The notes beneath the pieces were generated by a model. The model did no database searches, had not been told where the DNA came from, and saw only the letters and a program-made list of their open reading frames with translations. Both the position numbers and the translations under genes were made by a program. From Proteobacteria bacterium CG1_02_64_396 (GTDB taxonomy: Bacteria; Pseudomonadota; MNWR01; CG1-02-64-396), in contig MNWR01000048.1 of assembly GCA_001872725.1 (NCBI GenBank), forward strand, positions 1 through 56,559: a stretch of DNA of 56,559 bases, in the 5' to 3' direction. How positions within the stretch are numbered: the stretch's first letter is position 1; each line of letters opens with the position of its first letter. Shown here one piece after another: positions 1-56,559 of this stretch.

Positions 1-103
1 CCGGTTTTTCGTCACATAGCCACCACTATGATCCTCAAAACCGTGAAAATTTGGCCTCGATTCCCCACTCGGCTCGCTACGGACGCTCAAGTCCGACAGA
101 CTC

Positions 104-1396
104 CTAGCCGAAGACCCGCTCGAAAATGGTATCGATGTGTTTGGTGTGGTAGCCCATATCGAAGGCTTTGTCGATCTCGTCGACCGAGACCGCCTTGGTG
201 ACCTCGGGGTCGTCGAGCAGCCGGTCTTTGAACTGCCCCCCCTCCTCCCAGACCTTCATGGCATTACGCTGCACGATGCGGTAGGCCGCCTCGCGGCTGA
301 TCCCCTTTTGGGTGAGCAGCAGCAGCACATATTGCGAGAAGGGCAGGCCGCCGGTCATCTCCAGGTTTTTCTTCATCCGCTCGGGGTAGACGAGCAGGTT
401 GTCGATCACGTTGATCGCCCGGTGCAGCATGAAGTCGAGGGTGACGGTGGCGTCGGGGCCGATGATCCGCTCCACCGAAGAGTGGGAGATATCCCGCTCG
501 TGCCACAGAGCGACATTTTCAAGGGCGCTGGCGGCGTAACCCCGCATCAGGCGGGCAAGACCGGTGAGGTTTTCGCTCAAGACCGGGTTGCGCTTGTGGG
601 GCATGGCGGAAGAGCCCTTCTGCCCCGCCGAGAAATACTCCTCGGCTTCGTAAACCTCGGTGCGCTGTAAATGGCGAATTTCAACCGCGATCTTCTCGAT
701 CGAGGCGGCGACGATGGCGAGCGTCGAGAAATATTCGGCGTGACGATCACGTTGAATCACCTGGGTCGAGGCCTTCGAGGGGCGCAATCCCAGTTTTTCG
801 CAGACGAACTCCTCCACCTTGGGCGAGATATTGGCGAACGTGCCGACCGCGCCGGAGAGCATTCCCACCGAGATCGTCTCGCGGGCCCGCATCAGCCGCA
901 CCCGATTGCGCTTCATCTCGTCGAACCAGACCGCCAGTTTCAAGCCGAAGGTGACCGGTTCGGCGTGAATGCCATGGGAACGGCCGATCATGATGGTGTC
1001 GCGGTGTTCGAGGGCTCGCTTTTTAAGCACCTGCATCAGTCCGTCGAGCCCCTGCAACAGCAGGTCGGCCGCTTCGCGCAGTTGCAAGGCGAACGCGGTA
1101 TCGAGCACGTCGGAGGAGGTCATCCCCTGATGGATGAAGCGGGCCTCGGGGCCAACGTATTCCGAGACCGAGGTCAAGAAGGCGATAACGTCGTGTTTGA
1201 CCTCTTTTTCGATCTCGTGCACCCGGGCGGCGTCGAAATTGGCCTTTTCTTTAATCACCTCGACCGCATCCTTGGGGATCACCCCAAGTTGGGCCTGGGC
1301 TTCGCAGGCGGCGACCTCGATGTCGAGCCATTTGCGAAAGCGGTTTTCGTCGCTCCAGATGCGGGCCATTTCGGGCCGGGTGTAACGAGGAATCAT
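104..1396 (-). CDS. purB: adenylosuccinate lyase
   Basis: Splits adenylosuccinate to AMP and SAICAR to AICAR, both with release of fumarate, in cytosolic purine synthesis. The 430-residue protein is full length for the short PurB subfamily. The fumarase/aspartase superfamily signature GSSAMPHKRNP is at residues 261-271, the TSSDVLDT segment at 93-100, and the RSHGIHAEP segment carrying the general-acid His at 139-147. The start MIPRYTRPEM is typical of the family. The gene lies 56 bp downstream of the YycJ-like hydrolase on the same strand and may be cotranscribed with it. No clear terminator is visible in the 103 bp left before the window edge. Confidence 0.97.
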   Translation of the reverse strand: MIPRYTRPEMARIWSDENRFRKWLDIEVAACEAQAQLGVIPKDAVEVIKEKANFDAARVHEIEKEVKHDVIAFLTSVSEYVGPEARFIHQGMTSSDVLDTAFALQLREAADLLLQGLDGLMQVLKKRALEHRDTIMIGRSHGIHAEPVTFGLKLAVWFDEMKRNRVRLMRARETISVGMLSGAVGTFANISPKVEEFVCEKLGLRPSKASTQVIQRDRHAEYFSTLAIVAASIEKIAVEIRHLQRTEVYEAEEYFSAGQKGSSAMPHKRNPVLSENLTGLARLMRGYAASALENVALWHERDISHSSVERIIGPDATVTLDFMLHRAINVIDNLLVYPERMKKNLEMTGGLPFSQYVLLLLTQKGISREAAYRIVQRNAMKVWEEGGQFKDRLLDDPEVTKAVSVDEIDKAFDMGYHTKHIDTIFERVFG

Positions 1397-1452
1397 GCTT
1401 TTCCCTCATAGGTTCGGCGGTCGGCAGGTGGCCGGGGCGCCGCGTGTTCGGG

Positions 1453-2256
1453 TCAGGGAACCGGTGGGGTGGCCCACACCGGCATCCAGGGCATTCCATG
1501 GTCTTGATCGGTCAACAGTCGGCTCAGGGCCTCTTGTTCCGGTAGGCACCGGTCCAAGGCATCGCGCACCCTCTGCGGGGTGTTGTTGGTTTGGCTGCAG
1601 TGGGCCGCGGCGACCCACTGGAGTTGTTGCGCCCCACATTGGTTCAGAAGCCTGGCCGCTTCGTCGTTGGCTAGATGGCCGTGCCGCCCGGCAATCCGCT
1701 CCTTGAGAGGCCAAGGATAGGGGCCGTCGCGCAGCATCTGAGGGTCGAAATTGAACTCCACCAGGGCGGCGTTGCAGCGGGATAGATGATACGCCGTCAG
1801 GTCGGTCGGTGTCCCGATGTCGGTGAAGATCCCCAAGTGGGCCCCGTCACAATATAAGGTCAGGGCGATGGGATCTTCCGCGTCGTGGGGAACCGTAAAA
1901 GGGTGGATTTCGACGTGGCTCAACCGTACCGATTGGCCGGGACGCAGCACCTGGGTGTTGTCGAGGCGCCCCAGCCGTTTGGCCCCCCCTTTGAAGGTGC
2001 CCTGGGTCGCCAAGACCGGGCAGCCGACCCGGCGAGCCAAGGTACCGGCGCCGACCAGGTGATCGCCATGCTCATGGGTGAGTACGACGGCGTCGATCTC
2101 GTCGAGAGTGACCCCCAAACGGGCCAATCGGGCCACGATCTCCCGGGTTGAAAAACCGGCATCGACCAGCAAGGTGATCTGGTCGGCGCGCACCACGGTG
2201 GCGTTGCCACGGGAGCCCGAACCGAGAGAGGCGACCTGAAGCGGGGGGTGGGACAA
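1453..2256 (-). CDS. YycJ/WalJ-like metallo-beta-lactamase-fold hydrolase
   Basis: Predicted cytosolic metallohydrolase of the YycJ-like group, probably nuclease-like; the substrate is unknown. From a TTG start at 2256 the protein has 267 residues. It opens with the SLGSGSRGN strand-turn typical of the group and has the metal-binding HEHGDH motif at about residues 61-66. The reading frame stays open upstream to 2424, but that would run through the rpsI terminator and into rpsI. TTG 2256 is preceded by GGAGG four bases away, so I chose it. It lies between the terminator at 2305-2334 and purB. Function is inferred from fold only. Confidence 0.8.
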   Translation of the reverse strand: MSHPPLQVASLGSGSRGNATVVRADQITLLVDAGFSTREIVARLARLGVTLDEIDAVVLTHEHGDHLVGAGTLARRVGCPVLATQGTFKGGAKRLGRLDNTQVLRPGQSVRLSHVEIHPFTVPHDAEDPIALTLYCDGAHLGIFTDIGTPTDLTAYHLSRCNAALVEFNFDPQMLRDGPYPWPLKERIAGRHGHLANDEAARLLNQCGAQQLQWVAAAHCSQTNNTPQRVRDALDRCLPEQEALSRLLTDQDHGMPWMPVWATPPVP

Positions 2257-2304
2257 AGCCCCTCCGTGTGGGACCGATCCAAAGAGACGACCAGCACCAA
2301 AAGA

Positions 2305-2334
2305 AAAAGGGGAAGGTAGCCACCTTCCCCTTTT
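2305..2334 (-). terminator. rho-independent terminator of rplM-rpsI
   Basis: A perfect 13-bp inverted repeat (2305-2317 with 2322-2334) around a 4-base loop, A-rich on one side and T-rich on the other. It lies 22 bp after the rpsI stop and before the TTG of the hydrolase gene. On the minus strand the stem is followed by a U-rich run, so it ends ribosomal protein transcription. Its symmetry would allow termination in both directions. Confidence 0.9.
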
Positions 2335-2356
2335 CTGGGACTGCTGTGCGAAGCGA

Positions 2357-2749
2357 TCAGCGCTTGGAGAACTGATGGCTCCGACGGGCTTTGTGCAGGC
2401 CGTATTTCTTACGCTCGACTTCACGGGCGTCGCGGGTCAGGTAACCGGCCTTTTTCAAGGCGCTGCGCAGATCGGCGTTGAAGGCGGTCAGGGCGCGGGC
2501 GATGCCGTGACGGATCGCGCCGGCTTGACCGCCGATGCCGCCGCCGCTGACGTTGACGGAGATATCAAACTGGCCATTGGTGCCGGTCAGCTCCAAAGGT
2601 TGGGCAATGATCATGCGCCCGGTCTCGCGACCCATGTACTCCTCGATGGAGCGACCGTTGATGACGATGTTGCCTTGACCGCCGGGGGTCAGCCACACGC
2701 GGGCGACAGAACTCTTACGGCGGCCGGTGGCGTAAAAACGTTGTTGCAT
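2357..2749 (-). CDS. rpsI: 30S ribosomal protein S9
   Basis: Component of the small subunit head whose C-terminal tail reaches the P-site tRNA. At 130 residues it matches the family. The N-terminus reads [17 protein letters not shown] and the end is the conserved basic tail with [11 protein letters not shown]. It follows rplM by 3 bp in the standard rplM-rpsI operon and is followed closely by a strong terminator. Confidence 0.98.
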
Positions 2750-2752
2750 GGT

Positions 2753-3187
2753 TTAAGCCCCCAACTCAAGGGTGATCGGCTGCTGGGCGGTATGGGGATG
2801 TTCGCTGCCGGTGTAGACCTTCAGCTTGGTCGCCATCTTATTGCCCAGGGGGCCACGGGGAAGCATCCCGTTGACCGCCGCGGTGATGATGCGGGTGGCA
2901 TCCTTGTCGAGCATCTTGTCGGCGCGGATACGCTTGAGACCACCGACGTAACCGGTGTGATGGTCGTAGTTTTTCTGGGTCCACTTGTTACCGGTGAGCT
3001 TCACCTTTTCGGCGTTGATCACGATGACGAAATCGCCGGTATCGATGTGGGGGGTGAATTCGGGTTTGTGTTTGCCGCGCAGACGGCGAGCAATCTCGGT
3101 GGCCATGCGGCCCAGGGTCTGCCCATCGGCATCGACCACATACCAGTTGCGGGCAACCTCGCCCGGCTTGGCGGAATAAGTTTTCAT
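2753..3187 (-). CDS. rplM: 50S ribosomal protein L13
   Basis: Early-assembling large-subunit protein. The 144-residue product has the L13 hallmarks: [19 protein letters not shown] near the N-terminus, a [12 protein letters not shown] core and a MLPRGPLG segment. It is first in the rplM-rpsI operon. A consensus sigma70-type promoter lies at 3322-3349 on the minus strand, giving a leader of roughly 130 nt. In other bacteria such leaders mediate L13 autoregulation; I cannot confirm that structure here. Confidence 0.98.
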
Positions 3188-3321
3188 CGGTGACGTCCCG
3201 TTTGCGGTTTATAGACCGGTGCAACGTGCGAACAGCTCGGGTTGCGAGGCGACCGTCGATACCGGCAGGGGGCTCAGTCCTAGGGGTATGCGGTGCCCAG
3301 CGCCTTTCACAAGGGCCGCGC

Positions 3322-3349
3322 ATTATAGGAATGGCTTTTGGGGTGTCAA
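3322..3349 (-). promoter_or_regulatory. promoter of rplM-rpsI
   Basis: Read on the minus strand: TTGACA (3349-3344), a 16-bp spacer, then TATAAT (3327-3322). Both hexamers match the sigma70 consensus exactly. The expected transcription start is near 3315. Confidence 0.85.
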
Positions 3350-3402
3350 CGAAGGATCCCCGGGGTCGAAGTGGTTTTCTTGCGGAAAAATCGAGATTGG
3401 AT

Positions 3403-3430
3403 TTGACAGCGGGGGCCGCGACCGTAAAAT
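3403..3430 (+). promoter_or_regulatory. promoter of rplU-rpmA
   Basis: TTGACA (3403-3408), a 16-bp spacer, TAAAAT (3425-3430). The predicted start is near 3437, leaving a leader of about 155 nt before rplU. Confidence 0.8.
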
Positions 3431-3593
3431 CCGCGCCCTTTTTCATGGGCCCGGCTGGAGCGGGGCCGATGGTAAGGGCGCTCCAAGGGGCGCGATCGAC
3501 TTAAGAATATGCATTTATTAACCAGGACGGCCCTACGGGGTTGTCGGGTCGCCCGGTCTCTTCGGGGGCCTGTGAAGGCAAGGGGTTGAAGCA

Positions 3594-3911
3594 ATGTACG
3601 CAGTCATCAAGACCGGCGGCAAACAGTACCGCGTCGAACCGGGTGTACTCCTGACCGTCGAACGTCTGGTCGCAGAAGAGGGCGGCGAAATCGCCCTGGA
3701 TCAGGTGCTGTTGGTTGGCGACGAGAACGGTATCCAGGTGGGTCAGCCGGTTGTGGCCGGGGCGGTGGTTAAGGCCCAGGTGCTGCGTCAGGATCGTGGC
3801 CCCAAGGTGATCGTGTTCAAAAAGCGCCGCCGCAATACCTATCGACGCAAGAACGGTCATCGCCAGGAACAGACCGTCCTGCGCATCCAGTCGATCGAAG
3901 TCAACGCATAA
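3594..3911 (+). CDS. rplU: 50S ribosomal protein L21
   Basis: Large-subunit protein that contacts 23S rRNA and L20. The 105-residue protein begins MYAVIKTGGKQYRVEPG and has the conserved KKRRRNTYRRKNGHRQ basic block near the C-terminus. It is first of the rplU-rpmA pair, with rpmA starting 13 bp later. Confidence 0.98.
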   Translation: MYAVIKTGGKQYRVEPGVLLTVERLVAEEGGEIALDQVLLVGDENGIQVGQPVVAGAVVKAQVLRQDRGPKVIVFKKRRRNTYRRKNGHRQEQTVLRIQSIEVNA

Positions 3912-3924
3912 GGGGGATTAAGCC

Positions 3925-4173
3925 ATGGCACATAAAAAAGCGGGTGGTTCATCCCGTAACGGACGCGACAGTCGCGGGCAGCGGCTGGGCGTGAAGAAAT
4001 TCGGTGGCGAAGCGGTGATTGCCGGCAATATTTTGGTTCGCCAGCGCGGCACCACTTTTCACCCCGGTCAGAACGTTGGCGTGGGCAAGGATTACACCCT
4101 GTTCGCCCTGACCAACGGGCAGGTTCAGTTCCACAGCGACCGTCAGGGGCGCAAGCTGGTTTCCGTGGCGTGA
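3925..4173 (+). CDS. rpmA: 50S ribosomal protein L27
   Basis: Its N-terminal tail reaches the peptidyl transferase centre. The 82-residue product starts [16 protein letters not shown], the mature-type N-terminus without the cleaved extension found in Firmicutes, and contains the [10 protein letters not shown] motif. A GC-rich terminator follows at 4222-4262, so the obg operon probably has its own promoter. Confidence 0.98.
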
Positions 4174-4221
4174 TCCACGGCGCTTCGCCTTTTTAGGCGA
4201 AGTTGACAGCCAAGATCCAAT

Positions 4222-4262
4222 GGCCCGCGCCCGGTGATCCGGGTCGCGGGCCTTTGATTTTT
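4222..4262 (+). terminator. terminator after rplU-rpmA
   Basis: An 8-bp stem GGCCCGCG/CGCGGGCC (4222-4229 with 4245-4252) with an inner CCCGG/CCGGG extension, followed by a T-rich run. A weaker hairpin (CTTCGCC/GGCGAAG, about 4183-4202) precedes it. Confidence 0.8.
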
Positions 4263-4280
4263 AGGTTCCGGAATTCTTGA

Positions 4281-5408
<1,128 letters not shown>

Positions 5409-5412
5409 AACC

Positions 5413-6567
5413 ATGAAGCAGGATGGGGCGGCGCGGGCCGTCTTGATGACCGGCGCACGGCGGATTGTCATCAAAATCGGCTCGTCGATGCTGACCGGCG
5501 ACGATCCCCAAGTACTGGAACACCGGTTTCGCGGCTGGGTTGCCGGTATGGCCCACCTGCGGCAGCAGGGGCGCGAGGTCATCGTGGTCAGCTCTGGTGC
5601 GGTGGCCGAAGGGCGCAAGCAAATGGCACGTCGCTTGAGCGGGGTCGACGTTTCGCGCATCCGCATGAAGCAGGCGCTGGCCGCCATTGGCCAACCGGGG
5701 GTGATCCGTCGCTTCACCGAGGCTTTTGCCCCCGAGGGGATCCTTCCCGCCCAGGTGCTGCTCACCCACGACGATCTGAAGAACCGCCGTCGCTACCTCA
5801 ACGCCCGCAACACCATCGATACCCTGCTCGATTGGGGCTGCATCCCCATCGTGAACGAAAACGACACAGTGCAGACCGAGGAGCTGCGCAAGGTGGGGGA
5901 CAACGACACCTTGGCCTCCCTGGTGGCGGTGATGATGGGGGCCGATTTGCTGATTCTGCTTTCGGATGTGGACGGGCTGTACAGTGCCGACCCGCGCAAA
6001 GATTCCAATGCGGCCCCCATCGGTTCGATCGACGCCCTCGATCCGTTGCTGGCTAAGTTTGATGGTGGCCCTGGCTCTTCCTCGGGGACTGGGGGGATCG
6101 TCACCAAGATTGCAGCCGCCCGCCGCTGCACGCGAGCGGGGGCCGCCACCATTCTGGTCGACGCCCGCCACGAGAAACTCTTCGAGCGGATCGTGGCCGG
6201 TGAGGCGCTCGGCACCCTATTTCGCACCCAACGCGATCCGGTGTCGGCCCGCAAAGCCTGGATTGCCGAGCTGCCCGAAGGGGGTAGGTTGACGGTTGAT
6301 GAAGGCGCGGCGGCGGCGCTCGGCAAAGGCAAGAGCCTGCTTCCAGTTGGGGTGAAGGCGGTTGAAGGGGAATTCGAGCGGGGGGAGGCGGTGGCGATTG
6401 TCACCGGGGACGGGGCTGTCCTCGCCCGGGGGTTGGCCGCCTACAGCGCCGAGCATTTGCGGGTGATTGCCGGACGGTCCACCGGAAAAATTCAAGAACT
6501 GCTGGGTTTTTACGATGGAGACGAGGTCGTCCATCGCGACGATATGATCCTGTTGGAGGTCTCATGA
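5413..6567 (+). CDS. proB: glutamate 5-kinase
   Basis: Phosphorylates L-glutamate in the first step of proline synthesis. The 384-residue length fits the two-domain form: an amino acid kinase domain (about 1-265, with KIGSSMLTGD and NENDTV) and a C-terminal PUA domain. An alternative ATG at 5446 would still keep the kinase motif. Its stop overlaps the proA start (ATGA), so the two pathway enzymes are translationally coupled. Confidence 0.97.
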   Translation: MKQDGAARAVLMTGARRIVIKIGSSMLTGDDPQVLEHRFRGWVAGMAHLRQQGREVIVVSSGAVAEGRKQMARRLSGVDVSRIRMKQALAAIGQPGVIRRFTEAFAPEGILPAQVLLTHDDLKNRRRYLNARNTIDTLLDWGCIPIVNENDTVQTEELRKVGDNDTLASLVAVMMGADLLILLSDVDGLYSADPRKDSNAAPIGSIDALDPLLAKFDGGPGSSSGTGGIVTKIAAARRCTRAGAATILVDARHEKLFERIVAGEALGTLFRTQRDPVSARKAWIAELPEGGRLTVDEGAAAALGKGKSLLPVGVKAVEGEFERGEAVAIVTGDGAVLARGLAAYSAEHLRVIAGRSTGKIQELLGFYDGDEVVHRDDMILLEVS

Positions 6568-7823
6568 GCACCGACGCCGTTGCTTTGATCCAGACCCTGG
6601 GGCAGCAAGCCCGTGCGAGCGCCCGCCAGATCGCTTGGGCCCCCTCGGGGGTTAAGAGCGATGCGCTGCGCGATATGGCCCGCCGCATTCGCGAAGCCAA
6701 ACACGCCATCCAGTCGGCCAACGCCCTCGACATCGAGGCAGGGCGCAAAAAGGGGCTCTCCGAGGCGATGCTCGATCGCCTCACCCTGACCGACGCCCGC
6801 ATCGAGGCGATGGCGGTGGGGGTGGAGCAAATTGCCGCTCTGCCCGATCCGGTGGGGGAGATGGGGGAGGTGCGCCGTCGCCCCAACGGGTTGATGATCG
6901 GCAAGATGCGGGTGCCGGTTGGAGTGATCGGCATGATCTACGAGTCGCGCCCCAACGTGACCGCTGACGCCGCTGCCCTGTGTTTGAAATCGGGCAACGC
7001 GGTGATTCTGCGTGGCGGTAGCGAGGCGATCCGTTCCAATCGGGCCATCCACGCCCTGCTGGTCGAGGGGCTTCGTGCTTTCGACCTGCCCGAAGAGGCG
7101 ATCCAGCTCGTTCCGATCACCGACCGCTTGGCGGTGGGGGCGCTGCTCAAAGCCGACCGCTATGTTGACATCATCATCCCCAGGGGAGGTAAGTCGTTGG
7201 TGGCTCGGGTGAGTGAGGAGTCGACCATTCCGGTCATCAAACACCTGGACGGCATCTGTCACACCTACATCGACCGCTACGCCAACCGGGCGATGGCGCT
7301 TGAGGTTGCGGTCAATGCCAAGGTGCAGCGGCCCGGTACCTGCAACGCCACCGAGACGATTTTGGTTCATGAGGCGCTGTCGGAATGGCTCCTAGAATTG
7401 ACCGACGTGCTCATCCAAACCGGGGTCGAAATCCGGGGTTGCGACAAGGCGGTCGCTTTGGATCCCCGGCTTAAAGTCGCCGACCGCAAGGATTGGGATA
7501 CCGAACACCTGGGGTTGATTGTGAATCTCAAGGTCGTGGGCGATCTGGACGAGGCGCTCGATCACATCGAAGCCCACTCATCGCGGCACACCGAGGCGAT
7601 CATCACCGATCATCACGGGCGGGCGATGCGCTTCTTGCGCGAGGTCGATTCGGCCAGCGTCATGGTCAACGCTTCGACCCGCTTTGCCGATGGCTTCGAG
7701 TACGGGTTGGGGGCCGAAATCGGCATTTCGACCGATAAGCTGCATGCCCGCGGTCCGGTCGGCGCCTTTGAGTTGACGACCCTCAAATGGGTGGTCTTCG
7801 GCGAGGGGCAGGTTCGGGGGTGA
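6564..7823 (+). CDS. proA: glutamate-5-semialdehyde dehydrogenase
   Basis: Reduces gamma-glutamyl phosphate with NADPH to glutamate semialdehyde, the second proline step. The 419-residue protein is an aldehyde dehydrogenase family member. The catalytic Cys is in QRPGTCNATET and the GVIGMIYESRPNVT motif is typical of ProA. It overlaps proB at the start and nadD at the end (GTGA). Confidence 0.97.
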   Translation: MSTDAVALIQTLGQQARASARQIAWAPSGVKSDALRDMARRIREAKHAIQSANALDIEAGRKKGLSEAMLDRLTLTDARIEAMAVGVEQIAALPDPVGEMGEVRRRPNGLMIGKMRVPVGVIGMIYESRPNVTADAAALCLKSGNAVILRGGSEAIRSNRAIHALLVEGLRAFDLPEEAIQLVPITDRLAVGALLKADRYVDIIIPRGGKSLVARVSEESTIPVIKHLDGICHTYIDRYANRAMALEVAVNAKVQRPGTCNATETILVHEALSEWLLELTDVLIQTGVEIRGCDKAVALDPRLKVADRKDWDTEHLGLIVNLKVVGDLDEALDHIEAHSSRHTEAIITDHHGRAMRFLREVDSASVMVNASTRFADGFEYGLGAEIGISTDKLHARGPVGAFELTTLKWVVFGEGQVRG

Positions 7824-8455
7824 GCGAGTGCCCGCGTCTGGGGCTACTGGGGGGGACCTTCAATCCCATCCACTACGGCCACCTGGCGATGGTGGGGGCG
7901 GCCCGGTCGGCCCTTGGTTTGGATGGGGTCTGGCTGGTTCCAGCAGGGCAACCGCCCCATCGGGACGATCCCGACCTTGCTCCGGCACAAAAGCGCCTGG
8001 CATGGTGCCGCCGAGTGGCGGCGGGAATTCCGGGCCTCGATGTGTGGGACGGAGAGATCCGCCGCAGTACCCCCGCCTACACATGGGATACCCTGACCCG
8101 GTTGCGGGGGCAACTGCCTGAGGCTGAGCTTTTTTGGATTGTCGGCTGGGACGCTTTTGTACAATTGCCAACATGGCATCGCTGGGAGGAATTATTGGGG
8201 TTGGCCCACTTCGTGGTCGTTGGGCGAGGGGGAGAAACGATGCAAGCTCCTGCATGGCTCGAAGGTGTGGGGCGCTGGACCCCCGCAAATAGCGTGGTGG
8301 GACGTAGCGGCGCGGTATTCCCGGTTTCGATGCACAGAGTCGACATCTCGGCCACCGGAATCAGACAGGCGGTACGGGAGGGGCGATCCTTGATCGGACG
8401 TCTGCCCGCCGAAATCATGGTTGAAGTTCAAGCTACTTTTGTTGGCCGTCTCTAA
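7820..8455 (+). CDS. nadD: nicotinate-nucleotide adenylyltransferase
   Basis: Adenylates nicotinate mononucleotide to deamido-NAD. The 211-residue product has the nucleotidyltransferase motif GGTFNPIHYGH close to the N-terminus and the ISATGIR motif (the ISSTxxR element) near the C-terminus. I chose the GTG at 7820, which overlaps the proA stop as GTGA; the in-frame ATG at 7787 lies inside proA. NadD next to RsfS is a very common arrangement. Confidence 0.95.
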   Translation: MSECPRLGLLGGTFNPIHYGHLAMVGAARSALGLDGVWLVPAGQPPHRDDPDLAPAQKRLAWCRRVAAGIPGLDVWDGEIRRSTPAYTWDTLTRLRGQLPEAELFWIVGWDAFVQLPTWHRWEELLGLAHFVVVGRGGETMQAPAWLEGVGRWTPANSVVGRSGAVFPVSMHRVDISATGIRQAVREGRSLIGRLPAEIMVEVQATFVGRL

Positions 8456-8473
8456 GGCGGCGCTGGAGTTGTA

Positions 8474-8872
8474 ATGTCATTTGTCAGTGAAGCCGAAAAT
8501 CCCTTGGTTCTTCCCGCCAACCTGAGCCCCGCCGAAGTGTTGGCCGCTGTGGTTAAAGCGCTGGAAGACAAAAAAGCGGTCGATGTGGTGACCCTTGATC
8601 TGGCGGGCCGTACCCCCTTGGCCGATTTCATGGTGATCGCCACCGGTAACTCCGACCGGCAGGTCAAGGCGTTGGCCGATGCAGTCGAAGAGGCGACCCG
8701 CGACATGGGAATCAAAGGGATGCGTCCCGAGGGGCTGACGACCTGCCATTGGGTGCTGATGGATTTGGGCGATGTCATCGTTCATCTCTTCCTCCCCGAA
8801 GCCCGTCAGTTCTACAACCTCGAAAAACTCTGGACCGCGCCCGCCTCGGAAGCCTTCGAAGCGGATCAATAA
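8474..8872 (+). CDS. rsfS: ribosomal silencing factor RsfS
   Basis: Binds L14 on the 50S subunit and blocks joining with the 30S when nutrients are scarce. The 132-residue protein contains the DUF143 core (LADFMVIATGNSDRQVKAL and DLGDVIVHLF). GGAG lies upstream of the ATG. It sits between nadD and rlmH as in many bacteria. Confidence 0.95.
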   Translation: MSFVSEAENPLVLPANLSPAEVLAAVVKALEDKKAVDVVTLDLAGRTPLADFMVIATGNSDRQVKALADAVEEATRDMGIKGMRPEGLTTCHWVLMDLGDVIVHLFLPEARQFYNLEKLWTAPASEAFEADQ

Positions 8873-8873
8873 C

Positions 8874-9344
8874 GTGCGTTTTCGGGTGCTGACGGTCGGC
8901 AAGGGCCAGGCGGCCTTTTTGGCGCCCGCCTGGCAGGAATACCGGCAGCGCCTGGACCGAAGCTTCCCCACTCAATGGTTGGAAATCCCCGAAACCCCGC
9001 TGCGCAAAGGGACTGATCCCGACGCCGCGATGCGGCAAGAGGGGGAGCGGATCCTCGAAAAACTGGCCTCTTCAGGTCCCGTGGTGTTGTTTGATCGTCA
9101 AGGCAAGGGGATCGACAGCGTGGCATTGGCCGAGCAAATCGGCCGTTGGCGCGACGGAGGCATCCGTGAAGTGAGTTGGATCATTGGCGGCCCCAATGGG
9201 GTTGACGGGGCGGTCGCCGCCCGTGCCGACCTGTCGCTGAGTTTCGGCCCCATCACCCTGCCCCACCCTCTGATGCGGGTGGTGTTGGCCGAGCAGCTTT
9301 ACCGGGCCAGCACCATCCTGCGCGGCGAGCCCTACCACCGATGA
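8874..9344 (+). CDS. rlmH: 23S rRNA pseudouridine-1915 N3-methyltransferase
   Basis: SPOUT methyltransferase that methylates pseudouridine 1915 in helix 69 of 23S rRNA. From GTG at 8874 the product has 156 residues, the usual length, and begins with the conserved strand RFRVLTVGKG. IIGGPNGV forms the SAM-binding knot and the C-terminus [15 protein letters not shown] is the family ending. An upstream in-frame ATG at 8772 lies in rsfS and is rejected. The stop overlaps the next gene as ATGA. Confidence 0.96.
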   Translation: MRFRVLTVGKGQAAFLAPAWQEYRQRLDRSFPTQWLEIPETPLRKGTDPDAAMRQEGERILEKLASSGPVVLFDRQGKGIDSVALAEQIGRWRDGGIREVSWIIGGPNGVDGAVAARADLSLSFGPITLPHPLMRVVLAEQLYRASTILRGEPYHR

Positions 9345-10696
9345 TCCCCACTGTTCCACCGATTCACCCTCTGCCCGATCTGCAACCCGCACTGCTCGAT
9401 CTTGTGGGCGACCTGTCGCTGTGTACTCGCTGCGGAGCCTGCAAAACTGCCTGTCCCACCTACCTCGTCGATCTTCAAGAAAGCCGTTCTGCCCGAGGGC
9501 GCCTGGTTTTGTCGGAAGGAGCCATTACTGGCCGACTGCCCTGGCTTGATGAGGCGCTGATCGACGATCTGTTTTCCTGCCTCGACTGCAAAGACTGCGA
9601 GACCCGTTGCCCCTCTGGGGTGAGGTTAACCAAGATCTTCCAGGGGGTACGCGAGGAGATGGTTTTGCGTGGGCGCCAGTCGGGCAGCGCCCCGGACGGG
9701 TTGGCCGCCTGCCACCCTCTGGTCGGACGGGTGATCCCATTTCTCCTGACGCGACCCCGCTTGATGGGGGCGGCCATGCGCTTGGCTGGCCCCCTGCGTC
9801 TGATGCTGGAGCGCTGGGGGTGGCTGGGAAGGTGGGTCGGCAGGGGGCGCCGGGTTTGGCCTCAAGTCGGTGGCCCCATGCTTCAACAGGGCTACCCATC
9901 CGTGATACAACTCACCGATCGGCGCCAAAATTGCATAGGACGGATCGCATTTTTCGTGGGCTGCGCCACTGCGTTTTGGGAGCAAACCACCGGACGCAAC
10001 ACCATCGCGCTGTTAACCCGGTTGGGCTACGAGGTGGTTCTGCCCGACGAGGTCTGCTGCGGCACCCCGGCGCGGGCGTTGGGCGACCGAGCCGCTCAAG
10101 AAAAGATGGCCCGTTTGAATGTGCAACAGATGGCCGATCTCAAGGTTGATGCCATCGTCGCCATTTGCGCCTCGTGCGGGCATAGCCTCAAGGGATACGG
10201 CGATCTTCTGGGTGATGAGGCATCTAAGGCCTTCAGTAGCAAGGTGTTAGACATTCACCAGTTTTTGGTGGATCGGGTCGATTTGCCGGGATTGATTGCA
10301 TCGGGTCAGGTCGAGGTCACGCCGATCCAAGAGCGCATCACCTGGCATGACCCCTGTCATCTGGCACGCGCACAAGGGGTGGTTCGTCAGCCCCGGCAGT
10401 TGCTTGACGCGGTGGCACCCAACTGGGTTGATCTACCCGATGCCGGGCGGTGTTGCGGCTCAGGGGGGGCACGGATGTTCACCGAATACCACCATGCTGA
10501 CGCCCTACGTCAGAGCAAGGTGACGTCGATTGTCAGTTCGGGGGTCGATGGGGTGGTGACGGGGTGTCCGGCGTGTCGGCTGCATCTGGAAGATGGCCTG
10601 GGGTTTGAGGGCCGAAATGCAGGCAATGCCCAGCAGTTGGTGGATGTTTTACTGCAAGCAGTGCAACCTGGAGGGAAGTGGCATGGCTCATGCTAG
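9341..10696 (+). CDS. glcF: GlcF-like iron-sulfur subunit / CCG-domain oxidoreductase
   Basis: Resembles the glycolate oxidase iron-sulfur subunit. Two CxxCxxCxxxCP cluster motifs are visible (Cys 28/31/34/38 and 80/83/86/90), followed by two cysteine-rich CCG domains ([10 protein letters not shown] ... DEVCCGTPA and [11 protein letters not shown]). The 451-residue length fits GlcF. No GlcD or GlcE flavin subunit is in the window, so the electron-donating partner must be encoded elsewhere. It is coupled to rlmH by ATGA. A related (Fe-S)-binding oxidoreductase subunit is the main alternative. Confidence 0.8.
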
Positions 10697-10736
10697 TACA
10701 TACCCTGCCGTAGCCCAAACACTTCGAGGTGGGGAA

Positions 10737-11111
10737 ATGGGCTCTGATCATGGGTTCACATTAATCGAACTGATGATCACGGTAGCTATCATTGGTGTCT
10801 TGGCTGCGGTTGCGATTCCGGCTTTTACGGGCTACCAGAACAAGGCAAAGGCGACAGAATGCCAAAGAGGGCTCGCGTCGATCCGCGACATGGAGCAAGC
10901 CTATCGGGCTGAGATGGGGGAGTACGGCGCGAGCCTATCAACCATAGGCTGGATGGGGTTGGAGCCGGATGGGCGCTACGTATATGGGGTGATTTCGGCG
11001 ACGACCAATGGGTTTAGCGCAAGATGCTCGGGAAATTTGGACCGAGATGCGGATATGGATATTTGGACCATCAATGCAAAAGGAGCCTTGGTTCATTCTT
11101 CAATTGATTGA
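10737..11111 (+). CDS. type IV pilin-like protein (first of two)
   Basis: A prepilin with a short leader ending in Gly, then the class III signal [19 protein letters not shown]: Phe +1 for N-methylation and Glu +5 for assembly. ATG 10737, with AGGTGG upstream, gives 124 residues, close to the 125 of the next pilin. A better-spaced GGAGGG also precedes an ATG at 10683, which would give a 24-residue leader and overlap glcF by 14 bp. The C-terminal globular part is short, contains one Cys, and resembles the neighbour ([14 protein letters not shown] versus [14 protein letters not shown]), so the two arose by duplication. Confidence 0.85.
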
Positions 11112-11176
11112 TTGTTCACACGGGGATGGGCTCGGTTGCCTTTCCCTTTTAACAGTAGTTCCACAGGAGGCATGTC

Positions 11177-11554
11177 ATGAAACGCAATGAATCCGGTTTT
11201 ACCTTGATTGAGCTGATGATTGTCGTGGCGATCATTGGTATTTTGGCTGCCGTGGCCATCCCTTCGTTCCAGTCGTACACAAAGAAAGCCAAGACGGCTG
11301 AGGCTAAGGAGATCTTGGCTAATGCCCGTACTATGCAGGCTGCATATCAGGCTGAGATGGGTTATTACGCAGCCAAGATGACCTCCATCGGCTGGTCCGA
11401 TAGTTCCTTCAAGTATTATGGCCATGTGACCATCGCCACTGCATCGACTGGCAAGTTCACGGCTCGGATCTCCGGCAACTTGGATAGCGATGCAACCATC
11501 GATGTCTGGACCATTGATCAAGATGGAACCTTGTCTCATACCACGATTGACTGA
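11177..11554 (+). CDS. type IV pilin-like protein (second of two)
   Basis: A 125-residue prepilin with leader MKRNESG, cleaved before [19 protein letters not shown], with Glu +5. The body lacks the C-terminal disulfide pair of classical PilA, as in short pilins of several Gram-negative groups. It has GGAGG before the ATG and a textbook terminator behind it, so the pilin pair can be transcribed separately from the glycosylation genes. It is probably the major pilin because it has the cleaner signal, but expression cannot be read from sequence. Confidence 0.9.
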
Positions 11555-11577
11555 TTCGATAGTTATTTGTTAGGAAT

Positions 11578-11605
11578 GGGGAGGCGAAAGCCTCCCCTTT
11601 TTTTT
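11578..11605 (+). terminator. terminator after pilin genes
   Basis: GGGGAGGC (11578-11585), tetraloop GAAA, GCCTCCCC (11590-11597), then eight T. It lies 24 bp after the pilin stop and just before the next gene, which may be expressed by readthrough or from its own promoter. Confidence 0.95.
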
Positions 11606-11619
11606 GCCGTGGAGATGGT

Positions 11620-13503
11620 GTGATCAAGCAACGACTGGCCTTGTGGGTGGTAGGGTTTGGTTTGTCTGTTTTGGCGATTTACCCTGCCTTAAATAGCCCT
11701 AACTATTTTGACGATTTCCAGAATCTAATCGTCAATCCCTGGGTGCAGTCCTTTGAGCCGTCATGGCAATACATCATCGATTATTTCCACGGGCAGCATT
11801 GGAAGAGGTGGGTGGCATTCTTTTCGTTCGGTCTGGATGTCTATATTCACGGCGGCACCTTGATCTACATGAGGCTTGAGAGCCTAGCAATCCATGCGGG
11901 GATCGGGGTTCTGATTTTCTCGCTTATGATCCAGTGGTCGCGATTGTTCAAGGTGACGCCCCCCCTCCTCTGGCTAGCAATGGGGGCCATGTTATGGATG
12001 TTGAATCCCTTACTGCTTGATACCCCTGTGTACATCGTGCAGCGGATGACGGTGTTAGCAGCATTCTTTTCATTGTTGTCATACTGGTTGTGGAATCGGG
12101 CCTGGGAAGAGATCGATATTCAAGGTTGGCGCAGTGGGCAAGTAATAGGCTGGTTTTGGGCTGCTTTTTTATCGTTACTCTTGGGGCTCTTTTCCAAAGA
12201 AGTGGCCGCCATGGTGGTCGTTGTATGGGTTTTTGATCTTTGGCTTTTGCGTAAGATTTTTTCAACGCGGGTGTTGATGATTGTTTTGTCGATTATTTTG
12301 GGGATGCTTTATTTTGTTGGTGGTTTTGTGCTACAGGAAGATATATTTCAAGATTTGATAGAGGTTTATCAGAATCGCGAGTTTACCCTTGGCGAGCGAC
12401 TGTTAACAGAAACACGAATCCTTTGGATTTATTTCTTTCTATTGTTGGCACCATCCCCTGACGCAGTTGCTTTTTACTTGGCGCCCGAATTATCAACTGG
12501 CTTGTTCACGCCCTGGACGACAGCTATTGCTATTATGGCTCATGTGGCGGTTTTTGGGGTTGCGGTGTGGTCTATTCGGGCTAAGAAAATTTGGCTTGGT
12601 TTTTTAATTTTTGGCTACTACACCATTCACAGTCTTGAATCGTCCATATTCCCACTCCAACTTGCTTTTGAGCACCGCGTCTACCTGCCTGCCGCCTTTG
12701 CAGTATCGGTGGGTTGGCCAATGTTGTCTTATGCAGTCATCAAACGAGGGCCAAGATTTGCCAAGCTATTCTTGGGGATCATAGTAGGGATGGCAGTTGT
12801 TTGGATTGTGGCAGCTCAGAATCGTGCGTTTGAGTGGGTCAATCCAGTGTTGTTCTGGGAAGAACAAATTAAGAAGAATCCAAGCTATGCGGCCTCATAT
12901 CATGACTACGCAGTTGCCCTGTTGGCACAGGACCCAATGAGCAAAAAAGCGGGTGAGATGTTGGATAAAGCGTACGATTTTGATCCAATAGATTTTTTCA
13001 CGATCAGCAATCGGGTTCTATATTGTTTAAGAGTAGAAAATGGAGAAAACCTTGAAAAATGGTGGAATATACTAAAGACCCAAGTTGAGAACCCGAAACT
13101 TCCCCCGGGAAGTCGGCTTGCCATTGAGGGGCTTGCAGGATACTTGGCAAGCCAGGGAATGAAAGAAAAGGCCCTTTATCTCTTGAGGTTCTTGGTGTCA
13201 GATGGAATGAGCCCACAAGTCATCCGGATTTTGGCAACGGTACATCACCTTGATGGCGATCAAGAAAAGGAAGAGGCAACGTTGCGACAAGGGATGCTGC
13301 TGTATTCAAATATGGCATTTCCCTACCAAGATCTAGCGACGTTCCTGCTGGTTGGGGAGCGTCGGCAGGAGGCTATCAGCACGCTAAAGCGGGGAATTGC
13401 CAGGATTAGCTTGAGTTCGGAACGGAAAACCCTCCAGATGATGCTTGATCGGATTCAGCAAATGCCACGCAACCCACCTGCAGACCGTAAGAGCGAGCCA
13501 TGA
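11620..13503 (+). CDS. GT-C-like membrane protein with C-terminal TPR region
   Basis: A 627-residue protein with many hydrophobic segments in roughly residues 5-410 and a soluble C-terminal 200 residues with helical repeat character. The loop after the first membrane segment reads NSPNYFDDFQNLIVNPWV, resembling the acidic motif of TMTC-type GT-C glycosyltransferases that use lipid-linked sugars. The start is GTG with GGAG upstream. The stop overlaps the next gene (ATGA), a polyprenyl-phosphate glycosyltransferase that could make its donor. With two pilins upstream, I infer O-glycosylation of pilin; this is not demonstrated. The gene is visibly AT-richer than the window average. Confidence 0.65.
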   Translation: MIKQRLALWVVGFGLSVLAIYPALNSPNYFDDFQNLIVNPWVQSFEPSWQYIIDYFHGQHWKRWVAFFSFGLDVYIHGGTLIYMRLESLAIHAGIGVLIFSLMIQWSRLFKVTPPLLWLAMGAMLWMLNPLLLDTPVYIVQRMTVLAAFFSLLSYWLWNRAWEEIDIQGWRSGQVIGWFWAAFLSLLLGLFSKEVAAMVVVVWVFDLWLLRKIFSTRVLMIVLSIILGMLYFVGGFVLQEDIFQDLIEVYQNREFTLGERLLTETRILWIYFFLLLAPSPDAVAFYLAPELSTGLFTPWTTAIAIMAHVAVFGVAVWSIRAKKIWLGFLIFGYYTIHSLESSIFPLQLAFEHRVYLPAAFAVSVGWPMLSYAVIKRGPRFAKLFLGIIVGMAVVWIVAAQNRAFEWVNPVLFWEEQIKKNPSYAASYHDYAVALLAQDPMSKKAGEMLDKAYDFDPIDFFTISNRVLYCLRVENGENLEKWWNILKTQVENPKLPPGSRLAIEGLAGYLASQGMKEKALYLLRFLVSDGMSPQVIRILATVHHLDGDQEKEEATLRQGMLLYSNMAFPYQDLATFLLVGERRQEAISTLKRGIARISLSSERKTLQMMLDRIQQMPRNPPADRKSEP

Positions 13504-14357
13504 AACAGCAAGTTTCAGTTGTTCTTCCGGCTTATAACGAGGCGGGTCATATCGGTGGGGTGATCGGGCGTTTACGCTCGATCCTTCCTGATGCGGAATT
13601 TGTGTTGGTGGACGATGGATCGGAAGATGAAACTGCCAGCGCGGCCACTAAGGCAGGTGCCCGAGTTGTCCGCCATCCCTATAACAAAGGCAATGGCGCC
13701 TCGGTGCGCACCGGAATTCGCGCTGCAACAGGCGATATCGTGGTCATGATGGATGCCGATGGGCAGCACGATCCAGCTGAAATTTTCAAATTGCTTGAAC
13801 ATATTGAAAGCTACGATCTGGTCATTGGGGCACGAACCAAAGAAAGCCAAGCCGGGATTCAACGCAGCCTCGGTAATGCGTTTCTCAACCGTTTTGCCAG
13901 TTGGTTGACCGGATTTCCTGTGCAGGACCTCACCTCAGGGTTTCGTGCTTTTCGACGAGAGGCCGTTCTCCCCTTTTTGCACCTGTTTCCCAATCGATAT
14001 TCTTATCCGACGACCTCGACGCTGGCCTTCCTCAAGGCGGGGCTTAACGTGCATTACGTCCCGATTACCGTGCGTCCCCGGCAAGGGGGAAAGAGCAATA
14101 TCAAGGTGGCGCGTGATGGGGCGCGGTTTCTGCTGATTATCGTCAAACTCATCACCCTTTTTTCCCCAATGAAGGTTTTTCTTCCAGTTGCATTCGCGTT
14201 TGGGGGGATAGGGTTGGGGTATTCTCTTTTCACGCTGTGGCATGGCCACTTCACCAATATGGGGGCATTGCTCATCAGCTTGGGCGTCATCGTTTTTTTG
14301 ATGGGTCTCTTAGCTGAAATGCTCTCTAGTTTGTTTACCCAACGACATAACGATTAA
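13500..14357 (+). CDS. family 2 glycosyltransferase, polyprenyl-phosphate type
   Basis: Resembles dolichyl/undecaprenyl-phosphate hexose synthases. A GT-A domain (about 1-230) begins SVVLPAYNEAGHIGG, with DDGS and the DADGQHDP (DxD) motif. Two C-terminal membrane segments follow at about 222-245 and 255-278, the GtrB/Dpm-like layout. It would move a sugar from a nucleotide donor to a lipid phosphate on the cytoplasmic face. ATGA coupling to the GT-C-like gene supports a donor-synthase plus transferase pair. Confidence 0.85.
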   Translation: MKQQVSVVLPAYNEAGHIGGVIGRLRSILPDAEFVLVDDGSEDETASAATKAGARVVRHPYNKGNGASVRTGIRAATGDIVVMMDADGQHDPAEIFKLLEHIESYDLVIGARTKESQAGIQRSLGNAFLNRFASWLTGFPVQDLTSGFRAFRREAVLPFLHLFPNRYSYPTTSTLAFLKAGLNVHYVPITVRPRQGGKSNIKVARDGARFLLIIVKLITLFSPMKVFLPVAFAFGGIGLGYSLFTLWHGHFTNMGALLISLGVIVFLMGLLAEMLSSLFTQRHND

Positions 14358-14388
14358 TCCCGCCCTCCATCTTTTCTCAGGATCCATC

Positions 14389-15516
14389 ATGAGCGACCTG
14401 CCCTTTATTCCGATCAGTATGCCAATGTTTGAGGGAAGAGAGCGGGAGTACCTCAATCACTGCATCGACACTGGCTGGGTCTCCTCCATCGGCGAATATG
14501 TCCTGAGATTCGAAAGGGAATTTGCCGCGTATTGCGGTCGGGAACATGGTGTGACCCTTAATTCGGGGACGGCTGCCCTGCATCTTGCCCTCAAGGCGCT
14601 TGATGTGGGTGAAGGGGACGAAGTCGTCGTGCCCGCCATGACCTTTGCCGCCTGCGCCAATGCAGTGATGTACCTGGGGGCGACACCTGTCTTTGTCGAC
14701 AGTGCTCCTGGCTATTGGGGACCCGACGCCGCCACCGTTGCTGCAGCCATAACCGCCAGGACCAAAGCTGTCATGGCGGTCCATCTCTACGGGCAGCCAT
14801 GTGATATCGAGGGGATTGTCGCAGTGGCCGACAAGGTGGGAATTCCTGTGGTGGAGGATGCAGCCGAGGCCCATGGCGCCAGTGTAGGAGAGCGCAGGGT
14901 TGGAAGTTTCGGCGCCATCAGCTGTTTCAGCTTCTACGGCAACAAAGTGATCACGACCGGCGAGGGGGGCGTCTGCCTGACCTCCGATCCAGAATTGCGT
15001 GATCGCATGGCGATGCTGCGCGATCACGGCATGGATAAGGCCCGGCGTTATTGGCATTTGGAGGTTGGTTACAACTACCGGATGACCAATCTTCAGGCGG
15101 CGGTTGGGTGCGCTCAGTTGGAGCGGATCGAGGATATCCTGGCCCGTCGCACCGCCCTGCGTCGCGATTACGACCGGGTCATGGCGGGATTGTTTTTTTC
15201 CTATCCCCAACACGAACCAGGGCGGCACGGCGTTAACTGGCTCTACACCGCTCTTTTGCCCAAAGGATGCGGCGCCCCCGAACGTGATGCTCTGATCGCT
15301 TTTCTCAAAACCCAAGGGATCGACTCACGGGTTGCTTTTCCGCTATTGACCGGAATGCCTCCCTATCAAGCCTTCGCGACGCCGACCCCCCATGCGGCGG
15401 ATCTCTCGGCTCGGGGCATCTCCCTGCCAACCCACCTGGGCATGGGAACACCCGAAGTTGAGCGGATCGGTGCGGCGGTCGGTCGGTGGATGAGAGCCCA
15501 GGGATTGGCCGCTTGA
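14389..15516 (+). CDS. DegT/DnrJ/EryC1/StrS family sugar aminotransferase
   Basis: PLP enzyme that aminates keto-sugar nucleotides. The 375-residue protein has the family landmarks: GTAALHLAL (60-68), VVEDAAEAHGA (155-165) and the PLP-binding Lys186 in SFYGNKVITTGEGG. The substrate (perosamine, bacillosamine-type or other amino sugar) cannot be told from sequence. It heads a tight run of glycan genes and is coupled to the GT4 gene by TTGA. Confidence 0.92.
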   Translation: MSDLPFIPISMPMFEGREREYLNHCIDTGWVSSIGEYVLRFEREFAAYCGREHGVTLNSGTAALHLALKALDVGEGDEVVVPAMTFAACANAVMYLGATPVFVDSAPGYWGPDAATVAAAITARTKAVMAVHLYGQPCDIEGIVAVADKVGIPVVEDAAEAHGASVGERRVGSFGAISCFSFYGNKVITTGEGGVCLTSDPELRDRMAMLRDHGMDKARRYWHLEVGYNYRMTNLQAAVGCAQLERIEDILARRTALRRDYDRVMAGLFFSYPQHEPGRHGVNWLYTALLPKGCGAPERDALIAFLKTQGIDSRVAFPLLTGMPPYQAFATPTPHAADLSARGISLPTHLGMGTPEVERIGAAVGRWMRAQGLAA

Positions 15517-16721
15517 ACATCGCCTTCGTCGTTACCGATCTGGCCGATCAACGCATCGGCGGCATCTCCAAGGTGGCGACCGAGGTGGCGGCGAATCTGG
15601 TCGCACAAGGGCACCGAGTGGTGGCATATGTGCTGCGCCGGGAAGGGATGGCCGAGTGGGCGACCTATCGCGGCATTGAGGTGCGCACCATTGCCCCCTT
15701 TGCCTCCCTCAATCCCGACTATCCGGTGCAGGGGTTCAGTGGCCGAGCTTGGCGACAGGTGCTGGCCGATGCTGACCGGGAGCGGTGGGATGTGGTGCAA
15801 GGATTCAACCTCAACGATCTGGCGTTGCCCAAGGTTGCAGGGGCCCTTAAAGCCAAGGGGGTTGCCGTCATCCATGGCAGTTTTGAAACCCTGGGGATGG
15901 ACGTCGGGGCCAAATGGCGGGAGTTCCGCAGCCTGCCCTCGCTGCAGCTGTTGGCTCAGATTCTTTACGAGGGGTGGCTGAAGATCGCCTACGAAAAAAG
16001 GATGGTCGGCTGCGCCGATGCGATCATTACCGAGGATGCCAATACCCGCGCTGCCCTGGCGACCATGGGGGTTCCTGCGCCCCGGATGCACCTTGTTCCC
16101 AGTGGCATCGACGTCGCCGAGGTTGAGGCGGCACAGCGTGCCGATCTGGTCCATCTGCGACGTGGTAGCGGCCCCTTGATCGGCTATCTGGGGCGGGTCG
16201 ATCCTCGCAAAGGGGTGCAATACCTGATCTCGGCGATGGCCGAAGTGGTCAAGCGCCATCCCGATGTGGTGCTGTTTTTGGCTGGCGGGAGTCGCCAAGG
16301 GTACGAACGCAGCATTCGCAGCCACATTGCTCAGCTCGGTCTCGAAGAGCACGTGCACCTTTTGGGTCGCATCCCCGGTAGCCTCTACCCCTATTACAAA
16401 GGGGCCGACTTGGTGGTCATTCCTTCCCTCTCGGAGGGGATCCCGATCACCTTGGGAGAGGCAATGGCGGCTCAGGTACCGGCCGTCATCACCCGCTTGC
16501 CTGGGGTCATCCCTTTTGTGGAACCCTCCGATCTGGTGCATTGGTGCGACATAGCCGATGTCCCCTCTCTGACCCAGGCGATCTTGGCGGGATTGGATGA
16601 CTCCCAGCGCAATGAGCGGGTCGAGGCCGCCTACAACTTCATCCTCGGCTACACCTGGGATGCAGTGGCGCGGCGCTATGCCCGTGTCTTCGAGTCGGTG
16701 CGACAAGGACAAACACCATGA
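15513..16721 (+). CDS. family 4 glycosyltransferase
   Basis: A GT-B fold retaining glycosyltransferase. The N-terminal domain begins NIAFVVTDLADQRIGGISKV. The C-terminal nucleotide-binding domain shows GYLGRVDPRKGVQYLI and the acceptor-site region PSLSEGIPITLGEAMAA (the EX7E-type element). I prefer TTG 15513, overlapping the aminotransferase stop as TTGA with AGGGA eight bases before; GTG 15486 is the alternative. Product 402 residues. Donor and acceptor are unknown. Confidence 0.9.
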   Translation: MNIAFVVTDLADQRIGGISKVATEVAANLVAQGHRVVAYVLRREGMAEWATYRGIEVRTIAPFASLNPDYPVQGFSGRAWRQVLADADRERWDVVQGFNLNDLALPKVAGALKAKGVAVIHGSFETLGMDVGAKWREFRSLPSLQLLAQILYEGWLKIAYEKRMVGCADAIITEDANTRAALATMGVPAPRMHLVPSGIDVAEVEAAQRADLVHLRRGSGPLIGYLGRVDPRKGVQYLISAMAEVVKRHPDVVLFLAGGSRQGYERSIRSHIAQLGLEEHVHLLGRIPGSLYPYYKGADLVVIPSLSEGIPITLGEAMAAQVPAVITRLPGVIPFVEPSDLVHWCDIADVPSLTQAILAGLDDSQRNERVEAAYNFILGYTWDAVARRYARVFESVRQGQTP

Positions 16722-17476
16722 GCGAGGATCGCGGCTACCAAAACGACTACCTCGCCCTGCACCATGACCTGCTCACCGACGTCGAGGGGCGTGCCAAAAA
16801 GGGGCGCAAGATCGTGCGGGTGCTGGAGGATCTGGGGGGGGTCGATCTGGCGGCGGCGCGGGTGCTCGATGTCGGGGTCTCGACCGGCCTAATTGCCCGG
16901 GAGGTCTCCCATCATGCCGCTTGGATGGTCGGGATCGACATCGACCAACCCGCCATCGGTTTTGCCGCCAGCCTTGACGATTCTCCCCTGCATTTGGTGG
17001 TGGCCGACGGTTTGCACATCCCCTTCCCCGACGGGGTGTTCGACGTGGTGATCTGCGCCCATATCTACGAACACGTCCCCGACCCCCGCCAGCTTCTGGC
17101 AGAGATTCACAGAGTGCTGCGTCCTGGCGGGACCTGCTTTTTCTCGGCCACCAACCGCTGGGTGGTGATCGAGCCCCATTATCGCATTCCCCTGCTGTCG
17201 TGGTTGCCGCGCCCTCTGGCCCATCGGCTCATGCGCTGGAGCGGCAAAGGGGAGGGCTACTACGAGCAGTTGCTGGGTCCCAAAGGACTCAGAGCGTTGG
17301 TGTCGGGTTTTGAGTGCATCGATGTCACCGGCAAGGTTCTCGACGACCCGGCCCACTTCGAGGCCGACGATGTGGTCCGGCCCGGTTCCTTCACCGCCCT
17401 GCTGATGCGCACCCTCTATCGCCTGATTCCCGGGATGTCGCCCTCCTATCTGTGGTTGCTGCGTAAGGGGGAGTGA
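16718..17476 (+). CDS. class I SAM-dependent methyltransferase
   Basis: A 252-residue protein with motif I VLDVGVSTGLIAREV and a downstream FDVVICAHIYEHVPDPRQLL segment typical of Methyltransf_11 enzymes. It overlaps the GT4 gene (ATGA) and the sulfotransferase gene (GTGA). Its place inside the run suggests methylation of a sugar or other small acceptor in the same glycan, but this is inference. Confidence 0.85.
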   Translation: MSEDRGYQNDYLALHHDLLTDVEGRAKKGRKIVRVLEDLGGVDLAAARVLDVGVSTGLIAREVSHHAAWMVGIDIDQPAIGFAASLDDSPLHLVVADGLHIPFPDGVFDVVICAHIYEHVPDPRQLLAEIHRVLRPGGTCFFSATNRWVVIEPHYRIPLLSWLPRPLAHRLMRWSGKGEGYYEQLLGPKGLRALVSGFECIDVTGKVLDDPAHFEADDVVRPGSFTALLMRTLYRLIPGMSPSYLWLLRKGE

Positions 17477-18273
17477 TGGAGCGCCGCGCCTTCATTCTCT
17501 CCTCGGGACGGACCGCTACCCGGTTTTTGGCCGAGTATTTCAGGGCCAATGCTGCCCAGCCGGTTTGGGCTGAGCACGAACCCTTCCCCTCACGGTTGCT
17601 GCGTTTGGTCTCCCACGCTCATCTCGACGGAGCAATTGCCGACCGCCTGGCCATCCGGCTTTTGCGCTGGACCCATCCTGGCATGAGGGGGGGCGACAGC
17701 GTGCGGATCGAATCCAACCCGCTGATCTTCGGTTTGGCCGACCTGCTGGAGCCCGCATTTCCAGGGGTGCGGATCGTCCATGTGGTGCGCGACCCCCGCG
17801 ATTTCGTCGCTTCGGCGTTCAACCACGGGTTTGGCATCGGGGCCAAGGGCTGGCTGTCGCGCCACGTGCCGTTTTGGTATCCCGACATGGCCCGATTGAG
17901 CGGTCGCCCCATCGATTTTGACACCCCCTTCGAGTATTTGACGGTGTGGTGGGGGTGGGTCAATCGCTGGTTGGAGGAGGCCGGTAGGCCGTTGGGGGAG
18001 CGTTATCTGCGCCTACGCTATGAAGACCTGGTGGGTGAGGGGCGTCATACGATGGAGGGGTTGGCCGACTTCTTGGGGGTGCAGCTGCGTCCCGAGGGGC
18101 AGGAGCGGTTGGGGCGGGAAGAAAAGGTCAATGCCGGTCGGCTTCAGGCGATGCCCCGGTGGCAAAGCTGGAGCGGCAATCAGGCTCGGTTGGTCGACGA
18201 GCTGTGCGGCCCCCTCATGAACCGGTTCGGTTACGGGGAGGAGCCTGCGTGGCAGGCGTTGCTGCGGGGGTAG
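17473..18273 (+). CDS. PAPS-dependent sulfotransferase family protein
   Basis: A 266-residue protein with both PAPS-binding elements: a 5'-phosphosulfate loop of the type LSSGRTATRFL near residue 10 and a 3'-phosphate element in VHVVRDPRDFVASAF. It would transfer sulfate to a carbohydrate hydroxyl. GTG 17473 overlaps the methyltransferase stop; an ATG follows immediately at 17476. Its 3' end overlaps the converging minus-strand flippase-like gene by 59 bp. A sulfated glycan is an unusual product for this setting. Confidence 0.85.
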   Translation: MMERRAFILSSGRTATRFLAEYFRANAAQPVWAEHEPFPSRLLRLVSHAHLDGAIADRLAIRLLRWTHPGMRGGDSVRIESNPLIFGLADLLEPAFPGVRIVHVVRDPRDFVASAFNHGFGIGAKGWLSRHVPFWYPDMARLSGRPIDFDTPFEYLTVWWGWVNRWLEEAGRPLGERYLRLRYEDLVGEGRHTMEGLADFLGVQLRPEGQERLGREEKVNAGRLQAMPRWQSWSGNQARLVDELCGPLMNRFGYGEEPAWQALLRG

Positions 18274-19099
18274 GTCTTGTCGTGGCAACAAGCAGCAGCG
18301 CGATGGCGGTCAAATGAACCCCTCGCAGCATAAGCCCCAGCCAAAGGGCCTGATGGGCCGGTAAGTCAAAGGCCAAGGCTAAGAGGACAAACAGCGATTC
18401 CATCACCCCCAAAGAACCGGGCGCCAGGGTAATCATGGCCGAGAGGTACAAAGCCAGGGGTAGCAACAGCAGGTAGAGTGTAGGAAAGCTCAGTCCCAAC
18501 AGTTGATCGAGGGCTAGTAGCTGGACCGCAAGCAGCGGATAGGGGAGGGCGGTGGGCAGCAGCAGCCCCTTTTGCCTGGGTAGTCGGGATAGCCCTAATA
18601 GCCCCAGCACCCCTGAGCCAAAGGCAAAAAGATCACCCGCGATAGCCCCCTGCAAAACCAAAAACATCGCCACGTTGACCGCAATACGCAGCAGGTGCAC
18701 ATGGGCGATGTGCTGGCCGATGTGGGGCACGCTCATGTCGTGATGGCGCTTGAGCCACGCCCCCCGCAACAAAACCCCCATTCCGAACGGAAACACGATG
18801 TTGAGCAGCGTCCCCCAAAGGCCGATCCGCAATAAGGGGCGGTAGCCGGTGTGGGTGCCCATGCCGCCGAGCTGGCGCAGCAAAAGCTGGGTGTTCACGA
18901 AGGGAATGGCCGCCTCGGCCAGCAGGGCGGGGAGGAGCCACCACCAAACCGTTCCAAAGGGAAGAGGAGGTGGGGTTAAATCCTGACGCAGTAGCAACGC
19001 GACCCCGGCGGCGGTCAAGACCACCCCCCCCGTCAGACGAATCCAGCTCCCCCAGCCGAGCCCCCAGGGTTGACGCCGAACGGGTTGCTCCCGGTTCAA
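18215..19099 (-). CDS. lysylphosphatidylglycerol synthase TM-like (UPF0104) membrane protein
   Basis: A polytopic membrane protein of about 294 residues with seven or eight hydrophobic segments, resembling the flippase-like membrane domain of MprF/YbhN/AglD. Such proteins often sit near glycan or lipid genes. The start is uncertain: TTG 19099 overlaps the prmA stop as TTGA but its GGAGG is very close; the frame is open back to 19129 within prmA. It converges on the sulfotransferase gene. A role in the same envelope glycan is inferred from position only. Confidence 0.65.
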   Translation of the reverse strand: MNREQPVRRQPWGLGWGSWIRLTGGVVLTAAGVALLLRQDLTPPPLPFGTVWWWLLPALLAEAAIPFVNTQLLLRQLGGMGTHTGYRPLLRIGLWGTLLNIVFPFGMGVLLRGAWLKRHHDMSVPHIGQHIAHVHLLRIAVNVAMFLVLQGAIAGDLFAFGSGVLGLLGLSRLPRQKGLLLPTALPYPLLAVQLLALDQLLGLSFPTLYLLLLPLALYLSAMITLAPGSLGVMESLFVLLALAFDLPAHQALWLGLMLRGVHLTAIALLLVATTRPTPAATPATQAPPRNRTGS

Positions 19100-19971
19100 G
19101 CCTCCGCCCCGAACACCCCACACCACCAATCCCCCCGCCTGGTTTCTTCGATACGGGTCATACCCTGCGCTAAGTAGGCACGAGCGACCTCTTCGGCTTG
19201 GGTATTGAGCACTCCCGAGAGGATCAACCTTCCCCCTGGCGCCACCGTGGCGGCGATCTTGTCGGCCAGGGCAATCAGCGGCCCGGCCAAGATGTTGGCG
19301 ATGACCAGATCGAAGGTTTGGCTGGGGGGGGTGTCGGCGGTGGTGCAGGTCATGGCGACCCCGTTGAGCTCGGCGTTGGCTTGGGCTGTTGCGGTGGCGA
19401 CCGGGTCGATGTCGACCGCACTGACCGCCACCCCACCAAGCAACGCCGCGGCAATCCCCAAAATCCCCGATCCGGCTCCGAAATCGAGCACCGTCTTGGG
19501 TTTGGGCTCGGTCTCCAGCGCCGTCGCAACCGCTTCAAGGCACAGATGGGTGGTCTCGTGTCCCCCCGTGCCAAAGGCCTGCTGAGGGTCGATGCGAATC
19601 ACCAACCGCCCCTCGAATTCAGGGGGCACTTCAAGCCAGGTGGGGATCACCAGTAGCCGCTCCCCGACCGGCAAAGGGGGGAAGTGGATTTTCCAGACCT
19701 CCTGCCAGTTCCAGTCGGGAATCGCTTCGCGTTCCGGCTCGGGCCACCCCTTGCCCCGCACCAAGGCCAACATTGCTTCCTCCTCATCCTCGGTGGGGTA
19801 GGCGGTCAGGATGCAGCGGCTCCACAGCTCCCCTTGATCGAAGATCGGCTCGTCCTGCGCGTCCTCCACCATGGCGGTGATCCCGGCTTCCTCAAGCAAC
19901 GCCAGAATCGCCTCGGCGTGGGGGCGATCCAGGTGCCAGTGGTAGCAGTGGGTGGCGACGGCATCGCTCAT
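19096..19971 (-). CDS. prmA: ribosomal protein L11 methyltransferase
   Basis: Trimethylates lysines and the N-terminus of L11. From ATG 19971 the product is 291 residues, standard for PrmA. It has an N-terminal substrate-recognition domain, the linker DPQQAFGTGGHETTHLCLEA, motif I VLDFGAGSGILGIAAALLG and the NILAGPLI element. The frame is open far upstream through the ligase gene, but ATG 19971 overlaps the ligase stop as ATGA and begins the conserved domain. Confidence 0.95.
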   Translation of the reverse strand: MSDAVATHCYHWHLDRPHAEAILALLEEAGITAMVEDAQDEPIFDQGELWSRCILTAYPTEDEEEAMLALVRGKGWPEPEREAIPDWNWQEVWKIHFPPLPVGERLLVIPTWLEVPPEFEGRLVIRIDPQQAFGTGGHETTHLCLEAVATALETEPKPKTVLDFGAGSGILGIAAALLGGVAVSAVDIDPVATATAQANAELNGVAMTCTTADTPPSQTFDLVIANILAGPLIALADKIAATVAPGGRLILSGVLNTQAEEVARAYLAQGMTRIEETRRGDWWCGVFGAEA

Positions 19972-21725
19972 GGGGTTTCGTCCTGGTGGGAAGGGAAGAG
20001 GGAGGCGATTGCCTCGGCGTGGCGTGCGATGACCACCTTGCGGCGCAGTTTGAGGGTGGCGGTCAGCTCGCCACTGGCGATGCTGAACGGCTCGCTCAGG
20101 ATCCGCACCCGGCGGATCTGCTCGAAGCTGGGGCGATCCTGCAAGCGGCGGCGAATGCGGCCCAGCACCTCGCGCTCCAGACGGGCCGGTTCCACCGGCT
20201 GCTCCAGCCCCTTTTCGACGCAAAGAGCGGCCAGTTGATCGGGATCGAGCACGATCAGGGCGCCCAGATGGGGTTGGCGGTCGCCCAGCACCATCGCCTG
20301 GGAGATCAAGGGGTCTGAGGTGATGAGCGATTCCAGGTAGCCGGGGGCGATGTTTTTGCCACCCGAATTGACGATCAGGTCTTTCTTGCGGTCGGTGATG
20401 CGCAGGAATCCCTCGTCGTCCAGGGTGCCGATGTCGCCGGTGTGCAACCACCCCCCTTGCAGGGCGTGGGCGCTGGCGTCCTCTTGGTTGTGGTACCCCA
20501 GCATGATGCTTGGCCCTTGGGCCAGGATCTCTCCGTCGTCTGCGATTTTGAGTTCGACGTTGGGGATCGCCTTGCCCACCGAGCCGGGACGGGGATTGTC
20601 GATGGGGCTGACGGTGAGTACCGGGGAGGATTCGGTCATGCCGTACCCCTCGACGATGGGCAGCCCCAAGCCGCGATACCAGTGGAAGGTCTCTTCAGGA
20701 AGGGGTGCGCTGCCGCTGACGAAAAAGCGGATTTTTCCGCCGAATTTGGCCCGCACCTTTTTGAGGAAGAGCCGGTCGAGCCAACGCAGCCCCATGGGTC
20801 GGGGGCCGGGGTTGCCCCCCGCTTCGAGGCTCCAGCGGTGGCCAGCGGCAAAGGCCCGTTCCATCCAGTGGCGTTGCCAGCCGGGCAGACGGGCGATTTG
20901 GGCAAGAATGCGGCTGCGCACCACCGAATAAAACCGGGGTACCGCCACCACCACCGTTGGTTGCAGTCGCTCCATGTCGGCCACCACCGTCTCGGGTTTG
21001 CGGGCAAAAGCGATCTCGACGCTGCCGAGCAGGCAGAGCCAGCACACCATCCGCTCGAAAATGTGGGACAGCGGCAGAAACGACAGCGTCCGATCCCCTG
21101 GTCCCATCTCAAGAATGGCCAGCGTCCCCTCGATGTTGGACATCAGATTGCCTTGGGTGATAACCACCCCTTTGGGCAGCCCCCCGGTCCCCGAGGTGTA
21201 GACGATGGTCGCCTCCGATTGCCGGGTGATGGGGGCGATGCGTTTGGCGACCAGATCGACGTCGAGCTCCTCCAGCCTTTCGAGGGGGTGGACCAGCTCG
21301 TTGCTGTAGCTGTCGGTTAGCCCCTCGACCCAAATGCGGGTTAGGGCCGGAAGACGGGGGATCAGGGGGGTGATGGCGTCGAGCAGATCGGTGGTGCCGA
21401 CGAAGAGGCGATTGGCCCCCGAGTCACGCAGGATGAAACCGGTGTCTTCAAGGCTGCCGGTGGTGTAGAGGGGGACGACCACTCCGCCCGCCATCTGAAT
21501 GCCCAGGTCGACCGCCAGCCACATCGGAGTGTTGGGGGCGAGGATCGCCACCTTTTGCCCGGGCGCCAGACCGTCGCGGATCAAGGCGGTGGCGATGCGT
21601 CGACCCTGGGCGAGCAGGGCGCTGCGGCTCCAGGGGGTGCCGTCGGCGGTGATCAACGCCACTTTGTCGGGCTGGGCTTCGACCTGAGCGATCAAGGCGG
21701 ACGGCAGGCTGGTATGTTGGATCAT
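19968..21725 (-). CDS. long-chain acyl-CoA synthetase / AMP-dependent ligase
   Basis: Activates a carboxylic acid, probably a long-chain fatty acid, with ATP and CoA. The 585-residue protein (start ATG 21725) has the P-loop motif YTSGTGGLPKG at about residues 176-186, a YGMTES motif, and the TGDIGTLDDEGFLRITDRKKDL region typical of FAA1/FadD15-like enzymes. It lies downstream of a FadL-type porin on the same strand, though a terminator separates them. Import followed by activation is the likely link. Confidence 0.9.
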   Translation of the reverse strand: MIQHTSLPSALIAQVEAQPDKVALITADGTPWSRSALLAQGRRIATALIRDGLAPGQKVAILAPNTPMWLAVDLGIQMAGGVVVPLYTTGSLEDTGFILRDSGANRLFVGTTDLLDAITPLIPRLPALTRIWVEGLTDSYSNELVHPLERLEELDVDLVAKRIAPITRQSEATIVYTSGTGGLPKGVVITQGNLMSNIEGTLAILEMGPGDRTLSFLPLSHIFERMVCWLCLLGSVEIAFARKPETVVADMERLQPTVVVAVPRFYSVVRSRILAQIARLPGWQRHWMERAFAAGHRWSLEAGGNPGPRPMGLRWLDRLFLKKVRAKFGGKIRFFVSGSAPLPEETFHWYRGLGLPIVEGYGMTESSPVLTVSPIDNPRPGSVGKAIPNVELKIADDGEILAQGPSIMLGYHNQEDASAHALQGGWLHTGDIGTLDDEGFLRITDRKKDLIVNSGGKNIAPGYLESLITSDPLISQAMVLGDRQPHLGALIVLDPDQLAALCVEKGLEQPVEPARLEREVLGRIRRRLQDRPSFEQIRRVRILSEPFSIASGELTATLKLRRKVVIARHAEAIASLFPSHQDETP

Positions 21726-21812
21726 TCGGCGCTTCCCCCTTGGAATGTGATGGTGGGGCACATTGAACAGAAGGGCGGGGATGGGGGCAACCTTTGCGCC
21801 GAAAAAGCCCAT

Positions 21813-21837
21813 AAAAAAAGGGGCCCCGAAGGGCCCC
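21813..21837 (-). terminator. terminator of the FadL-like gene
   Basis: On the minus strand: a GGGGCCC/GGGCCCC stem (21837-21820, 4-base loop) followed by seven T (A run at 21813-21819 on plus). It lies 33 bp after the porin stop, so the acyl-CoA synthetase is probably transcribed independently or by readthrough. Confidence 0.9.
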
Positions 21838-21869
21838 GAACAGTCCGGAGGAGGTCCGGAAACGGTGAA

Positions 21870-23249
21870 TCAGAACAGGTGCGAGTACATGATCTGGGCG
21901 CCGCCGCCAGCGGCGCTGGAGGTGCCGGTGCCGGTGGTGATGGATCCAGGCGCAGCAGCGGCGGTCCCCGCATCCCCCTGATGGTAGGTATGGGTGGTGC
22001 TCACCTTGGGGGTGTAGACGGCAGAAAAGTCGATGCTGTCGCTGCGACCAAGCTGGACGCCAAGACCGGCGGTGACGTGGTTCTGATAGATCGCGGGCAG
22101 CAAGGGGTTGGCGTACCCGTCGGGAACCGGGTTGTTGGCCAGGTTGGCGCCGACCCGGAAGGTCAGGCTGTCCATGCGGTACTGGGCGCCGAGCTTGACG
22201 ACGTTTTGATCCTTCCAGTGCAGGGGCATGGAGAGGTTCATTTCGCCCGCCATGCTGGTGCCGTTGACCACCAGAGCGCTGACCGTGGCGTCGAAGGTAT
22301 CCATGGTTTTCGACCAGTTAATCCGCTCGTAATCGGCGGTGAGCATCAGGTCGCCCATGTGCAGGGCGGCGCCCACGCCGTAGGAGTCGGGCCACTGAAA
22401 GTTGGGCAGGGCCAGATCGCCGTTGATGGTGTCGACACCACCGCCGGTGTTCATCATGTTGATCTTGACCTTGCCCTTCATGGCGCTCAGGTGCGATTTG
22501 GAGTTGTAGATCGCACCCAGGGTCAGGGCGTCACTGGGTTGGAAGGTGGCGCCCAGACGAACCCCCCAGCCGGTGGCGCTGGCTTTGTCGCCGCCCGAAA
22601 AATCGAGGGATGCAGCCTGGGGGTTGCCGATCAGGGTGGCGGTCATCATGGAGCCCAACGCCGCCTGGGTGGCTGGCGACGACATCCAGTACATGTCGGC
22701 CCCCGAGGCGAGCATCTTCATTTCCATGTCGGCGTAGCCGAAGTTCAGCGCGGCGGCCACGGCCAATTGGTCGGTCACTTTGTACGACAGGGGGACGATC
22801 AACTTGCCGTAGCGGATGTTCGAGTAATTCTCGTAAGGGGCGCCATTGCTCAGTTTGGTCCCCCATTTGGTCCCCATCCCCCCTTGACCCATCACCCCCA
22901 AACCAAAGGTCAGCGCTCCTTCACGGCGGGCGTAACCCAGGCCGGGCATCAGGTACATGGTGCCGTCGGAGGTTTGTTCGGCCGCGCCCGGTGCGGGGCT
23001 GTATTTAATGGTGGGCAGTAGAAAACCCAAGGCCACATCGAAGCGGGCGTCGCTCTCCATCAACGACAGGGTGGCCGGATTGTTCTGCATGGCGGCGGTG
23101 CCGTTGTCGTAGGCGTAGGAGGCGCCGCCCATCGCTTCGGCGATGGGGCCGTAACCGGCGAAATCCATGCCGTTGGTGGCCAGGGCGTAGGGGGCGGCGG
23201 CGACGCCGGCCGCAAGCAGCAGCAGACGGGTGGTGGTGTTGGGCTTCAT
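21870..23249 (-). CDS. OmpP1/FadL-family outer membrane channel
   Basis: A 459-residue outer membrane beta-barrel for hydrophobic compounds. It has a signal peptide (about 1-25, cut after YALA), then the FadL hatch region: MDFAGYGPIAEAMGGASYA and the NPA motif of QNNPATLS. It ends in Phe as expected for BAM recognition. GGAGGAAAGAG precedes the ATG. Family porins take up fatty acids or aromatic hydrocarbons; the neighbouring acyl-CoA synthetase favours fatty acids. Confidence 0.9.
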   Translation of the reverse strand: MKPNTTTRLLLLAAGVAAAPYALATNGMDFAGYGPIAEAMGGASYAYDNGTAAMQNNPATLSLMESDARFDVALGFLLPTIKYSPAPGAAEQTSDGTMYLMPGLGYARREGALTFGLGVMGQGGMGTKWGTKLSNGAPYENYSNIRYGKLIVPLSYKVTDQLAVAAALNFGYADMEMKMLASGADMYWMSSPATQAALGSMMTATLIGNPQAASLDFSGGDKASATGWGVRLGATFQPSDALTLGAIYNSKSHLSAMKGKVKINMMNTGGGVDTINGDLALPNFQWPDSYGVGAALHMGDLMLTADYERINWSKTMDTFDATVSALVVNGTSMAGEMNLSMPLHWKDQNVVKLGAQYRMDSLTFRVGANLANNPVPDGYANPLLPAIYQNHVTAGLGVQLGRSDSIDFSAVYTPKVSTTHTYHQGDAGTAAAAPGSITTGTGTSSAAGGGAQIMYSHLF

Positions 23250-23335
23250 CTCTTTCCTCCAGGTTGTTGGGCCGCCCGGAAGCTCGGGTCGGTCCGGCGG
23301 GGTGGCGCGGTGGGCCGCGCTCGTATCGACTCAGG

Positions 23336-23350
23336 CCTAGTGTCACTAGG
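23336..23350. promoter_or_regulatory. perfect 15-bp palindrome upstream of FadL-like gene
   Basis: CCTAGTG-T-CACTAGG, a perfect inverted repeat 87 bp before the start codon of the porin gene and within the 197-bp gap that follows lptG. Position and symmetry suit an operator for a dimeric repressor. I do not recognise the family, and no regulator gene is adjacent. Confidence 0.4.
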
Positions 23351-23446
23351 GCGTCACATTGGTGCAGGCCAGTTGATCGGGAAAGAGAGGGGGGGACCAC
23401 ACAATTTTTTTGATGGCCGAATCAGGGATGTTCAACCCGATGGGAT

Positions 23447-24526
23447 TTACAGCCGGGCATCGCGCCTGCGCAGTAACCCTCCCAGCAAGAGCCCTAGAAT
23501 CAGGGTCGGCCCCACAATGGCGACCCCCATGTGAAGAGCGCCGCTTTCGGCGATGCGCCGGGCGACCTGCTCCACGACATGAAGCCCAAAACCGGCGCCG
23601 ATGGCGGCGGCGACCCGCCAAGTGGCACCACCGGCGCGGGGGTTGAGCCCTCCAAGCAACGGCACCAGCAGCATCAACGCGACCGGCAAGAGCAGTGTTT
23701 GTCCTCGCTCCCACAGCGATTTCTGGATCTGAATCAGGGTCGATTCGGGGAGCTGACCCGCCCACAGCATTTGCGCCAGCGCCGAGGAGCTGAAACGGCG
23801 GGGATTGAACTGCCGCTCCATCGACTGCCGGACGCTGGGGGGCAGAGGCAAAACCTGTCCCGCCAGGTCGCGGCGCTGCCAGCCGTCGTTTGTGTGCCAC
23901 AGCCGGGTTCCTTGCGAAAGCCGAACGCCGTCGGGGGTGAGCACTTCGATTTGGGCGCGGATCAGCTCCTTCGGTTGGGTTTGGCCATCGAAAACGATGC
24001 GGGTCAGAGCGGTGGGGACGGGCGATTGGGGGGGGAAGTGGAGCTGGTAGATGGTGCCGTCGGGCATGCGCAGCCAATCGCCCTCGACATCGTCGGGTAG
24101 CGGCTCACCGAATTTAACCTTCGAGATGTTGCGCATCAGCGGATCGCTGACCGGCATCACCCAGTCGCTGATCGCCACGTTGAGCGCCCCCAGCGCCAAC
24201 GCCATGAAGACGAAGGGGCGGGTCAGTCGCATCAGGCCGGTCCCGCCGCTGCGCCAGGCGGTCAATTCTCCGGAGGCCAGCAACTGGTTCCAGCCGATGA
24301 CCCCGGCGATGAGCAGCGCCAGGGGGCCAATTTGAATGAACATGGCGGGCAGCTTGAGCAGCTCCCACATGGCGATCAGGGCAAAATCGACCCCAGGCAG
24401 AGAGGCGAAGCGACGCATCGATTCGAACAGATCGATGGTCAGGTAGAGCCCCACCACCACCAGCAGGGTGATGCCCAGTTTGCCGATCAAGGCGCCCATA
24501 ATCGCCCGGTCAAAAAGGATCACCAT
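23447..24526 (-). CDS. lptG: LPS export permease LptG
   Basis: Inner-membrane permease subunit of the LptB2FG ABC extractor, which moves LPS toward the periplasmic bridge. The 359-residue protein has the LptF/LptG family layout: two or three N-terminal membrane helices (from residue 15), a periplasmic beta-jellyroll domain, and three C-terminal helices. ATG 24526 is used; the longer open frame upstream is inside lptF. It overlaps lptF by 7 bp. Confidence 0.9.
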   Translation of the reverse strand: MVILFDRAIMGALIGKLGITLLVVVGLYLTIDLFESMRRFASLPGVDFALIAMWELLKLPAMFIQIGPLALLIAGVIGWNQLLASGELTAWRSGGTGLMRLTRPFVFMALALGALNVAISDWVMPVSDPLMRNISKVKFGEPLPDDVEGDWLRMPDGTIYQLHFPPQSPVPTALTRIVFDGQTQPKELIRAQIEVLTPDGVRLSQGTRLWHTNDGWQRRDLAGQVLPLPPSVRQSMERQFNPRRFSSSALAQMLWAGQLPESTLIQIQKSLWERGQTLLLPVALMLLVPLLGGLNPRAGGATWRVAAAIGAGFGLHVVEQVARRIAESGALHMGVAIVGPTLILGLLLGGLLRRRDARL

Positions 24527-25590
24527 CGGGCCAGTCCCCCCAGGCGCAGCCGATGTAGTGATAGGGCGATGGCGGGAAGCAGTGGCAGCAAAGGAAACAC
24601 CGGCAACCAAAGTGTGCTCATGTGTCGGGCAGTAACGATGTCGCTTGCCGAGGCGTTGAGCAGATACACCGCCAGCAAGACGCCGATCCCCGCCAGGATT
24701 CCCAGCCCCCCCTTGCCGGAGCGGCGGTCGGCGAAGACAAAGCCCGACATCGCCAACATGATGAGGGGGATGGTCAGGGGCAGGGTCGAACGGGCCAGGG
24801 CGATGTTTTGCCAATCGGGGTCATGCTGGAACAGCTCCCAGGTGGTTTCCCCCAAGATTCCCGCCTTGAACGCCCGGCCACTTCCTACGATGGCCAGGGG
24901 GTCTTGCACCACCACCTGAGCAAAGCGGGTCACCTCGCTGCCGTCCTCTTCCAACTGCCGCAGCAGGGTGCCGTCCTCAAGGGCGATGTTCCAGCGACCA
25001 TCCTCCCCCCGTTGCCACCCCCCCCGTTTGGCCCACAGCCAGGTGTCGTCGGTGGCGATCAACAACCCCTTGTAGTTGCCCGAGTCGTCCTGCCCCTGGG
25101 CGTAGAGGGTTAGCCCCCCCCGAGTTTCGAAGAATTGGCCGGGGGGGAGGTTTTCGGGAGCCAGTCGGGTGCGGGCATCGGTGATGACCTCCGCTTGATG
25201 GGTCATCGCCTTGGGGCCGTAGTAGTGGGCGCTGGCCAGGCCGATCAGGGTCAGGGGCAGGGCGATGATGAGGAAGGGGGGAAGCAGCTGGGCCGGTCCC
25301 ATGCCGGCAGCCCGTAGTCCGTCCCAGATCCCCTCGCGGTGGAGGATCGACCCGGTCATCAATACCGCCACCCCCGCCCCGATGGGGATGACGTTTCCGG
25401 CAAAAAAGGGGATCAGATCGAGCACCACGATGAACAGATCGCCCACCGCCAACCCTCGCCCCGCCATTTCGGTGGCCATACGCAGGATTTGGGTCAAAAA
25501 CAGGATTCCCCCAAGCGTCGCTAGGCTCATGGTTAAAGGGCCGAGCAGGGCGCGTAGGATCAAACGGGTGGCGATCCACGAATGGTTCAT
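24520..25590 (-). CDS. lptF: LPS export permease LptF
   Basis: Partner permease of LptG in the LPS transport ABC complex. The 356-residue protein begins with an amphipathic stretch and a first helix (about 17-40), has IPIGAGVAVLMTGSILHREG in the coupling region, a periplasmic domain in the middle and C-terminal helices. The lptF-lptG order with overlap is standard. The ATPase LptB is not in the window. Confidence 0.92.
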   Translation of the reverse strand: MNHSWIATRLILRALLGPLTMSLATLGGILFLTQILRMATEMAGRGLAVGDLFIVVLDLIPFFAGNVIPIGAGVAVLMTGSILHREGIWDGLRAAGMGPAQLLPPFLIIALPLTLIGLASAHYYGPKAMTHQAEVITDARTRLAPENLPPGQFFETRGGLTLYAQGQDDSGNYKGLLIATDDTWLWAKRGGWQRGEDGRWNIALEDGTLLRQLEEDGSEVTRFAQVVVQDPLAIVGSGRAFKAGILGETTWELFQHDPDWQNIALARSTLPLTIPLIMLAMSGFVFADRRSGKGGLGILAGIGVLLAVYLLNASASDIVTARHMSTLWLPVFPLLPLLPAIALSLHRLRLGGLARW

Positions 25591-25694
25591 GAAGACCTCA
25601 AAAATCTACGGCGCAGCCCAACTGTCCGCCTCGGCTTCCGCGTTCCGTGGGCTCTGTGTTTTGTCCGCACGCTGCGGTTGTAGAGGCCTTCATT

Positions 25695-26804
25695 TCAATC
25701 GCCACGCAAAAAAAGCCGGTGCAAGCGGTTGCCCCGAAAATGAGGAGGCAACTCAAGCGCAGGGGATCCGGCTAAAAAGACCTTGAACCGCTCCCCCATG
25801 CCGTCGTGGTGCATCAGCCGTTTGGCCAACGACAGGGCGTGGATCGCGTCGGGATCGTTCGGGTTGGCGGTCAGGGGCAGCAGTCGGTCGAGGATCCCCC
25901 CCTCGACCAGAAAACGGGCCTGGGTGGTGAAGGCGAGTGGGGGTAGGTTGTGGGCGGCGCAGGCGCGGGCCAAGGCCGAGAAATCGACGAAGGCGGTCAA
26001 ATCTTGATCGCCGGGGCGGGTGAGCACCTCGTTGTGGGCCTGGTGACGGTGGTAGGCCTGCAAGGTGCCGGAGCGGCGGGCCGGGTGGTACAGAGCCTGA
26101 GCGTCGTCGCCGTAATCGATGGCCAGCAGGTAACCGTCCCCTCCCAGAGTTTGGGCCAGTTGGGTGACCCAGGGGGCCAGCCCCAGGCAAATCTCGACGC
26201 GATCCCCCTCGATGCGGGGGTGTTCGGGGTAGTCGGGGATGGCGGCAAGCCAGTCGGCGGGGGGGGCGCCCAACGCGGCCCAGCGCCACCCCCCCGCGCT
26301 GTCTGGCTCGACCCCCATGTGGATCCAGCCGCCGTTCTGCCATTCGAGCACCTCGACCGGGAAGGCGTCGAAAAGCTCGTTGCCCAGCACCAGGGCCGCT
26401 CCCGAGGGGGGGGCGTCGGGGGTATGCCAGGTCACATGGGGGTAACCCCGCGCCGCCAAGGTTTGCTGTTGTTCCTCCCGGCGATGGGGGGAGATCTCGA
26501 CCATGTGGTAGTCCGGTTCAACCCCCTCGGCCTGAAGCGCCGCGATCAAATCGGCGGCCAGCTGACCGTTGCCGCCTCCCCACTCGACAATGCGGGGGGT
26601 GGGCAGTTGGGCCAGCAGCGCCTTGACGGCCCCCGCCAAAACCTGGGCCAACAAGGGGCTCAGGGTGGGGGCGGTGATGAAGTCCCCCTCGGCCCCGAAC
26701 GGGCTTTGCGGACGCATGTAGTAGCCCGACTCGGGATCGTAGAGCGCCCGCGTCATGAATTGAGAGAAGGGGATGGGGCGCGATGGGGGGGGTGCGGATT
26801 GCAT
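25695..26804 (-). CDS. MidA/NDUFAF7-like SAM-dependent methyltransferase
   Basis: A 369-residue member of the PF02636 family, whose mitochondrial member methylates an arginine of complex I. Landmarks are FMTRALYDPESGYYMR, GAEGDFITAPTLSP and the motif I region IVEWGGGNGQLAADL. ATG 26804 starts the conserved domain; the frame is open to 26978 but overlaps the divergent mltB start. The bacterial substrate is not established. Confidence 0.88.
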   Translation of the reverse strand: MQSAPPPSRPIPFSQFMTRALYDPESGYYMRPQSPFGAEGDFITAPTLSPLLAQVLAGAVKALLAQLPTPRIVEWGGGNGQLAADLIAALQAEGVEPDYHMVEISPHRREEQQQTLAARGYPHVTWHTPDAPPSGAALVLGNELFDAFPVEVLEWQNGGWIHMGVEPDSAGGWRWAALGAPPADWLAAIPDYPEHPRIEGDRVEICLGLAPWVTQLAQTLGGDGYLLAIDYGDDAQALYHPARRSGTLQAYHRHQAHNEVLTRPGDQDLTAFVDFSALARACAAHNLPPLAFTTQARFLVEGGILDRLLPLTANPNDPDAIHALSLAKRLMHHDGMGERFKVFLAGSPALELPPHFRGNRLHRLFLRGD

Positions 26805-26969
26805 GGTCGGCTCAAGACCCCTAATCAAATTGGTGTGGTCGACCCGGCGGTCGTGGTCATCGGCGAAAAAATTCTTACCATACAAGCGATTGATTGCAGC
26901 GGGGCCACTCGGCGCAAGAACGGATCGACCACCGACAAGATGCGCGCCCCTTCCCTCCAGGACATCCCC

Positions 26970-27875
26970 ATGACCCAACCCACCCGAATGGCGATAAGAC
27001 TGCTCGTTGTATGGCTGGCGAGCGGATTCGGTACCCTCGCGACCGCCGATGAACCGGCTTCAAGCATGAGCGGCGCACGGCATCCGGGCTATCAGGCCCT
27101 GGTCGACCGGGTCGTGGAGGAGGGGGTCCCCGTCGATTATGCCCGCGCCTGGGTCGGGCAGGCCAGGATCGTGGAACAGGCGGCCGAGCAGGCGCGTCGC
27201 CCCGCCGAGTCGGTGATGACCTACGAGCGCTACCGCGCAATCTTCTATAGCGCCAAGCGGATCGAACGGGCTCGGGGGATGCTGGAACGCTACAAGCCGC
27301 TGTTTCACGAAGCCGAGGCCCGCTATGGGGTCGACCGTGAGGTGATCGCTGCCATCTTGGCGGTGGAGACCGATTTCGGACGTTTTACCGGGGTCTACCG
27401 GGTGCTCGACGCCCTGGTGACCCAGTCATTAACGGGGCAGGGGCCCCGTCGCCCCTTTTTCACCCGCGAACTGGCCAATTTTCTGATGTTCACCCGTGAG
27501 GAGGGGCAGGATCCCCAACAGGCCAAGGGCTCTTATGCCGGGGCCAGCGGCATCTGCCAGATGATCCCCTCCACCTTCCGTTCCTATGCGGTCGATATGG
27601 ACGGCGACGGCAGTCGCGACATCTGGACCAGCATGGCCGACGCCATCGGCAGCACCGCCAACTATCTGCGCCGCTATAAGTTCGAGCGGGGCGGGGCGTT
27701 GGTCGATGTGGCCGGGGGTGGGTCGGGGGATTTGCTCGAATTGCAGGGGTGGTCCAAACCTTGGCGCGAGGGGGTGAACTTTCGCGCCGTCTACGCCTGG
27801 AACCACGCCGCCCCCTATGTGGCGGTGGTGGCCGAGATCGCCTCCGCCTTGCGGGGTGAGGGACAAGCGCGGTGA
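26970..27875 (+). CDS. mltB: membrane-bound lytic murein transglycosylase B family
   Basis: Cleaves glycan strands to 1,6-anhydromuropeptides. A signal peptide (about 1-27) is followed by a GH103 domain; catalytic Glu133 lies in AAILAVETDFG. The SYAGASGICQMIPSTF and DIWTSMADAIGSTANYL segments are typical of MltB. No lipobox is seen, so the form is probably soluble periplasmic. ATG 26970 is chosen; 26940 and 26988 are alternatives. It is coupled to rlpA by GTGA. Confidence 0.93.
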   Translation: MTQPTRMAIRLLVVWLASGFGTLATADEPASSMSGARHPGYQALVDRVVEEGVPVDYARAWVGQARIVEQAAEQARRPAESVMTYERYRAIFYSAKRIERARGMLERYKPLFHEAEARYGVDREVIAAILAVETDFGRFTGVYRVLDALVTQSLTGQGPRRPFFTRELANFLMFTREEGQDPQQAKGSYAGASGICQMIPSTFRSYAVDMDGDGSRDIWTSMADAIGSTANYLRRYKFERGGALVDVAGGGSGDLLELQGWSKPWREGVNFRAVYAWNHAAPYVAVVAEIASALRGEGQAR

Positions 27876-28696
27876 AGGTGTGGGTTTGGGTTTTGGGGGT
27901 GGCCCTGGCGCTGGGGGGGTGTGGCGGCCATCGCGACGCCGACACCGAAATGGACAGCGGCGGTTTGGCTGCGGTGATTCAGGCCAACATGACCCATCCT
28001 GAGGCGGGCAACGCTTTCAAAGCCCCCAGAGGTAAGCCCTATACGGTATTGGGCAAAACCTATTACCCCCTGCTCAGTCCCGCCGGATTCCGCCAAGAGG
28101 GGCTCGCCTCGTGGTATGGCCCCAACTTCCACGGCAAGCTCACCGCCACCGGCGAAACCTACGATATGCGGGGGATCTCGGCGGCCCATAAGATCCTGCC
28201 TCTCAATGCCTGGGTGAAGGTGACCAACCTGGGCAACGGGCAGAGTATCAAACTGCGCATCAACGACCGTGGCCCTTTCGTCGGCGACCGCATCATCGAT
28301 CTATCGCTCGGGGCGGCCCAGCGCTTGGGAATCGTCGACCACGGCCTGGCTAGGGTGCGGATCGAATCGCTGGAGGGGGGGGCGACCACCGATTTTTCCC
28401 CCACCGACGGGCGGATCGAGGCCAAACATCCCCAGGGCGATGTGGCGGGATGGCCGGGGGAATACCCGGTGTTTTTACAGCTGGGCGCCTTTAAGGAGCG
28501 GGATCGAGCCTTGACCCTGCGTGGTCAAGCACGGGGGGCCGATCTTGACGCCTTCATCGAGGAGGTCGAAACCGCCTCCGGCCCCATGTACCGGGTGCGG
28601 GTGGGCCCCATCGCCGATGCCTCGACCCTGAACGAGGCCAAAGCCCGTCTAAGCGCGGCGAAGCTGCCCCCCCCTCGCATCGAGAGTGCCCCGTGA
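27872..28696 (+). CDS. rlpA: septal ring lytic transglycosylase RlpA
   Basis: An outer-membrane lipoprotein that digests denuded glycan at the division site. Lipobox LGGC has the lipidated Cys17. The double-psi beta-barrel RlpA domain spans about 70-165, with ASWYGPNFHGKLTATGETYD and RINDRGPF. A C-terminal SPOR domain (about 193-270) starts VFLQLGAF. The 274-residue length is normal. It starts at GTG overlapping mltB and overlaps the LOG-family gene. Confidence 0.94.
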   Translation: MKVWVWVLGVALALGGCGGHRDADTEMDSGGLAAVIQANMTHPEAGNAFKAPRGKPYTVLGKTYYPLLSPAGFRQEGLASWYGPNFHGKLTATGETYDMRGISAAHKILPLNAWVKVTNLGNGQSIKLRINDRGPFVGDRIIDLSLGAAQRLGIVDHGLARVRIESLEGGATTDFSPTDGRIEAKHPQGDVAGWPGEYPVFLQLGAFKERDRALTLRGQARGADLDAFIEEVETASGPMYRVRVGPIADASTLNEAKARLSAAKLPPPRIESAP

Positions 28697-29253
28697 AACC
28701 GCACCTGCTGACCGTGTTCGGCTCCTCCGCCATTACCCCAGACGACCCCCGGTTCGACGTGGCGACCGCCTATGGGGCGGCCGCCGTTCGGGCCGGGTGG
28801 GGGGTTGTGGTGGGGGGCAACCATGGGTTGATGGGGGCGGCGATTGCCGGCGCCCGCAGCGCCGGGGGGGATGCCCGGATTGTGTTGGCCCCCGAGTTTG
28901 GCTTGGCCAGCGAATGGGATGGGGAGGCGGCGCTGCTGCTGCGGGCCGAAAGTATCTTCCACCGCATGGAACAGATGCTGGCGGTCGCCCAGGGTTTTTT
29001 GGTGCTCGATGGCGGATTGGGCTCCTTGGCCGAGCTGGCCATGGCCTGGGATCTGATGGCGGTGGGGGTGCTGCCTCGGCGGCCCTTGTGGATCCACGAA
29101 GCGGCTTGGGGTGAGACGATTACCCACCTGCAAAAGCATCTGACCTTCTCTCAAGAGGGGGCGCGTGAATTGCCCGAAATGGTGGCGGGTCCCGAAGCCT
29201 TAGAGGCGCGGCTGCGGGCGGTTGCGGCCCAGCCGCCGCTTCACTTGTTGTAA
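28693..29253 (+). CDS. LOG-family (lysine decarboxylase-like) protein with altered motif
   Basis: A 186-residue Rossmann-like protein resembling LOG/TIGR00725-type proteins. Some LOG proteins hydrolyse nucleotide monophosphates to base and ribose-5-phosphate. GWGVVVGGNHGLMGAAIAGA matches the family, but the usual PGGxGTxxE signature reads DGGLGSLAEL here, with Pro and Thr replaced. The catalytic Glu is kept. It is coupled to rlpA by GTGA and is the last gene before a 138-bp gap. True substrate unknown. Confidence 0.7.
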   Translation: MKPHLLTVFGSSAITPDDPRFDVATAYGAAAVRAGWGVVVGGNHGLMGAAIAGARSAGGDARIVLAPEFGLASEWDGEAALLLRAESIFHRMEQMLAVAQGFLVLDGGLGSLAELAMAWDLMAVGVLPRRPLWIHEAAWGETITHLQKHLTFSQEGARELPEMVAGPEALEARLRAVAAQPPLHLL

Positions 29254-29391
29254 TAAGTTATGGGTTTGAGGGTGGTCGGGGTTGCACCATAACCCCTGCG
29301 CATGAGTGCAGCCCCCCCAACGGTTTTGTTTTGTCTTCGTCCGCCAAGTGGTTTTGCCCTGGTGGACTACTGCTTAATTGAGGTGTCGGTT

Positions 29392-30531
29392 TTGTTGGTT
29401 CGTCATTCCCCGCTACGCATCGCCCTTCTGCTTTTGGCATGGCTGCCTCTGCCGGTTCACGCTGAGGATTTGGTCCCCTTTCCGGTTGAGGTTCGGGCCG
29501 CCATGTTGGTCGAGGCCGACACCGGCATCCCTCTGTACGACTTCAACGGCGAGGAGCAGATCGAACCGGCCAGTCTGACCAAGATGATGACCCTCATGGT
29601 TGTCTTCGACGCACTGCGGGCCGGGGTTATCCACCGCGACGACAAAGTGCCGGTCTCGGTTAAGGCCTGGAAGGCCGAGGGGAGCCGGATGTTCATCGAG
29701 CCCAACAAGCTGGTGACCGTCGGGCAATTGATCGATGGGGTGGCGACCGCCTCGGGCAACGACTCCGCCATCGCCCTGGCCGAATACGTGGCCGGATCGG
29801 AGGAGATCTTCGTCGAGCGGATGAACGACAAAGGCAAGGTGCTGGGGCTGAAGGGGTCCCATTTCGTCAACGTCACCGGTCTGCCCGCCCCCAACCATCG
29901 GGTGACCGCCCACGACCTGGCGACCATCGGGCGGGCGCTGGCGCACGACTACCCCGAGTTTTACCCGGTTTTTGCCGACAAAGAGATCACCTACAACGAC
30001 ATCTCCCAGTACAACCGCAACAAACTGTTATGGCGCGACGCCCGTGTCGACGGCATTAAAACCGGTCATACCGAATCGGCCGGTTATTGTCTGGTCACCA
30101 GCGGCAAAGAGGATGGGATGCGGTTGGTGGCGGTGGTGACCGGAGCCGGTAACCGCTCACGGGCCGAGGGTGATTCGCTGCGGCTGATCAACTACGGTTT
30201 TCGCAATTTCACCTTGAAAACCCTCTTCGCCGCCGGGGAGACGATCCGGGTGGTCAAGGTGTGGAAGGGGGAGCGGGACAGCGCCGACGCGGTACTCACC
30301 CAGCCCTTGAAGGTGTTGGTGCCCCGGGAGGGGGCCGGACAGGTGCGGGTCGAGGTCGAATACCTCGAACCCCTGATCGCGCCAGTTGCCGAGGGACAAC
30401 AGATCGCCACCATGCGGGTTTCGCTGGAGGGGCGCGATCTGGCCAAGGTGCCGTTGGTGGCTCGGGCCACCGTCCCCGAGGCGGGGATGGTGGGACGGCT
30501 CATCGATTCGATCCGGCTCTGGCTTAAATAA
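29392..30531 (+). CDS. dacA: D-alanyl-D-alanine carboxypeptidase (PBP5 type)
   Basis: Removes the terminal D-Ala of peptidoglycan pentapeptides. From TTG 29392 (GAGG 8 bases before) the product has 379 residues with a signal peptide cut after PVHA. Active-site motifs are SLTK (61-64), SGN (121-123) and KTG (223-225). A C-terminal PBP5_C beta domain and an amphipathic membrane anchor (GRLIDSIRLWLK) follow. The frame is open to 29302 but that extension would spoil the signal peptide. Confidence 0.93.
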   Translation: MLVRHSPLRIALLLLAWLPLPVHAEDLVPFPVEVRAAMLVEADTGIPLYDFNGEEQIEPASLTKMMTLMVVFDALRAGVIHRDDKVPVSVKAWKAEGSRMFIEPNKLVTVGQLIDGVATASGNDSAIALAEYVAGSEEIFVERMNDKGKVLGLKGSHFVNVTGLPAPNHRVTAHDLATIGRALAHDYPEFYPVFADKEITYNDISQYNRNKLLWRDARVDGIKTGHTESAGYCLVTSGKEDGMRLVAVVTGAGNRSRAEGDSLRLINYGFRNFTLKTLFAAGETIRVVKVWKGERDSADAVLTQPLKVLVPREGAGQVRVEVEYLEPLIAPVAEGQQIATMRVSLEGRDLAKVPLVARATVPEAGMVGRLIDSIRLWLK

Positions 30532-31209
30532 ATGGCCGCTGTGGGGGGGGTATTGCAGGCAAGGGCGCTGCTGTTCGACTTCGACGGCACCCTGGTCGAC
30601 GGGTTTCGCCCCATCATGGCGGGACTCAACGCCGCCTTTGCGCACTTCGGTATGCCGCCGTGGAGCGAAGCCCAAACCCGCCAGCGGGTGGGGCGCCCCC
30701 TGACGCAGACCTTCCCCGAGATGTTCGGCGAGCGCTGGCTTGAGGCGCGCGCTTGTTTCTACGCCGCCCACGACGCCGTTTATCTTGACGATACCCAGGC
30801 GCTACCTGGGTGCGCCGAATTCCTGGCCGAGGCCTTTACCGCCGGTATCCCCATGGGGATCGTCACCAACCGCCGGGGTGATCGGACCCGCCCCCTGATT
30901 GAGGCGTTGGGGTGGGGGCGCTACTTCCCGGTGGTATTGGGGGTGGGGGACGGCCTGGAGGGTAAACCCGATCCTACCCTGCTGCGGGTGGCGGTGGCGT
31001 GGCTCGGAACCCGGCCAGGCCAAGCGGTCTACCTGGGAGACAGTCCCCTCGACATGACCACCGCCCTGGCGGCGGGGCTTGCTGGGGTGGGGGTCGCGCC
31101 GTTGCGGCAGCATCCTGAGCAGGCGATGCGGGAGGCTGGCGCTCTTCGATGTTTCGATAACTGGCAGGCGCTGCGCAGCTCGGGGTTGGTTTTGGCCCGA
31201 GATCCGTAG
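30532..31209 (+). CDS. HAD-family phosphatase, Gph-like
   Basis: A 225-residue HAD superfamily hydrolase. Motif I is DFDGTLVD (Asp16 and Asp18), motif II the Thr of GIVTNRRGD, the motif III Lys is in EGKPDP, and motif IV is YLGDSPLDM. The size and cap insertion fit phosphoglycolate phosphatases, but related sugar-phosphate phosphatases look alike. The ATG directly abuts the dacA stop. Confidence 0.85.
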   Translation: MAAVGGVLQARALLFDFDGTLVDGFRPIMAGLNAAFAHFGMPPWSEAQTRQRVGRPLTQTFPEMFGERWLEARACFYAAHDAVYLDDTQALPGCAEFLAEAFTAGIPMGIVTNRRGDRTRPLIEALGWGRYFPVVLGVGDGLEGKPDPTLLRVAVAWLGTRPGQAVYLGDSPLDMTTALAAGLAGVGVAPLRQHPEQAMREAGALRCFDNWQALRSSGLVLARDP

Positions 31210-31224
31210 CCAGAGGGGGGGGGC

Positions 31225-32115
31225 ATGGCCACCTGGAAAGAGTTGCGCAAGTTCTTCGACGATGCGTTTGCCCCCCTGGATGACGGACAGGGTTTTCGGG
31301 GCAGCGACATGTTTTGTCAGCACGGTCGAGCCCACCGCCGATTGGTGCAGATGAATCATTTGGCCGGTTATGAAGAGGGTTTTGTGTTGTTGGCGCGGGC
31401 TTGGGCGCGGGTGTTCTGGCGTATCCGCATTGTGGCGATCGTGACCGTAGGGGTGATCGTGGGGATCGACCTGTTTGCCCTGTTCCACCCCACCCCCATG
31501 AGCGAATCGATGGGGGCGATGGTCACGGCAGCGGCGCTCACCGCCCTGTTTGTTTTCATTTTCGCCGCCGACAACGGTACCTACATCGATTGCTTCAGAG
31601 CCGAGGTGGCCGAAGAGGCCGAACGGGTCAAGGCCGAGGTGAGGCATCAGGCCATGGCCAGGGTCCTGAGCAAGAACGATCCGGAGCAAAACCAACAACT
31701 CGAACGGATCTACGAGGCGGCGTTGATCCGCAACATCGAGCCGGTGTGGGGTGGCTATCGTCTGAACGATCAGAAGGCGGCCGGATACATCCATATGTGG
31801 CGAGAGTTTGTCATCCTCAAGGTCAAGTTGGGTCATGCCCATGAGTTGACCGACATGCTCGAACAGATGTGTCGGGAACTCAGTACGGTCTTCAAGCATG
31901 GCCATTCGGTGATGCGGCAGAGAAAAAACTTCTTTTCAGAAACCCTGACCGGTGTCGATCCGGCGGTATGGGGCGACTACCTGACCGATCTGGTCGATCC
32001 CGAAACCCATAACACCCTGGTCGAAACCCACAAAAGCCTGCGAAATTTACACCTTTGCCTGACGCAAACCGGGGATGAAATTCCCCTCTTGTCCACGGGG
32101 AAGTCCTCCACTTGA
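31225..32115 (+). CDS. unknown membrane protein with two TM segments
   Basis: I do not recognise a family. The 296-residue protein has a soluble N-terminus with a Cys/His-containing stretch (FCQHGRAH near 30-36), two membrane helices (about 67-88 and 96-115), and a long cytoplasmic, mostly helical C-terminus with charged, possibly coiled segments. A GGGGGG-rich site precedes the ATG. It overlaps the DUF2062 gene by TTGA, so the two products may act together. Confidence 0.75.
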   Translation: MATWKELRKFFDDAFAPLDDGQGFRGSDMFCQHGRAHRRLVQMNHLAGYEEGFVLLARAWARVFWRIRIVAIVTVGVIVGIDLFALFHPTPMSESMGAMVTAAALTALFVFIFAADNGTYIDCFRAEVAEEAERVKAEVRHQAMARVLSKNDPEQNQQLERIYEAALIRNIEPVWGGYRLNDQKAAGYIHMWREFVILKVKLGHAHELTDMLEQMCRELSTVFKHGHSVMRQRKNFFSETLTGVDPAVWGDYLTDLVDPETHNTLVETHKSLRNLHLCLTQTGDEIPLLSTGKSST

Positions 32116-32759
32116 GCCCACGTACTCCCATCCGCATCCCTCCAGTCCGTTCCCTTTGGGAACAGTGGGACCGGGCGATTCGCCTGCGACTGATCCATCC
32201 TCTCAAACGCAGCCCCCACCCACCCGAATACACCGCCCGAGGGGTGTTGGTCGGTCTGCTTTGGGGGCTAACCCCCACCGTCGGCATCCAGATGTACTGC
32301 GCCGCCTTCACCTGGTGGGTCTGCCGAAGGTTTTTCAACTGGGATTTCAGTCTGGTCATCGCGGTCGCCTGGGTCTGGGTCTCCAACCCCCTGACCATGG
32401 TGCCGATGTACTACATCTTTTTCGTGACCGGCCAGGCGATGCTGGGGCATTGGGCCGATCTATTGGGGGGGTACCACACCTTCGCAGCTCTGTTCCACGA
32501 GGCGCTGGGCGATCCCAACCAGGACTTCATCGCCATGATGACCGCCTACGTCACCGTGGTGATGAAAGAGGTCGGGGGGCCGATGGTGCTCGGTTCCCTG
32601 CCATGGGCCATCGGCTGTGGCTGGTGGGGTTACAAGCGCAGCCTGAGTTTCTCAATCCACCATCGCGAGCGCCGTTTGGCCAAATTGCGAACCAAGCGGT
32701 CCGAAGGGGTGGCCTGCGATCTGAAGGAAGAGTGTCATGGCAAGCCCCCCTCGGTTTGA
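32112..32759 (+). CDS. DUF2062 domain membrane protein
   Basis: A 215-residue protein with the DUF2062 pattern: an amphipathic start, then RGVLVGLLWGLTPTVGIQMY and WVWVSNPLTMVPMYYIFF membrane segments. The function of this family is not known. It starts at TTG overlapping the upstream stop, and its 3' end overlaps murI by 23 bp. Confidence 0.85.
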   Translation: MSPRTPIRIPPVRSLWEQWDRAIRLRLIHPLKRSPHPPEYTARGVLVGLLWGLTPTVGIQMYCAAFTWWVCRRFFNWDFSLVIAVAWVWVSNPLTMVPMYYIFFVTGQAMLGHWADLLGGYHTFAALFHEALGDPNQDFIAMMTAYVTVVMKEVGGPMVLGSLPWAIGCGWWGYKRSLSFSIHHRERRLAKLRTKRSEGVACDLKEECHGKPPSV

Positions 32760-33555
32760 CCCCCGCCCCATTGGGGTTTTCGATTCCGGGGTCGGCGGCC
32801 TAACGGTGCTGGTGGCACTGGCGGCCCGGTTCCCCGAAGAGCGTTTCCTCTATTTGGGCGACACCGCCCGTGTCCCCTATGGCACCAAGTCGGCCCGCAC
32901 CGTGGCCGCCTACACCTTGCGTGCCGCCGACTTCTTGTTGCAACGCGACGTGAAGGGGATCGTGATCGCCTGCAACACCGCCTCGGCCTTGGGCATGGGG
33001 GCGTTGCAGGCCCATGCCGAGGTGCCGGTGCTCGGGGTGATCGAGCCGGGGGCCGAGCAGGCCCTTGCCCATAGTCGGGGGGGGCGGATTGCGGTGCTCG
33101 CTACACGCTCGACCGTGGTCAGCGGCGCCTACCCCGGCGCCATTCACGAATCCGACCCAGCCCGCGCCGTGCAATCGCTCCCCTGTCCCCTGTTTGTGCC
33201 GTTGGTCGAGGAGGGGTGGCTCGATCATCCGGTCACCGCCACGGTGGCTCAAACCTACCTGGCCGAGCTGCAAGCCGACGTCGACACGGTGATTTTGGGC
33301 TGCACCCATTATCCGCTGCTAAAGGGGATGCTGGAGGGTTTGCGCCCCGATTTGGCCTGGATCGACTCGGCCCAGGCGGTGGCGCAGCGGATCGCCCTGT
33401 GGTTCGAACACGGGGTGGTCGCACGTGGTGCCCGCCCCGCCGACAAGCCCCCCATCGAGTGTGTGGTCACCGACGATCCGGTCCAGTTCGGACGGGTCGC
33501 GCTGCCCTTTATGGGATCGATCCCCCTGGGGTCGGTCGAAATGGTCGACCTGTGA
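32737..33555 (+). CDS. murI: glutamate racemase
   Basis: Makes D-glutamate for peptidoglycan. The 272-residue protein has IGVFDSGVGGLTVL at the N-terminus and the two catalytic cysteines, Cys79 (IACNTAS) and Cys189 (LGCTHYPLL). AAGGAAGAG precedes the ATG, which lies inside the DUF2062 gene. It is coupled by GTGA to the HNH gene. Confidence 0.96.
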   Translation: MASPPRFDPRPIGVFDSGVGGLTVLVALAARFPEERFLYLGDTARVPYGTKSARTVAAYTLRAADFLLQRDVKGIVIACNTASALGMGALQAHAEVPVLGVIEPGAEQALAHSRGGRIAVLATRSTVVSGAYPGAIHESDPARAVQSLPCPLFVPLVEEGWLDHPVTATVAQTYLAELQADVDTVILGCTHYPLLKGMLEGLRPDLAWIDSAQAVAQRIALWFEHGVVARGARPADKPPIECVVTDDPVQFGRVALPFMGSIPLGSVEMVDL

Positions 33556-33896
33556 GCCGCGATGCCATGAGGGGTTGGTCGCTGGGGGGGCTGCTCGACG
33601 AGGAGGATCTGGCTCGGGAGCGGGCCAAGGGGCGGGAGCTGCGCGACAGCGCCTGGTGGAAGCGACGGCGTTCCGACGGCATTTGTCATTATTGCAGTCG
33701 CCACTTTCCCCCCAAGAGTCTGACCATGGACCATTTGATTCCGCTGACCCGGGGGGGGCGCAGCGAAAAATCGAACCTGGTCCCCTGCTGCAAGGAGTGC
33801 AACAAGGCCAAGGGGAATTTGCTGCCGACCGAGTGGGAGGAATACCTGGCGCGGATTCGGCAGGAAAACCCGGAGGGGGGATCAGCGTCCGGCTAG
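33552..33896 (+). CDS. HNH endonuclease domain protein
   Basis: A small 114-residue protein with a complete HNH core: CxxC (Cys45, Cys48), the DH pair at 60-61 in MDHLIPLTRGG, Asn75 and CxxCN (Cys80, Cys83). GTG 33552 overlaps the murI stop; ATG 33567 is an alternative start. Such stand-alone HNH proteins are common in chromosomes, and their targets are mostly unknown. It converges with the DUF218 gene, overlapping by 15 bp. Confidence 0.85.
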   Translation: MSRDAMRGWSLGGLLDEEDLARERAKGRELRDSAWWKRRRSDGICHYCSRHFPPKSLTMDHLIPLTRGGRSEKSNLVPCCKECNKAKGNLLPTEWEEYLARIRQENPEGGSASG

Positions 33897-34634
33897 GTGG
33901 CCGACCCATTCGTGAATGGCGTCGGCGCTGTCGCTCAAGGTGCCCGACAGGGGGCGCAATGCCGTAAGCCAATTGTTCGCTACGAACCATCGTGGGTCGG
34001 CGGGCACGGGAAGGAATTCGATCCCCTCTTGCACAAACGCGCGGCTGGCTCGACGCAGGTGGATCCCCGAGGTCACCAAAATCACCCGCTCGACACGGAG
34101 CGACGCCAACACCCCATGCACCATGGTCGCGTTACTGCGGGTGGTGGCCGAATTCGATTCGGCAATCCCCTTAGGGATCCCCCCCCAGTTCATCGCCTGT
34201 TCGATCATCATCTCAGCTTCAGAACGTTGGGTTTTGATGGCACCACCGCTGGCGATCAGGGGGAGATTCAGATCGTGGGCCATCCGCCAAGCGACGTTCA
34301 GCCGAGCCAGTGCGCTGGGGGCGATGGCGTCGCCTTGCAGGGGGGAATTCAGCACCCCACCCCCAAGAACCACCACCGCTTGGGGCTGAAACGTGGCAAT
34401 CGCCGCGGCGTCTGGGGGGGGGAAAGGGGCCTCCAGCGGCTCACAGAGCAGGTTGCGACCGAAGGGGATGGCCAGCAGGTAGGTGGTTACGAACAAGGTA
34501 GCGGCCAAGGCACGCCCCCTCCCCCGGCTTTTCCAGGTCAGAATCGCCAGGGCGAGCAGCAGCCAACCGATCCACTCTCCCAGTAATCCTGCAATTTTAA
34601 GAAAGACAAACCCCAACCCCGTTTCCATCGCCAC
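33882..34634 (-). CDS. YdcF/ElyC-like DUF218 membrane protein
   Basis: A 250-residue protein with two N-terminal hydrophobic segments (about 8-32 and 42-58) and a DUF218 domain starting AVVVLGGGV and containing [18 protein letters not shown] and [14 protein letters not shown]. ElyC/SanA relatives are linked to envelope and peptidoglycan precursor homeostasis. That fits the cell-wall neighbours (murI, dapD), but the reaction is not established. Confidence 0.85.
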
Positions 34635-34703
34635 CCGCCCCCCATTTATGGTTCAATTCCGCCCCCTCAGAAATTTGATGAAGAAGCTCGAAGGAGATCA
34701 TGC

Positions 34704-35546
34704 ATGACCCAGTCGTCGATGGGCGCCCTGCAAACCCGTATTGAAGCCGCTTGGGAGATCCGCGACCAGTTTTCGCCCGCCCAGGCTCCCGCCGATGTCC
34801 GCCAGGCGGTCGATGAGGCGCTGGCGGCGCTCGATGCCGGAAGCGTCCGTGTGGCCGAGCCCGACGCTGCCGTTCCCCGTGGTTGGAAGGTCAACGAGTG
34901 GCTCAAGAAGGCGGTGCTGCTCTCGTTCCGCCTGAACGACAACGTGGTGATTCCCGGTAGCGATCAGAACTACTTCGATAAGGTGCCGCTGAAATTCGCC
35001 GGTTGGAGCGACGCGCAATTCCGGGCCGCCGGGATTCGGGTCGTCCCCCCCGCCGCCGTGCGGCGCGGCGCCTACATCGCCCCCGGCGCGATTTTGATGC
35101 CCTCGTATGTGAACATCGGCGGTTACGTCGATTCGGGGACGATGGTCGATACGTGGTCGACCGTCGGCTCCTGCGCCCAGATCGGTAAGAACGTCCACCT
35201 GTCGGGTGGCGTTGGTATCGGCGGGGTGCTCGAACCCTTGCAGGCCAGCCCCACCATCATCGAGGACGACGTCTTTGTCGGTGCCCGCTCCGAGGTGGCC
35301 GAGGGGGTGATCGTTGGGCGCGGCGCGGTGCTGTCGATGGGGGTCTACATCGGGCAATCGACCAAAATCGTCAATCGGGCTACCGGTGAAATCACGCAGG
35401 GTTATGTTCCCCCCTACAGCGTGGTGGTCTCGGGAACCCTGCCCGGCAAGGATGGGGGTCCCGGCCTGTACTGCGCAGTCATCGTCAAGCAGGTCGACGA
35501 GAGGACCCGCTCCAAAACCAGCATCAACGATTTGCTGCGCGGTTGA
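34704..35546 (+). CDS. dapD: tetrahydrodipicolinate N-succinyltransferase
   Basis: Transfers succinyl from succinyl-CoA to tetrahydrodipicolinate in diaminopimelate and lysine synthesis. The 280-residue protein has a left-handed beta-helix domain with hexapeptide repeats (about 110-240, including [20 protein letters not shown]). AAGGAG precedes the ATG. A nine-codon frame starting at 34678 ends by ATGA overlap with this start. It is probably transcribed divergently from the DUF218 gene. Confidence 0.96.
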
Positions 35547-35583
35547 GCAGCAACTTTTCTTTCACCGCTTTCAAGAGGCAACC

Positions 35584-36105
35584 ATGGACATCAGCAAAAT
35601 CTCCCCCGGCAAAAATCCCCCCGAGGACATCAACGTCCTGATCGAGATCCCTCAGGGCTCGAACGTGAAATATGAGGTCGACAAAGACAGCGGCGCCGTC
35701 GTGGTGGACCGCTTTTTGTTCACCCCCATGTTCTACCCCCTGAACTACGGCTTCATCCCCGGCACCCTGTCGCTCGACGACGATCCGACCGACGTGCTGG
35801 TGGTCGCCAGTCAGCCGGTGGTTCCCGGTTCGGTGATTCGCTGCCGCCCCATCGGGGTGCTTGAGATGGAAGACGAATCTGGTATCGACGCCAAGGTGTT
35901 GGCGGTCCCCCACGACAAGCTGACTCTGGCCTACAAAGACATCACCGAGGCGACCCAGCTGCCCCAGGCGCTGCGCGATCAGATCCAGCACTTCTTCGAG
36001 CACTACAAGGATCTGGAGCCCGGCAAGTGGGTGAAGGTTAAGGAGTGGCAGGATGCGGCCACTGCCAAGAAGATCATCGCCGAGGATGTGGTCCGCGCCG
36101 GTTAA
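35584..36105 (+). CDS. ppa: inorganic pyrophosphatase (family I)
   Basis: Hydrolyses PPi to phosphate, pulling biosynthetic reactions forward. The 173-residue product matches bacterial hexameric enzymes: [20 protein letters not shown], the metal-binding [10 protein letters not shown], and [13 protein letters not shown]. The family motif usually reads DGDPxD; here the Gly is Asp. ATG 35584 follows AAGAGG. A strong terminator follows. Confidence 0.97.
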
Positions 36106-36128
36106 GGCGGTCGTTTGAGGGTTCGAGG

Positions 36129-36165
36129 GGGGAGGGGGCGTTTGCGTCCCCTCCCCTTCTTTTTC
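36129..36165 (+). terminator. terminator after ppa
   Basis: A 12-bp G/C-rich stem (36129-36140 with 36145-36156, one G-U pair), loop TTTG, then a T-rich run. It lies 23 bp after the ppa stop and separates it from rph. Confidence 0.9.
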
Positions 36166-36192
36166 TGCACAACAACGAACAACGGAACAGCG

Positions 36193-36918
36193 ATGCCAGA
36201 GCGCACCAACGGCCGGGCCCATGACGCCCTGCGCCCCATCACCATCGAGCGCAACTACATCCGCCACGCCGAGGGCTCTTGCCTGATTGCGTTCGGCGAT
36301 ACCAAGGTGATCTGCACCGCTTCGGTGGAGGAAAAGGTCCCCCCTTTCCTGCGCAATCAAGGCAAGGGGTGGGTGACCGCCGAATACGCCATGCTGCCCC
36401 GCAGCGCCCACCAGCGCATGGTGCGCGAGGCGGCCAAAGGCAAGCTCGGGGGGCGGACCATGGAGATCCAGCGCCTGATCGGTCGCAGCCTGCGCTCCGT
36501 GGTCGATCAAAAGGCGCTCGGGGAGCGGACCATCTGGCTCGATTGCGACGTCATCCAGGCCGACGGGGGAACCCGCACCGCCTCGATCACTGGCGCCTAC
36601 ATCGCCCTGACCGATGCCATCGCCCACTTGATGAAAACCAAGAAGATCTCGACCAACCCGCTGCGTGATTTTGTGGCGGCGGTTTCGGTGGGGATCGTCG
36701 ATGGCCAACCGGTGCTTGACCTCGATTACCCCGAAGATTCCAGTGCCGAGGTCGACTTCAATGTGGTGATGACCGGCAAGGGGGAGTTCATCGAGGTCCA
36801 AGGGACTGGCGAAGAGCGCCCCTTCAGTCGTGAGCAGCTCGACGCCATGCTGGCATTGGCGGGTAAAGGGATCAGTCAGCTCATCAAAACCCAAATGAAG
36901 GCGCTGGCTGGGCAATGA
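36193..36918 (+). CDS. rph: ribonuclease PH
   Basis: Phosphorolytic 3'-to-5' exoribonuclease that trims tRNA 3' ends. From ATG 36193 the product is 241 residues, typical of the family, and starts [20 protein letters not shown]. It contains [19 protein letters not shown] and the [16 protein letters not shown] phosphate/metal-site region. rdgB overlaps by ATGA; rph-rdgB-hemW is a common order. Confidence 0.97.
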
Positions 36919-37517
36919 AGGGGCAGACCCTCCTGCTCGCCTCGACCAACCAGGGCAAGCTGGCGGAGATTCGCCAGGCCTTGGCGCCGTTGGGGTGGTC
37001 GGTGGTCGATCCGTCGACCCACCCCATTGGCGAGGTCGAGGAGGACGGTGCCACCTTTGTCGCCAATGCCGTGAAGAAGGCGACCACGGCGGCGCGGGCG
37101 ACCGGACTGCCCACCCTGGCCGACGACTCGGGGTTGGTGGTCGATGCCCTGGGCGGCGCTCCGGGGGTGGTTTCGGCCCGCTTTGCCGCCTTGGAGGGGG
37201 CAGGGGTGGGGGACGCGGCCAACAACACCCTGCTGCTGCACAAACTCGAAGGATTGCCGCAGGACCAATGTACCGCCCGCTTTATTTGCGCCCTGGCTCT
37301 GGTGTGGCCCGACGGGCGCACCGTGACCGCCGAAGGGGTAGTGGAGGGGTATATCCTCAAGGCACCGCGGGGCGGGAACGGTTTCGGCTACGACCCTTTG
37401 TTCTTCGTGCCCGAGCTTGGATGTACCACCGCCGAACTGAGCAAGGAGGAGAAAAATCGGATCAGCCATCGGGGGCGGGCCATCCGAATGCTGGTCGCCA
37501 AGCTGGAGGGGCTCTGA
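36915..37517 (+). CDS. rdgB: XTP/dITP diphosphatase (RdgB/HAM1)
   Basis: Removes non-canonical purine triphosphates from the nucleotide pool. The 200-residue protein has [18 protein letters not shown] at the N-terminus, [23 protein letters not shown] in the active site, and [12 protein letters not shown]. It is coupled to rph and is followed at once by hemW. Confidence 0.97.
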
Positions 37518-38698
37518 GGGGCTCCCTGCCCCAAGGGCGGGGAGCCCCTTTCGGGCTCTACGTCCATCTGCCCTACTGCCTGCACCGTTGCTCCTACTGT
37601 GACTTCAACGCCCACGTTCGCAGCGATCCCCCCTTCGATGCCATGGCGGCGGCGATTCTGGCCGACCTCGATGGTCAGATCGCCCGTTTTCCAGCGATGG
37701 CGATGCGCCCCTGCACCTCGATCTTCTTCGGCGGCGGCACCCCCTCGCTGTTCCCCCCCGACCGTATTGCCTTCCTGATTCAAGGATTTGCGGAGCGGCT
37801 CAAACTCATCCCCGACCTCGAAATCACCCTAGAGACCAATCCAGCCACTCGGGAACACGGCCGTTTTCAGAGCTATCGCGATGCCGGAATCAATCGTATG
37901 TCGCTGGGGGTGCAGTCCTTCGACGAAGCCGATTTGAGGTTCTTGGAGCGTCTGCATGATGCAGATCAGGCACAGCGGGCGATCCAAGAGGCGGTGGCGA
38001 TCTTCCCCAGGGTCAGTCTCGATCTGATGTACGGATTGCCGGGACGCGACTTGGCCCATTGGCAGGAGCAATTGCGGCAGGGGCTGGCCACCGGGGTGGG
38101 GCATCTATCGGCCTATCAGCTGACCGTGGAGCCGCAAACCCCAATGGGTAGAGGTCATGCTGCCCAACCGTTGGCGCTACCCGACGACGATCTCTCGTGC
38201 GATCTGACCGAAACCACCTGGGCGCTGGTTGATCGGGCGGGGCTAACGCCTTACGAGCTGGCCAATTTCGCCCGGCCGGGGCAGCGCTGCCGCCACAACC
38301 TGCATGTCTGGCGTTACGGCGACTACATCGGGTTGGGGGCGGGGGGGCATGGCAAGTGGGGCGAAGAGGGGAAAATCTGGCGACGGGCCAATCCAAAATC
38401 GCCCGAGGGGTATTTGGCCGATCCCCATCAGGGGCCTTGGCAGAGGGTATTGCCCGAACAGGGGCTTGAGGAGGCCTTGCTTTCGGGGTTGAGGACAAGC
38501 GAGGGGGTGGTCCGCAAGAGGGTCCAGGCCAGGACCGGACTCAGCCTCCCCCTGATTCCCGAGACCTTGCTTGGCGGGGGCTGGCTTAATGAACGGGGTG
38601 CGCGGATCGCGGCAAGTCGTGAAGGCTGGATGATGCTGGACGAGGTCGTGGTGCGATGGCTGGTTCACGCCCAGGAGGTTCGTTCCCGAAAGGGGTGA
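37514..38698 (+). CDS. hemW: radical SAM heme chaperone HemW
   Basis: Radical SAM protein that transfers heme; formerly annotated as an oxygen-independent coproporphyrinogen oxidase. The cluster motif is at Cys22/Cys26/Cys29 (PYCLHRCSYCDFN), followed by FFGGGTPSL and LETNPAT. The frame has no ATG, GTG or TTG between the rdgB 3' end and the conserved start. The best candidate is CTG 37514, which forms CTGA with the rdgB stop and has GGAGG four bases before, giving 394 residues. CTG 37526 is another option. A GC-rich hairpin covers the first codons. Confidence 0.85.
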   Translation: MRGSLPQGRGAPFGLYVHLPYCLHRCSYCDFNAHVRSDPPFDAMAAAILADLDGQIARFPAMAMRPCTSIFFGGGTPSLFPPDRIAFLIQGFAERLKLIPDLEITLETNPATREHGRFQSYRDAGINRMSLGVQSFDEADLRFLERLHDADQAQRAIQEAVAIFPRVSLDLMYGLPGRDLAHWQEQLRQGLATGVGHLSAYQLTVEPQTPMGRGHAAQPLALPDDDLSCDLTETTWALVDRAGLTPYELANFARPGQRCRHNLHVWRYGDYIGLGAGGHGKWGEEGKIWRRANPKSPEGYLADPHQGPWQRVLPEQGLEEALLSGLRTSEGVVRKRVQARTGLSLPLIPETLLGGGWLNERGARIAASREGWMMLDEVVVRWLVHAQEVRSRKG

Positions 38699-39170
38699 GG
38701 CCATCGACGGGGGTATTGGCCGCTTGTCGGGGCGCTAAGGTCCGCAGGTAGTAGACCAAGGCCCAAATGTCGGAATCCTTGATTATCGTGCTCCAGGCAG
38801 GCATCCGCTTAGTAACGGTTGAGCCGTTTTTGATGACCCAAAATAGCTCGCCGTCGCTGCGAAGGGCATGAAAATTGGCGTCGGTAAAATCACGGGGCCT
38901 GGGGGCCAGGTTTTCGCTGCCCGGCCCATTGCCCTGGCCATTGTCGCCATGGCACCAGGTGCAACGTGAGCGAAACAACATGCGCCCTTGCTCCAGGTTT
39001 TCGTCCGAAAGGTGGATGGGGCTGACCATACTGCTGGCCAGTTGCAATTCCTTGCCCGCGACACGGGGGATCGAGAGATCGTAATCCTGTGCCGCAGCCT
39101 CCAGGCACCAGCACAGCATGGAGGCCAGGACGGTCAGGAGCGCATTAATGGGTCGAAGGTAAGAATGCAA
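38586..39170 (-). CDS. c-type cytochrome (periplasmic)
   Basis: A mono-heme cytochrome c of about 194 residues from TTG 39170 (GAGG nine bases before; the frame is open to TTG 39200). It has a signal peptide ending EAAAQ, the heme-binding site CTWCH (Cys70, Cys73, His74) and a probable axial Met in KRMPAW. The order GDNGQGNGPG...RPRDF resembles that of the plus-strand cytochrome at 39428, so they are paralogues. The last 38 codons overlap the hemW 3' end (113 bp) and look unconserved. Confidence 0.88.
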   Translation of the reverse strand: MHSYLRPINALLTVLASMLCWCLEAAAQDYDLSIPRVAGKELQLASSMVSPIHLSDENLEQGRMLFRSRCTWCHGDNGQGNGPGSENLAPRPRDFTDANFHALRSDGELFWVIKNGSTVTKRMPAWSTIIKDSDIWALVYYLRTLAPRQAANTPVDGLTPFGNEPPGREPAIAPRPRPASSSLHDLPRSAHPVH

Positions 39171-39427
39171 TCTTTGATGCCTCGCCAAAATGGTACACAA
39201 GAGCGGAGCTCGCCGAGCCCGAGGGGATTTTAGCCACCTCTAGGAATGGGGAGCAATGTTCTGCTTCGGTTTACCGGGCGCCTTCCAGAGACCAAACTTG
39301 ACAAGCCCAGGGTGCTTGGTGTTTCGTTTCCCCCTCTTAACACCCGAGACAGCGTCGCGATTCCTACACGGCGCGTATAACAAAAATCCGAGATACGCAA
39401 ACAAACGTTGCGAAGAGGAGGAAGAGA

Positions 39428-39856
39428 ATGAGCATTCGCCACATCATTGGCCTTGCTGCCGTCGCCGGGGTCGGGTTTGGGTTGATGGCCAGCACAGCAA
39501 TGGCTGAGACCGACGCGCTGGCCCCCCGGGCGCCTAAGTCGGCCGTGACCATGAAGAACCCCACCATGAAGAACGATGTTGCTGCTGGCAAGGTCATCTT
39601 CACGGAGCTGTGCAGCGCATGCCATGGCGATACCGGGGTGGGCGATGGTCGCTCTGCAGAGTTGCTGGATCCCAAGCCCCGCGACTTCACCAGCAAGGTT
39701 TGGCAGAAGACCCGTACCGATGGCGAGATTTTCTGGCTGATTCAGAATGGTTCCAAGCACACCAAGATGGAGGGCTTCGGACAATCCAAGCTCGACCTCT
39801 ACAGCGATACCGAGATGTGGTCGCTCGTGAACTACATCCGGTCGCTCGCCAAGTAA
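39428..39856 (+). CDS. c-type cytochrome (periplasmic)
   Basis: A 142-residue mono-heme cytochrome c with a signal peptide cut after STAMA, heme site CSACH (Cys62, Cys65, His66) and a Met-containing HTKMEGFG loop for the axial ligand. AGGAGG lies shortly before the ATG. It is divergent from a paralogous cytochrome across 257 bp and directly precedes the System II maturation genes that would attach its heme. Confidence 0.92.
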   Translation: MSIRHIIGLAAVAGVGFGLMASTAMAETDALAPRAPKSAVTMKNPTMKNDVAAGKVIFTELCSACHGDTGVGDGRSAELLDPKPRDFTSKVWQKTRTDGEIFWLIQNGSKHTKMEGFGQSKLDLYSDTEMWSLVNYIRSLAK

Positions 39857-39882
39857 TTTGGCTGATCGTTTGCCGTACCGGG

Positions 39883-39917
39883 ACGCCCCGCAGGGAAACT
39901 GCGGGGCGTTTCTTTTT
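39883..39917 (+). terminator. terminator after cytochrome c gene
   Basis: A perfect 11-bp stem ACGCCCCGCAG/CTGCGGGGCGT (39883-39893 with 39899-39909) followed by a T-rich run. It separates the cytochrome gene from resB. Confidence 0.93.
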
Positions 39918-40033
39918 CTGGGAGCCCCCGTTTCGACAATGTCCCTCGGGTTTTCTGGGTTGTTTGCATCGCCCTTCCCGGCGAGACTTCCCGACCGTTG
40001 TTCCCCATTCCTCTTTGGTTGAGCCCTCCAGGT

Positions 40034-41635
40034 ATGTCCTCCAGCGTCCAACGATCCCCCGGACCCCAGGGGAGCAGAATCGTCGCCTCCCTGGCATCCA
40101 TGAAACTGGCCATCAATCTGTTGGTGGTGATGGCCATTGCCTCGGTCATCGGCACGGTGTTGCAGCAAAATCAACCCTTTGCCGATTACCGCGACCAATT
40201 CGGCCCTTTCTGGTTCGAAGTGCTGCGCGCCCTGAGCATGTTCGACATGTACCACTCATGGTGGTTTTTGGGGATTTTGATCTTCCTGGTCATCAGCGTG
40301 ACCACCTGCCTGTGGCGCAATACGCCCCGGATGATCCGCGACATGCGCCGTCATCGGGTCGTGATCGCCGATAAGTCCCTTAAAAACCACCACTTTCGCC
40401 AAGTCTACCGCACCGCCGAATCCCGTGAAGGTCTGCTGGATTTGGCGCAGTCCACCTTGAGTGGACGGGGGTGGCACTTTCAAAGGGAGGATGCGGGGGA
40501 GGCGACCTACCTGCTGGCTCAGAAGGGGCGTCTCAATCGAGTCGGTTACATCTTTACCCACTTGGCCATCCTGGTGATCTGTTTCGGAGGGCTTCTGGGG
40601 GGGAACATCCCTTTGCAGCTCAAGGTGCTGACCGGGCAGATCGAGCCCCAGGACGAGATGAACTGGGAAGACAATACCGCCTTCCGAGGCAGCATCAGCA
40701 TCCCCGAGGGCGACTCGGTTCAGTACCTCTATTTGCCTTTCGGCGACTCGTATCTGGTGCAGAAACTCCCCTTCGAGGTGCGATGCGACGCGTTCGACAT
40801 CGAGTTTTGGGAGACCGGTGCCCCCAAGAGCTTCAAGAGCGACTTGGTGATTCTGGAGGATGGCAAAGAGGTCAAACGGCAGACCATTGAGGTTAACAAG
40901 CCGCTCACCTACCGCGGGGTAACGATTTACCAGTCCTCTTTCGGCGACTCCGGTTCGATCATCCGTTTCAAGGCATACCGGGTTGACGGCAGCGAAGACC
41001 TGCTCGAAGCCCAGGTCCACGGGCGGATCATGGACGACAAGTCGGGCTGGTCAATTGAGGTGACCGATTTCCGCCAGTACAACGTACAGAACTTCTCAGA
41101 CAACCCGGTGGCGCCTGAATTTCAGGATGTGGGGCCAAGCGTCGAGTTTGTGCTGCGCGACGGCCAGGGCGCATGGAAGTACCGCATTTACCAAAATTAC
41201 CAAAATCTGATTGAACGCTGGGACGATGCCAATCGGCAGTGGAGTTTCGTGAACTTGGCGACCAACCCCGAGTTCATGCGCGCCTACCCTGCCCCCTTCT
41301 TGCTCTCGATCGATCATTGGGAACAGAAGCGCTACACCGGTCTACAGATGACCCGGGATCCCGGTGTTTGGCTGGTCTGGGTCGGTTCGGCATTGTTGGT
41401 CTTCGGCATGGGGGTGATGTTCTACATGCCCCACCGTTTGGTGCGCATCGTAGTGCGGCCCAGCGAAGAGGCAGGGGAGCATGAGGTTTATCTGGTCGGG
41501 ACGACCCAAAAGAACGTCATCGATTTTGCCCAACAATTTTACGTGCTGGGGCAACGTCTGACCGAGGCGCTGGGCAAACCGGTTGAGGAGGGGCATCCCA
41601 TGGAACTCCTCAAGGGTCGTGCCCACCAAGCGTAG
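40034..41635 (+). CDS. resB: cytochrome c biogenesis protein ResB/Ccs1
   Basis: Part of the System II (ResBC/CcsBA) heme export and attachment complex. The protein has about 533 residues. Membrane helices include LASMKLAINLLVVMAIASVI near the N-terminus, two more by residue 190, and one near the C-terminus (VWLVWVGSALLVFGMGVMFY). A large periplasmic domain lies in between. ATG 40034 is used; its ribosome site is weak, so TTG 39998 remains possible. Confidence 0.92.
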   Translation: MSSSVQRSPGPQGSRIVASLASMKLAINLLVVMAIASVIGTVLQQNQPFADYRDQFGPFWFEVLRALSMFDMYHSWWFLGILIFLVISVTTCLWRNTPRMIRDMRRHRVVIADKSLKNHHFRQVYRTAESREGLLDLAQSTLSGRGWHFQREDAGEATYLLAQKGRLNRVGYIFTHLAILVICFGGLLGGNIPLQLKVLTGQIEPQDEMNWEDNTAFRGSISIPEGDSVQYLYLPFGDSYLVQKLPFEVRCDAFDIEFWETGAPKSFKSDLVILEDGKEVKRQTIEVNKPLTYRGVTIYQSSFGDSGSIIRFKAYRVDGSEDLLEAQVHGRIMDDKSGWSIEVTDFRQYNVQNFSDNPVAPEFQDVGPSVEFVLRDGQGAWKYRIYQNYQNLIERWDDANRQWSFVNLATNPEFMRAYPAPFLLSIDHWEQKRYTGLQMTRDPGVWLVWVGSALLVFGMGVMFYMPHRLVRIVVRPSEEAGEHEVYLVGTTQKNVIDFAQQFYVLGQRLTEALGKPVEEGHPMELLKGRAHQA

Positions 41636-41647
41636 CCCGACCTCCAG

Positions 41648-41672
41648 AGGGCCGTATTTTGCGGCCCTTTTT
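41648..41672 (+). terminator. hairpin terminator between resB and ccsA
   Basis: AGGGCCG/CGGCCCT stem (41648-41654 with 41662-41668) and a T run. It is only 12 bp after resB, so it may lower rather than abolish expression of the partner gene. Confidence 0.8.
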
Positions 41673-41700
41673 CATGTATTCCCTGTAGGAGGATGCCTTC

Positions 41701-42744
41701 GTGAGCGATCACGCCACCACGATTTCACCTTTTAATACCCAATGGTCTCCCACCACCGGGTATTTGTTTCGCCCGTATCTGATCGCCATCGCCTTCATCG
41801 CCATCATGACTCTGTCGGCCTATGGTCTGTACGGCGGCGAAATCGGACGGAGCGAGCAGAACTTCTTCTTGAAATACCTGCTGGCCAGCCAATCGGCCAT
41901 CGCCTGGATGAACGCCCTGTTCATGATTGCGGCGGTGGTTTACATCGTGCATTTGGTGGTCCGTAACCCCTTTGCCGGCAAGGTAGCGACCTTCACCACC
42001 TGGTCGGCGGTGATCTTTGGGTTCACCGGTTTGCTCGTACGCTGGCAGGAGACCTATCTCATCAACCCCGAATGGGGCCATGCTCCGGTCTCCAACCTTT
42101 ACGAAGTTTTTATTCTGCTCTCGGTCATCACGGGCTTGATCTACCTCTACCTAGAACGCCGTTATCAGGTTCGCACGTTGGGGGCTTTTGTTCTGCCCTT
42201 GATCGTGGGAGCGGTGCTCTTCGATCTTTGGCTGGCCTCCAACAACGGGAGCATGATTAAGCCGTTGGTCCCGGCGCTTCAGTCCTATTGGATGAAAATC
42301 CACGTTCCGGCCAACTTTGTTGGGTATGGCGCCTTCATGGTCGCTTGCGGCGCTGGGATGATGTTCCTGTTGCGCGAACGGGCCGAGAGCAAGGGCAATC
42401 CCAACGCCTTCTCAGTGAAGTATTTCCCCACCCTCGATCAGCTTGACGAGCTCAATTACAAGGCGATTCTGATCGGCCTGCCCACCTTTACCCTGGCGAT
42501 CATCCTTGGCGCCGCTTGGGCCAACGAGGCCTGGGGCGGCTACTGGTCTTGGGATCCCAAAGAGACCTGGTCGCTGATCGTTTGGCTGGTCTACGCCGGT
42601 TTCCTGCATGCCCGCATTTCGAAGGGGTGGCGCGGACTGCCGATGGCCTGGTGGTCGGTGGCTGGGTTCCTGGTCACCCTGTTTTGCTTCGTTGGGGTGA
42701 ACATGTTCCTGGCGGGTATGCACTCCTACGGCCGGTTGACCTAA
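41701..42744 (+). CDS. ccsA: cytochrome c biogenesis protein CcsA/ResC
   Basis: A heme-handling membrane protein that forms the System II synthase with ResB. The 347-residue protein has about eight helices and the tryptophan-rich WWD signature WGGYWSWDPKETWS. It starts at GTG with AGGAGG upstream. Conserved His residues flank the WWD domain, as expected for heme ligands. Confidence 0.94.
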   Translation: MSDHATTISPFNTQWSPTTGYLFRPYLIAIAFIAIMTLSAYGLYGGEIGRSEQNFFLKYLLASQSAIAWMNALFMIAAVVYIVHLVVRNPFAGKVATFTTWSAVIFGFTGLLVRWQETYLINPEWGHAPVSNLYEVFILLSVITGLIYLYLERRYQVRTLGAFVLPLIVGAVLFDLWLASNNGSMIKPLVPALQSYWMKIHVPANFVGYGAFMVACGAGMMFLLRERAESKGNPNAFSVKYFPTLDQLDELNYKAILIGLPTFTLAIILGAAWANEAWGGYWSWDPKETWSLIVWLVYAGFLHARISKGWRGLPMAWWSVAGFLVTLFCFVGVNMFLAGMHSYGRLT

Positions 42745-42748
42745 AGCG

Positions 42749-42784
42749 ATGAACGGGCTGATGCGGATCGGGGTGGCGGCATGA
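42749..42784 (+). CDS. possible 11-codon leader peptide before cstA
   Basis: ATG 42749 reads MNGLMRIGVAA and its TGA overlaps the cstA ATG as ATGA. It starts 4 bp after ccsA. It could couple cstA translation to ccsA or be chance. There is no recognisable function and no repeated codon that would suggest attenuation. Confidence 0.25.
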   Translation: MNGLMRIGVAA

Positions 42785-44466
42785 ATTCCGTCTTTCCCAT
42801 GGTGGCGACGCTGGCGGTGCTCTATTTCGTCGGCTTTCGGGTTTATTCCAAGGTGATCGAGTCGCGGTTGGTGGTCCCGAGCGACCAGCCGACCCCGGCG
42901 GTGACGATCAACGACGGGGTCGATTATGTTCCGGCCCGCCTTCCGGTCCTCTTCGGACACCATTTTTCATCCATCGCCGGGGCGGGGCCGATCATTGGCC
43001 CCATCGTGGTGCTGGCCGCTTTTGGCTGGCTCCCGGCCCTGCTCTGGATCGTGGCGGGCAACATCTTCATCGGCGCCGTCCACGACTATTTGGCGTTGAT
43101 GCTCTCGGTGCGTCACGGTGGGGCCAGCATCGCCGAGATCTCCCGCACAGCGTTGGGGGAGCGGGCCGCGACGATCTTCTCGGTCTTTTTGTGGCTGGCG
43201 ATGATCCTGGTGGTGGCGGTCTTCGGGGTGGTTGGGGCCAAGACCCTGGTCGCCAAGCCCGAGATGGTGATCCCGACCCTGGTGCTCATTCCCACCGCCA
43301 TGGCGCTGGGTTGGGCGGTTTACCGCAAGGGGGCGCCGTTGATGTTGGCGACCCTGGCGGCATTGATTGTCAACTTTGCCTCGATTTGGGTTGGTTACCT
43401 CTATCCGGTGGCCGTTGAGGGGACAACCTGGGGGATGGATCCGATTCAGTTCTGGTTCGTCGCCTTGATGATCTACGCAGGTACCGCCGCCATGATGCCG
43501 GTCCACTGGCTGCTGCAACCCCGTGATTATCTGGCTACCTATAACCTCTATATCGCCTTGGGGTTGGGAATCGTGGGTCTGATCGTCGTCCATCCCACGA
43601 TTCAGGCCCCCGCCTTCACCGGTATGGTGGACGCAACCCAGGGGCCCCTCTGGCCGATGCTCTTCATCCTGATCGCCTGCGGCGCCATTTCGGGTTTTCA
43701 CGCCTTGGTGGCGGGGGGGACAACCTCCAAGCAGCTGCCCAGTGAGCGTGCCGGGCGTTTGATCGGTTACGGCGGCATGCTCACTGAAGGGGTGTTGGCC
43801 ACCATGACCCTGATGTTGGTGGCGGGGGGGCTGTACTGGGTGCTGCCCGAAGGGGCTCCCGCCAGCTACGGGTTTCAAGAATCGATGGCGGCGGGGGGGT
43901 GGATTGTGGTCTTCGGCAACGCCTTTGGGCGGGTTGTGCATGAGATGCTCCCCTTCGTTTCGGTCGCCATCGCCGCCATGATCGCCATGATCGCCCTGAA
44001 CACCTTTATCCTGACCACCCTCGACACCGCCACCCGCATCACCCGCTTTCTGGTGCAGGAGTCGGTGGGGCGGCGGATTCCCCTGTTCCGCAACCCCTCC
44101 GTGGCCCTGGCGTTAGTGCTGGTGCCCGCCTTTTTGATCGGGGCGACCAATTCCTGGGTCACCATCTGGCCGGTCTTCGGTGCCACTAATCAGCTCATTG
44201 CTGTGATGGCGCTGTTCGTGATTTCCACTGTGCTGCTCGCCCAGGGACGCAGCGTGCGCTTTACCTTGATTCCGGCGATCTTCATGTGGGTGACCACCAT
44301 GGGGGCGTTGGTTTGGCAGAGTTACAGCTTCCTGACCGCCGAGCCGAGCAACGTCTTCCTCGGAGTGGTGGCGCTGCTGTTGCTGGGGTTGGCGCTCTAC
44401 ATCGGTGTTGGGGCGCTGCGTAAATTTGGGGGACAGCCTGTGGAAGTGGCGACGCAGACGTCGTGA
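42781..44466 (+). CDS. cstA: CstA-family carbon starvation / peptide transporter
   Basis: A 561-residue polytopic membrane protein. The family signature HHFSSIAGAGPIIGPIVV is near residue 60, followed by GNIFIGAVHDYLALMLSVRH. CstA/BtsT proteins import peptides or pyruvate. This one is shorter than E. coli CstA (about 700), like the compact forms in many bacteria. It sits between cytochrome biogenesis and glutathione genes; the substrate is unknown. Confidence 0.9.
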   Translation: MNSVFPMVATLAVLYFVGFRVYSKVIESRLVVPSDQPTPAVTINDGVDYVPARLPVLFGHHFSSIAGAGPIIGPIVVLAAFGWLPALLWIVAGNIFIGAVHDYLALMLSVRHGGASIAEISRTALGERAATIFSVFLWLAMILVVAVFGVVGAKTLVAKPEMVIPTLVLIPTAMALGWAVYRKGAPLMLATLAALIVNFASIWVGYLYPVAVEGTTWGMDPIQFWFVALMIYAGTAAMMPVHWLLQPRDYLATYNLYIALGLGIVGLIVVHPTIQAPAFTGMVDATQGPLWPMLFILIACGAISGFHALVAGGTTSKQLPSERAGRLIGYGGMLTEGVLATMTLMLVAGGLYWVLPEGAPASYGFQESMAAGGWIVVFGNAFGRVVHEMLPFVSVAIAAMIAMIALNTFILTTLDTATRITRFLVQESVGRRIPLFRNPSVALALVLVPAFLIGATNSWVTIWPVFGATNQLIAVMALFVISTVLLAQGRSVRFTLIPAIFMWVTTMGALVWQSYSFLTAEPSNVFLGVVALLLLGLALYIGVGALRKFGGQPVEVATQTS

Positions 44467-44476
44467 CGGAGCATTT

Positions 44477-45718
44477 ATGATTCACATGCTGCGGGAGCTT
44501 GAATCCCGGCTGACCCTCAAGCGGGATCGGGTCGCCCAATGGTGGCAAGAAAGCTCGGCCCAAGTGCCGCCACCCTTTTTAACCTCGGTCGATCTGCGCA
44601 ACGCCGGATTCAAAATCGCTGCCGTCGACGCAAACCTCTTTCCTGCTGGATTCAACAACCTGTGCAGCCGCTTCCGGCAGGAGGCAGTGCGCCTGTTTCA
44701 GCGCCACCTCGACCGCCATTTTCCGACCGCTAGCCACATCCTACTGATTCCCGAGCCCCATACCCGAAACCCCTTTTATGTCGATAATTTAAGGGTTCTG
44801 GTCGATCTTCTTGAGGGAACCGGCAAGCGGGTTTCGTTGGGTGGATTTGTCGACGAGCCGTTGGTTTTGGAGGGGAATCAGGGGCTTGCGCTCACACTGT
44901 TGCCCATCGAACGGCAAGGCTCGGTTCTGGGGACGCAGGCGGGACTGCCCGATCTGGTCATGCTCAACAACGACTTGTCGGGGGGGGTGCGCGAGGAGTT
45001 GATCGGTCTGAGTCAGCCGGTCCTGCCCGCCGCCGATTTGGGTTGGCACCGCCGCCGCAAGTCGGACCACTTCCACCATCTGCAACAGGTCATCGAAGAA
45101 CTCAGTTCCATCCTTGAGGTTGACCCCTGGTTCCTACAGCCCATCACCCGGGTGTGCCATCAGGTCGATTTTAAAGAGGGACAAGTCGACTGCGTCGTCT
45201 CGAACGTGGAGCAAACCCTCGACGAGATCGCCGATGCCTACCGCCGCTACGGCATCCAAGAAAACCCCCACGTCTACCTCAAAGCCAACGCTGGGACCTA
45301 CGGCATGGGGATCATGACCGTGACCTCGGCCGACGAGGTGCGGGCAATGAACCGCAAGCAGCGCAACAAGATGGATGTCATCAAAGATCGCCAGAAGGTC
45401 TCCTCGATCCTCATTCAGGAGGGGGTGCCGACCGTCGATCAGGTGGGGGGACAAACCGCCGAGCCGGTGATGTACCTGGCCGACGGCGAGGTGTTCGGCG
45501 GTTTTTACCGCATCCACGCAGGGCGCGACCGTTACAAGAGTCTCAACGCCGCCGGAATGACCTTCATGCGGCTGTGTTTCACCGATTTGACCCGGGATGT
45601 ACATCCCGCCGATTGTTTTGAGGATTCCTGTCGCTACCACCTGTATGCCACCGTCGCTCAGGCGGCGGCGATGGCGGCGGCACGGGAGGCCCAGGCGCTG
45701 TTGATGCCCGCGGCTTGA
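44477..45718 (+). CDS. gshA: glutamate-cysteine ligase, proteobacterial type
   Basis: First enzyme of glutathione synthesis. The 413-residue protein belongs to the PF08886-type GshA found in several Proteobacteria, distinct from the E. coli enzyme. Recognisable are VDLRNAGFKIAAVDANLFPAG in the N-terminal part and KANAGTYGMGIMTV in the ATP-grasp-like region. GGAG precedes ATG 44477; the frame is open to 44405 within cstA. No GshB is nearby. Confidence 0.85.
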   Translation: MIHMLRELESRLTLKRDRVAQWWQESSAQVPPPFLTSVDLRNAGFKIAAVDANLFPAGFNNLCSRFRQEAVRLFQRHLDRHFPTASHILLIPEPHTRNPFYVDNLRVLVDLLEGTGKRVSLGGFVDEPLVLEGNQGLALTLLPIERQGSVLGTQAGLPDLVMLNNDLSGGVREELIGLSQPVLPAADLGWHRRRKSDHFHHLQQVIEELSSILEVDPWFLQPITRVCHQVDFKEGQVDCVVSNVEQTLDEIADAYRRYGIQENPHVYLKANAGTYGMGIMTVTSADEVRAMNRKQRNKMDVIKDRQKVSSILIQEGVPTVDQVGGQTAEPVMYLADGEVFGGFYRIHAGRDRYKSLNAAGMTFMRLCFTDLTRDVHPADCFEDSCRYHLYATVAQAAAMAAAREAQALLMPAA

Positions 45719-45742
45719 CGATTGAACCGACGTGGAGGAGTG

Positions 45743-46801
45743 ATGGCCCGAGGGGGGGTGAGGTGGTTGCGGGGGGTGACAGCGGCGCTGCTTACCTTGG
45801 TGCTCGTCGCTGGTTGCGACAGCGGCAAGAAGGGGGAGGGAGAGGCCGTAGCCGAGGCCATGACGGTCCATCACGTCACCGAGTTTTTGATGGGGACGGT
45901 GGTCGATCTCTCGGTGTATGCCCGCAAGGATGATCCCAAGGTGCAGGGGGCGATCCAGGCGGCCATGGACGAAATTCGGCGCATCGAGGCGCTGATGACC
46001 CCGTGGCAGAAGCAAACCCCCCTTAAGGCGCTCAACGCCGCTGCGGGCCAAGGTTGGGCGCCGTTGTCCTGGGAGATTGGACAGGTGCTCGATCAAGCGC
46101 TGTTGGTCGATGAGATCTCAGGCGGCAGCTTCGACCCCACCCTAGGCAAACTCAATCAGCTCTGGGGTTTTTCCAACGACGTCGCTCCCACCGCCCCCCC
46201 CGATCCCGACCGGCTTCAAGTGCTGCTCAAGAGTGCGGGTCGGACCCGCATCGCCATCCGCCAAGCTCCCAGCGGACGGGAAATCCGCTTTGCCGACGAC
46301 AACCTTTGGCTCGATCTGGGAGGGATCGCCAAGGGGTATGCCATCGACCGAGCTTTCGAAACCCTGCGGGCGGAGGGGTATGACAACATCATCGTCAACG
46401 CTGGGGGCGACGTGCGATTGCACGGCCAACGGGGTGATCGCCCCTGGCGTATCGGCATCACCGATCCGCGCCAAGAGGACGATGTGATCGGGGTTGTCTC
46501 GGTGGGTGACCGCGCCGTGGTCACCTCGGGCGATTACGAGCGGTTTTTTATGTACGAGGGTAAGCGCTACCACCACATCCTTGATCCCCATACCGGGTAT
46601 TCAAGTCGGGGAGTGATCTCGGCGACGGTGATCGCCCCGACCGCCACCGAGGCCGACGCCCTGTCGACCGCCGTGTTCGTGCTGGGGATCGACAAGGGGC
46701 TCGCTCTGGCCGAAGGATTGCTCGGGGTCGAGGCGCTGCTGATCGATGAGGATCAGAAAATCTATCGCACGACCGGCTTTGGCCGTTTCATGGCGGATTA
46801 G
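45743..46801 (+). CDS. apbE: FAD:protein FMN transferase (ApbE), lipoprotein
   Basis: Attaches FMN covalently to Thr/Ser of flavoproteins such as Rnf and Nqr subunits. The 352-residue protein has a lipobox (LVAGC, Cys25). ApbE motifs are EFLMGTVVDLSVYA, LDLGGIAKGYAID, NAGGDVRLHG and the C-terminal ATVIAPTATEADALSTAVFVLG (start of a longer run). GGAGG precedes ATG 45743; TTG 45722 is an alternative start. No Rnf or Nqr genes are in the window, so its target is elsewhere. Confidence 0.93.
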   Translation: MARGGVRWLRGVTAALLTLVLVAGCDSGKKGEGEAVAEAMTVHHVTEFLMGTVVDLSVYARKDDPKVQGAIQAAMDEIRRIEALMTPWQKQTPLKALNAAAGQGWAPLSWEIGQVLDQALLVDEISGGSFDPTLGKLNQLWGFSNDVAPTAPPDPDRLQVLLKSAGRTRIAIRQAPSGREIRFADDNLWLDLGGIAKGYAIDRAFETLRAEGYDNIIVNAGGDVRLHGQRGDRPWRIGITDPRQEDDVIGVVSVGDRAVVTSGDYERFFMYEGKRYHHILDPHTGYSSRGVISATVIAPTATEADALSTAVFVLGIDKGLALAEGLLGVEALLIDEDQKIYRTTGFGRFMAD

Positions 46802-46804
46802 GCG

Positions 46805-47245
46805 GTGCTAGGGGGGCGCGCTGACGACGGGGGACGTTGGGCGGCACTTCGCTCCCTGGGCGCCCTGGTGGTACGTACGACGACCGTGGGCGACCGGGCG
46901 TTGTTGGTCGTGGCCGCCTGTTTGGTTGTGGTCGCGGTTTCATGGGTGGTGTCGATGCCGGTCGGGGCGGCGGTTGAGGTTTCGGTGGGGGGCAAAGTCG
47001 TGCAGACCTTGTCGCTGGCTGCCCCGAGGGCGCTCGACATCCCCGGCCCCCTGGGCGATTCAGAAATTGAGGTCGCCTCGGGCCGCGCCCGCTTTGTCGA
47101 CGGCCCCTGCCAACACAAACTGTGTGTGCGCCAGGGCTGGGTTAATCGGGTCGGTTCGTTGGCGGTATGTATTCCCAATCAGGTTATGCTCAGGGTGCTG
47201 GGCGATCCCGACGATCCCGACGCCATCGACGTGTTGGTGCGTTAA
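46805..47245 (+). CDS. NusG domain II-containing membrane-anchored protein
   Basis: A 146-residue protein with one N-terminal helix (about 32-52) and an extracytoplasmic NusG_II-type domain. It contains a conserved Cys pattern, GPCQHKLCVRQGW and LAVCIPN. GTG 46805 lies three bases after the apbE stop. Proteins of this type are often next to ApbE or electron-transport genes; the molecular role is not known. Confidence 0.8.
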   Translation: MLGGRADDGGRWAALRSLGALVVRTTTVGDRALLVVAACLVVVAVSWVVSMPVGAAVEVSVGGKVVQTLSLAAPRALDIPGPLGDSEIEVASGRARFVDGPCQHKLCVRQGWVNRVGSLAVCIPNQVMLRVLGDPDDPDAIDVLVR

Positions 47246-47272
47246 ACCAAAGTGGGAAAGGGGAAAGTCCCC

Positions 47273-47728
47273 ATGGGAAACGACATTCAAGAACGGTTGA
47301 TTCAATGCGGCATCACCCTGACCAAGCCGCGTCGTTTGATCGCTGGGATTTTGTTCGGTAGCGACGACCACCTCGATGCCGAGGCGGTTTTTCAAAGGGT
47401 GCGTGAGATCGATCCCGCAGTCGGGTTGGCCACGGTCTACCGGGCGCTCAAACTGTTCGAGGAGCAGGGGCTGATCTTGCGGGTCGACTTCGGCGATGGC
47501 CGGGCCCGCTACGAGGTTGCCCCCCACGAACACCACGATCATCTGGTGTGTGTGCGCTGCCAGCAGGTCACCGAGTTCAACAATCCTGCGATTGAAATCT
47601 TGCAGCGGGAGGTCGCCGAGCGTTTCGGCTACCGCCTAGAGGGGCACCGCCATGAGCTCTATGGGGTGTGTCCGACCTGTCAAGCCAAAGAGGCTGCTAA
47701 GCGGAGAGAAGGGGCTGCAAACCCCTGA
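47273..47728 (+). CDS. fur: Fur-family transcriptional regulator
   Basis: A metal-responsive DNA-binding protein of 151 residues from ATG 47273 (GGGGAAAG upstream). It has a winged-helix domain with LATVYRALKLFEEQGLI, a Zn/Fe-binding HEHHDHLVCVRCQQVTEF segment, and a second CPTC pair near the C-terminus for the structural Zn. The spacing fits Fur more than Zur or PerR, but sequence alone does not settle metal choice. A structured 3' region and a terminator follow. Confidence 0.9.
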   Translation: MGNDIQERLIQCGITLTKPRRLIAGILFGSDDHLDAEAVFQRVREIDPAVGLATVYRALKLFEEQGLILRVDFGDGRARYEVAPHEHHDHLVCVRCQQVTEFNNPAIEILQREVAERFGYRLEGHRHELYGVCPTCQAKEAAKRREGAANP

Positions 47729-47779
47729 AAGTGAAGATTTTGTAATCTCAAAAAAAGGCGGAACTTTGTATTAGAGGCC

Positions 47780-47895
47780 TCTACTAAACGGATCCACGAC
47801 GTAGCAAATCAGTTACTCACTGAGTTGTGGCGTGTTTCGTGGACTCCTCCTTACACTTGGGCGACCTATCGACGGATGGGTCGCCCATTTTTTTC
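47780..47895 (+). ncRNA. candidate small RNA / structured 3' UTR downstream of fur
   Basis: The 130 bp between the fur stop and a strong terminator is not coding. It can fold into a TCAGT/ACTGA hairpin (47809-47823). A segment CCACGAC (47795-47801) can pair either with GTTGTGG (47824-47830) or, shifted by one base, with TCGTGGA (47837-47843), so the pairings exclude each other. An unpaired ACTCCTCC stretch (47843-47850) is complementary to ribosome binding sites. I see only a weak promoter, so an sRNA processed from the fur mRNA is equally possible. Confidence 0.4.
47859..47895 (+). terminator. terminator after fur
   Basis: GGGCGACC/GGTCGCCC stem (47859-47866 with 47879-47886), a 12-base loop and a run of eight T. 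It is oriented for plus-strand transcripts and lies where the converging map gene ends. Confidence 0.9.
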
Positions 47896-48682
47896 AATCC
47901 TCAAGCCGCCGGGTCCGGGCGGTCGATTCTTCGGCCAGGGTCAGCACCTCGGCCCCAGCTTCAGTAACCAGAATGGTGTGCTCAAACTGCGCCGAAAGGC
48001 TGCGATCCCGAGTCACCACCGTCCAACCGTCGGGCAACACCTTAATGGGGGCCTTGCCCAAGTTGACCATCGGCTCGATGGTGAAGGTCATCCCCGGTTT
48101 GAGCACCGTCCCCTCGCCACGACGACCGTAGTGCAGCACCGTTGGCGACTCGTGAAACTCCCGCCCAATCCCGTGCCCGCAATACTCCCGCACCACGCTG
48201 CACCGGTTGGATTCCACAAAGCTTTGAATCGCTTGACCGATGTCCCCCAGGGTTGCCCCCGGTTTGACCTGGTCGATCCCGATCCACAGGGCGTGGTGGG
48301 CCACATCGGTGACATGGCGCCCCTTGGCAGTCGGTTCGCCGACGAAAAAAGTAGCGCTGGTGTCGCCATGAAATCCTTTGAAATAGACCGTGATGTCGAC
48401 GTTGACGATGTCCCCCTTTTCAAGCGCCCGGTCGGAGGGAATGCCGTGGCAGACCTGCTGGTTGATCGAGGTGCAGATCGATTTGGGGAAGCCGTGGTAA
48501 TTCAAGGGGGAGGGGTGAGCCCCCTTGCCGACGATCCACCCGTGCACGATTCGGTCGAGTTCGTTGGTCGTGATGCCGGGGAGCACATGGGGCTCGATCA
48601 TCGCCAACGCTTGGGCCGCCAAGCGGCAGCTGGCGCGCATGTCGACAAGATCTTGAGGGGTTTTGATGGCGATTTTGCTCAT
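47894..48682 (-). CDS. map: methionine aminopeptidase type I
   Basis: Removes the initiator Met from nascent proteins. The 262-residue protein has the pita-bread fold metal ligands in NVDITVYFKGFHGDTSATFFVG (Asp pair, start of the site), YCGHGIGREFHESP (His) and TFTIEPMVN (Glu), plus a terminal Glu in ILVTEAG. It is divergent from groES. Normally next to rpsB, here it stands alone. Confidence 0.96.
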   Translation of the reverse strand: MSKIAIKTPQDLVDMRASCRLAAQALAMIEPHVLPGITTNELDRIVHGWIVGKGAHPSPLNYHGFPKSICTSINQQVCHGIPSDRALEKGDIVNVDITVYFKGFHGDTSATFFVGEPTAKGRHVTDVAHHALWIGIDQVKPGATLGDIGQAIQSFVESNRCSVVREYCGHGIGREFHESPTVLHYGRRGEGTVLKPGMTFTIEPMVNLGKAPIKVLPDGWTVVTRDRSLSAQFEHTILVTEAGAEVLTLAEESTARTRRLED

Positions 48683-48727
48683 GACGTTCGTTGGCGTTGG
48701 TCAAAAACTTCTTGGAGCCGACCGCCC

Positions 48728-48755
48728 TTGACGCTCCAGGGCGCGACACTATGAT
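48728..48755 (+). promoter_or_regulatory. groESL promoter
   Basis: TTGACG (48728-48733), a 16-bp spacer, TATGAT (48750-48755): a housekeeping sigma70-type promoter. The CIRCE operator starts at the last base of the -10 element and covers the start site. Confidence 0.88.
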
Positions 48756-48781
48756 TAGCACTCGCTGGCCGGGAGTGCTAC
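48755..48781 (+). promoter_or_regulatory. CIRCE operator (HrcA site)
   Basis: TTAGCACTC, a 9-base spacer, GAGTGCTAC; only the last base departs from the consensus inverted repeat. This implies HrcA repression relieved by heat. hrcA is not in the window. Confidence 0.95.
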
Positions 48782-48838
48782 CACCCGGCAGAAATTGCCC
48801 GTTTAACCTGCATTCATCTGTTTGAAGGAGGAAGCTGT

Positions 48839-49129
48839 ATGAGCATTCGTCCCTTGCACGACCGCGTGTTGGTCCAGCGTGTCGAGGAAGAGCAAAAGAC
48901 CGCGTCCGGAATCATCATTCCCGACTCCGCCAAGGAGAAGCCGATTCAGGGCATCGTCAAGGCTGCCGGCAACGGCAAGGTCAACGATAAGGGCGAGGTT
49001 CGTCCCCTGGATGTCAAGGTCGGGGATCGAGTGATCTTCGGGAAATACGCCGGAACCGAGGTCAAGATCGACGGCGAAGAGTACCTGATCATGCGGGAAG
49101 AGGACATTCTCGGCGTCGTCGAGGGTTGA
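48839..49129 (+). CDS. groES: co-chaperonin GroES
   Basis: Heptameric lid of the GroEL folding cage. The 96-residue protein begins [19 protein letters not shown], has the mobile loop [15 protein letters not shown] and ends with the conserved VEG. GGAGGA precedes the ATG. It is first of the heat-inducible groESL operon. Confidence 0.98.
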
Positions 49130-49165
49130 TCTCTTTTCCCCCCACCACTGTTCAAATTCAAGTAA

Positions 49166-50833
<1,668 letters not shown>

Positions 50834-50860
50834 TCCCAACCGCACCAGTGCAGTTCCAAA

Positions 50861-50891
50861 AAAGCCCCGGCCGCAAGGCCGGGGCTTTTTT
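50861..50891 (+). terminator. terminator after groESL
   Basis: AGCCCCGGCC/GGCCGGGGCT stem (50863-50872 with 50877-50886), GCAA tetraloop, flanked by A and T runs. It looks bidirectional. Confidence 0.95.
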
Positions 50892-50966
50892 ATTGCAAAA
50901 ACGGCAGGGTTGCCGCGGCGTATCGAAATGGGGAGGCTGTTCGTCCCATTTCATCGAGGAGGCGCC

Positions 50967-52127
50967 ATGTCCACCATCGAATACCGTCCCGGTCTTGAGA
51001 AGGTCCCCGCCGTGCAGTCCTCGATCAGCTTTGTTGATGGGGGTAGCGGCATCCTCGAATACCGGGGGATCCCGGTCGAGGTGCTTGCCGAGGAGTCCTC
51101 CTTCCTGGAGGTCGCCTACCTGTTGATCTTCGACCGTTTCCCCCGCGCCGACGAACTGGCCCGCTGGGAGGCCGACATCCTCTACCACCGCAGGATCAAA
51201 TGGCACCTGCGCGACATGGTCAAGTTGCTGCCCAGCACCGGCCATCCGATGGACGCCATTCAGGCGCTGATCGCCGCCACCGGGATGTTCTATCCCATCA
51301 AGGACATCGCTCAGTACAGCCAGGAGCGCTTCGTCTACGAGGCGGCGATCCGCTTGCTTGGCAAGCTCCCCACCCTGGTTGCCACCTTCGCCCGCATGCG
51401 GGTCGGCTACGATCCGGTCCCCCCCCGCGACGACCTCGACCATGCCACCAACTTCTTGTGGATGCTGCTCGAAGAGGATCCCCAACCCGAGGTTGCCAAG
51501 GCGTTCGACGTCAGCCTGATTCTGCACGCCGAACACACCATCAACGCCTCGACCTTTGCAGGGCTAGTCACCGCCTCGACCCTGGCCGATCCCTACACCG
51601 TGGTCTCCGCCGCCATCGGAGCGCTGTCGGGGCCGCTGCACGGCGGAGCCAACGAACGGGTATTGGGGATGCTCAAAGAGATCGGCACCTTGGAAAACGT
51701 CGAGCCCTATCTGGTCGGCAAGCTGGAGCGCAAAGAGAAGATCTGGGGGCTGGGGCACCGGGTCTACAAGGTCAAAGATCCCCGCGCTCGGGTGCTGCAA
51801 AACCTGTTGGAGGGCGCGTTCGAGGCGGGAGGGGGCAAGGATCTGCACTACGCCATCGCCCAAGAGCTGGAGCGGATCGAGGGGACGAGCCTGGGGCAAG
51901 ACAAGGGGGTGTGGCCCAACGTCGATTTCTATTCGGGCATCCTCTACCACAAGATGGGGATCCCCACCGACCTCTTCACTCCGCTGTTCGCCATTGCCCG
52001 TACCGCCGGTTGGCTGGCCCACTGGTACGAGCAGATGCGAGCCAATGTGTTGTTCCGTCCCACCCAGGTTTATACGGGTCGGCACGGGCAGCCCTATGTG
52101 CCGATGGGGGAGCGCAAGCACGTGTAG
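50967..52127 (+). CDS. gltA: citrate synthase
   Basis: Condenses oxaloacetate and acetyl-CoA. The 386-residue protein is of the short, dimeric citrate/2-methylcitrate synthase type. Catalytic regions are HAEHTINASTFAGLV, GPLHGGANERV, WGLGHRVYK and VDFYSGILYHKMGIP. GAGGAGG precedes ATG 50967. The stop codon TAG is part of the first REP element (GTAGGAG from 52124), so the repeat has replaced or supplied the gene end. 2-methylcitrate synthase activity cannot be excluded. Confidence 0.9.
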   Translation: MSTIEYRPGLEKVPAVQSSISFVDGGSGILEYRGIPVEVLAEESSFLEVAYLLIFDRFPRADELARWEADILYHRRIKWHLRDMVKLLPSTGHPMDAIQALIAATGMFYPIKDIAQYSQERFVYEAAIRLLGKLPTLVATFARMRVGYDPVPPRDDLDHATNFLWMLLEEDPQPEVAKAFDVSLILHAEHTINASTFAGLVTASTLADPYTVVSAAIGALSGPLHGGANERVLGMLKEIGTLENVEPYLVGKLERKEKIWGLGHRVYKVKDPRARVLQNLLEGAFEAGGGKDLHYAIAQELERIEGTSLGQDKGVWPNVDFYSGILYHKMGIPTDLFTPLFAIARTAGWLAHWYEQMRANVLFRPTQVYTGRHGQPYVPMGERKHV

Positions 52128-52207
52128 GAGCGCCGCCTCGGCGCGATAGGTTTTGGCTTTTCGGCCGTTCTTGCTCCGATGGATCGCGCCGGGGGCGGCG
52201 CTCCTAC
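52124..52207 (+). repeat. BIME unit A (paired REP elements)
   Basis: The left arm GTAGGAGCGCCGCCTCGGCG continues GCGAT; about 36 bp later comes the inverted arm ending GGCGCTCCTAC. Each arm is itself a small palindrome (GCGCCG/CGGCGC). The first bases contain the citrate synthase stop codon. Confidence 0.92.
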
Positions 52208-52263
52208 GATTGGGGGTGGTTGGGGTTTTGTTTGATGTGCCGCCCCGCCCCCCCCACAGGGCG

Positions 52264-52347
52264 GTAGGAGCGGCTTCCCGGCGCGATAGGTTTTGGTTTT
52301 TTGGCAGTTCTTGCCACCGTTGATCGCGCCGGGGGCGGCGCTCCTAC
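52264..52347 (+). repeat. BIME unit B
   Basis: Left arm GTAGGAGCGGCTTCCCGGCG, continuing CGAT, and an inverted right arm from ATCGCGCCGGGGGCGG to CTCCTAC. The left arm is the GGCTTCC variant, so the two arms are not fully complementary. Confidence 0.92.
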
Positions 52348-52352
52348 GAGTG

Positions 52353-52622
52353 GAGGCGGGGTTGAGCGGTTGGGGTTGTAAGGGATGTGTTCCCCCGTTT
52401 GTGGCGATGTTTCGTGCGATCCCTTTGTTTCATTGGGCCGGTAGGAGCGGCTTCCCGGCGCGATAGGTTTTGGTTTTGTGGTCGTTCTTACCCCGTTGAT
52501 CGCGCCGAGGGCGGCGCTCCTACGAGGGGAGGCGGGGTTGAGCGGTTGGGGTTGTAAGGGATGTGTTCCCCCGTTGGTGGCGATGTTTCGTGCAACCCCT
52601 TCGTTTCATTGGGCCGGTAGGA
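52353..52622 (+). repeat. tandem duplication of a BIME plus linker (period about 177 bp)
   Basis: The 93-bp linker after unit B and that after unit C are nearly identical (both carry GGCGGGGTTGAGCGGTTGGG and TTTCATTGGGCCGGTAGGAG). Units B, C and D begin at 52264, 52441 and 52617. The few differences between copies indicate a recent duplication. Confidence 0.85.
52441..52523 (+). repeat. BIME unit C
   Basis: Left arm of the GGCTTCC variant and an inverted right arm ATCGCGCCGAGGGCGGCGCT continuing CCTAC. It has the same arrangement as unit B, one 177-bp period later. Confidence 0.92.
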
Positions 52623-52700
52623 GCGCCGCCTCGGCGCGATAGGTTTTGGTTTTGTGGCGGTTCTTGCTCCGATGGATCGCGCCGAGGGCGGCGCTCCTAC
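52617..52700 (+). repeat. BIME unit D
   Basis: Left arm of the GCCGCCT variant and a right arm with GCCGAGGGCGGCGCTCC. The arms are almost perfectly complementary over about 24 bp. Confidence 0.92.
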
Positions 52701-52753
52701 GAGTGGGGGTGGTTGGTTTTTGTTTAAGGCGCCGCCCCGCCCCCCGCAGGCCG

Positions 52754-52779
52754 GTAGGAGCGCCGCCTCGGCGCGATAC
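52754..52779 (+). repeat. single REP arm E
   Basis: Only the left arm (GTAGGAGCGCCGCCTCGGCG plus CGATA) is present. Unique sequence leading to the DUF4384 gene replaces the linker and right arm. It marks the left border of the DUF4384/caspase cassette. Confidence 0.88.
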
Positions 52780-52925
52780 GAAGAGGCAACGCGACGCGAT
52801 TCGATCCAGCACCCCGACAAGGTGAGGTGCGATCGTCACACCAAGTCCCCGCATCCTTTCCTCTCCCGGTCATCCTGCCTAACCTGTTGTCATCATCCCC
52901 CCATTCAAGGAAAGAGGACCGCCCT

Positions 52926-53789
52926 ATGCGCCCTACCCCTTTTTGGTTCGCCGTCGCCATCGCCTTGATCGCCCTTCCCGCCTGGGCGGGCTCCTCGACC
53001 ATTGTCGAAGCCGAGGGCAACGCCTGCATGGGCGACGATCTTTCACGCAAGCAGACCGAAACCCAGGCGATGGCCGACGCCAAGCGGGTGGCGGCGGAAT
53101 CGGCGGCGACCTATGTGCGCAGCCAGAGCGAGGTTGAGGACGCCATGCTGACCAAGGATCTGATCGCCGCCTACTCGGCGGCCCAGGTGACGGTCTTGGA
53201 GGTGCTGCAAAAGGGGTGGTATCGCGATCAGGCGGCGGGCGATTGCTTTGGGATGCGGATCCGCACCGAGGTTACCCCCGACGAGGCGGCCATTGCCCGA
53301 GTGGCCAAAAAAGCGGGCGGGGGTGGCATTGACGACCCCACCGCCCCCTTGGCGGTGAAGGTTTGGACCAGTCAAGAGCATTACCGCCCCAGCGAGCGGA
53401 TGCAGATTTACCTCAAGGGCAACAAACCCTTTTATGCGCGGGTGGTGTACCGCCAGGTCGATGGTGCCCAGATTCAGTTGCTTCCCAACCCCTACCGTGG
53501 CGCCAACCATTTTCAGGGCGGGGTGGTGTATGCGATTCCCGGCGACGGTGACCGTTTCGATCTGGATGTTTCCCCCCCCTTCGGCAAGGAGTCGGTATCG
53601 GTCTACGCCAGCACAGCCCCCTTGGGGGAGGTGCCGACCCAGGAGGCGGGCGGAGTCTATGTGGTTGAAGGGGATGTGGGGGTACGCAGTCGAGGGATCA
53701 AGCTGGTCGCATCCCAGGGGGGGAGCCACACGACCCCCGCTGCCGTCGAATTCGCCGAGGAACAGGCCGAGATGACGACCGGGCCGTGA
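52926..53789 (+). CDS. secreted DUF4384-domain protein
   Basis: A 287-residue protein with a signal peptide (about 1-21, cut after PAWA). An N-terminal domain rich in Ala and Glu contains a long helix. A DUF4384-like beta domain follows (about 139-235) with VWTSQEHYRPSERMQIYLKG, YRQVDGAQIQLLPNPY and a GDRFDLDVSPPFGKE segment. DUF4384 often occurs with caspase-like or other effector genes, and here a caspase-FGE gene follows 154 bp later. ATG 52926 is chosen for the signal peptide. Confidence 0.8.
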   Translation: MRPTPFWFAVAIALIALPAWAGSSTIVEAEGNACMGDDLSRKQTETQAMADAKRVAAESAATYVRSQSEVEDAMLTKDLIAAYSAAQVTVLEVLQKGWYRDQAAGDCFGMRIRTEVTPDEAAIARVAKKAGGGGIDDPTAPLAVKVWTSQEHYRPSERMQIYLKGNKPFYARVVYRQVDGAQIQLLPNPYRGANHFQGGVVYAIPGDGDRFDLDVSPPFGKESVSVYASTAPLGEVPTQEAGGVYVVEGDVGVRSRGIKLVASQGGSHTTPAAVEFAEEQAEMTTGP

Positions 53790-53943
53790 GGGCGATCACG
53801 CCGGGGGCGGTGATCGAGGCGGGATTGAAGTGGCAATGCCGCCACCCCCGGCACACCCCTCTCTCCCGCCGTTCCCATCCCCATAGCATCGTTTCATCCC
53901 AAGATTTGAGCACGGTGGACATATTCGAACAGGAGCATCGGCA

Positions 53944-55866
53944 ATGAAGGCTTTCGCACAATGGCTGGCTGTGGCAATGGTTGCAGCGGGGTTGTCGTCT
54001 TCGGCTTGGGCCGACCGAGGCATCACCATCAGGGGGCAGATGGAGCAGCAAGCGGGGGTCAAGGTGGGGGCCTACCGCGCTCTGGTCATTGGTATCGACG
54101 ATTATGTCGATCCCAACATCCCCGATCTGCAAACCGCAAGCGCCGACGCCAGGGCGGTGGCCGAGTTGCTTAAAAAGAGCTATGGCTTCACCGACGTTAC
54201 CCTGTTGCTCGACCGCCTCGCCGATGGTTCCAGCATCCAAAAGCAGTTGCGCCGCTTGGCCACCACCAGCCGCCCCGACGATTCGGTGCTGATTTACTAC
54301 GCCGGGCACGGCGATCTCGACAGGGTGACTGGCGACGGCTGGTGGATCCCCGCCAGCGCCACGGCGGGCGATTCGTTCACCTACATGGACAACGCGGTCA
54401 TCCAGAAATACCTCAAGGCGATTCCGGCCCGGCATGTGTTGCTGGTTTCCGACAGTTGTTTCTCGGGCACCCTGTTCGGGGCCAGCCGGGCGATGCCCGA
54501 GGTGATCGACGACAAGTACTACGCCGCGATGTTCAAGGAGCGCTCCCGCTGGGGGATGACCTCGGGAAATTTAACGCCGGTGGCCGACGGGAGCTCTGGG
54601 GGGCACTCGCTCTTCGCCGGTCAGTTCATCAAGGCGCTGCAAGGCAACCTCCAGCCCTTTGTGACCCCGCGCGAGATCTACCAACGCATCGCGGCGGTCA
54701 TCAGCAACAACTCCGACCAGGTGCCCCAGGCCAATCCGATTCGCAATGTGGACGACGAGGGGGGAGCCTTCGTCTTCATCCGCAGCGACGGCGTCACCGC
54801 CGCCTCCAGACCGTTCCCTGCCGGGACGGCCGATTCGGGCGGCAATGCGATGGAGTTGGCCTTTTGGAACGCCATTAAAGACAGCGCCGATCCGGCCCAA
54901 TTCAGGGCCTACCTCGACCAATTCCCCAATGGCACTTTCGTTACCCTGGCGCGGCTCAAGGCGGGCAGTGCGCCGCACGTCGAGCCTGCACGAACCACCT
55001 TTGGCCTAACCATCGCCGCCACCCCTTCCGATGCCCGCATCCGCATTCTCAACATCGGCCCCGCGTACCAGCCCGGTATTCAGTTGGAGCCGGGGCGGTA
55101 CCACATCGAGGCGAGCCGTGCGGGGTATTCGACCCACACCGAATGGGTCGAACTGGGTCGCAGCGACATGACTCATGGCATCGCCCTGGATCAAAGGGGC
55201 ATCGAACTACCCGAGATGGTCGTCATCCCCGCCGGCAGCTTCACCATGGGCAGCAACGATGTCGATGACGAGGAAAAGCCGGTGCACACGGTGCAGATTC
55301 GCCGTTTCAAGATGATGACAACCGAGGTGACCCAAGCGTTGTGGGAGGCGGTGATGGGGAGCAATCCCAGCAGCTTCAAGGGGGCGGACCGCCCCGTGGA
55401 GAAGGTAAGTTGGGACGACATTCAAATCTTCATTCGCAAGCTGAACCAACACAGTGGTCAGCATTTTCGGCTGCCGAGCGAGGCGGAGTGGGAGTATGCG
55501 GCGCGGGCGGGAACAACGACGCGGTGGAGTTGGGGGAATAGCGATTCGGTTGCCGGGCAATACGCTTGGTACGACGGTAACAGCGGCGACCAAACCCACC
55601 CCGTGGGGCAAAAAAGCCCCAACGGTTTTGGGTTGTACGACATGCACGGCAATGTTTGGGAGTGGGTCGAGGATCGCTACCACGACAATTACAACGGCGC
55701 CCCCGGCGATGGTTCGGCTTGGACCTCGGGATCTTCGTTAAGCCGTGTGTTGCGCGGCGGCTCCTGGTACAACCTACCGAACAACCTGCGTTCGGCGAAC
55801 CGCTTCAGGGACAATCCCGACTTCCGGAGCACCAACTACGGCTTGCGTCTGGCCCAGGACTTTTAA
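53944..55866 (+). CDS. secreted caspase-like / FGE-fold protein, probable DGR target
   Basis: A 640-residue protein. Signal peptide (1-23), peptidase C14 caspase domain (about 44-280) with the catalytic dyad His122 (YYAGHGD) and Cys172 (SDSCFSGT), a linker with a WNAIKDSADPAQFRAYLDQF repeat-like element, a PEGA-like segment (353-416), and a C-terminal FGE/SUMF1 domain (421-638). The FGE domain lacks the catalytic Cys pair: the site after RGGSW reads YNLPNNLRS. It is thus likely a C-type-lectin-fold binding module, not a formylglycine generator. AGGAG precedes the ATG. The last 40 codons look like a DGR variable region. Confidence 0.88.
   Translation: MKAFAQWLAVAMVAAGLSSSAWADRGITIRGQMEQQAGVKVGAYRALVIGIDDYVDPNIPDLQTASADARAVAELLKKSYGFTDVTLLLDRLADGSSIQKQLRRLATTSRPDDSVLIYYAGHGDLDRVTGDGWWIPASATAGDSFTYMDNAVIQKYLKAIPARHVLLVSDSCFSGTLFGASRAMPEVIDDKYYAAMFKERSRWGMTSGNLTPVADGSSGGHSLFAGQFIKALQGNLQPFVTPREIYQRIAAVISNNSDQVPQANPIRNVDDEGGAFVFIRSDGVTAASRPFPAGTADSGGNAMELAFWNAIKDSADPAQFRAYLDQFPNGTFVTLARLKAGSAPHVEPARTTFGLTIAATPSDARIRILNIGPAYQPGIQLEPGRYHIEASRAGYSTHTEWVELGRSDMTHGIALDQRGIELPEMVVIPAGSFTMGSNDVDDEEKPVHTVQIRRFKMMTTEVTQALWEAVMGSNPSSFKGADRPVEKVSWDDIQIFIRKLNQHSGQHFRLPSEAEWEYAARAGTTTRWSWGNSDSVAGQYAWYDGNSGDQTHPVGQKSPNGFGLYDMHGNVWEWVEDRYHDNYNGAPGDGSAWTSGSSLSRVLRGGSWYNLPNNLRSANRFRDNPDFRSTNYGLRLAQDF
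55744..55863 (+). other. candidate DGR variable region (VR)
   Basis: Codons 601-640 encode RVLRGGSW followed by a pattern that in DGR-diversified FGE proteins is Asn-rich. At positions 609, 621, 623, 627, 629 and 630 the codons are TAC, TTC, GAC, TTC, AGC and ACC. Each can be derived from AAC by changes at A only, with the third base always C. AAC is retained at 610, 613, 614, 619 and 631. This is the pattern left by adenine-directed mutagenic retrohoming. No template repeat is in the window. Confidence 0.55.
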
Positions 55867-55898
55867 CCCTTTGCTCTTTTGACTTTTTCCCTTTTTTT

Positions 55899-55924
55899 GT
55901 AGGAGCGCCGCCCTCGGCGCGATG
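55899..55924 (+). repeat. single REP arm F
   Basis: A left arm in the 25-bp form (GTAGGAGCGCCGCCCTCGGC plus GCGAT) 33 bp after the caspase-FGE stop. It has the same orientation as arm E, so the two-gene cassette is bracketed by directly repeated single REPs. Confidence 0.88.
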
Positions 55925-55935
55925 GGTTTTGGATT

Positions 55936-55966
55936 CCGGGCGGCAACGCCGCCCGGCGATTTTTTT
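55936..55966 (+). terminator. hairpin with T run after caspase-FGE gene
   Basis: A perfect 9-bp CCGGGCGGC/GCCGCCCGG stem with loop AAC (55936-55956), then CGA and seven T. It works as a terminator on paper. If this was a DGR, a GC-rich hairpin near the VR could also be the cruciform that supports homing. Confidence 0.75.
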
Positions 55967-55975
55967 GGGGGGGGC

Positions 55976-56083
55976 ATGACGCCGGAGCGCGATACGACGC
56001 CTCAGGCGGTGGATCACTGCCACCGCCTGCTGGCCTGGATCATCCCCAACATCGATGGTTCGTCCGTCTCCCCCCGCAGGCCG
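55976..56083 (+). pseudogene. truncated avd-like (DGR accessory, four-helix-bundle) fragment
   Basis: ATG 55976 encodes 36 codons before REP unit G. Residues 10-27 (QAVDHCHRLLAWIIPNID) resemble the start of Avd/S23-type four-helix-bundle proteins, which usually read YxLLxWIIPxIxKFP. After residue 27 the resemblance stops and BIME linker sequence begins. The frame continues through the repeats to 56224 without meaning. Its place just downstream of the target gene is where avd sits in many DGRs. The match is short and judged by eye. Confidence 0.45.
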
Positions 56084-56166
56084 GTAGGAGCGCCGCCCCG
56101 GCGCGATAGGTTTTGTTTTTTGGCCGTTCTTGCCCCGATGGATCGCGCCGAGGGCGGCGCTCCTAC
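56084..56166 (+). repeat. BIME unit G
   Basis: Left arm GTAGGAGCGCCGCCCCGGCG plus CGAT and an inverted right arm GCGCCGAGGGCGGCGCTCCT plus AC. The central segment is GGTTTTGTTTTTTGGCCGTT-like, as in the left cluster. Confidence 0.92.
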
Positions 56167-56220
56167 GGGTGGGGATGGTTGGTTTTTGTTTAAGGCGCCG
56201 CCCCGCCCCCCCGCAAGGCG

Positions 56221-56303
56221 GTAGGAGCGCCGCCCCGGCGCGATAGGTTTTGTTTTTTGGCCGGTTCTTGCTCCGTTGATCGCGCCGGGGGCGGCGCTCC
56301 TAC
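56221..56303 (+). repeat. BIME unit H
   Basis: The same GCCGCCCC left-arm variant as unit G, with right arm GCGCCGGGGGCGGCGCTCCT plus AC. It is joined to G by a 54-bp linker almost identical to the D-E linker in the left cluster. Confidence 0.92.
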
Positions 56304-56359
56304 GAGTGGGGATGGTTGGGTTTTTGTTTGATGCGCTTCCCGGCCCCCCCCGCAAGGCG

Positions 56360-56442
56360 GTAGGAGCGGCTTCCCGGCGCGATAGGTTTTGGTTTTTGGT
56401 CGTTCTTGCCCCGATGGATCGCGCCGGGGGCGGCGCTCCTAC
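56360..56442 (+). repeat. BIME unit I
   Basis: The GGCTTCC left-arm variant and an inverted right arm ending CTCCTAC at 56442. It is the last unit, 39 bp before the transposase start codon. Confidence 0.92.
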
Positions 56443-56481
56443 CATCATCAATGGAACACCCTCAACGCCATGGAGGCGCCC

Positions 56482-56559
56482 ATGATCCCATCCCCCACCC
56501 GCTGGCGGGGCCACGCCCTGCGCACCTACCGCTTCTCCGAAGCCCACCGCCTCTACCAC
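56482..56559 (+). CDS. REP-associated tyrosine transposase (RAYT), 5' end only
   Basis: The first 26 codons of a gene cut by the window edge. GGAGG lies five bases before ATG 56482. Residues 8-26 (RWRGHALRTYRFSEAHRLYH) fit the N-terminus of IS200/IS605-related RAYT proteins, in which a GHALR-like stretch is followed by a tyrosine/His strand (xYHVT). The catalytic HUH and Tyr lie beyond the window. The dense cluster of GTAG-headed REPs directly upstream is the classic setting for such a gene and is the main support. Confidence 0.6.
   Translation, partial: MIPSPTRWRGHALRTYRFSEAHRLYH

What the first reader, a model, noticed from the sequence alone, without database searches (positions are those of the whole stretch)
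53944..56083. Remnant or split diversity-generating retroelement: caspase-FGE target, VR and truncated avd
The caspase-FGE gene ends in a segment with DGR variable-region codon patterns (six NNC codons at usual Asn positions). 110 bp downstream is a short frame resembling the Avd N-terminus, broken exactly where REP/BIME sequence begins. The order target-VR then avd is the standard DGR order. The picture is a DGR whose accessory gene was destroyed, and whose TR/RT were lost or separated, by repeat and transposase activity. If an RT elsewhere still serves this VR, it would be a trans-acting DGR.
Basis: partly seen in the sequence, partly recalled or inferred. Interest (0 to 1): 0.88.

Follow-up and report, generated by a model that had tools for sequence, protein, structure and literature searches.

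The report
Eroded diversity-generating retroelement with orphaned target
A secreted caspase-like protein here ends in a segment that was probably once mutated on purpose by a reverse-transcriptase "diversifier", but repeat DNA has replaced all of that machine except the first 27 residues of one helper gene, so the segment is most likely frozen; similar decay has been described before.

Summary
ORF 53944-55866 is a caspase (Peptidase_C14) plus FGE-type C-lectin protein. Its last 40 codons look like a DGR variable region. 109 nt downstream starts an ORF whose first 27 residues match the N-terminus of true Avd proteins that sit between an FGE target and a DGR reverse transcriptase in two other genomes (52-57% identity). 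Avd similarity stops at 56056, and a 138-nt REP/BIME array starts at about 56064-56070.

The own genome (98.5% complete) holds no DGR RT, although the same profile finds held-out RTs elsewhere. It holds no TR and no other Avd. The contig ends in a RAYT gene whose other copies lead straight to leuS or purE/purD, leaving little room for an RT.

So "remnant DGR" is supported, and a trans-acting DGR is not. The VR codon pattern is not diagnostic alone, because FGE domains from RT-free genomes show it too. Repeat arrays replacing DGR parts are already described (PMC10907252). This is a new, unusually complete case of a known kind. Whether the segment still varies needs population reads.

The parts
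53944..55866 (+). Caspase (Peptidase_C14)-FGE/C-lectin gene, the former DGR target; intact 640-aa frame with a signal-peptide-like N-terminus; YYAGHGD and SDSCFSG motifs present
   Evidence: Pfam C14 residues 45-262, FGE-sulfatase 422-637; PADLOC caspase; nearest solved structure to the FGE part is the DGR variable protein TvpA, 2y3c, E 5e-38
55744..55863 (+). VR-like 3' segment (RVLRGGSWYNLPNNLRSANRFRDNPDFRSTNYGLRLAQDF); VR status inferred
   Evidence: Aligned to the G047 TR: 13/30 A positions differ, 19/87 non-A positions differ (codon positions 1-2 only: 13/30 vs 6/48); 11 of 12 TR-Asn columns are NNC
55867..55975 (+). Spacer between target and avd remnant, holding one REP unit (55899-55931) and a 9-bp GC hairpin with a 3-nt loop (about 55936-55956) followed by a T run
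   Evidence: REP copy; hairpin fold z -2.0; may be a terminator rather than a DGR recognition hairpin
55976..56056 (+). Truncated avd: first 27 residues of an Avd-like protein (MTPERDTTPQAVDHCHRLLAWIIPNID)
56064..56442 (+). REP/BIME array, three copies of a ~138-nt unit, replacing the rest of avd
   Evidence: related copies on many contigs of the genome
56482..56559 (+). 5' end of a RAYT (REP-associated tyrosine transposase-like) gene, cut by the contig end; full 150-aa copy on contig C31
   Evidence: 78/78 bases identical to C31; RAYT naming is from protein motifs and the flanking REPs, not from a family search
52920..53789 (+). Upstream secreted DUF4384 protein gene, 154 nt before the target; possible partner
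   Evidence: PF14326 E 6e-21; partnership inferred from position only

Best explanation
This is a dead diversity-generating retroelement. A standard cassette (caspase-FGE target with VR, then avd, RT and TR) once sat here. A REP/BIME plus RAYT stretch now replaces everything after residue 27 of Avd. The target was kept as an intact gene with a frozen VR: a secreted caspase-like protease with a fixed C-lectin binding face, inherited from its diversifying past. The Avd remnant, the repeat boundary and the absence of RT and TR in the assembly are shown. That the segment was once written by mutagenic reverse transcription, that it no longer varies, and what the protein binds are inferred.
For: The Avd N-terminus is in the right place and order. 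G047 has VR end-avd-RT-TR and G101 has FGE target-avd-RT with a TR at the RT's 3' end, at similar spacing. L038 has a caspase-FGE gene followed by bAvd, RT and TR, showing that this protein type occurs as a DGR target. The own genome lacks RT, TR and any other Avd, with positive controls for the RT. Avd similarity ends 7-13 nt before the BIME array. RAYT 5' ends are seen only on C48 and C31, and 3' ends on C31, C85 and C11; the DNA after them leads to purE/purD (C85) or leuS (C11). The VR keeps 5 of 12 TR-type AAC codons, joint highest among non-template FGE ends in the set, and differs from the G047 TR mostly at A positions within codon positions 1-2.
Against: The Avd match is only 27 residues and is below curated family thresholds. 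VR-like codons also occur in FGE genes of genomes without an RT. No relative closer than phylum level is held, so the intact ancestral locus cannot be seen. About 1.5% of the genome may be missing, and the RAYT repeat breaks the contig here.
Confidence: 0.8

Rival explanations
1. Trans-acting or split DGR: an RT and TR elsewhere in the genome, or on an unassembled replicon or gap, still diversify this VR.
For: Trans activity has been inferred for incomplete DGR loci in Thiohalocapsa PB-PSB1 (PMC10907252). The contig ends 500 bp after the fragment and the assembly has 109 contigs.
Against: No RVT_1 and no DGR-RT profile match in a 98.5% complete genome, with the profile positive in held-out genomes. 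No TR with up to 3 non-A mismatches over 87 nt. Contigs carrying the RAYT 3' end lead to leuS or purE/purD.
Confidence: 0.06
2. The target gene alone, or target plus avd fragment, was acquired or duplicated from a DGR locus elsewhere; it was never diversified in this genome.
For: Several caspase-FGE relatives with VR-like ends lie in genomes without an RT (L040, L082).
Against: The retained avd start codon, its order and its spacing point to a cassette that was whole at this place. No second copy of the cassette exists in the genome.
Confidence: 0.09
3. Chance: an ordinary FGE gene followed by a meaningless short frame that resembles Avd.
For: The FGE codon pattern is generic. Curated Avd models miss the fragment.
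Against: With 399 genomes searched, its only confident hits are two true Avd genes in FGE-DGR loci. E 1e-6 versus 1.2 for the next best own frame; best of 20,001 against shuffles. It starts with ATG, lies in the right order, and stops at a repeat boundary.
Confidence: 0.05

Closest known systems
Degenerate DGR loci of Thiohalocapsa sp. PB-PSB1 (Dore et al. 2024, PMC10907252)
   Same: C-lectin/FGE targets in conflict-type proteins; arrays of short inverted-repeat elements have replaced the RT (DGR 4 and 5) or the TR (DGR 7)
   Different: There, complete DGRs remain in the genome and some incomplete loci seem to be served in trans; here no RT or TR is left. The repeats are described as MITE-like there; here they are REP/BIME next to a RAYT-like gene
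G047 and G101 FGE-type DGRs
   Same: VR or FGE target, then avd, then RT, with TR at the RT's 3' end; Avd N-termini 52-57% identical to the fragment; the G047 TR is the closest template-like sequence found
   Different: Intact cassettes; the G047 target is cut by the contig end and the G101 target's N-terminal part was not examined for a caspase domain
L038 (Acidobacteria MAG) caspase-FGE DGR
   Same: Caspase C14 plus FGE target, bAvd, RT and TR in one locus
   Different: Intact cassette; only about 35% identity over the whole target
TvpA, Treponema denticola DGR variable protein (PDB 2y3c)
   Same: Closest solved relative of the FGE part, E 5e-38; the VR-like end aligns with its C-terminal RVLRGGSW region
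   Different: No caspase domain is part of the match; low identity in the variable segment

Membership tests
Functional diversity-generating retroelement | Reverse transcriptase of the DGR clade | tested here: not met
   RVT_1 and DGR-RT profile find nothing in the own genome; held-out controls positive
Functional diversity-generating retroelement | Template repeat matching the VR with mismatches at adenines | tested here: not met
   A-tolerant pattern over 55777-55863 with up to 3 mismatches finds only the VR; blastn likewise
Functional diversity-generating retroelement | Accessory protein Avd, intact | tested here: not met
   Only 27 residues remain; no NF033474 match in the genome
Functional diversity-generating retroelement | Adenine-biased VR variation between cells or strains | not testable with these tools
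   No reads and no close relatives are held
Degenerate DGR locus (remnant) | Target with C-lectin/FGE fold and VR-like 3' end | tested here: met
   Pfam FGE, TvpA match and codon pattern; the codon pattern alone is not specific
Degenerate DGR locus (remnant) | Recognisable remnant of avd, RT or TR in the standard order | tested here: met
   Avd N-terminus 109 nt after the target
Degenerate DGR locus (remnant) | Missing parts coincide with inserted or replacing repeat DNA | tested here: met
   Avd ends at 56056; BIME array from 56064-56070; RAYT from 56482

The most novel reading that the evidence does not exclude
A trans-acting DGR whose RT and TR lie on an unassembled replicon or in an assembly gap still diversifies this orphan caspase-FGE target, so that loss of the local machine did not end its variation.
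Probability: 0.05. Interest if true: 0.65.

Novelty: new member of a known kind. Interest (0 to 1): 0.33.

Why it matters
It is a clean example of how a diversity-generating retroelement can end: the writing machine is gone down to 27 codons and a repeat array sits on the cut, yet the written protein keeps an intact frame. It suggests that some of the many FGE genes with VR-like ends in RT-free genomes may be frozen former DGR targets, which can be tested by looking for short avd remnants behind them. A second truncated avd behind an FGE target (L080) hints that such remnants recur.

Tried and rejected
TR search by blastn: the best non-self hit is a 19-bp match in C88 at E 0.17, in a stretch without an FGE gene, taken as chance.

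VR codon pattern as proof of a DGR: rejected, since 97 FGE ends show mostly 10-12 NNY of 12 irrespective of a nearby RT, and genomes of L040, L082 and others have no DGR-RT match.

Curated Avd models on the fragment: no match, presumably too short.

Third tblastn hit of the fragment, in G277: weak (E 0.004), with a stop, not in an Avd context.

Own FGE paralogues on C108 and C32 as VR donors: their ends do not resemble the VR.

Full report
What was checked. The window is the whole of contig C48 of a 2.94-Mb, 109-contig genome, 98.5% complete; no genome closer than the same phylum is held. The ORF 53944-55866 encodes 640 residues with a Peptidase_C14 domain (45-262) and an FGE-sulfatase domain (422-637). 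The closest solved structure to the FGE part is TvpA of Treponema denticola, a known DGR variable protein (E 5e-38).

The VR. Residues from RVLRGGSW to the end align with the TR of genome G047 (RVLRGGSWNNNPNNMRSANRNRNSTDNRNNNIGFRLVQS). Against the gene's 45% NNC usage this is p about 0.001. Compared with the G047 TR, 13 of 30 A positions and 19 of 87 other positions differ; within codon positions 1 and 2 it is 13/30 against 6/48. True VRs compared with their own TR differ at 2-3 non-A positions in G101 and L066, so the G047 TR is a relative and not the source. A caution: in 97 FGE ends from all loci, 10-12 NNY of 12 is the norm with or without an RT nearby, and the genomes of L040, L082, L067, L079, L049, L099 and G039 have no DGR-RT match. 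The codon pattern therefore cannot by itself show a DGR.

The avd remnant. The frame starting at ATG 55976, 109 nt after the stop, was used as a query in 399 genomes. The two confident hits, G047 and G101, are genes that pass the NCBIfam DivGenRetAVD cut-off. In G047 a contig reads VR end, avd, RT, TR; in G101 an FGE target, avd and RT, with a TR at the 3' end of the RT frame. Pairwise identity is 57% over 23 and 52% over 27 residues. A profile of these two Avds puts the frame at E 1e-6 among 2,524 own-genome frames, next best 1.2; a broader 18-member profile gives E 0.25 but still ranks it first, and first of 20,001 against shuffles. The match ends at residue 27, base 56056.

The breakpoint. 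A direct-repeat family of about 138 nt begins at 56070 (similarity from 56064) and runs in three copies to about 56442, followed by the 5' end of a RAYT-like gene at 56482. Related REP units occur at many places in the genome, one of them inside the target-avd spacer. Among the stretches examined, RAYT 5' ends occur only on C48 and C31, and 3' ends on C31, C85 and C11. C31 overlaps C85 by 327 bases at 99.7%, so by exclusion C48 probably continues into C11 (leuS); the alternative is C85 (purE, purD). Either way the next gene after the repeats is a housekeeping gene (named here from the protein sequences, not from a family search). This linkage is inferred from the repeats, not read through.

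RT and TR. RVT_1 gives nothing in the own genome. A profile of ten DGR RTs gives nothing, while it finds RTs that were not in the profile in G124 (E 1e-144), G017 and G218. A pattern that lets every VR base be itself or A, over 87 nt with up to three mismatches, matches only the VR. DivGenRetAVD has no match in the own genome.

What it is. The best reading is a DGR deleted from residue 28 of Avd onwards, with the target kept. Shown: the target, the Avd start, the repeat boundary, and the absence of RT, TR and other Avd in the assembly. Inferred: that this segment was once written by the RT, that it is now frozen, that the repeats or their transposase caused the loss rather than filling the site later, and that the protein acts as a secreted sensor-protease.

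Relation to what is known. A caspase-FGE gene with bAvd, RT and TR occurs intact in L038. Dore et al. 2024 report DGR loci in Thiohalocapsa in which MITE-like repeat arrays replaced the RT or the TR, with some incomplete loci apparently diversified in trans (PMC10907252). The present case is of that kind, with the difference that no DGR machinery remains in the genome as assembled. It fails the defining features of a functional DGR that could be tested.

Noticed in passing
L151 4793-11808 (G000 contig C108, about 24.8-31.8 kb): Four consecutive caspase-FGE-type genes in tandem, beside genes that look like nifE/nifN/nifX; their C-terminal ends show no VR-like pattern. One was confirmed by Pfam; the others are by similarity.
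   Followed up: partly
L080 6898-7095 (Oscillatoriales cyanobacterium USR001): A 65-aa truncated bAvd (profile positions 3-52 of 107) right behind an FGE gene with a VR-like end, with no RT motif in the fetched flanks: a possible second avd remnant.
   Followed up: partly
window 52113-52778: A second REP/BIME array in the same contig, upstream of the DUF4384 and caspase-FGE genes, so the pair is flanked by repeat arrays on both sides.
   Followed up: no
L157 1942-3114 (G047 contig C45): An FGE gene on a different contig from the G047 DGR, differing from the G047 TR at 16/30 A and 11/87 other positions: a possible remote or former target.
   Followed up: no
G401 (genome of L039), contigs C289, C282, C515: Three DGR-RT matches in one genome, one with an internal TGA.
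   Followed up: no

What the first reader, a model, noticed from the sequence alone, without database searches (positions are those of the whole stretch)
55899..56559. REPtron: BIME array next to a RAYT gene start
Seven inverted REP pairs and two single arms all begin GTAGGAG followed by a small palindrome. The window ends in a frame resembling a RAYT transposase. GTAG-headed palindromes next to a RAYT form the known REP-RAYT system. Here it provides a local source that may still be spreading repeats into neighbouring genes.
Basis: partly seen in the sequence, partly recalled or inferred. Interest (0 to 1): 0.65.

Follow-up and report, generated by a model that had tools for sequence, protein, structure and literature searches.

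The report
Repeat-flanked REP transposase, duplicated in genome
The end of this contig is a known kind of bacterial system, a small transposase gene bordered by the hairpin repeats it is thought to copy; unusually, near-identical copies of the gene with its repeats sit at more than one place in this genome.

Summary
The window has 16 GTAGGAG-headed palindromes: seven heads-out inverted pairs (REPINs) and two single arms. Only three pairs and one single lie in the stated coordinates; four pairs and one single lie at 52124-52777. The window is one whole contig (C48) that ends 78 bp into an ORF. A near-identical locus on C31 carries the complete gene: 150 aa, RAYT family (NF047646, 113 bits against a cut-off of 80), HUH motif and catalytic Tyr present, model closest to the E. 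coli RAYT-REP complex 4er8. The cognate 25-nt REP occurs 167 times in this genome (reversed control 0; 0 in 99 other genomes of the phylum). So this is a REPtron, a new member of a known system.

What stands out is copy number. The RAYT-REPIN unit lies beside different genes on C31 (mrp), C48 (caspase/FGE), C11 (leuS) and C85 (purE), 98.5-100% identical over shared parts: at least two loci, perhaps three. Papers read call RAYTs single-copy and immobile. The full REPIN unit is confined to RAYT loci (14 of 15 matches), so movement as a block is likelier than recombination between pre-scattered REPINs, but transposition is not shown. Spread of REPINs into neighbouring genes is not supported.

The parts
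56482..56559 (+). 5' end (26 codons) of a RAYT / TnpA-REP gene, cut by the contig end; an in-frame ATG also at 56470
   Evidence: Identical to the start of the complete 150-aa RAYT at C31:61601-62050; family NF047646, 113.1 bits against cut-off 80, on the C31 copy
56360..56442 (.). REPIN adjoining the RAYT; its left edge is the 5' limit of homology with the C31 copy (homology from 56354)
   Evidence: ssDNA fold z -4.6
56221..56303 (.). REPIN
   Evidence: ssDNA fold z -7.3
56084..56166 (.). REPIN
   Evidence: ssDNA fold z -7.3
55899..55923 (+). single REP, exact 25-nt consensus, just after the stop of the FGE/caspase gene (55866)
   Evidence: fold shows a 6-bp stem
56070..56442 (.). tandem array of about 137-bp units, each a REPIN plus a spacer of about 55 nt
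   Evidence: Tandem Repeats Finder, period 137, 2.7 copies
52124..52207 (.). REPIN of the same unit; the TAG of its GTAG head is the stop codon of the citrate synthase gene
52264..52347 (.). REPIN of the same unit
52441..52523 (.). REPIN of the same unit
52617..52700 (.). REPIN of the same unit
52754..52777 (+). single REP arm (24-nt form)

Best explanation
It is a REPtron: a gene for a REP-associated tyrosine transposase (RAYT, HUH/Y1 endonuclease) embedded in tandem REPINs made of its cognate GTAG-headed REP hairpins. By analogy with E. coli TnpA-REP, the protein would bind the REP hairpin in single-stranded DNA and cut and rejoin beside it, which seeds REP copies in the genome; tandem arrays then grow locally. 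In this genome the block REPIN-RAYT-REPIN has itself been duplicated recently to at least one more locus, and the contig ends here because the assembler met that repeat. Shown: the repeats, the protein family and catalytic residues, hairpin covariation, near-identical copies in different gene neighbourhoods. Inferred: biochemical activity, and whether the RAYT itself or recombination moved the block.
For: Complete gene on C31: NF047646 113.1 bits against cut-off 80; Pfam Y1_Tnp 32.3 against 23. It aligns to the E. coli RAYT 4er8 with query Tyr125 opposite chain Tyr115. H71, H73 and Y125 are invariant in 44 of 44 aligned RAYTs. AlphaFold model pLDDT 89.3; first PDB match 4er8, TM 0.75, E 3.5e-9. 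Cognate REP: 167 copies against 0 reversed and 0 in 99 other same-phylum genomes; 29 of those 99 hold some relative of the protein, only 5 at E < 1e-20, best identities 43-47%. Of 80 RAYT relatives in named genomes, 68 have GTRGGAG heads in both flanks against 1 for the reversed head. The REP stem covaries: 92.5% of cells paired, 5 of 6 pairs changed on both sides, covariation score 0.641 against 0.135 shuffled. Duplication: C48-C31 203 of 206 nt identical; C31-C85 326 of 327; C31-C11 212 of 212 up to the stop; four different flanking genes.
Against: The RAYT in the window itself is cut after 26 codons, so its remainder rests on the C31, C85 and C11 copies. No activity, excision or empty site could be tested: no same-class genome appeared among the relatives. 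The assembly has 109 contigs and may be a population genome, so the exact copy number (2 or 3) is open. The full REPIN unit is not dispersed outside the RAYT loci, which speaks against strong ongoing REPIN mobility. Duplicates in three other genomes are tandem, segmental or near contig ends, so recombination can also make RAYT copies.
Confidence: 0.82

Rival explanations
1. The RAYT block was copied by homologous recombination or gene conversion between REPIN arrays, not by its own transposase; RAYT activity concerns only REPs.
For: The RAYT copies lie among tandem REPIN units of about 137 bp, good substrates for recombination; RAYT duplicates elsewhere are tandem in P. oleovorans (91.9% over 432 nt) or share the neighbouring cheB-like gene in a Sulfurimicrobium MAG.
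Against: Recombination needs a matching array already at the target, yet 14 of 15 REPIN-unit matches are on RAYT-bearing contigs. The C31 copy has one REPIN on its 5' side with unrelated DNA directly beyond it.
Confidence: 0.35
2. There is one RAYT locus; the extra copies are assembly chimeras or strain mixture in a metagenome-assembled genome.
For: Three of the four copies are partial and end at contig ends; host provenance is not told.
Against: The copies differ by substitutions next to unique flanks: 3 of 206 nt C31-C48, 1 of 327 C31-C85, and a different 3' REPIN on C11. Contigs breaking inside a shared gene is what a true repeat does in short-read assembly. Listed contamination is 0.19%. 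A strain mixture would still mean that the RAYT sits at different places in different strains.
Confidence: 0.15
3. The repeats are ordinary transcription terminators or mRNA-stabilising hairpins, unrelated to the transposase.
For: REPs lie at or just after stop codons (55899 follows the stop at 55866; 52124 overlaps one).
Against: Same head on both sides of the RAYT, near-perfect copies restricted to this genome among 100 searched, and heads flanking 68 of 80 homologous RAYTs.
Confidence: 0.05

Closest known systems
REP/RAYT (REPtron) of Pseudomonas, Stenotrophomonas and Thauera (PMC2817692, PMC3686654, PMC3733652; passages seen)
   Same: GTAG head, GC-rich palindrome, inverted REP pairs flanking a short HUH/Y1 transposase gene, more than 100 copies genome-wide, arrays with flanking DNA
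   Different: PMC2817692 found no multiple copies of a RAYT and PMC3733652 no self-propagation (PMC3686654 infers older, diverged duplications); here near-identical copies lie at two or more loci
E. coli TnpA-REP (structure 4er8)
   Same: Fold (TM 0.75), HUH motif, catalytic Tyr position
   Different: 20% identity in the structural alignment; different REP sequence
REPINs of P. fluorescens SBW25 (PMC3116915; passages seen)
   Same: Two inverted REPs with a spacer, folding as one long hairpin
   Different: SBW25 REPINs are an abundant genome-wide family (recalled); here the full REPIN unit stays at RAYT loci and single REPs are dispersed
IS200/IS605 elements (IS608, ISDra2)
   Same: Y1 transposase fold, hairpin ends, here also several near-identical copies
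   Different: NF033573 (IS200) scores 26.5, below its cut-off of 55; the flanks are REPs that also occur alone

Membership tests
RAYT / TnpA-REP | Match to the curated RAYT family above cut-off | tested here: met
   NF047646 113.1 bits against 80, on the C31 copy
RAYT / TnpA-REP | HUH motif and catalytic Tyr before the NP(L/V)(R/K)xG motif | tested here: met
   PDHLHW with H71 and H73; Y125 in ARYLVANPLRKG; invariant in 44 of 44; Y125 opposite Tyr115 of 4er8. Naming Tyr115 as the E. coli catalytic residue is recalled
RAYT / TnpA-REP | Gene flanked by GTAG REPs in inverted orientation | tested here: met
   REPIN at C31:61479-61561 upstream and 62063-62145 downstream
RAYT / TnpA-REP | Single-copy gene without signs of mobility (a usual trait in the literature, not strictly defining) | tested here: not met
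   Copies or parts on C31, C48, C85 and C11 with 98.5-100% identity
RAYT / TnpA-REP | Strand-specific cleavage of the cognate REP | not testable with these tools
   Needs biochemistry
REP / REPIN | GTAG head, palindrome, high copy number, REPs in inverted pairs | tested here: met
   167 copies against 0; 18 REPINs against 0; stem covariation
IS200/IS605 insertion sequence | Match to the curated IS200/IS605 transposase model above cut-off | tested here: not met
   NF033573 26.5 bits against 55
IS200/IS605 insertion sequence | Autonomous transposition with defined left and right ends and an empty target site | tested here: inconclusive
   The 5' homology limit lies at the REPIN edge; no empty site available

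The most novel reading that the evidence does not exclude
A RAYT has kept or regained self-mobility: REPIN-RAYT-REPIN moves as one unit with REPINs as its ends, so that this genome holds recent dispersed copies of a transposase class described as domesticated, single-copy and immobile.
Probability: 0.4. Interest if true: 0.65.

Novelty: new member of a known kind. Interest (0 to 1): 0.4.

Why it matters
The REPtron itself is ordinary. RAYTs are used as the model of a domesticated bacterial transposase because they are reported as single-copy and immobile. A genome with near-identical RAYT copies in different neighbourhoods, bounded on the 5' side by a REPIN, gives a place to test whether a RAYT can move its own gene, for which the papers read here report no evidence.

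Tried and rejected
Sulfurimicrobium MAG as an independent case of REPIN-bounded RAYT transposition: BLAST between its copies A and B stopped exactly at the REPINs, but alignment showed the upstream cheB-like gene end shared as well, and copies B and C sharing the downstream gene. Rejected as clean transposition; segmental duplication fits. The name cheB is my reading of the translations, not a family search.

P. oleovorans and P. mendocina duplicates: real pairs (91.9% and 87.3% over 432 nt) but tandem, or near contig ends, and older. Methyloversatilis MAG (G106): no near-identical pair (72% over 146 nt). Only these four of 21 genomes with two or more matches were compared pairwise, chosen by similar scores.

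Plasmid carriage: tblastn of the RAYT in plasmids gave 3 of 72,556 records, all under 60% identity; blastn of the 700-bp REPtron gave none. Rfam on the window: no match. tRNA target: no tRNA in the window.

REP-provided stop codons: of 137 REP heads in the 288 kb examined, 11 have 150 or more open codons before the TAG. Only the citrate synthase case was confirmed as a gene; the count was not tested against chance.

Limits: host taxonomy was not established (the named genome scan, may leave the host out; all 99 relatives are only 'same phylum'). DNA searches scored 40 of 156 and 40 of 117 candidates. Place lists show 100 of 206 and 100 of 167 sites. In one search, 39 of 80 loci gave a 25-nt REP chosen by its tail, not by pairing; 41 loci gave none, and 2 duplicates were dropped. 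One search covered 50 of the 77 locus handles first offered. The census covers only stretches that I fetched, mostly because they had hits. Bertels 2017 (PMC5581495), the main paper on RAYT copy number as cited by others, is not held.

Full report
Observation. The window is the whole contig C48 of a 2.94-Mb, 109-contig assembly (98.5% complete, 0.19% contamination). It holds 16 GTAGGAG-headed palindromes, in seven heads-out pairs and two singles. Three pairs and one single are in the stated span. The other four pairs and one single are at 52124-52777, directly after a citrate synthase gene. Both arrays are tandem: periods 137 and 176. The three REPINs tested, 83 nt each, fold as single long hairpins when single-stranded (z -7.3, -4.6, -7.3).

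The protein. The contig stops 78 bp into the gene. The last 111 bases are identical to C31, which carries the complete ORF. That 150-aa protein passes the curated RAYT model (113.1 bits against 80) and fails the IS200 model (26.5 against 55). It aligns to E. coli TnpA-REP 4er8 (E 9.5e-6). The HUH histidines and Tyr125 are invariant in 44 of 44 aligned RAYTs. The AlphaFold model (pLDDT 89.3) has 4er8, a RAYT bound to a REP hairpin, as its first PDB match (TM 0.75). A tree places it beside a Sulfurimicrobium RAYT with moderate support (85/87).

The repeat. The 25-nt REP has 167 copies with up to two mismatches, at least 100 of them exact, against 0 for the reversed control. None of 99 other genomes of the phylum holds it. 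In 80 related loci from named genomes, the GTRGGAG head occurs in both RAYT flanks in 68, against 1 for the reversed head. Across 38 distinct REPs (the host's and 37 from relatives) the head (but for its third base) and the CGA tail stay constant, while five of six stem pairs change on both sides (92.5% of cells paired; score 0.641 against 0.135 shuffled, and at most 0.172 for slid partners). The REPs were chosen by head and tail, so constancy of those is by construction; the stem was not selected. This is the known RAYT-REP co-evolution pattern.

More than one copy. A search with the C31 REPtron found near-identical parts on C48 (5' part), C85 and C11 (3' parts). Identities are 203 of 206 (C31-C48), 326 of 327 (C31-C85) and 212 of 212 up to the stop (C31-C11; beyond the stop C11 carries a different REPIN, 96% overall). 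The neighbours differ: an Mrp-type NTPase (C31), a caspase/FGE protein (C48), leucyl-tRNA synthetase (C11) and AIR carboxylase PurE (C85). C31 may continue into C85 and C48 into C11, which makes two loci; the C85 substitution makes three possible. Homology between C31 and C48 starts at 56354, six bases before the REP head at 56360; beyond that the DNA is unrelated. Further, different RAYT-like genes exist in the genome: C61, C53, C106, C108 and C11:17911.

What is and is not dispersed. The REPIN unit (140-nt query) has 15 matches at E <= 1e-8: seven on C48, three on C85, two on C31, two on C11, and one weak match (77%) on C29. The exact-arm pattern finds 18 REPINs in the genome, 13 of them of this subtype on the same four contigs; the five others (C29 twice, C36, C39, C76) have other inserts. 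Elsewhere the REP occurs singly or in direct arrays: 38 head-to-tail junctions against 0 in the control, with periods from 39 to about 214 nt and spacers particular to each locus. Such clusters with flanking DNA are described in PMC3733652 (passages seen). The full REPIN therefore appears bound to the RAYT, which speaks against recombination between already scattered REPINs as the way the RAYT spread, and against the idea that this locus now seeds REPINs into other genes.

Literature. Passages read: PMC2817692 found no multiple copies or relocation of RAYTs; PMC3116915 calls them single-copy and apparently incapable of self-mobilisation; [quoted passage not shown] PMC8266576 says a given gene is in most cases single-copy with no evidence of mobility; PMC8049555 calls them single-copy and vertically inherited. 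PMC3686654 infers older RAYT duplications with diverged REPs. Searches for duplicated or identical RAYTs in the library (listings only apart from the papers named) showed no report of near-identical dispersed copies; the key paper of Bertels 2017 is not held.

Other genomes. Of 50 named genomes with RAYT relatives, all 50 match and 21 have two or more matches. Four were compared in detail because of similar scores. Three hold close pairs: Sulfurimicrobium MAG (about 91-92% in the gene), P. oleovorans DSM 1045 (91.9%, tandem) and P. mendocina EF27 (87.3%). The Sulfurimicrobium copies share flanking genes and look segmental. RAYT duplication is thus not unique to this host, but the host's copies are the most alike of those compared and have different neighbours.

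Judgement. The finding is a correct sighting of a known system. Its unusual point is the recent multi-locus RAYT. Whether the RAYT moved itself is open; I give that 0.4.

Noticed in passing
G000:C61:15073-16707 (L010): A second RAYT (49% identical to the first) inside a long array of two other GTAGGAG palindromes (GTAGGAGGCCACCCCGTGGCC and GTAGGAGCGGACCCCGTCCGC) that runs to the contig end: a second REPtron in the same genome.
   Followed up: partly
G000:C108:20649-21050 (L089): A RAYT homologue with an open frame (183 aa) whose HUH and catalytic Tyr are replaced (PDRRHW, ARKMMLRP): possibly a catalytically dead REP-binding protein or a decaying copy.
   Followed up: no
G000:C53:17655-18479 (L012): A third RAYT (NF047646 192 bits) flanked by a different repeat, GTAGGGTGGATAAGCGCAGCGCATCCACC.
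   Followed up: no
G000:C6:14-497, C9:9802-10131, C54:78-346, C17, C36, C82, C103, C108: CRISPR-like head-to-tail arrays of the same REP with 39-46-nt period and locus-specific spacers, up to 12 units.
   Followed up: partly
window 52124-52127: The citrate synthase gene ends on the TAG of a REP's GTAG head: the repeat seems to supply the stop codon.
   Followed up: partly
window 53944-55866: The gene upstream of the array joins a caspase (C14) domain to an FGE-sulfatase domain; its neighbour at 52902-53786 carries DUF4384.
   Followed up: no
L214 (Pseudomonas oleovorans DSM 1045, contig 44): Two RAYT genes 2.2 kb apart within one long REP array, 91.9% identical over 432 nt: a tandem RAYT duplication in an isolate genome.
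   Followed up: partly
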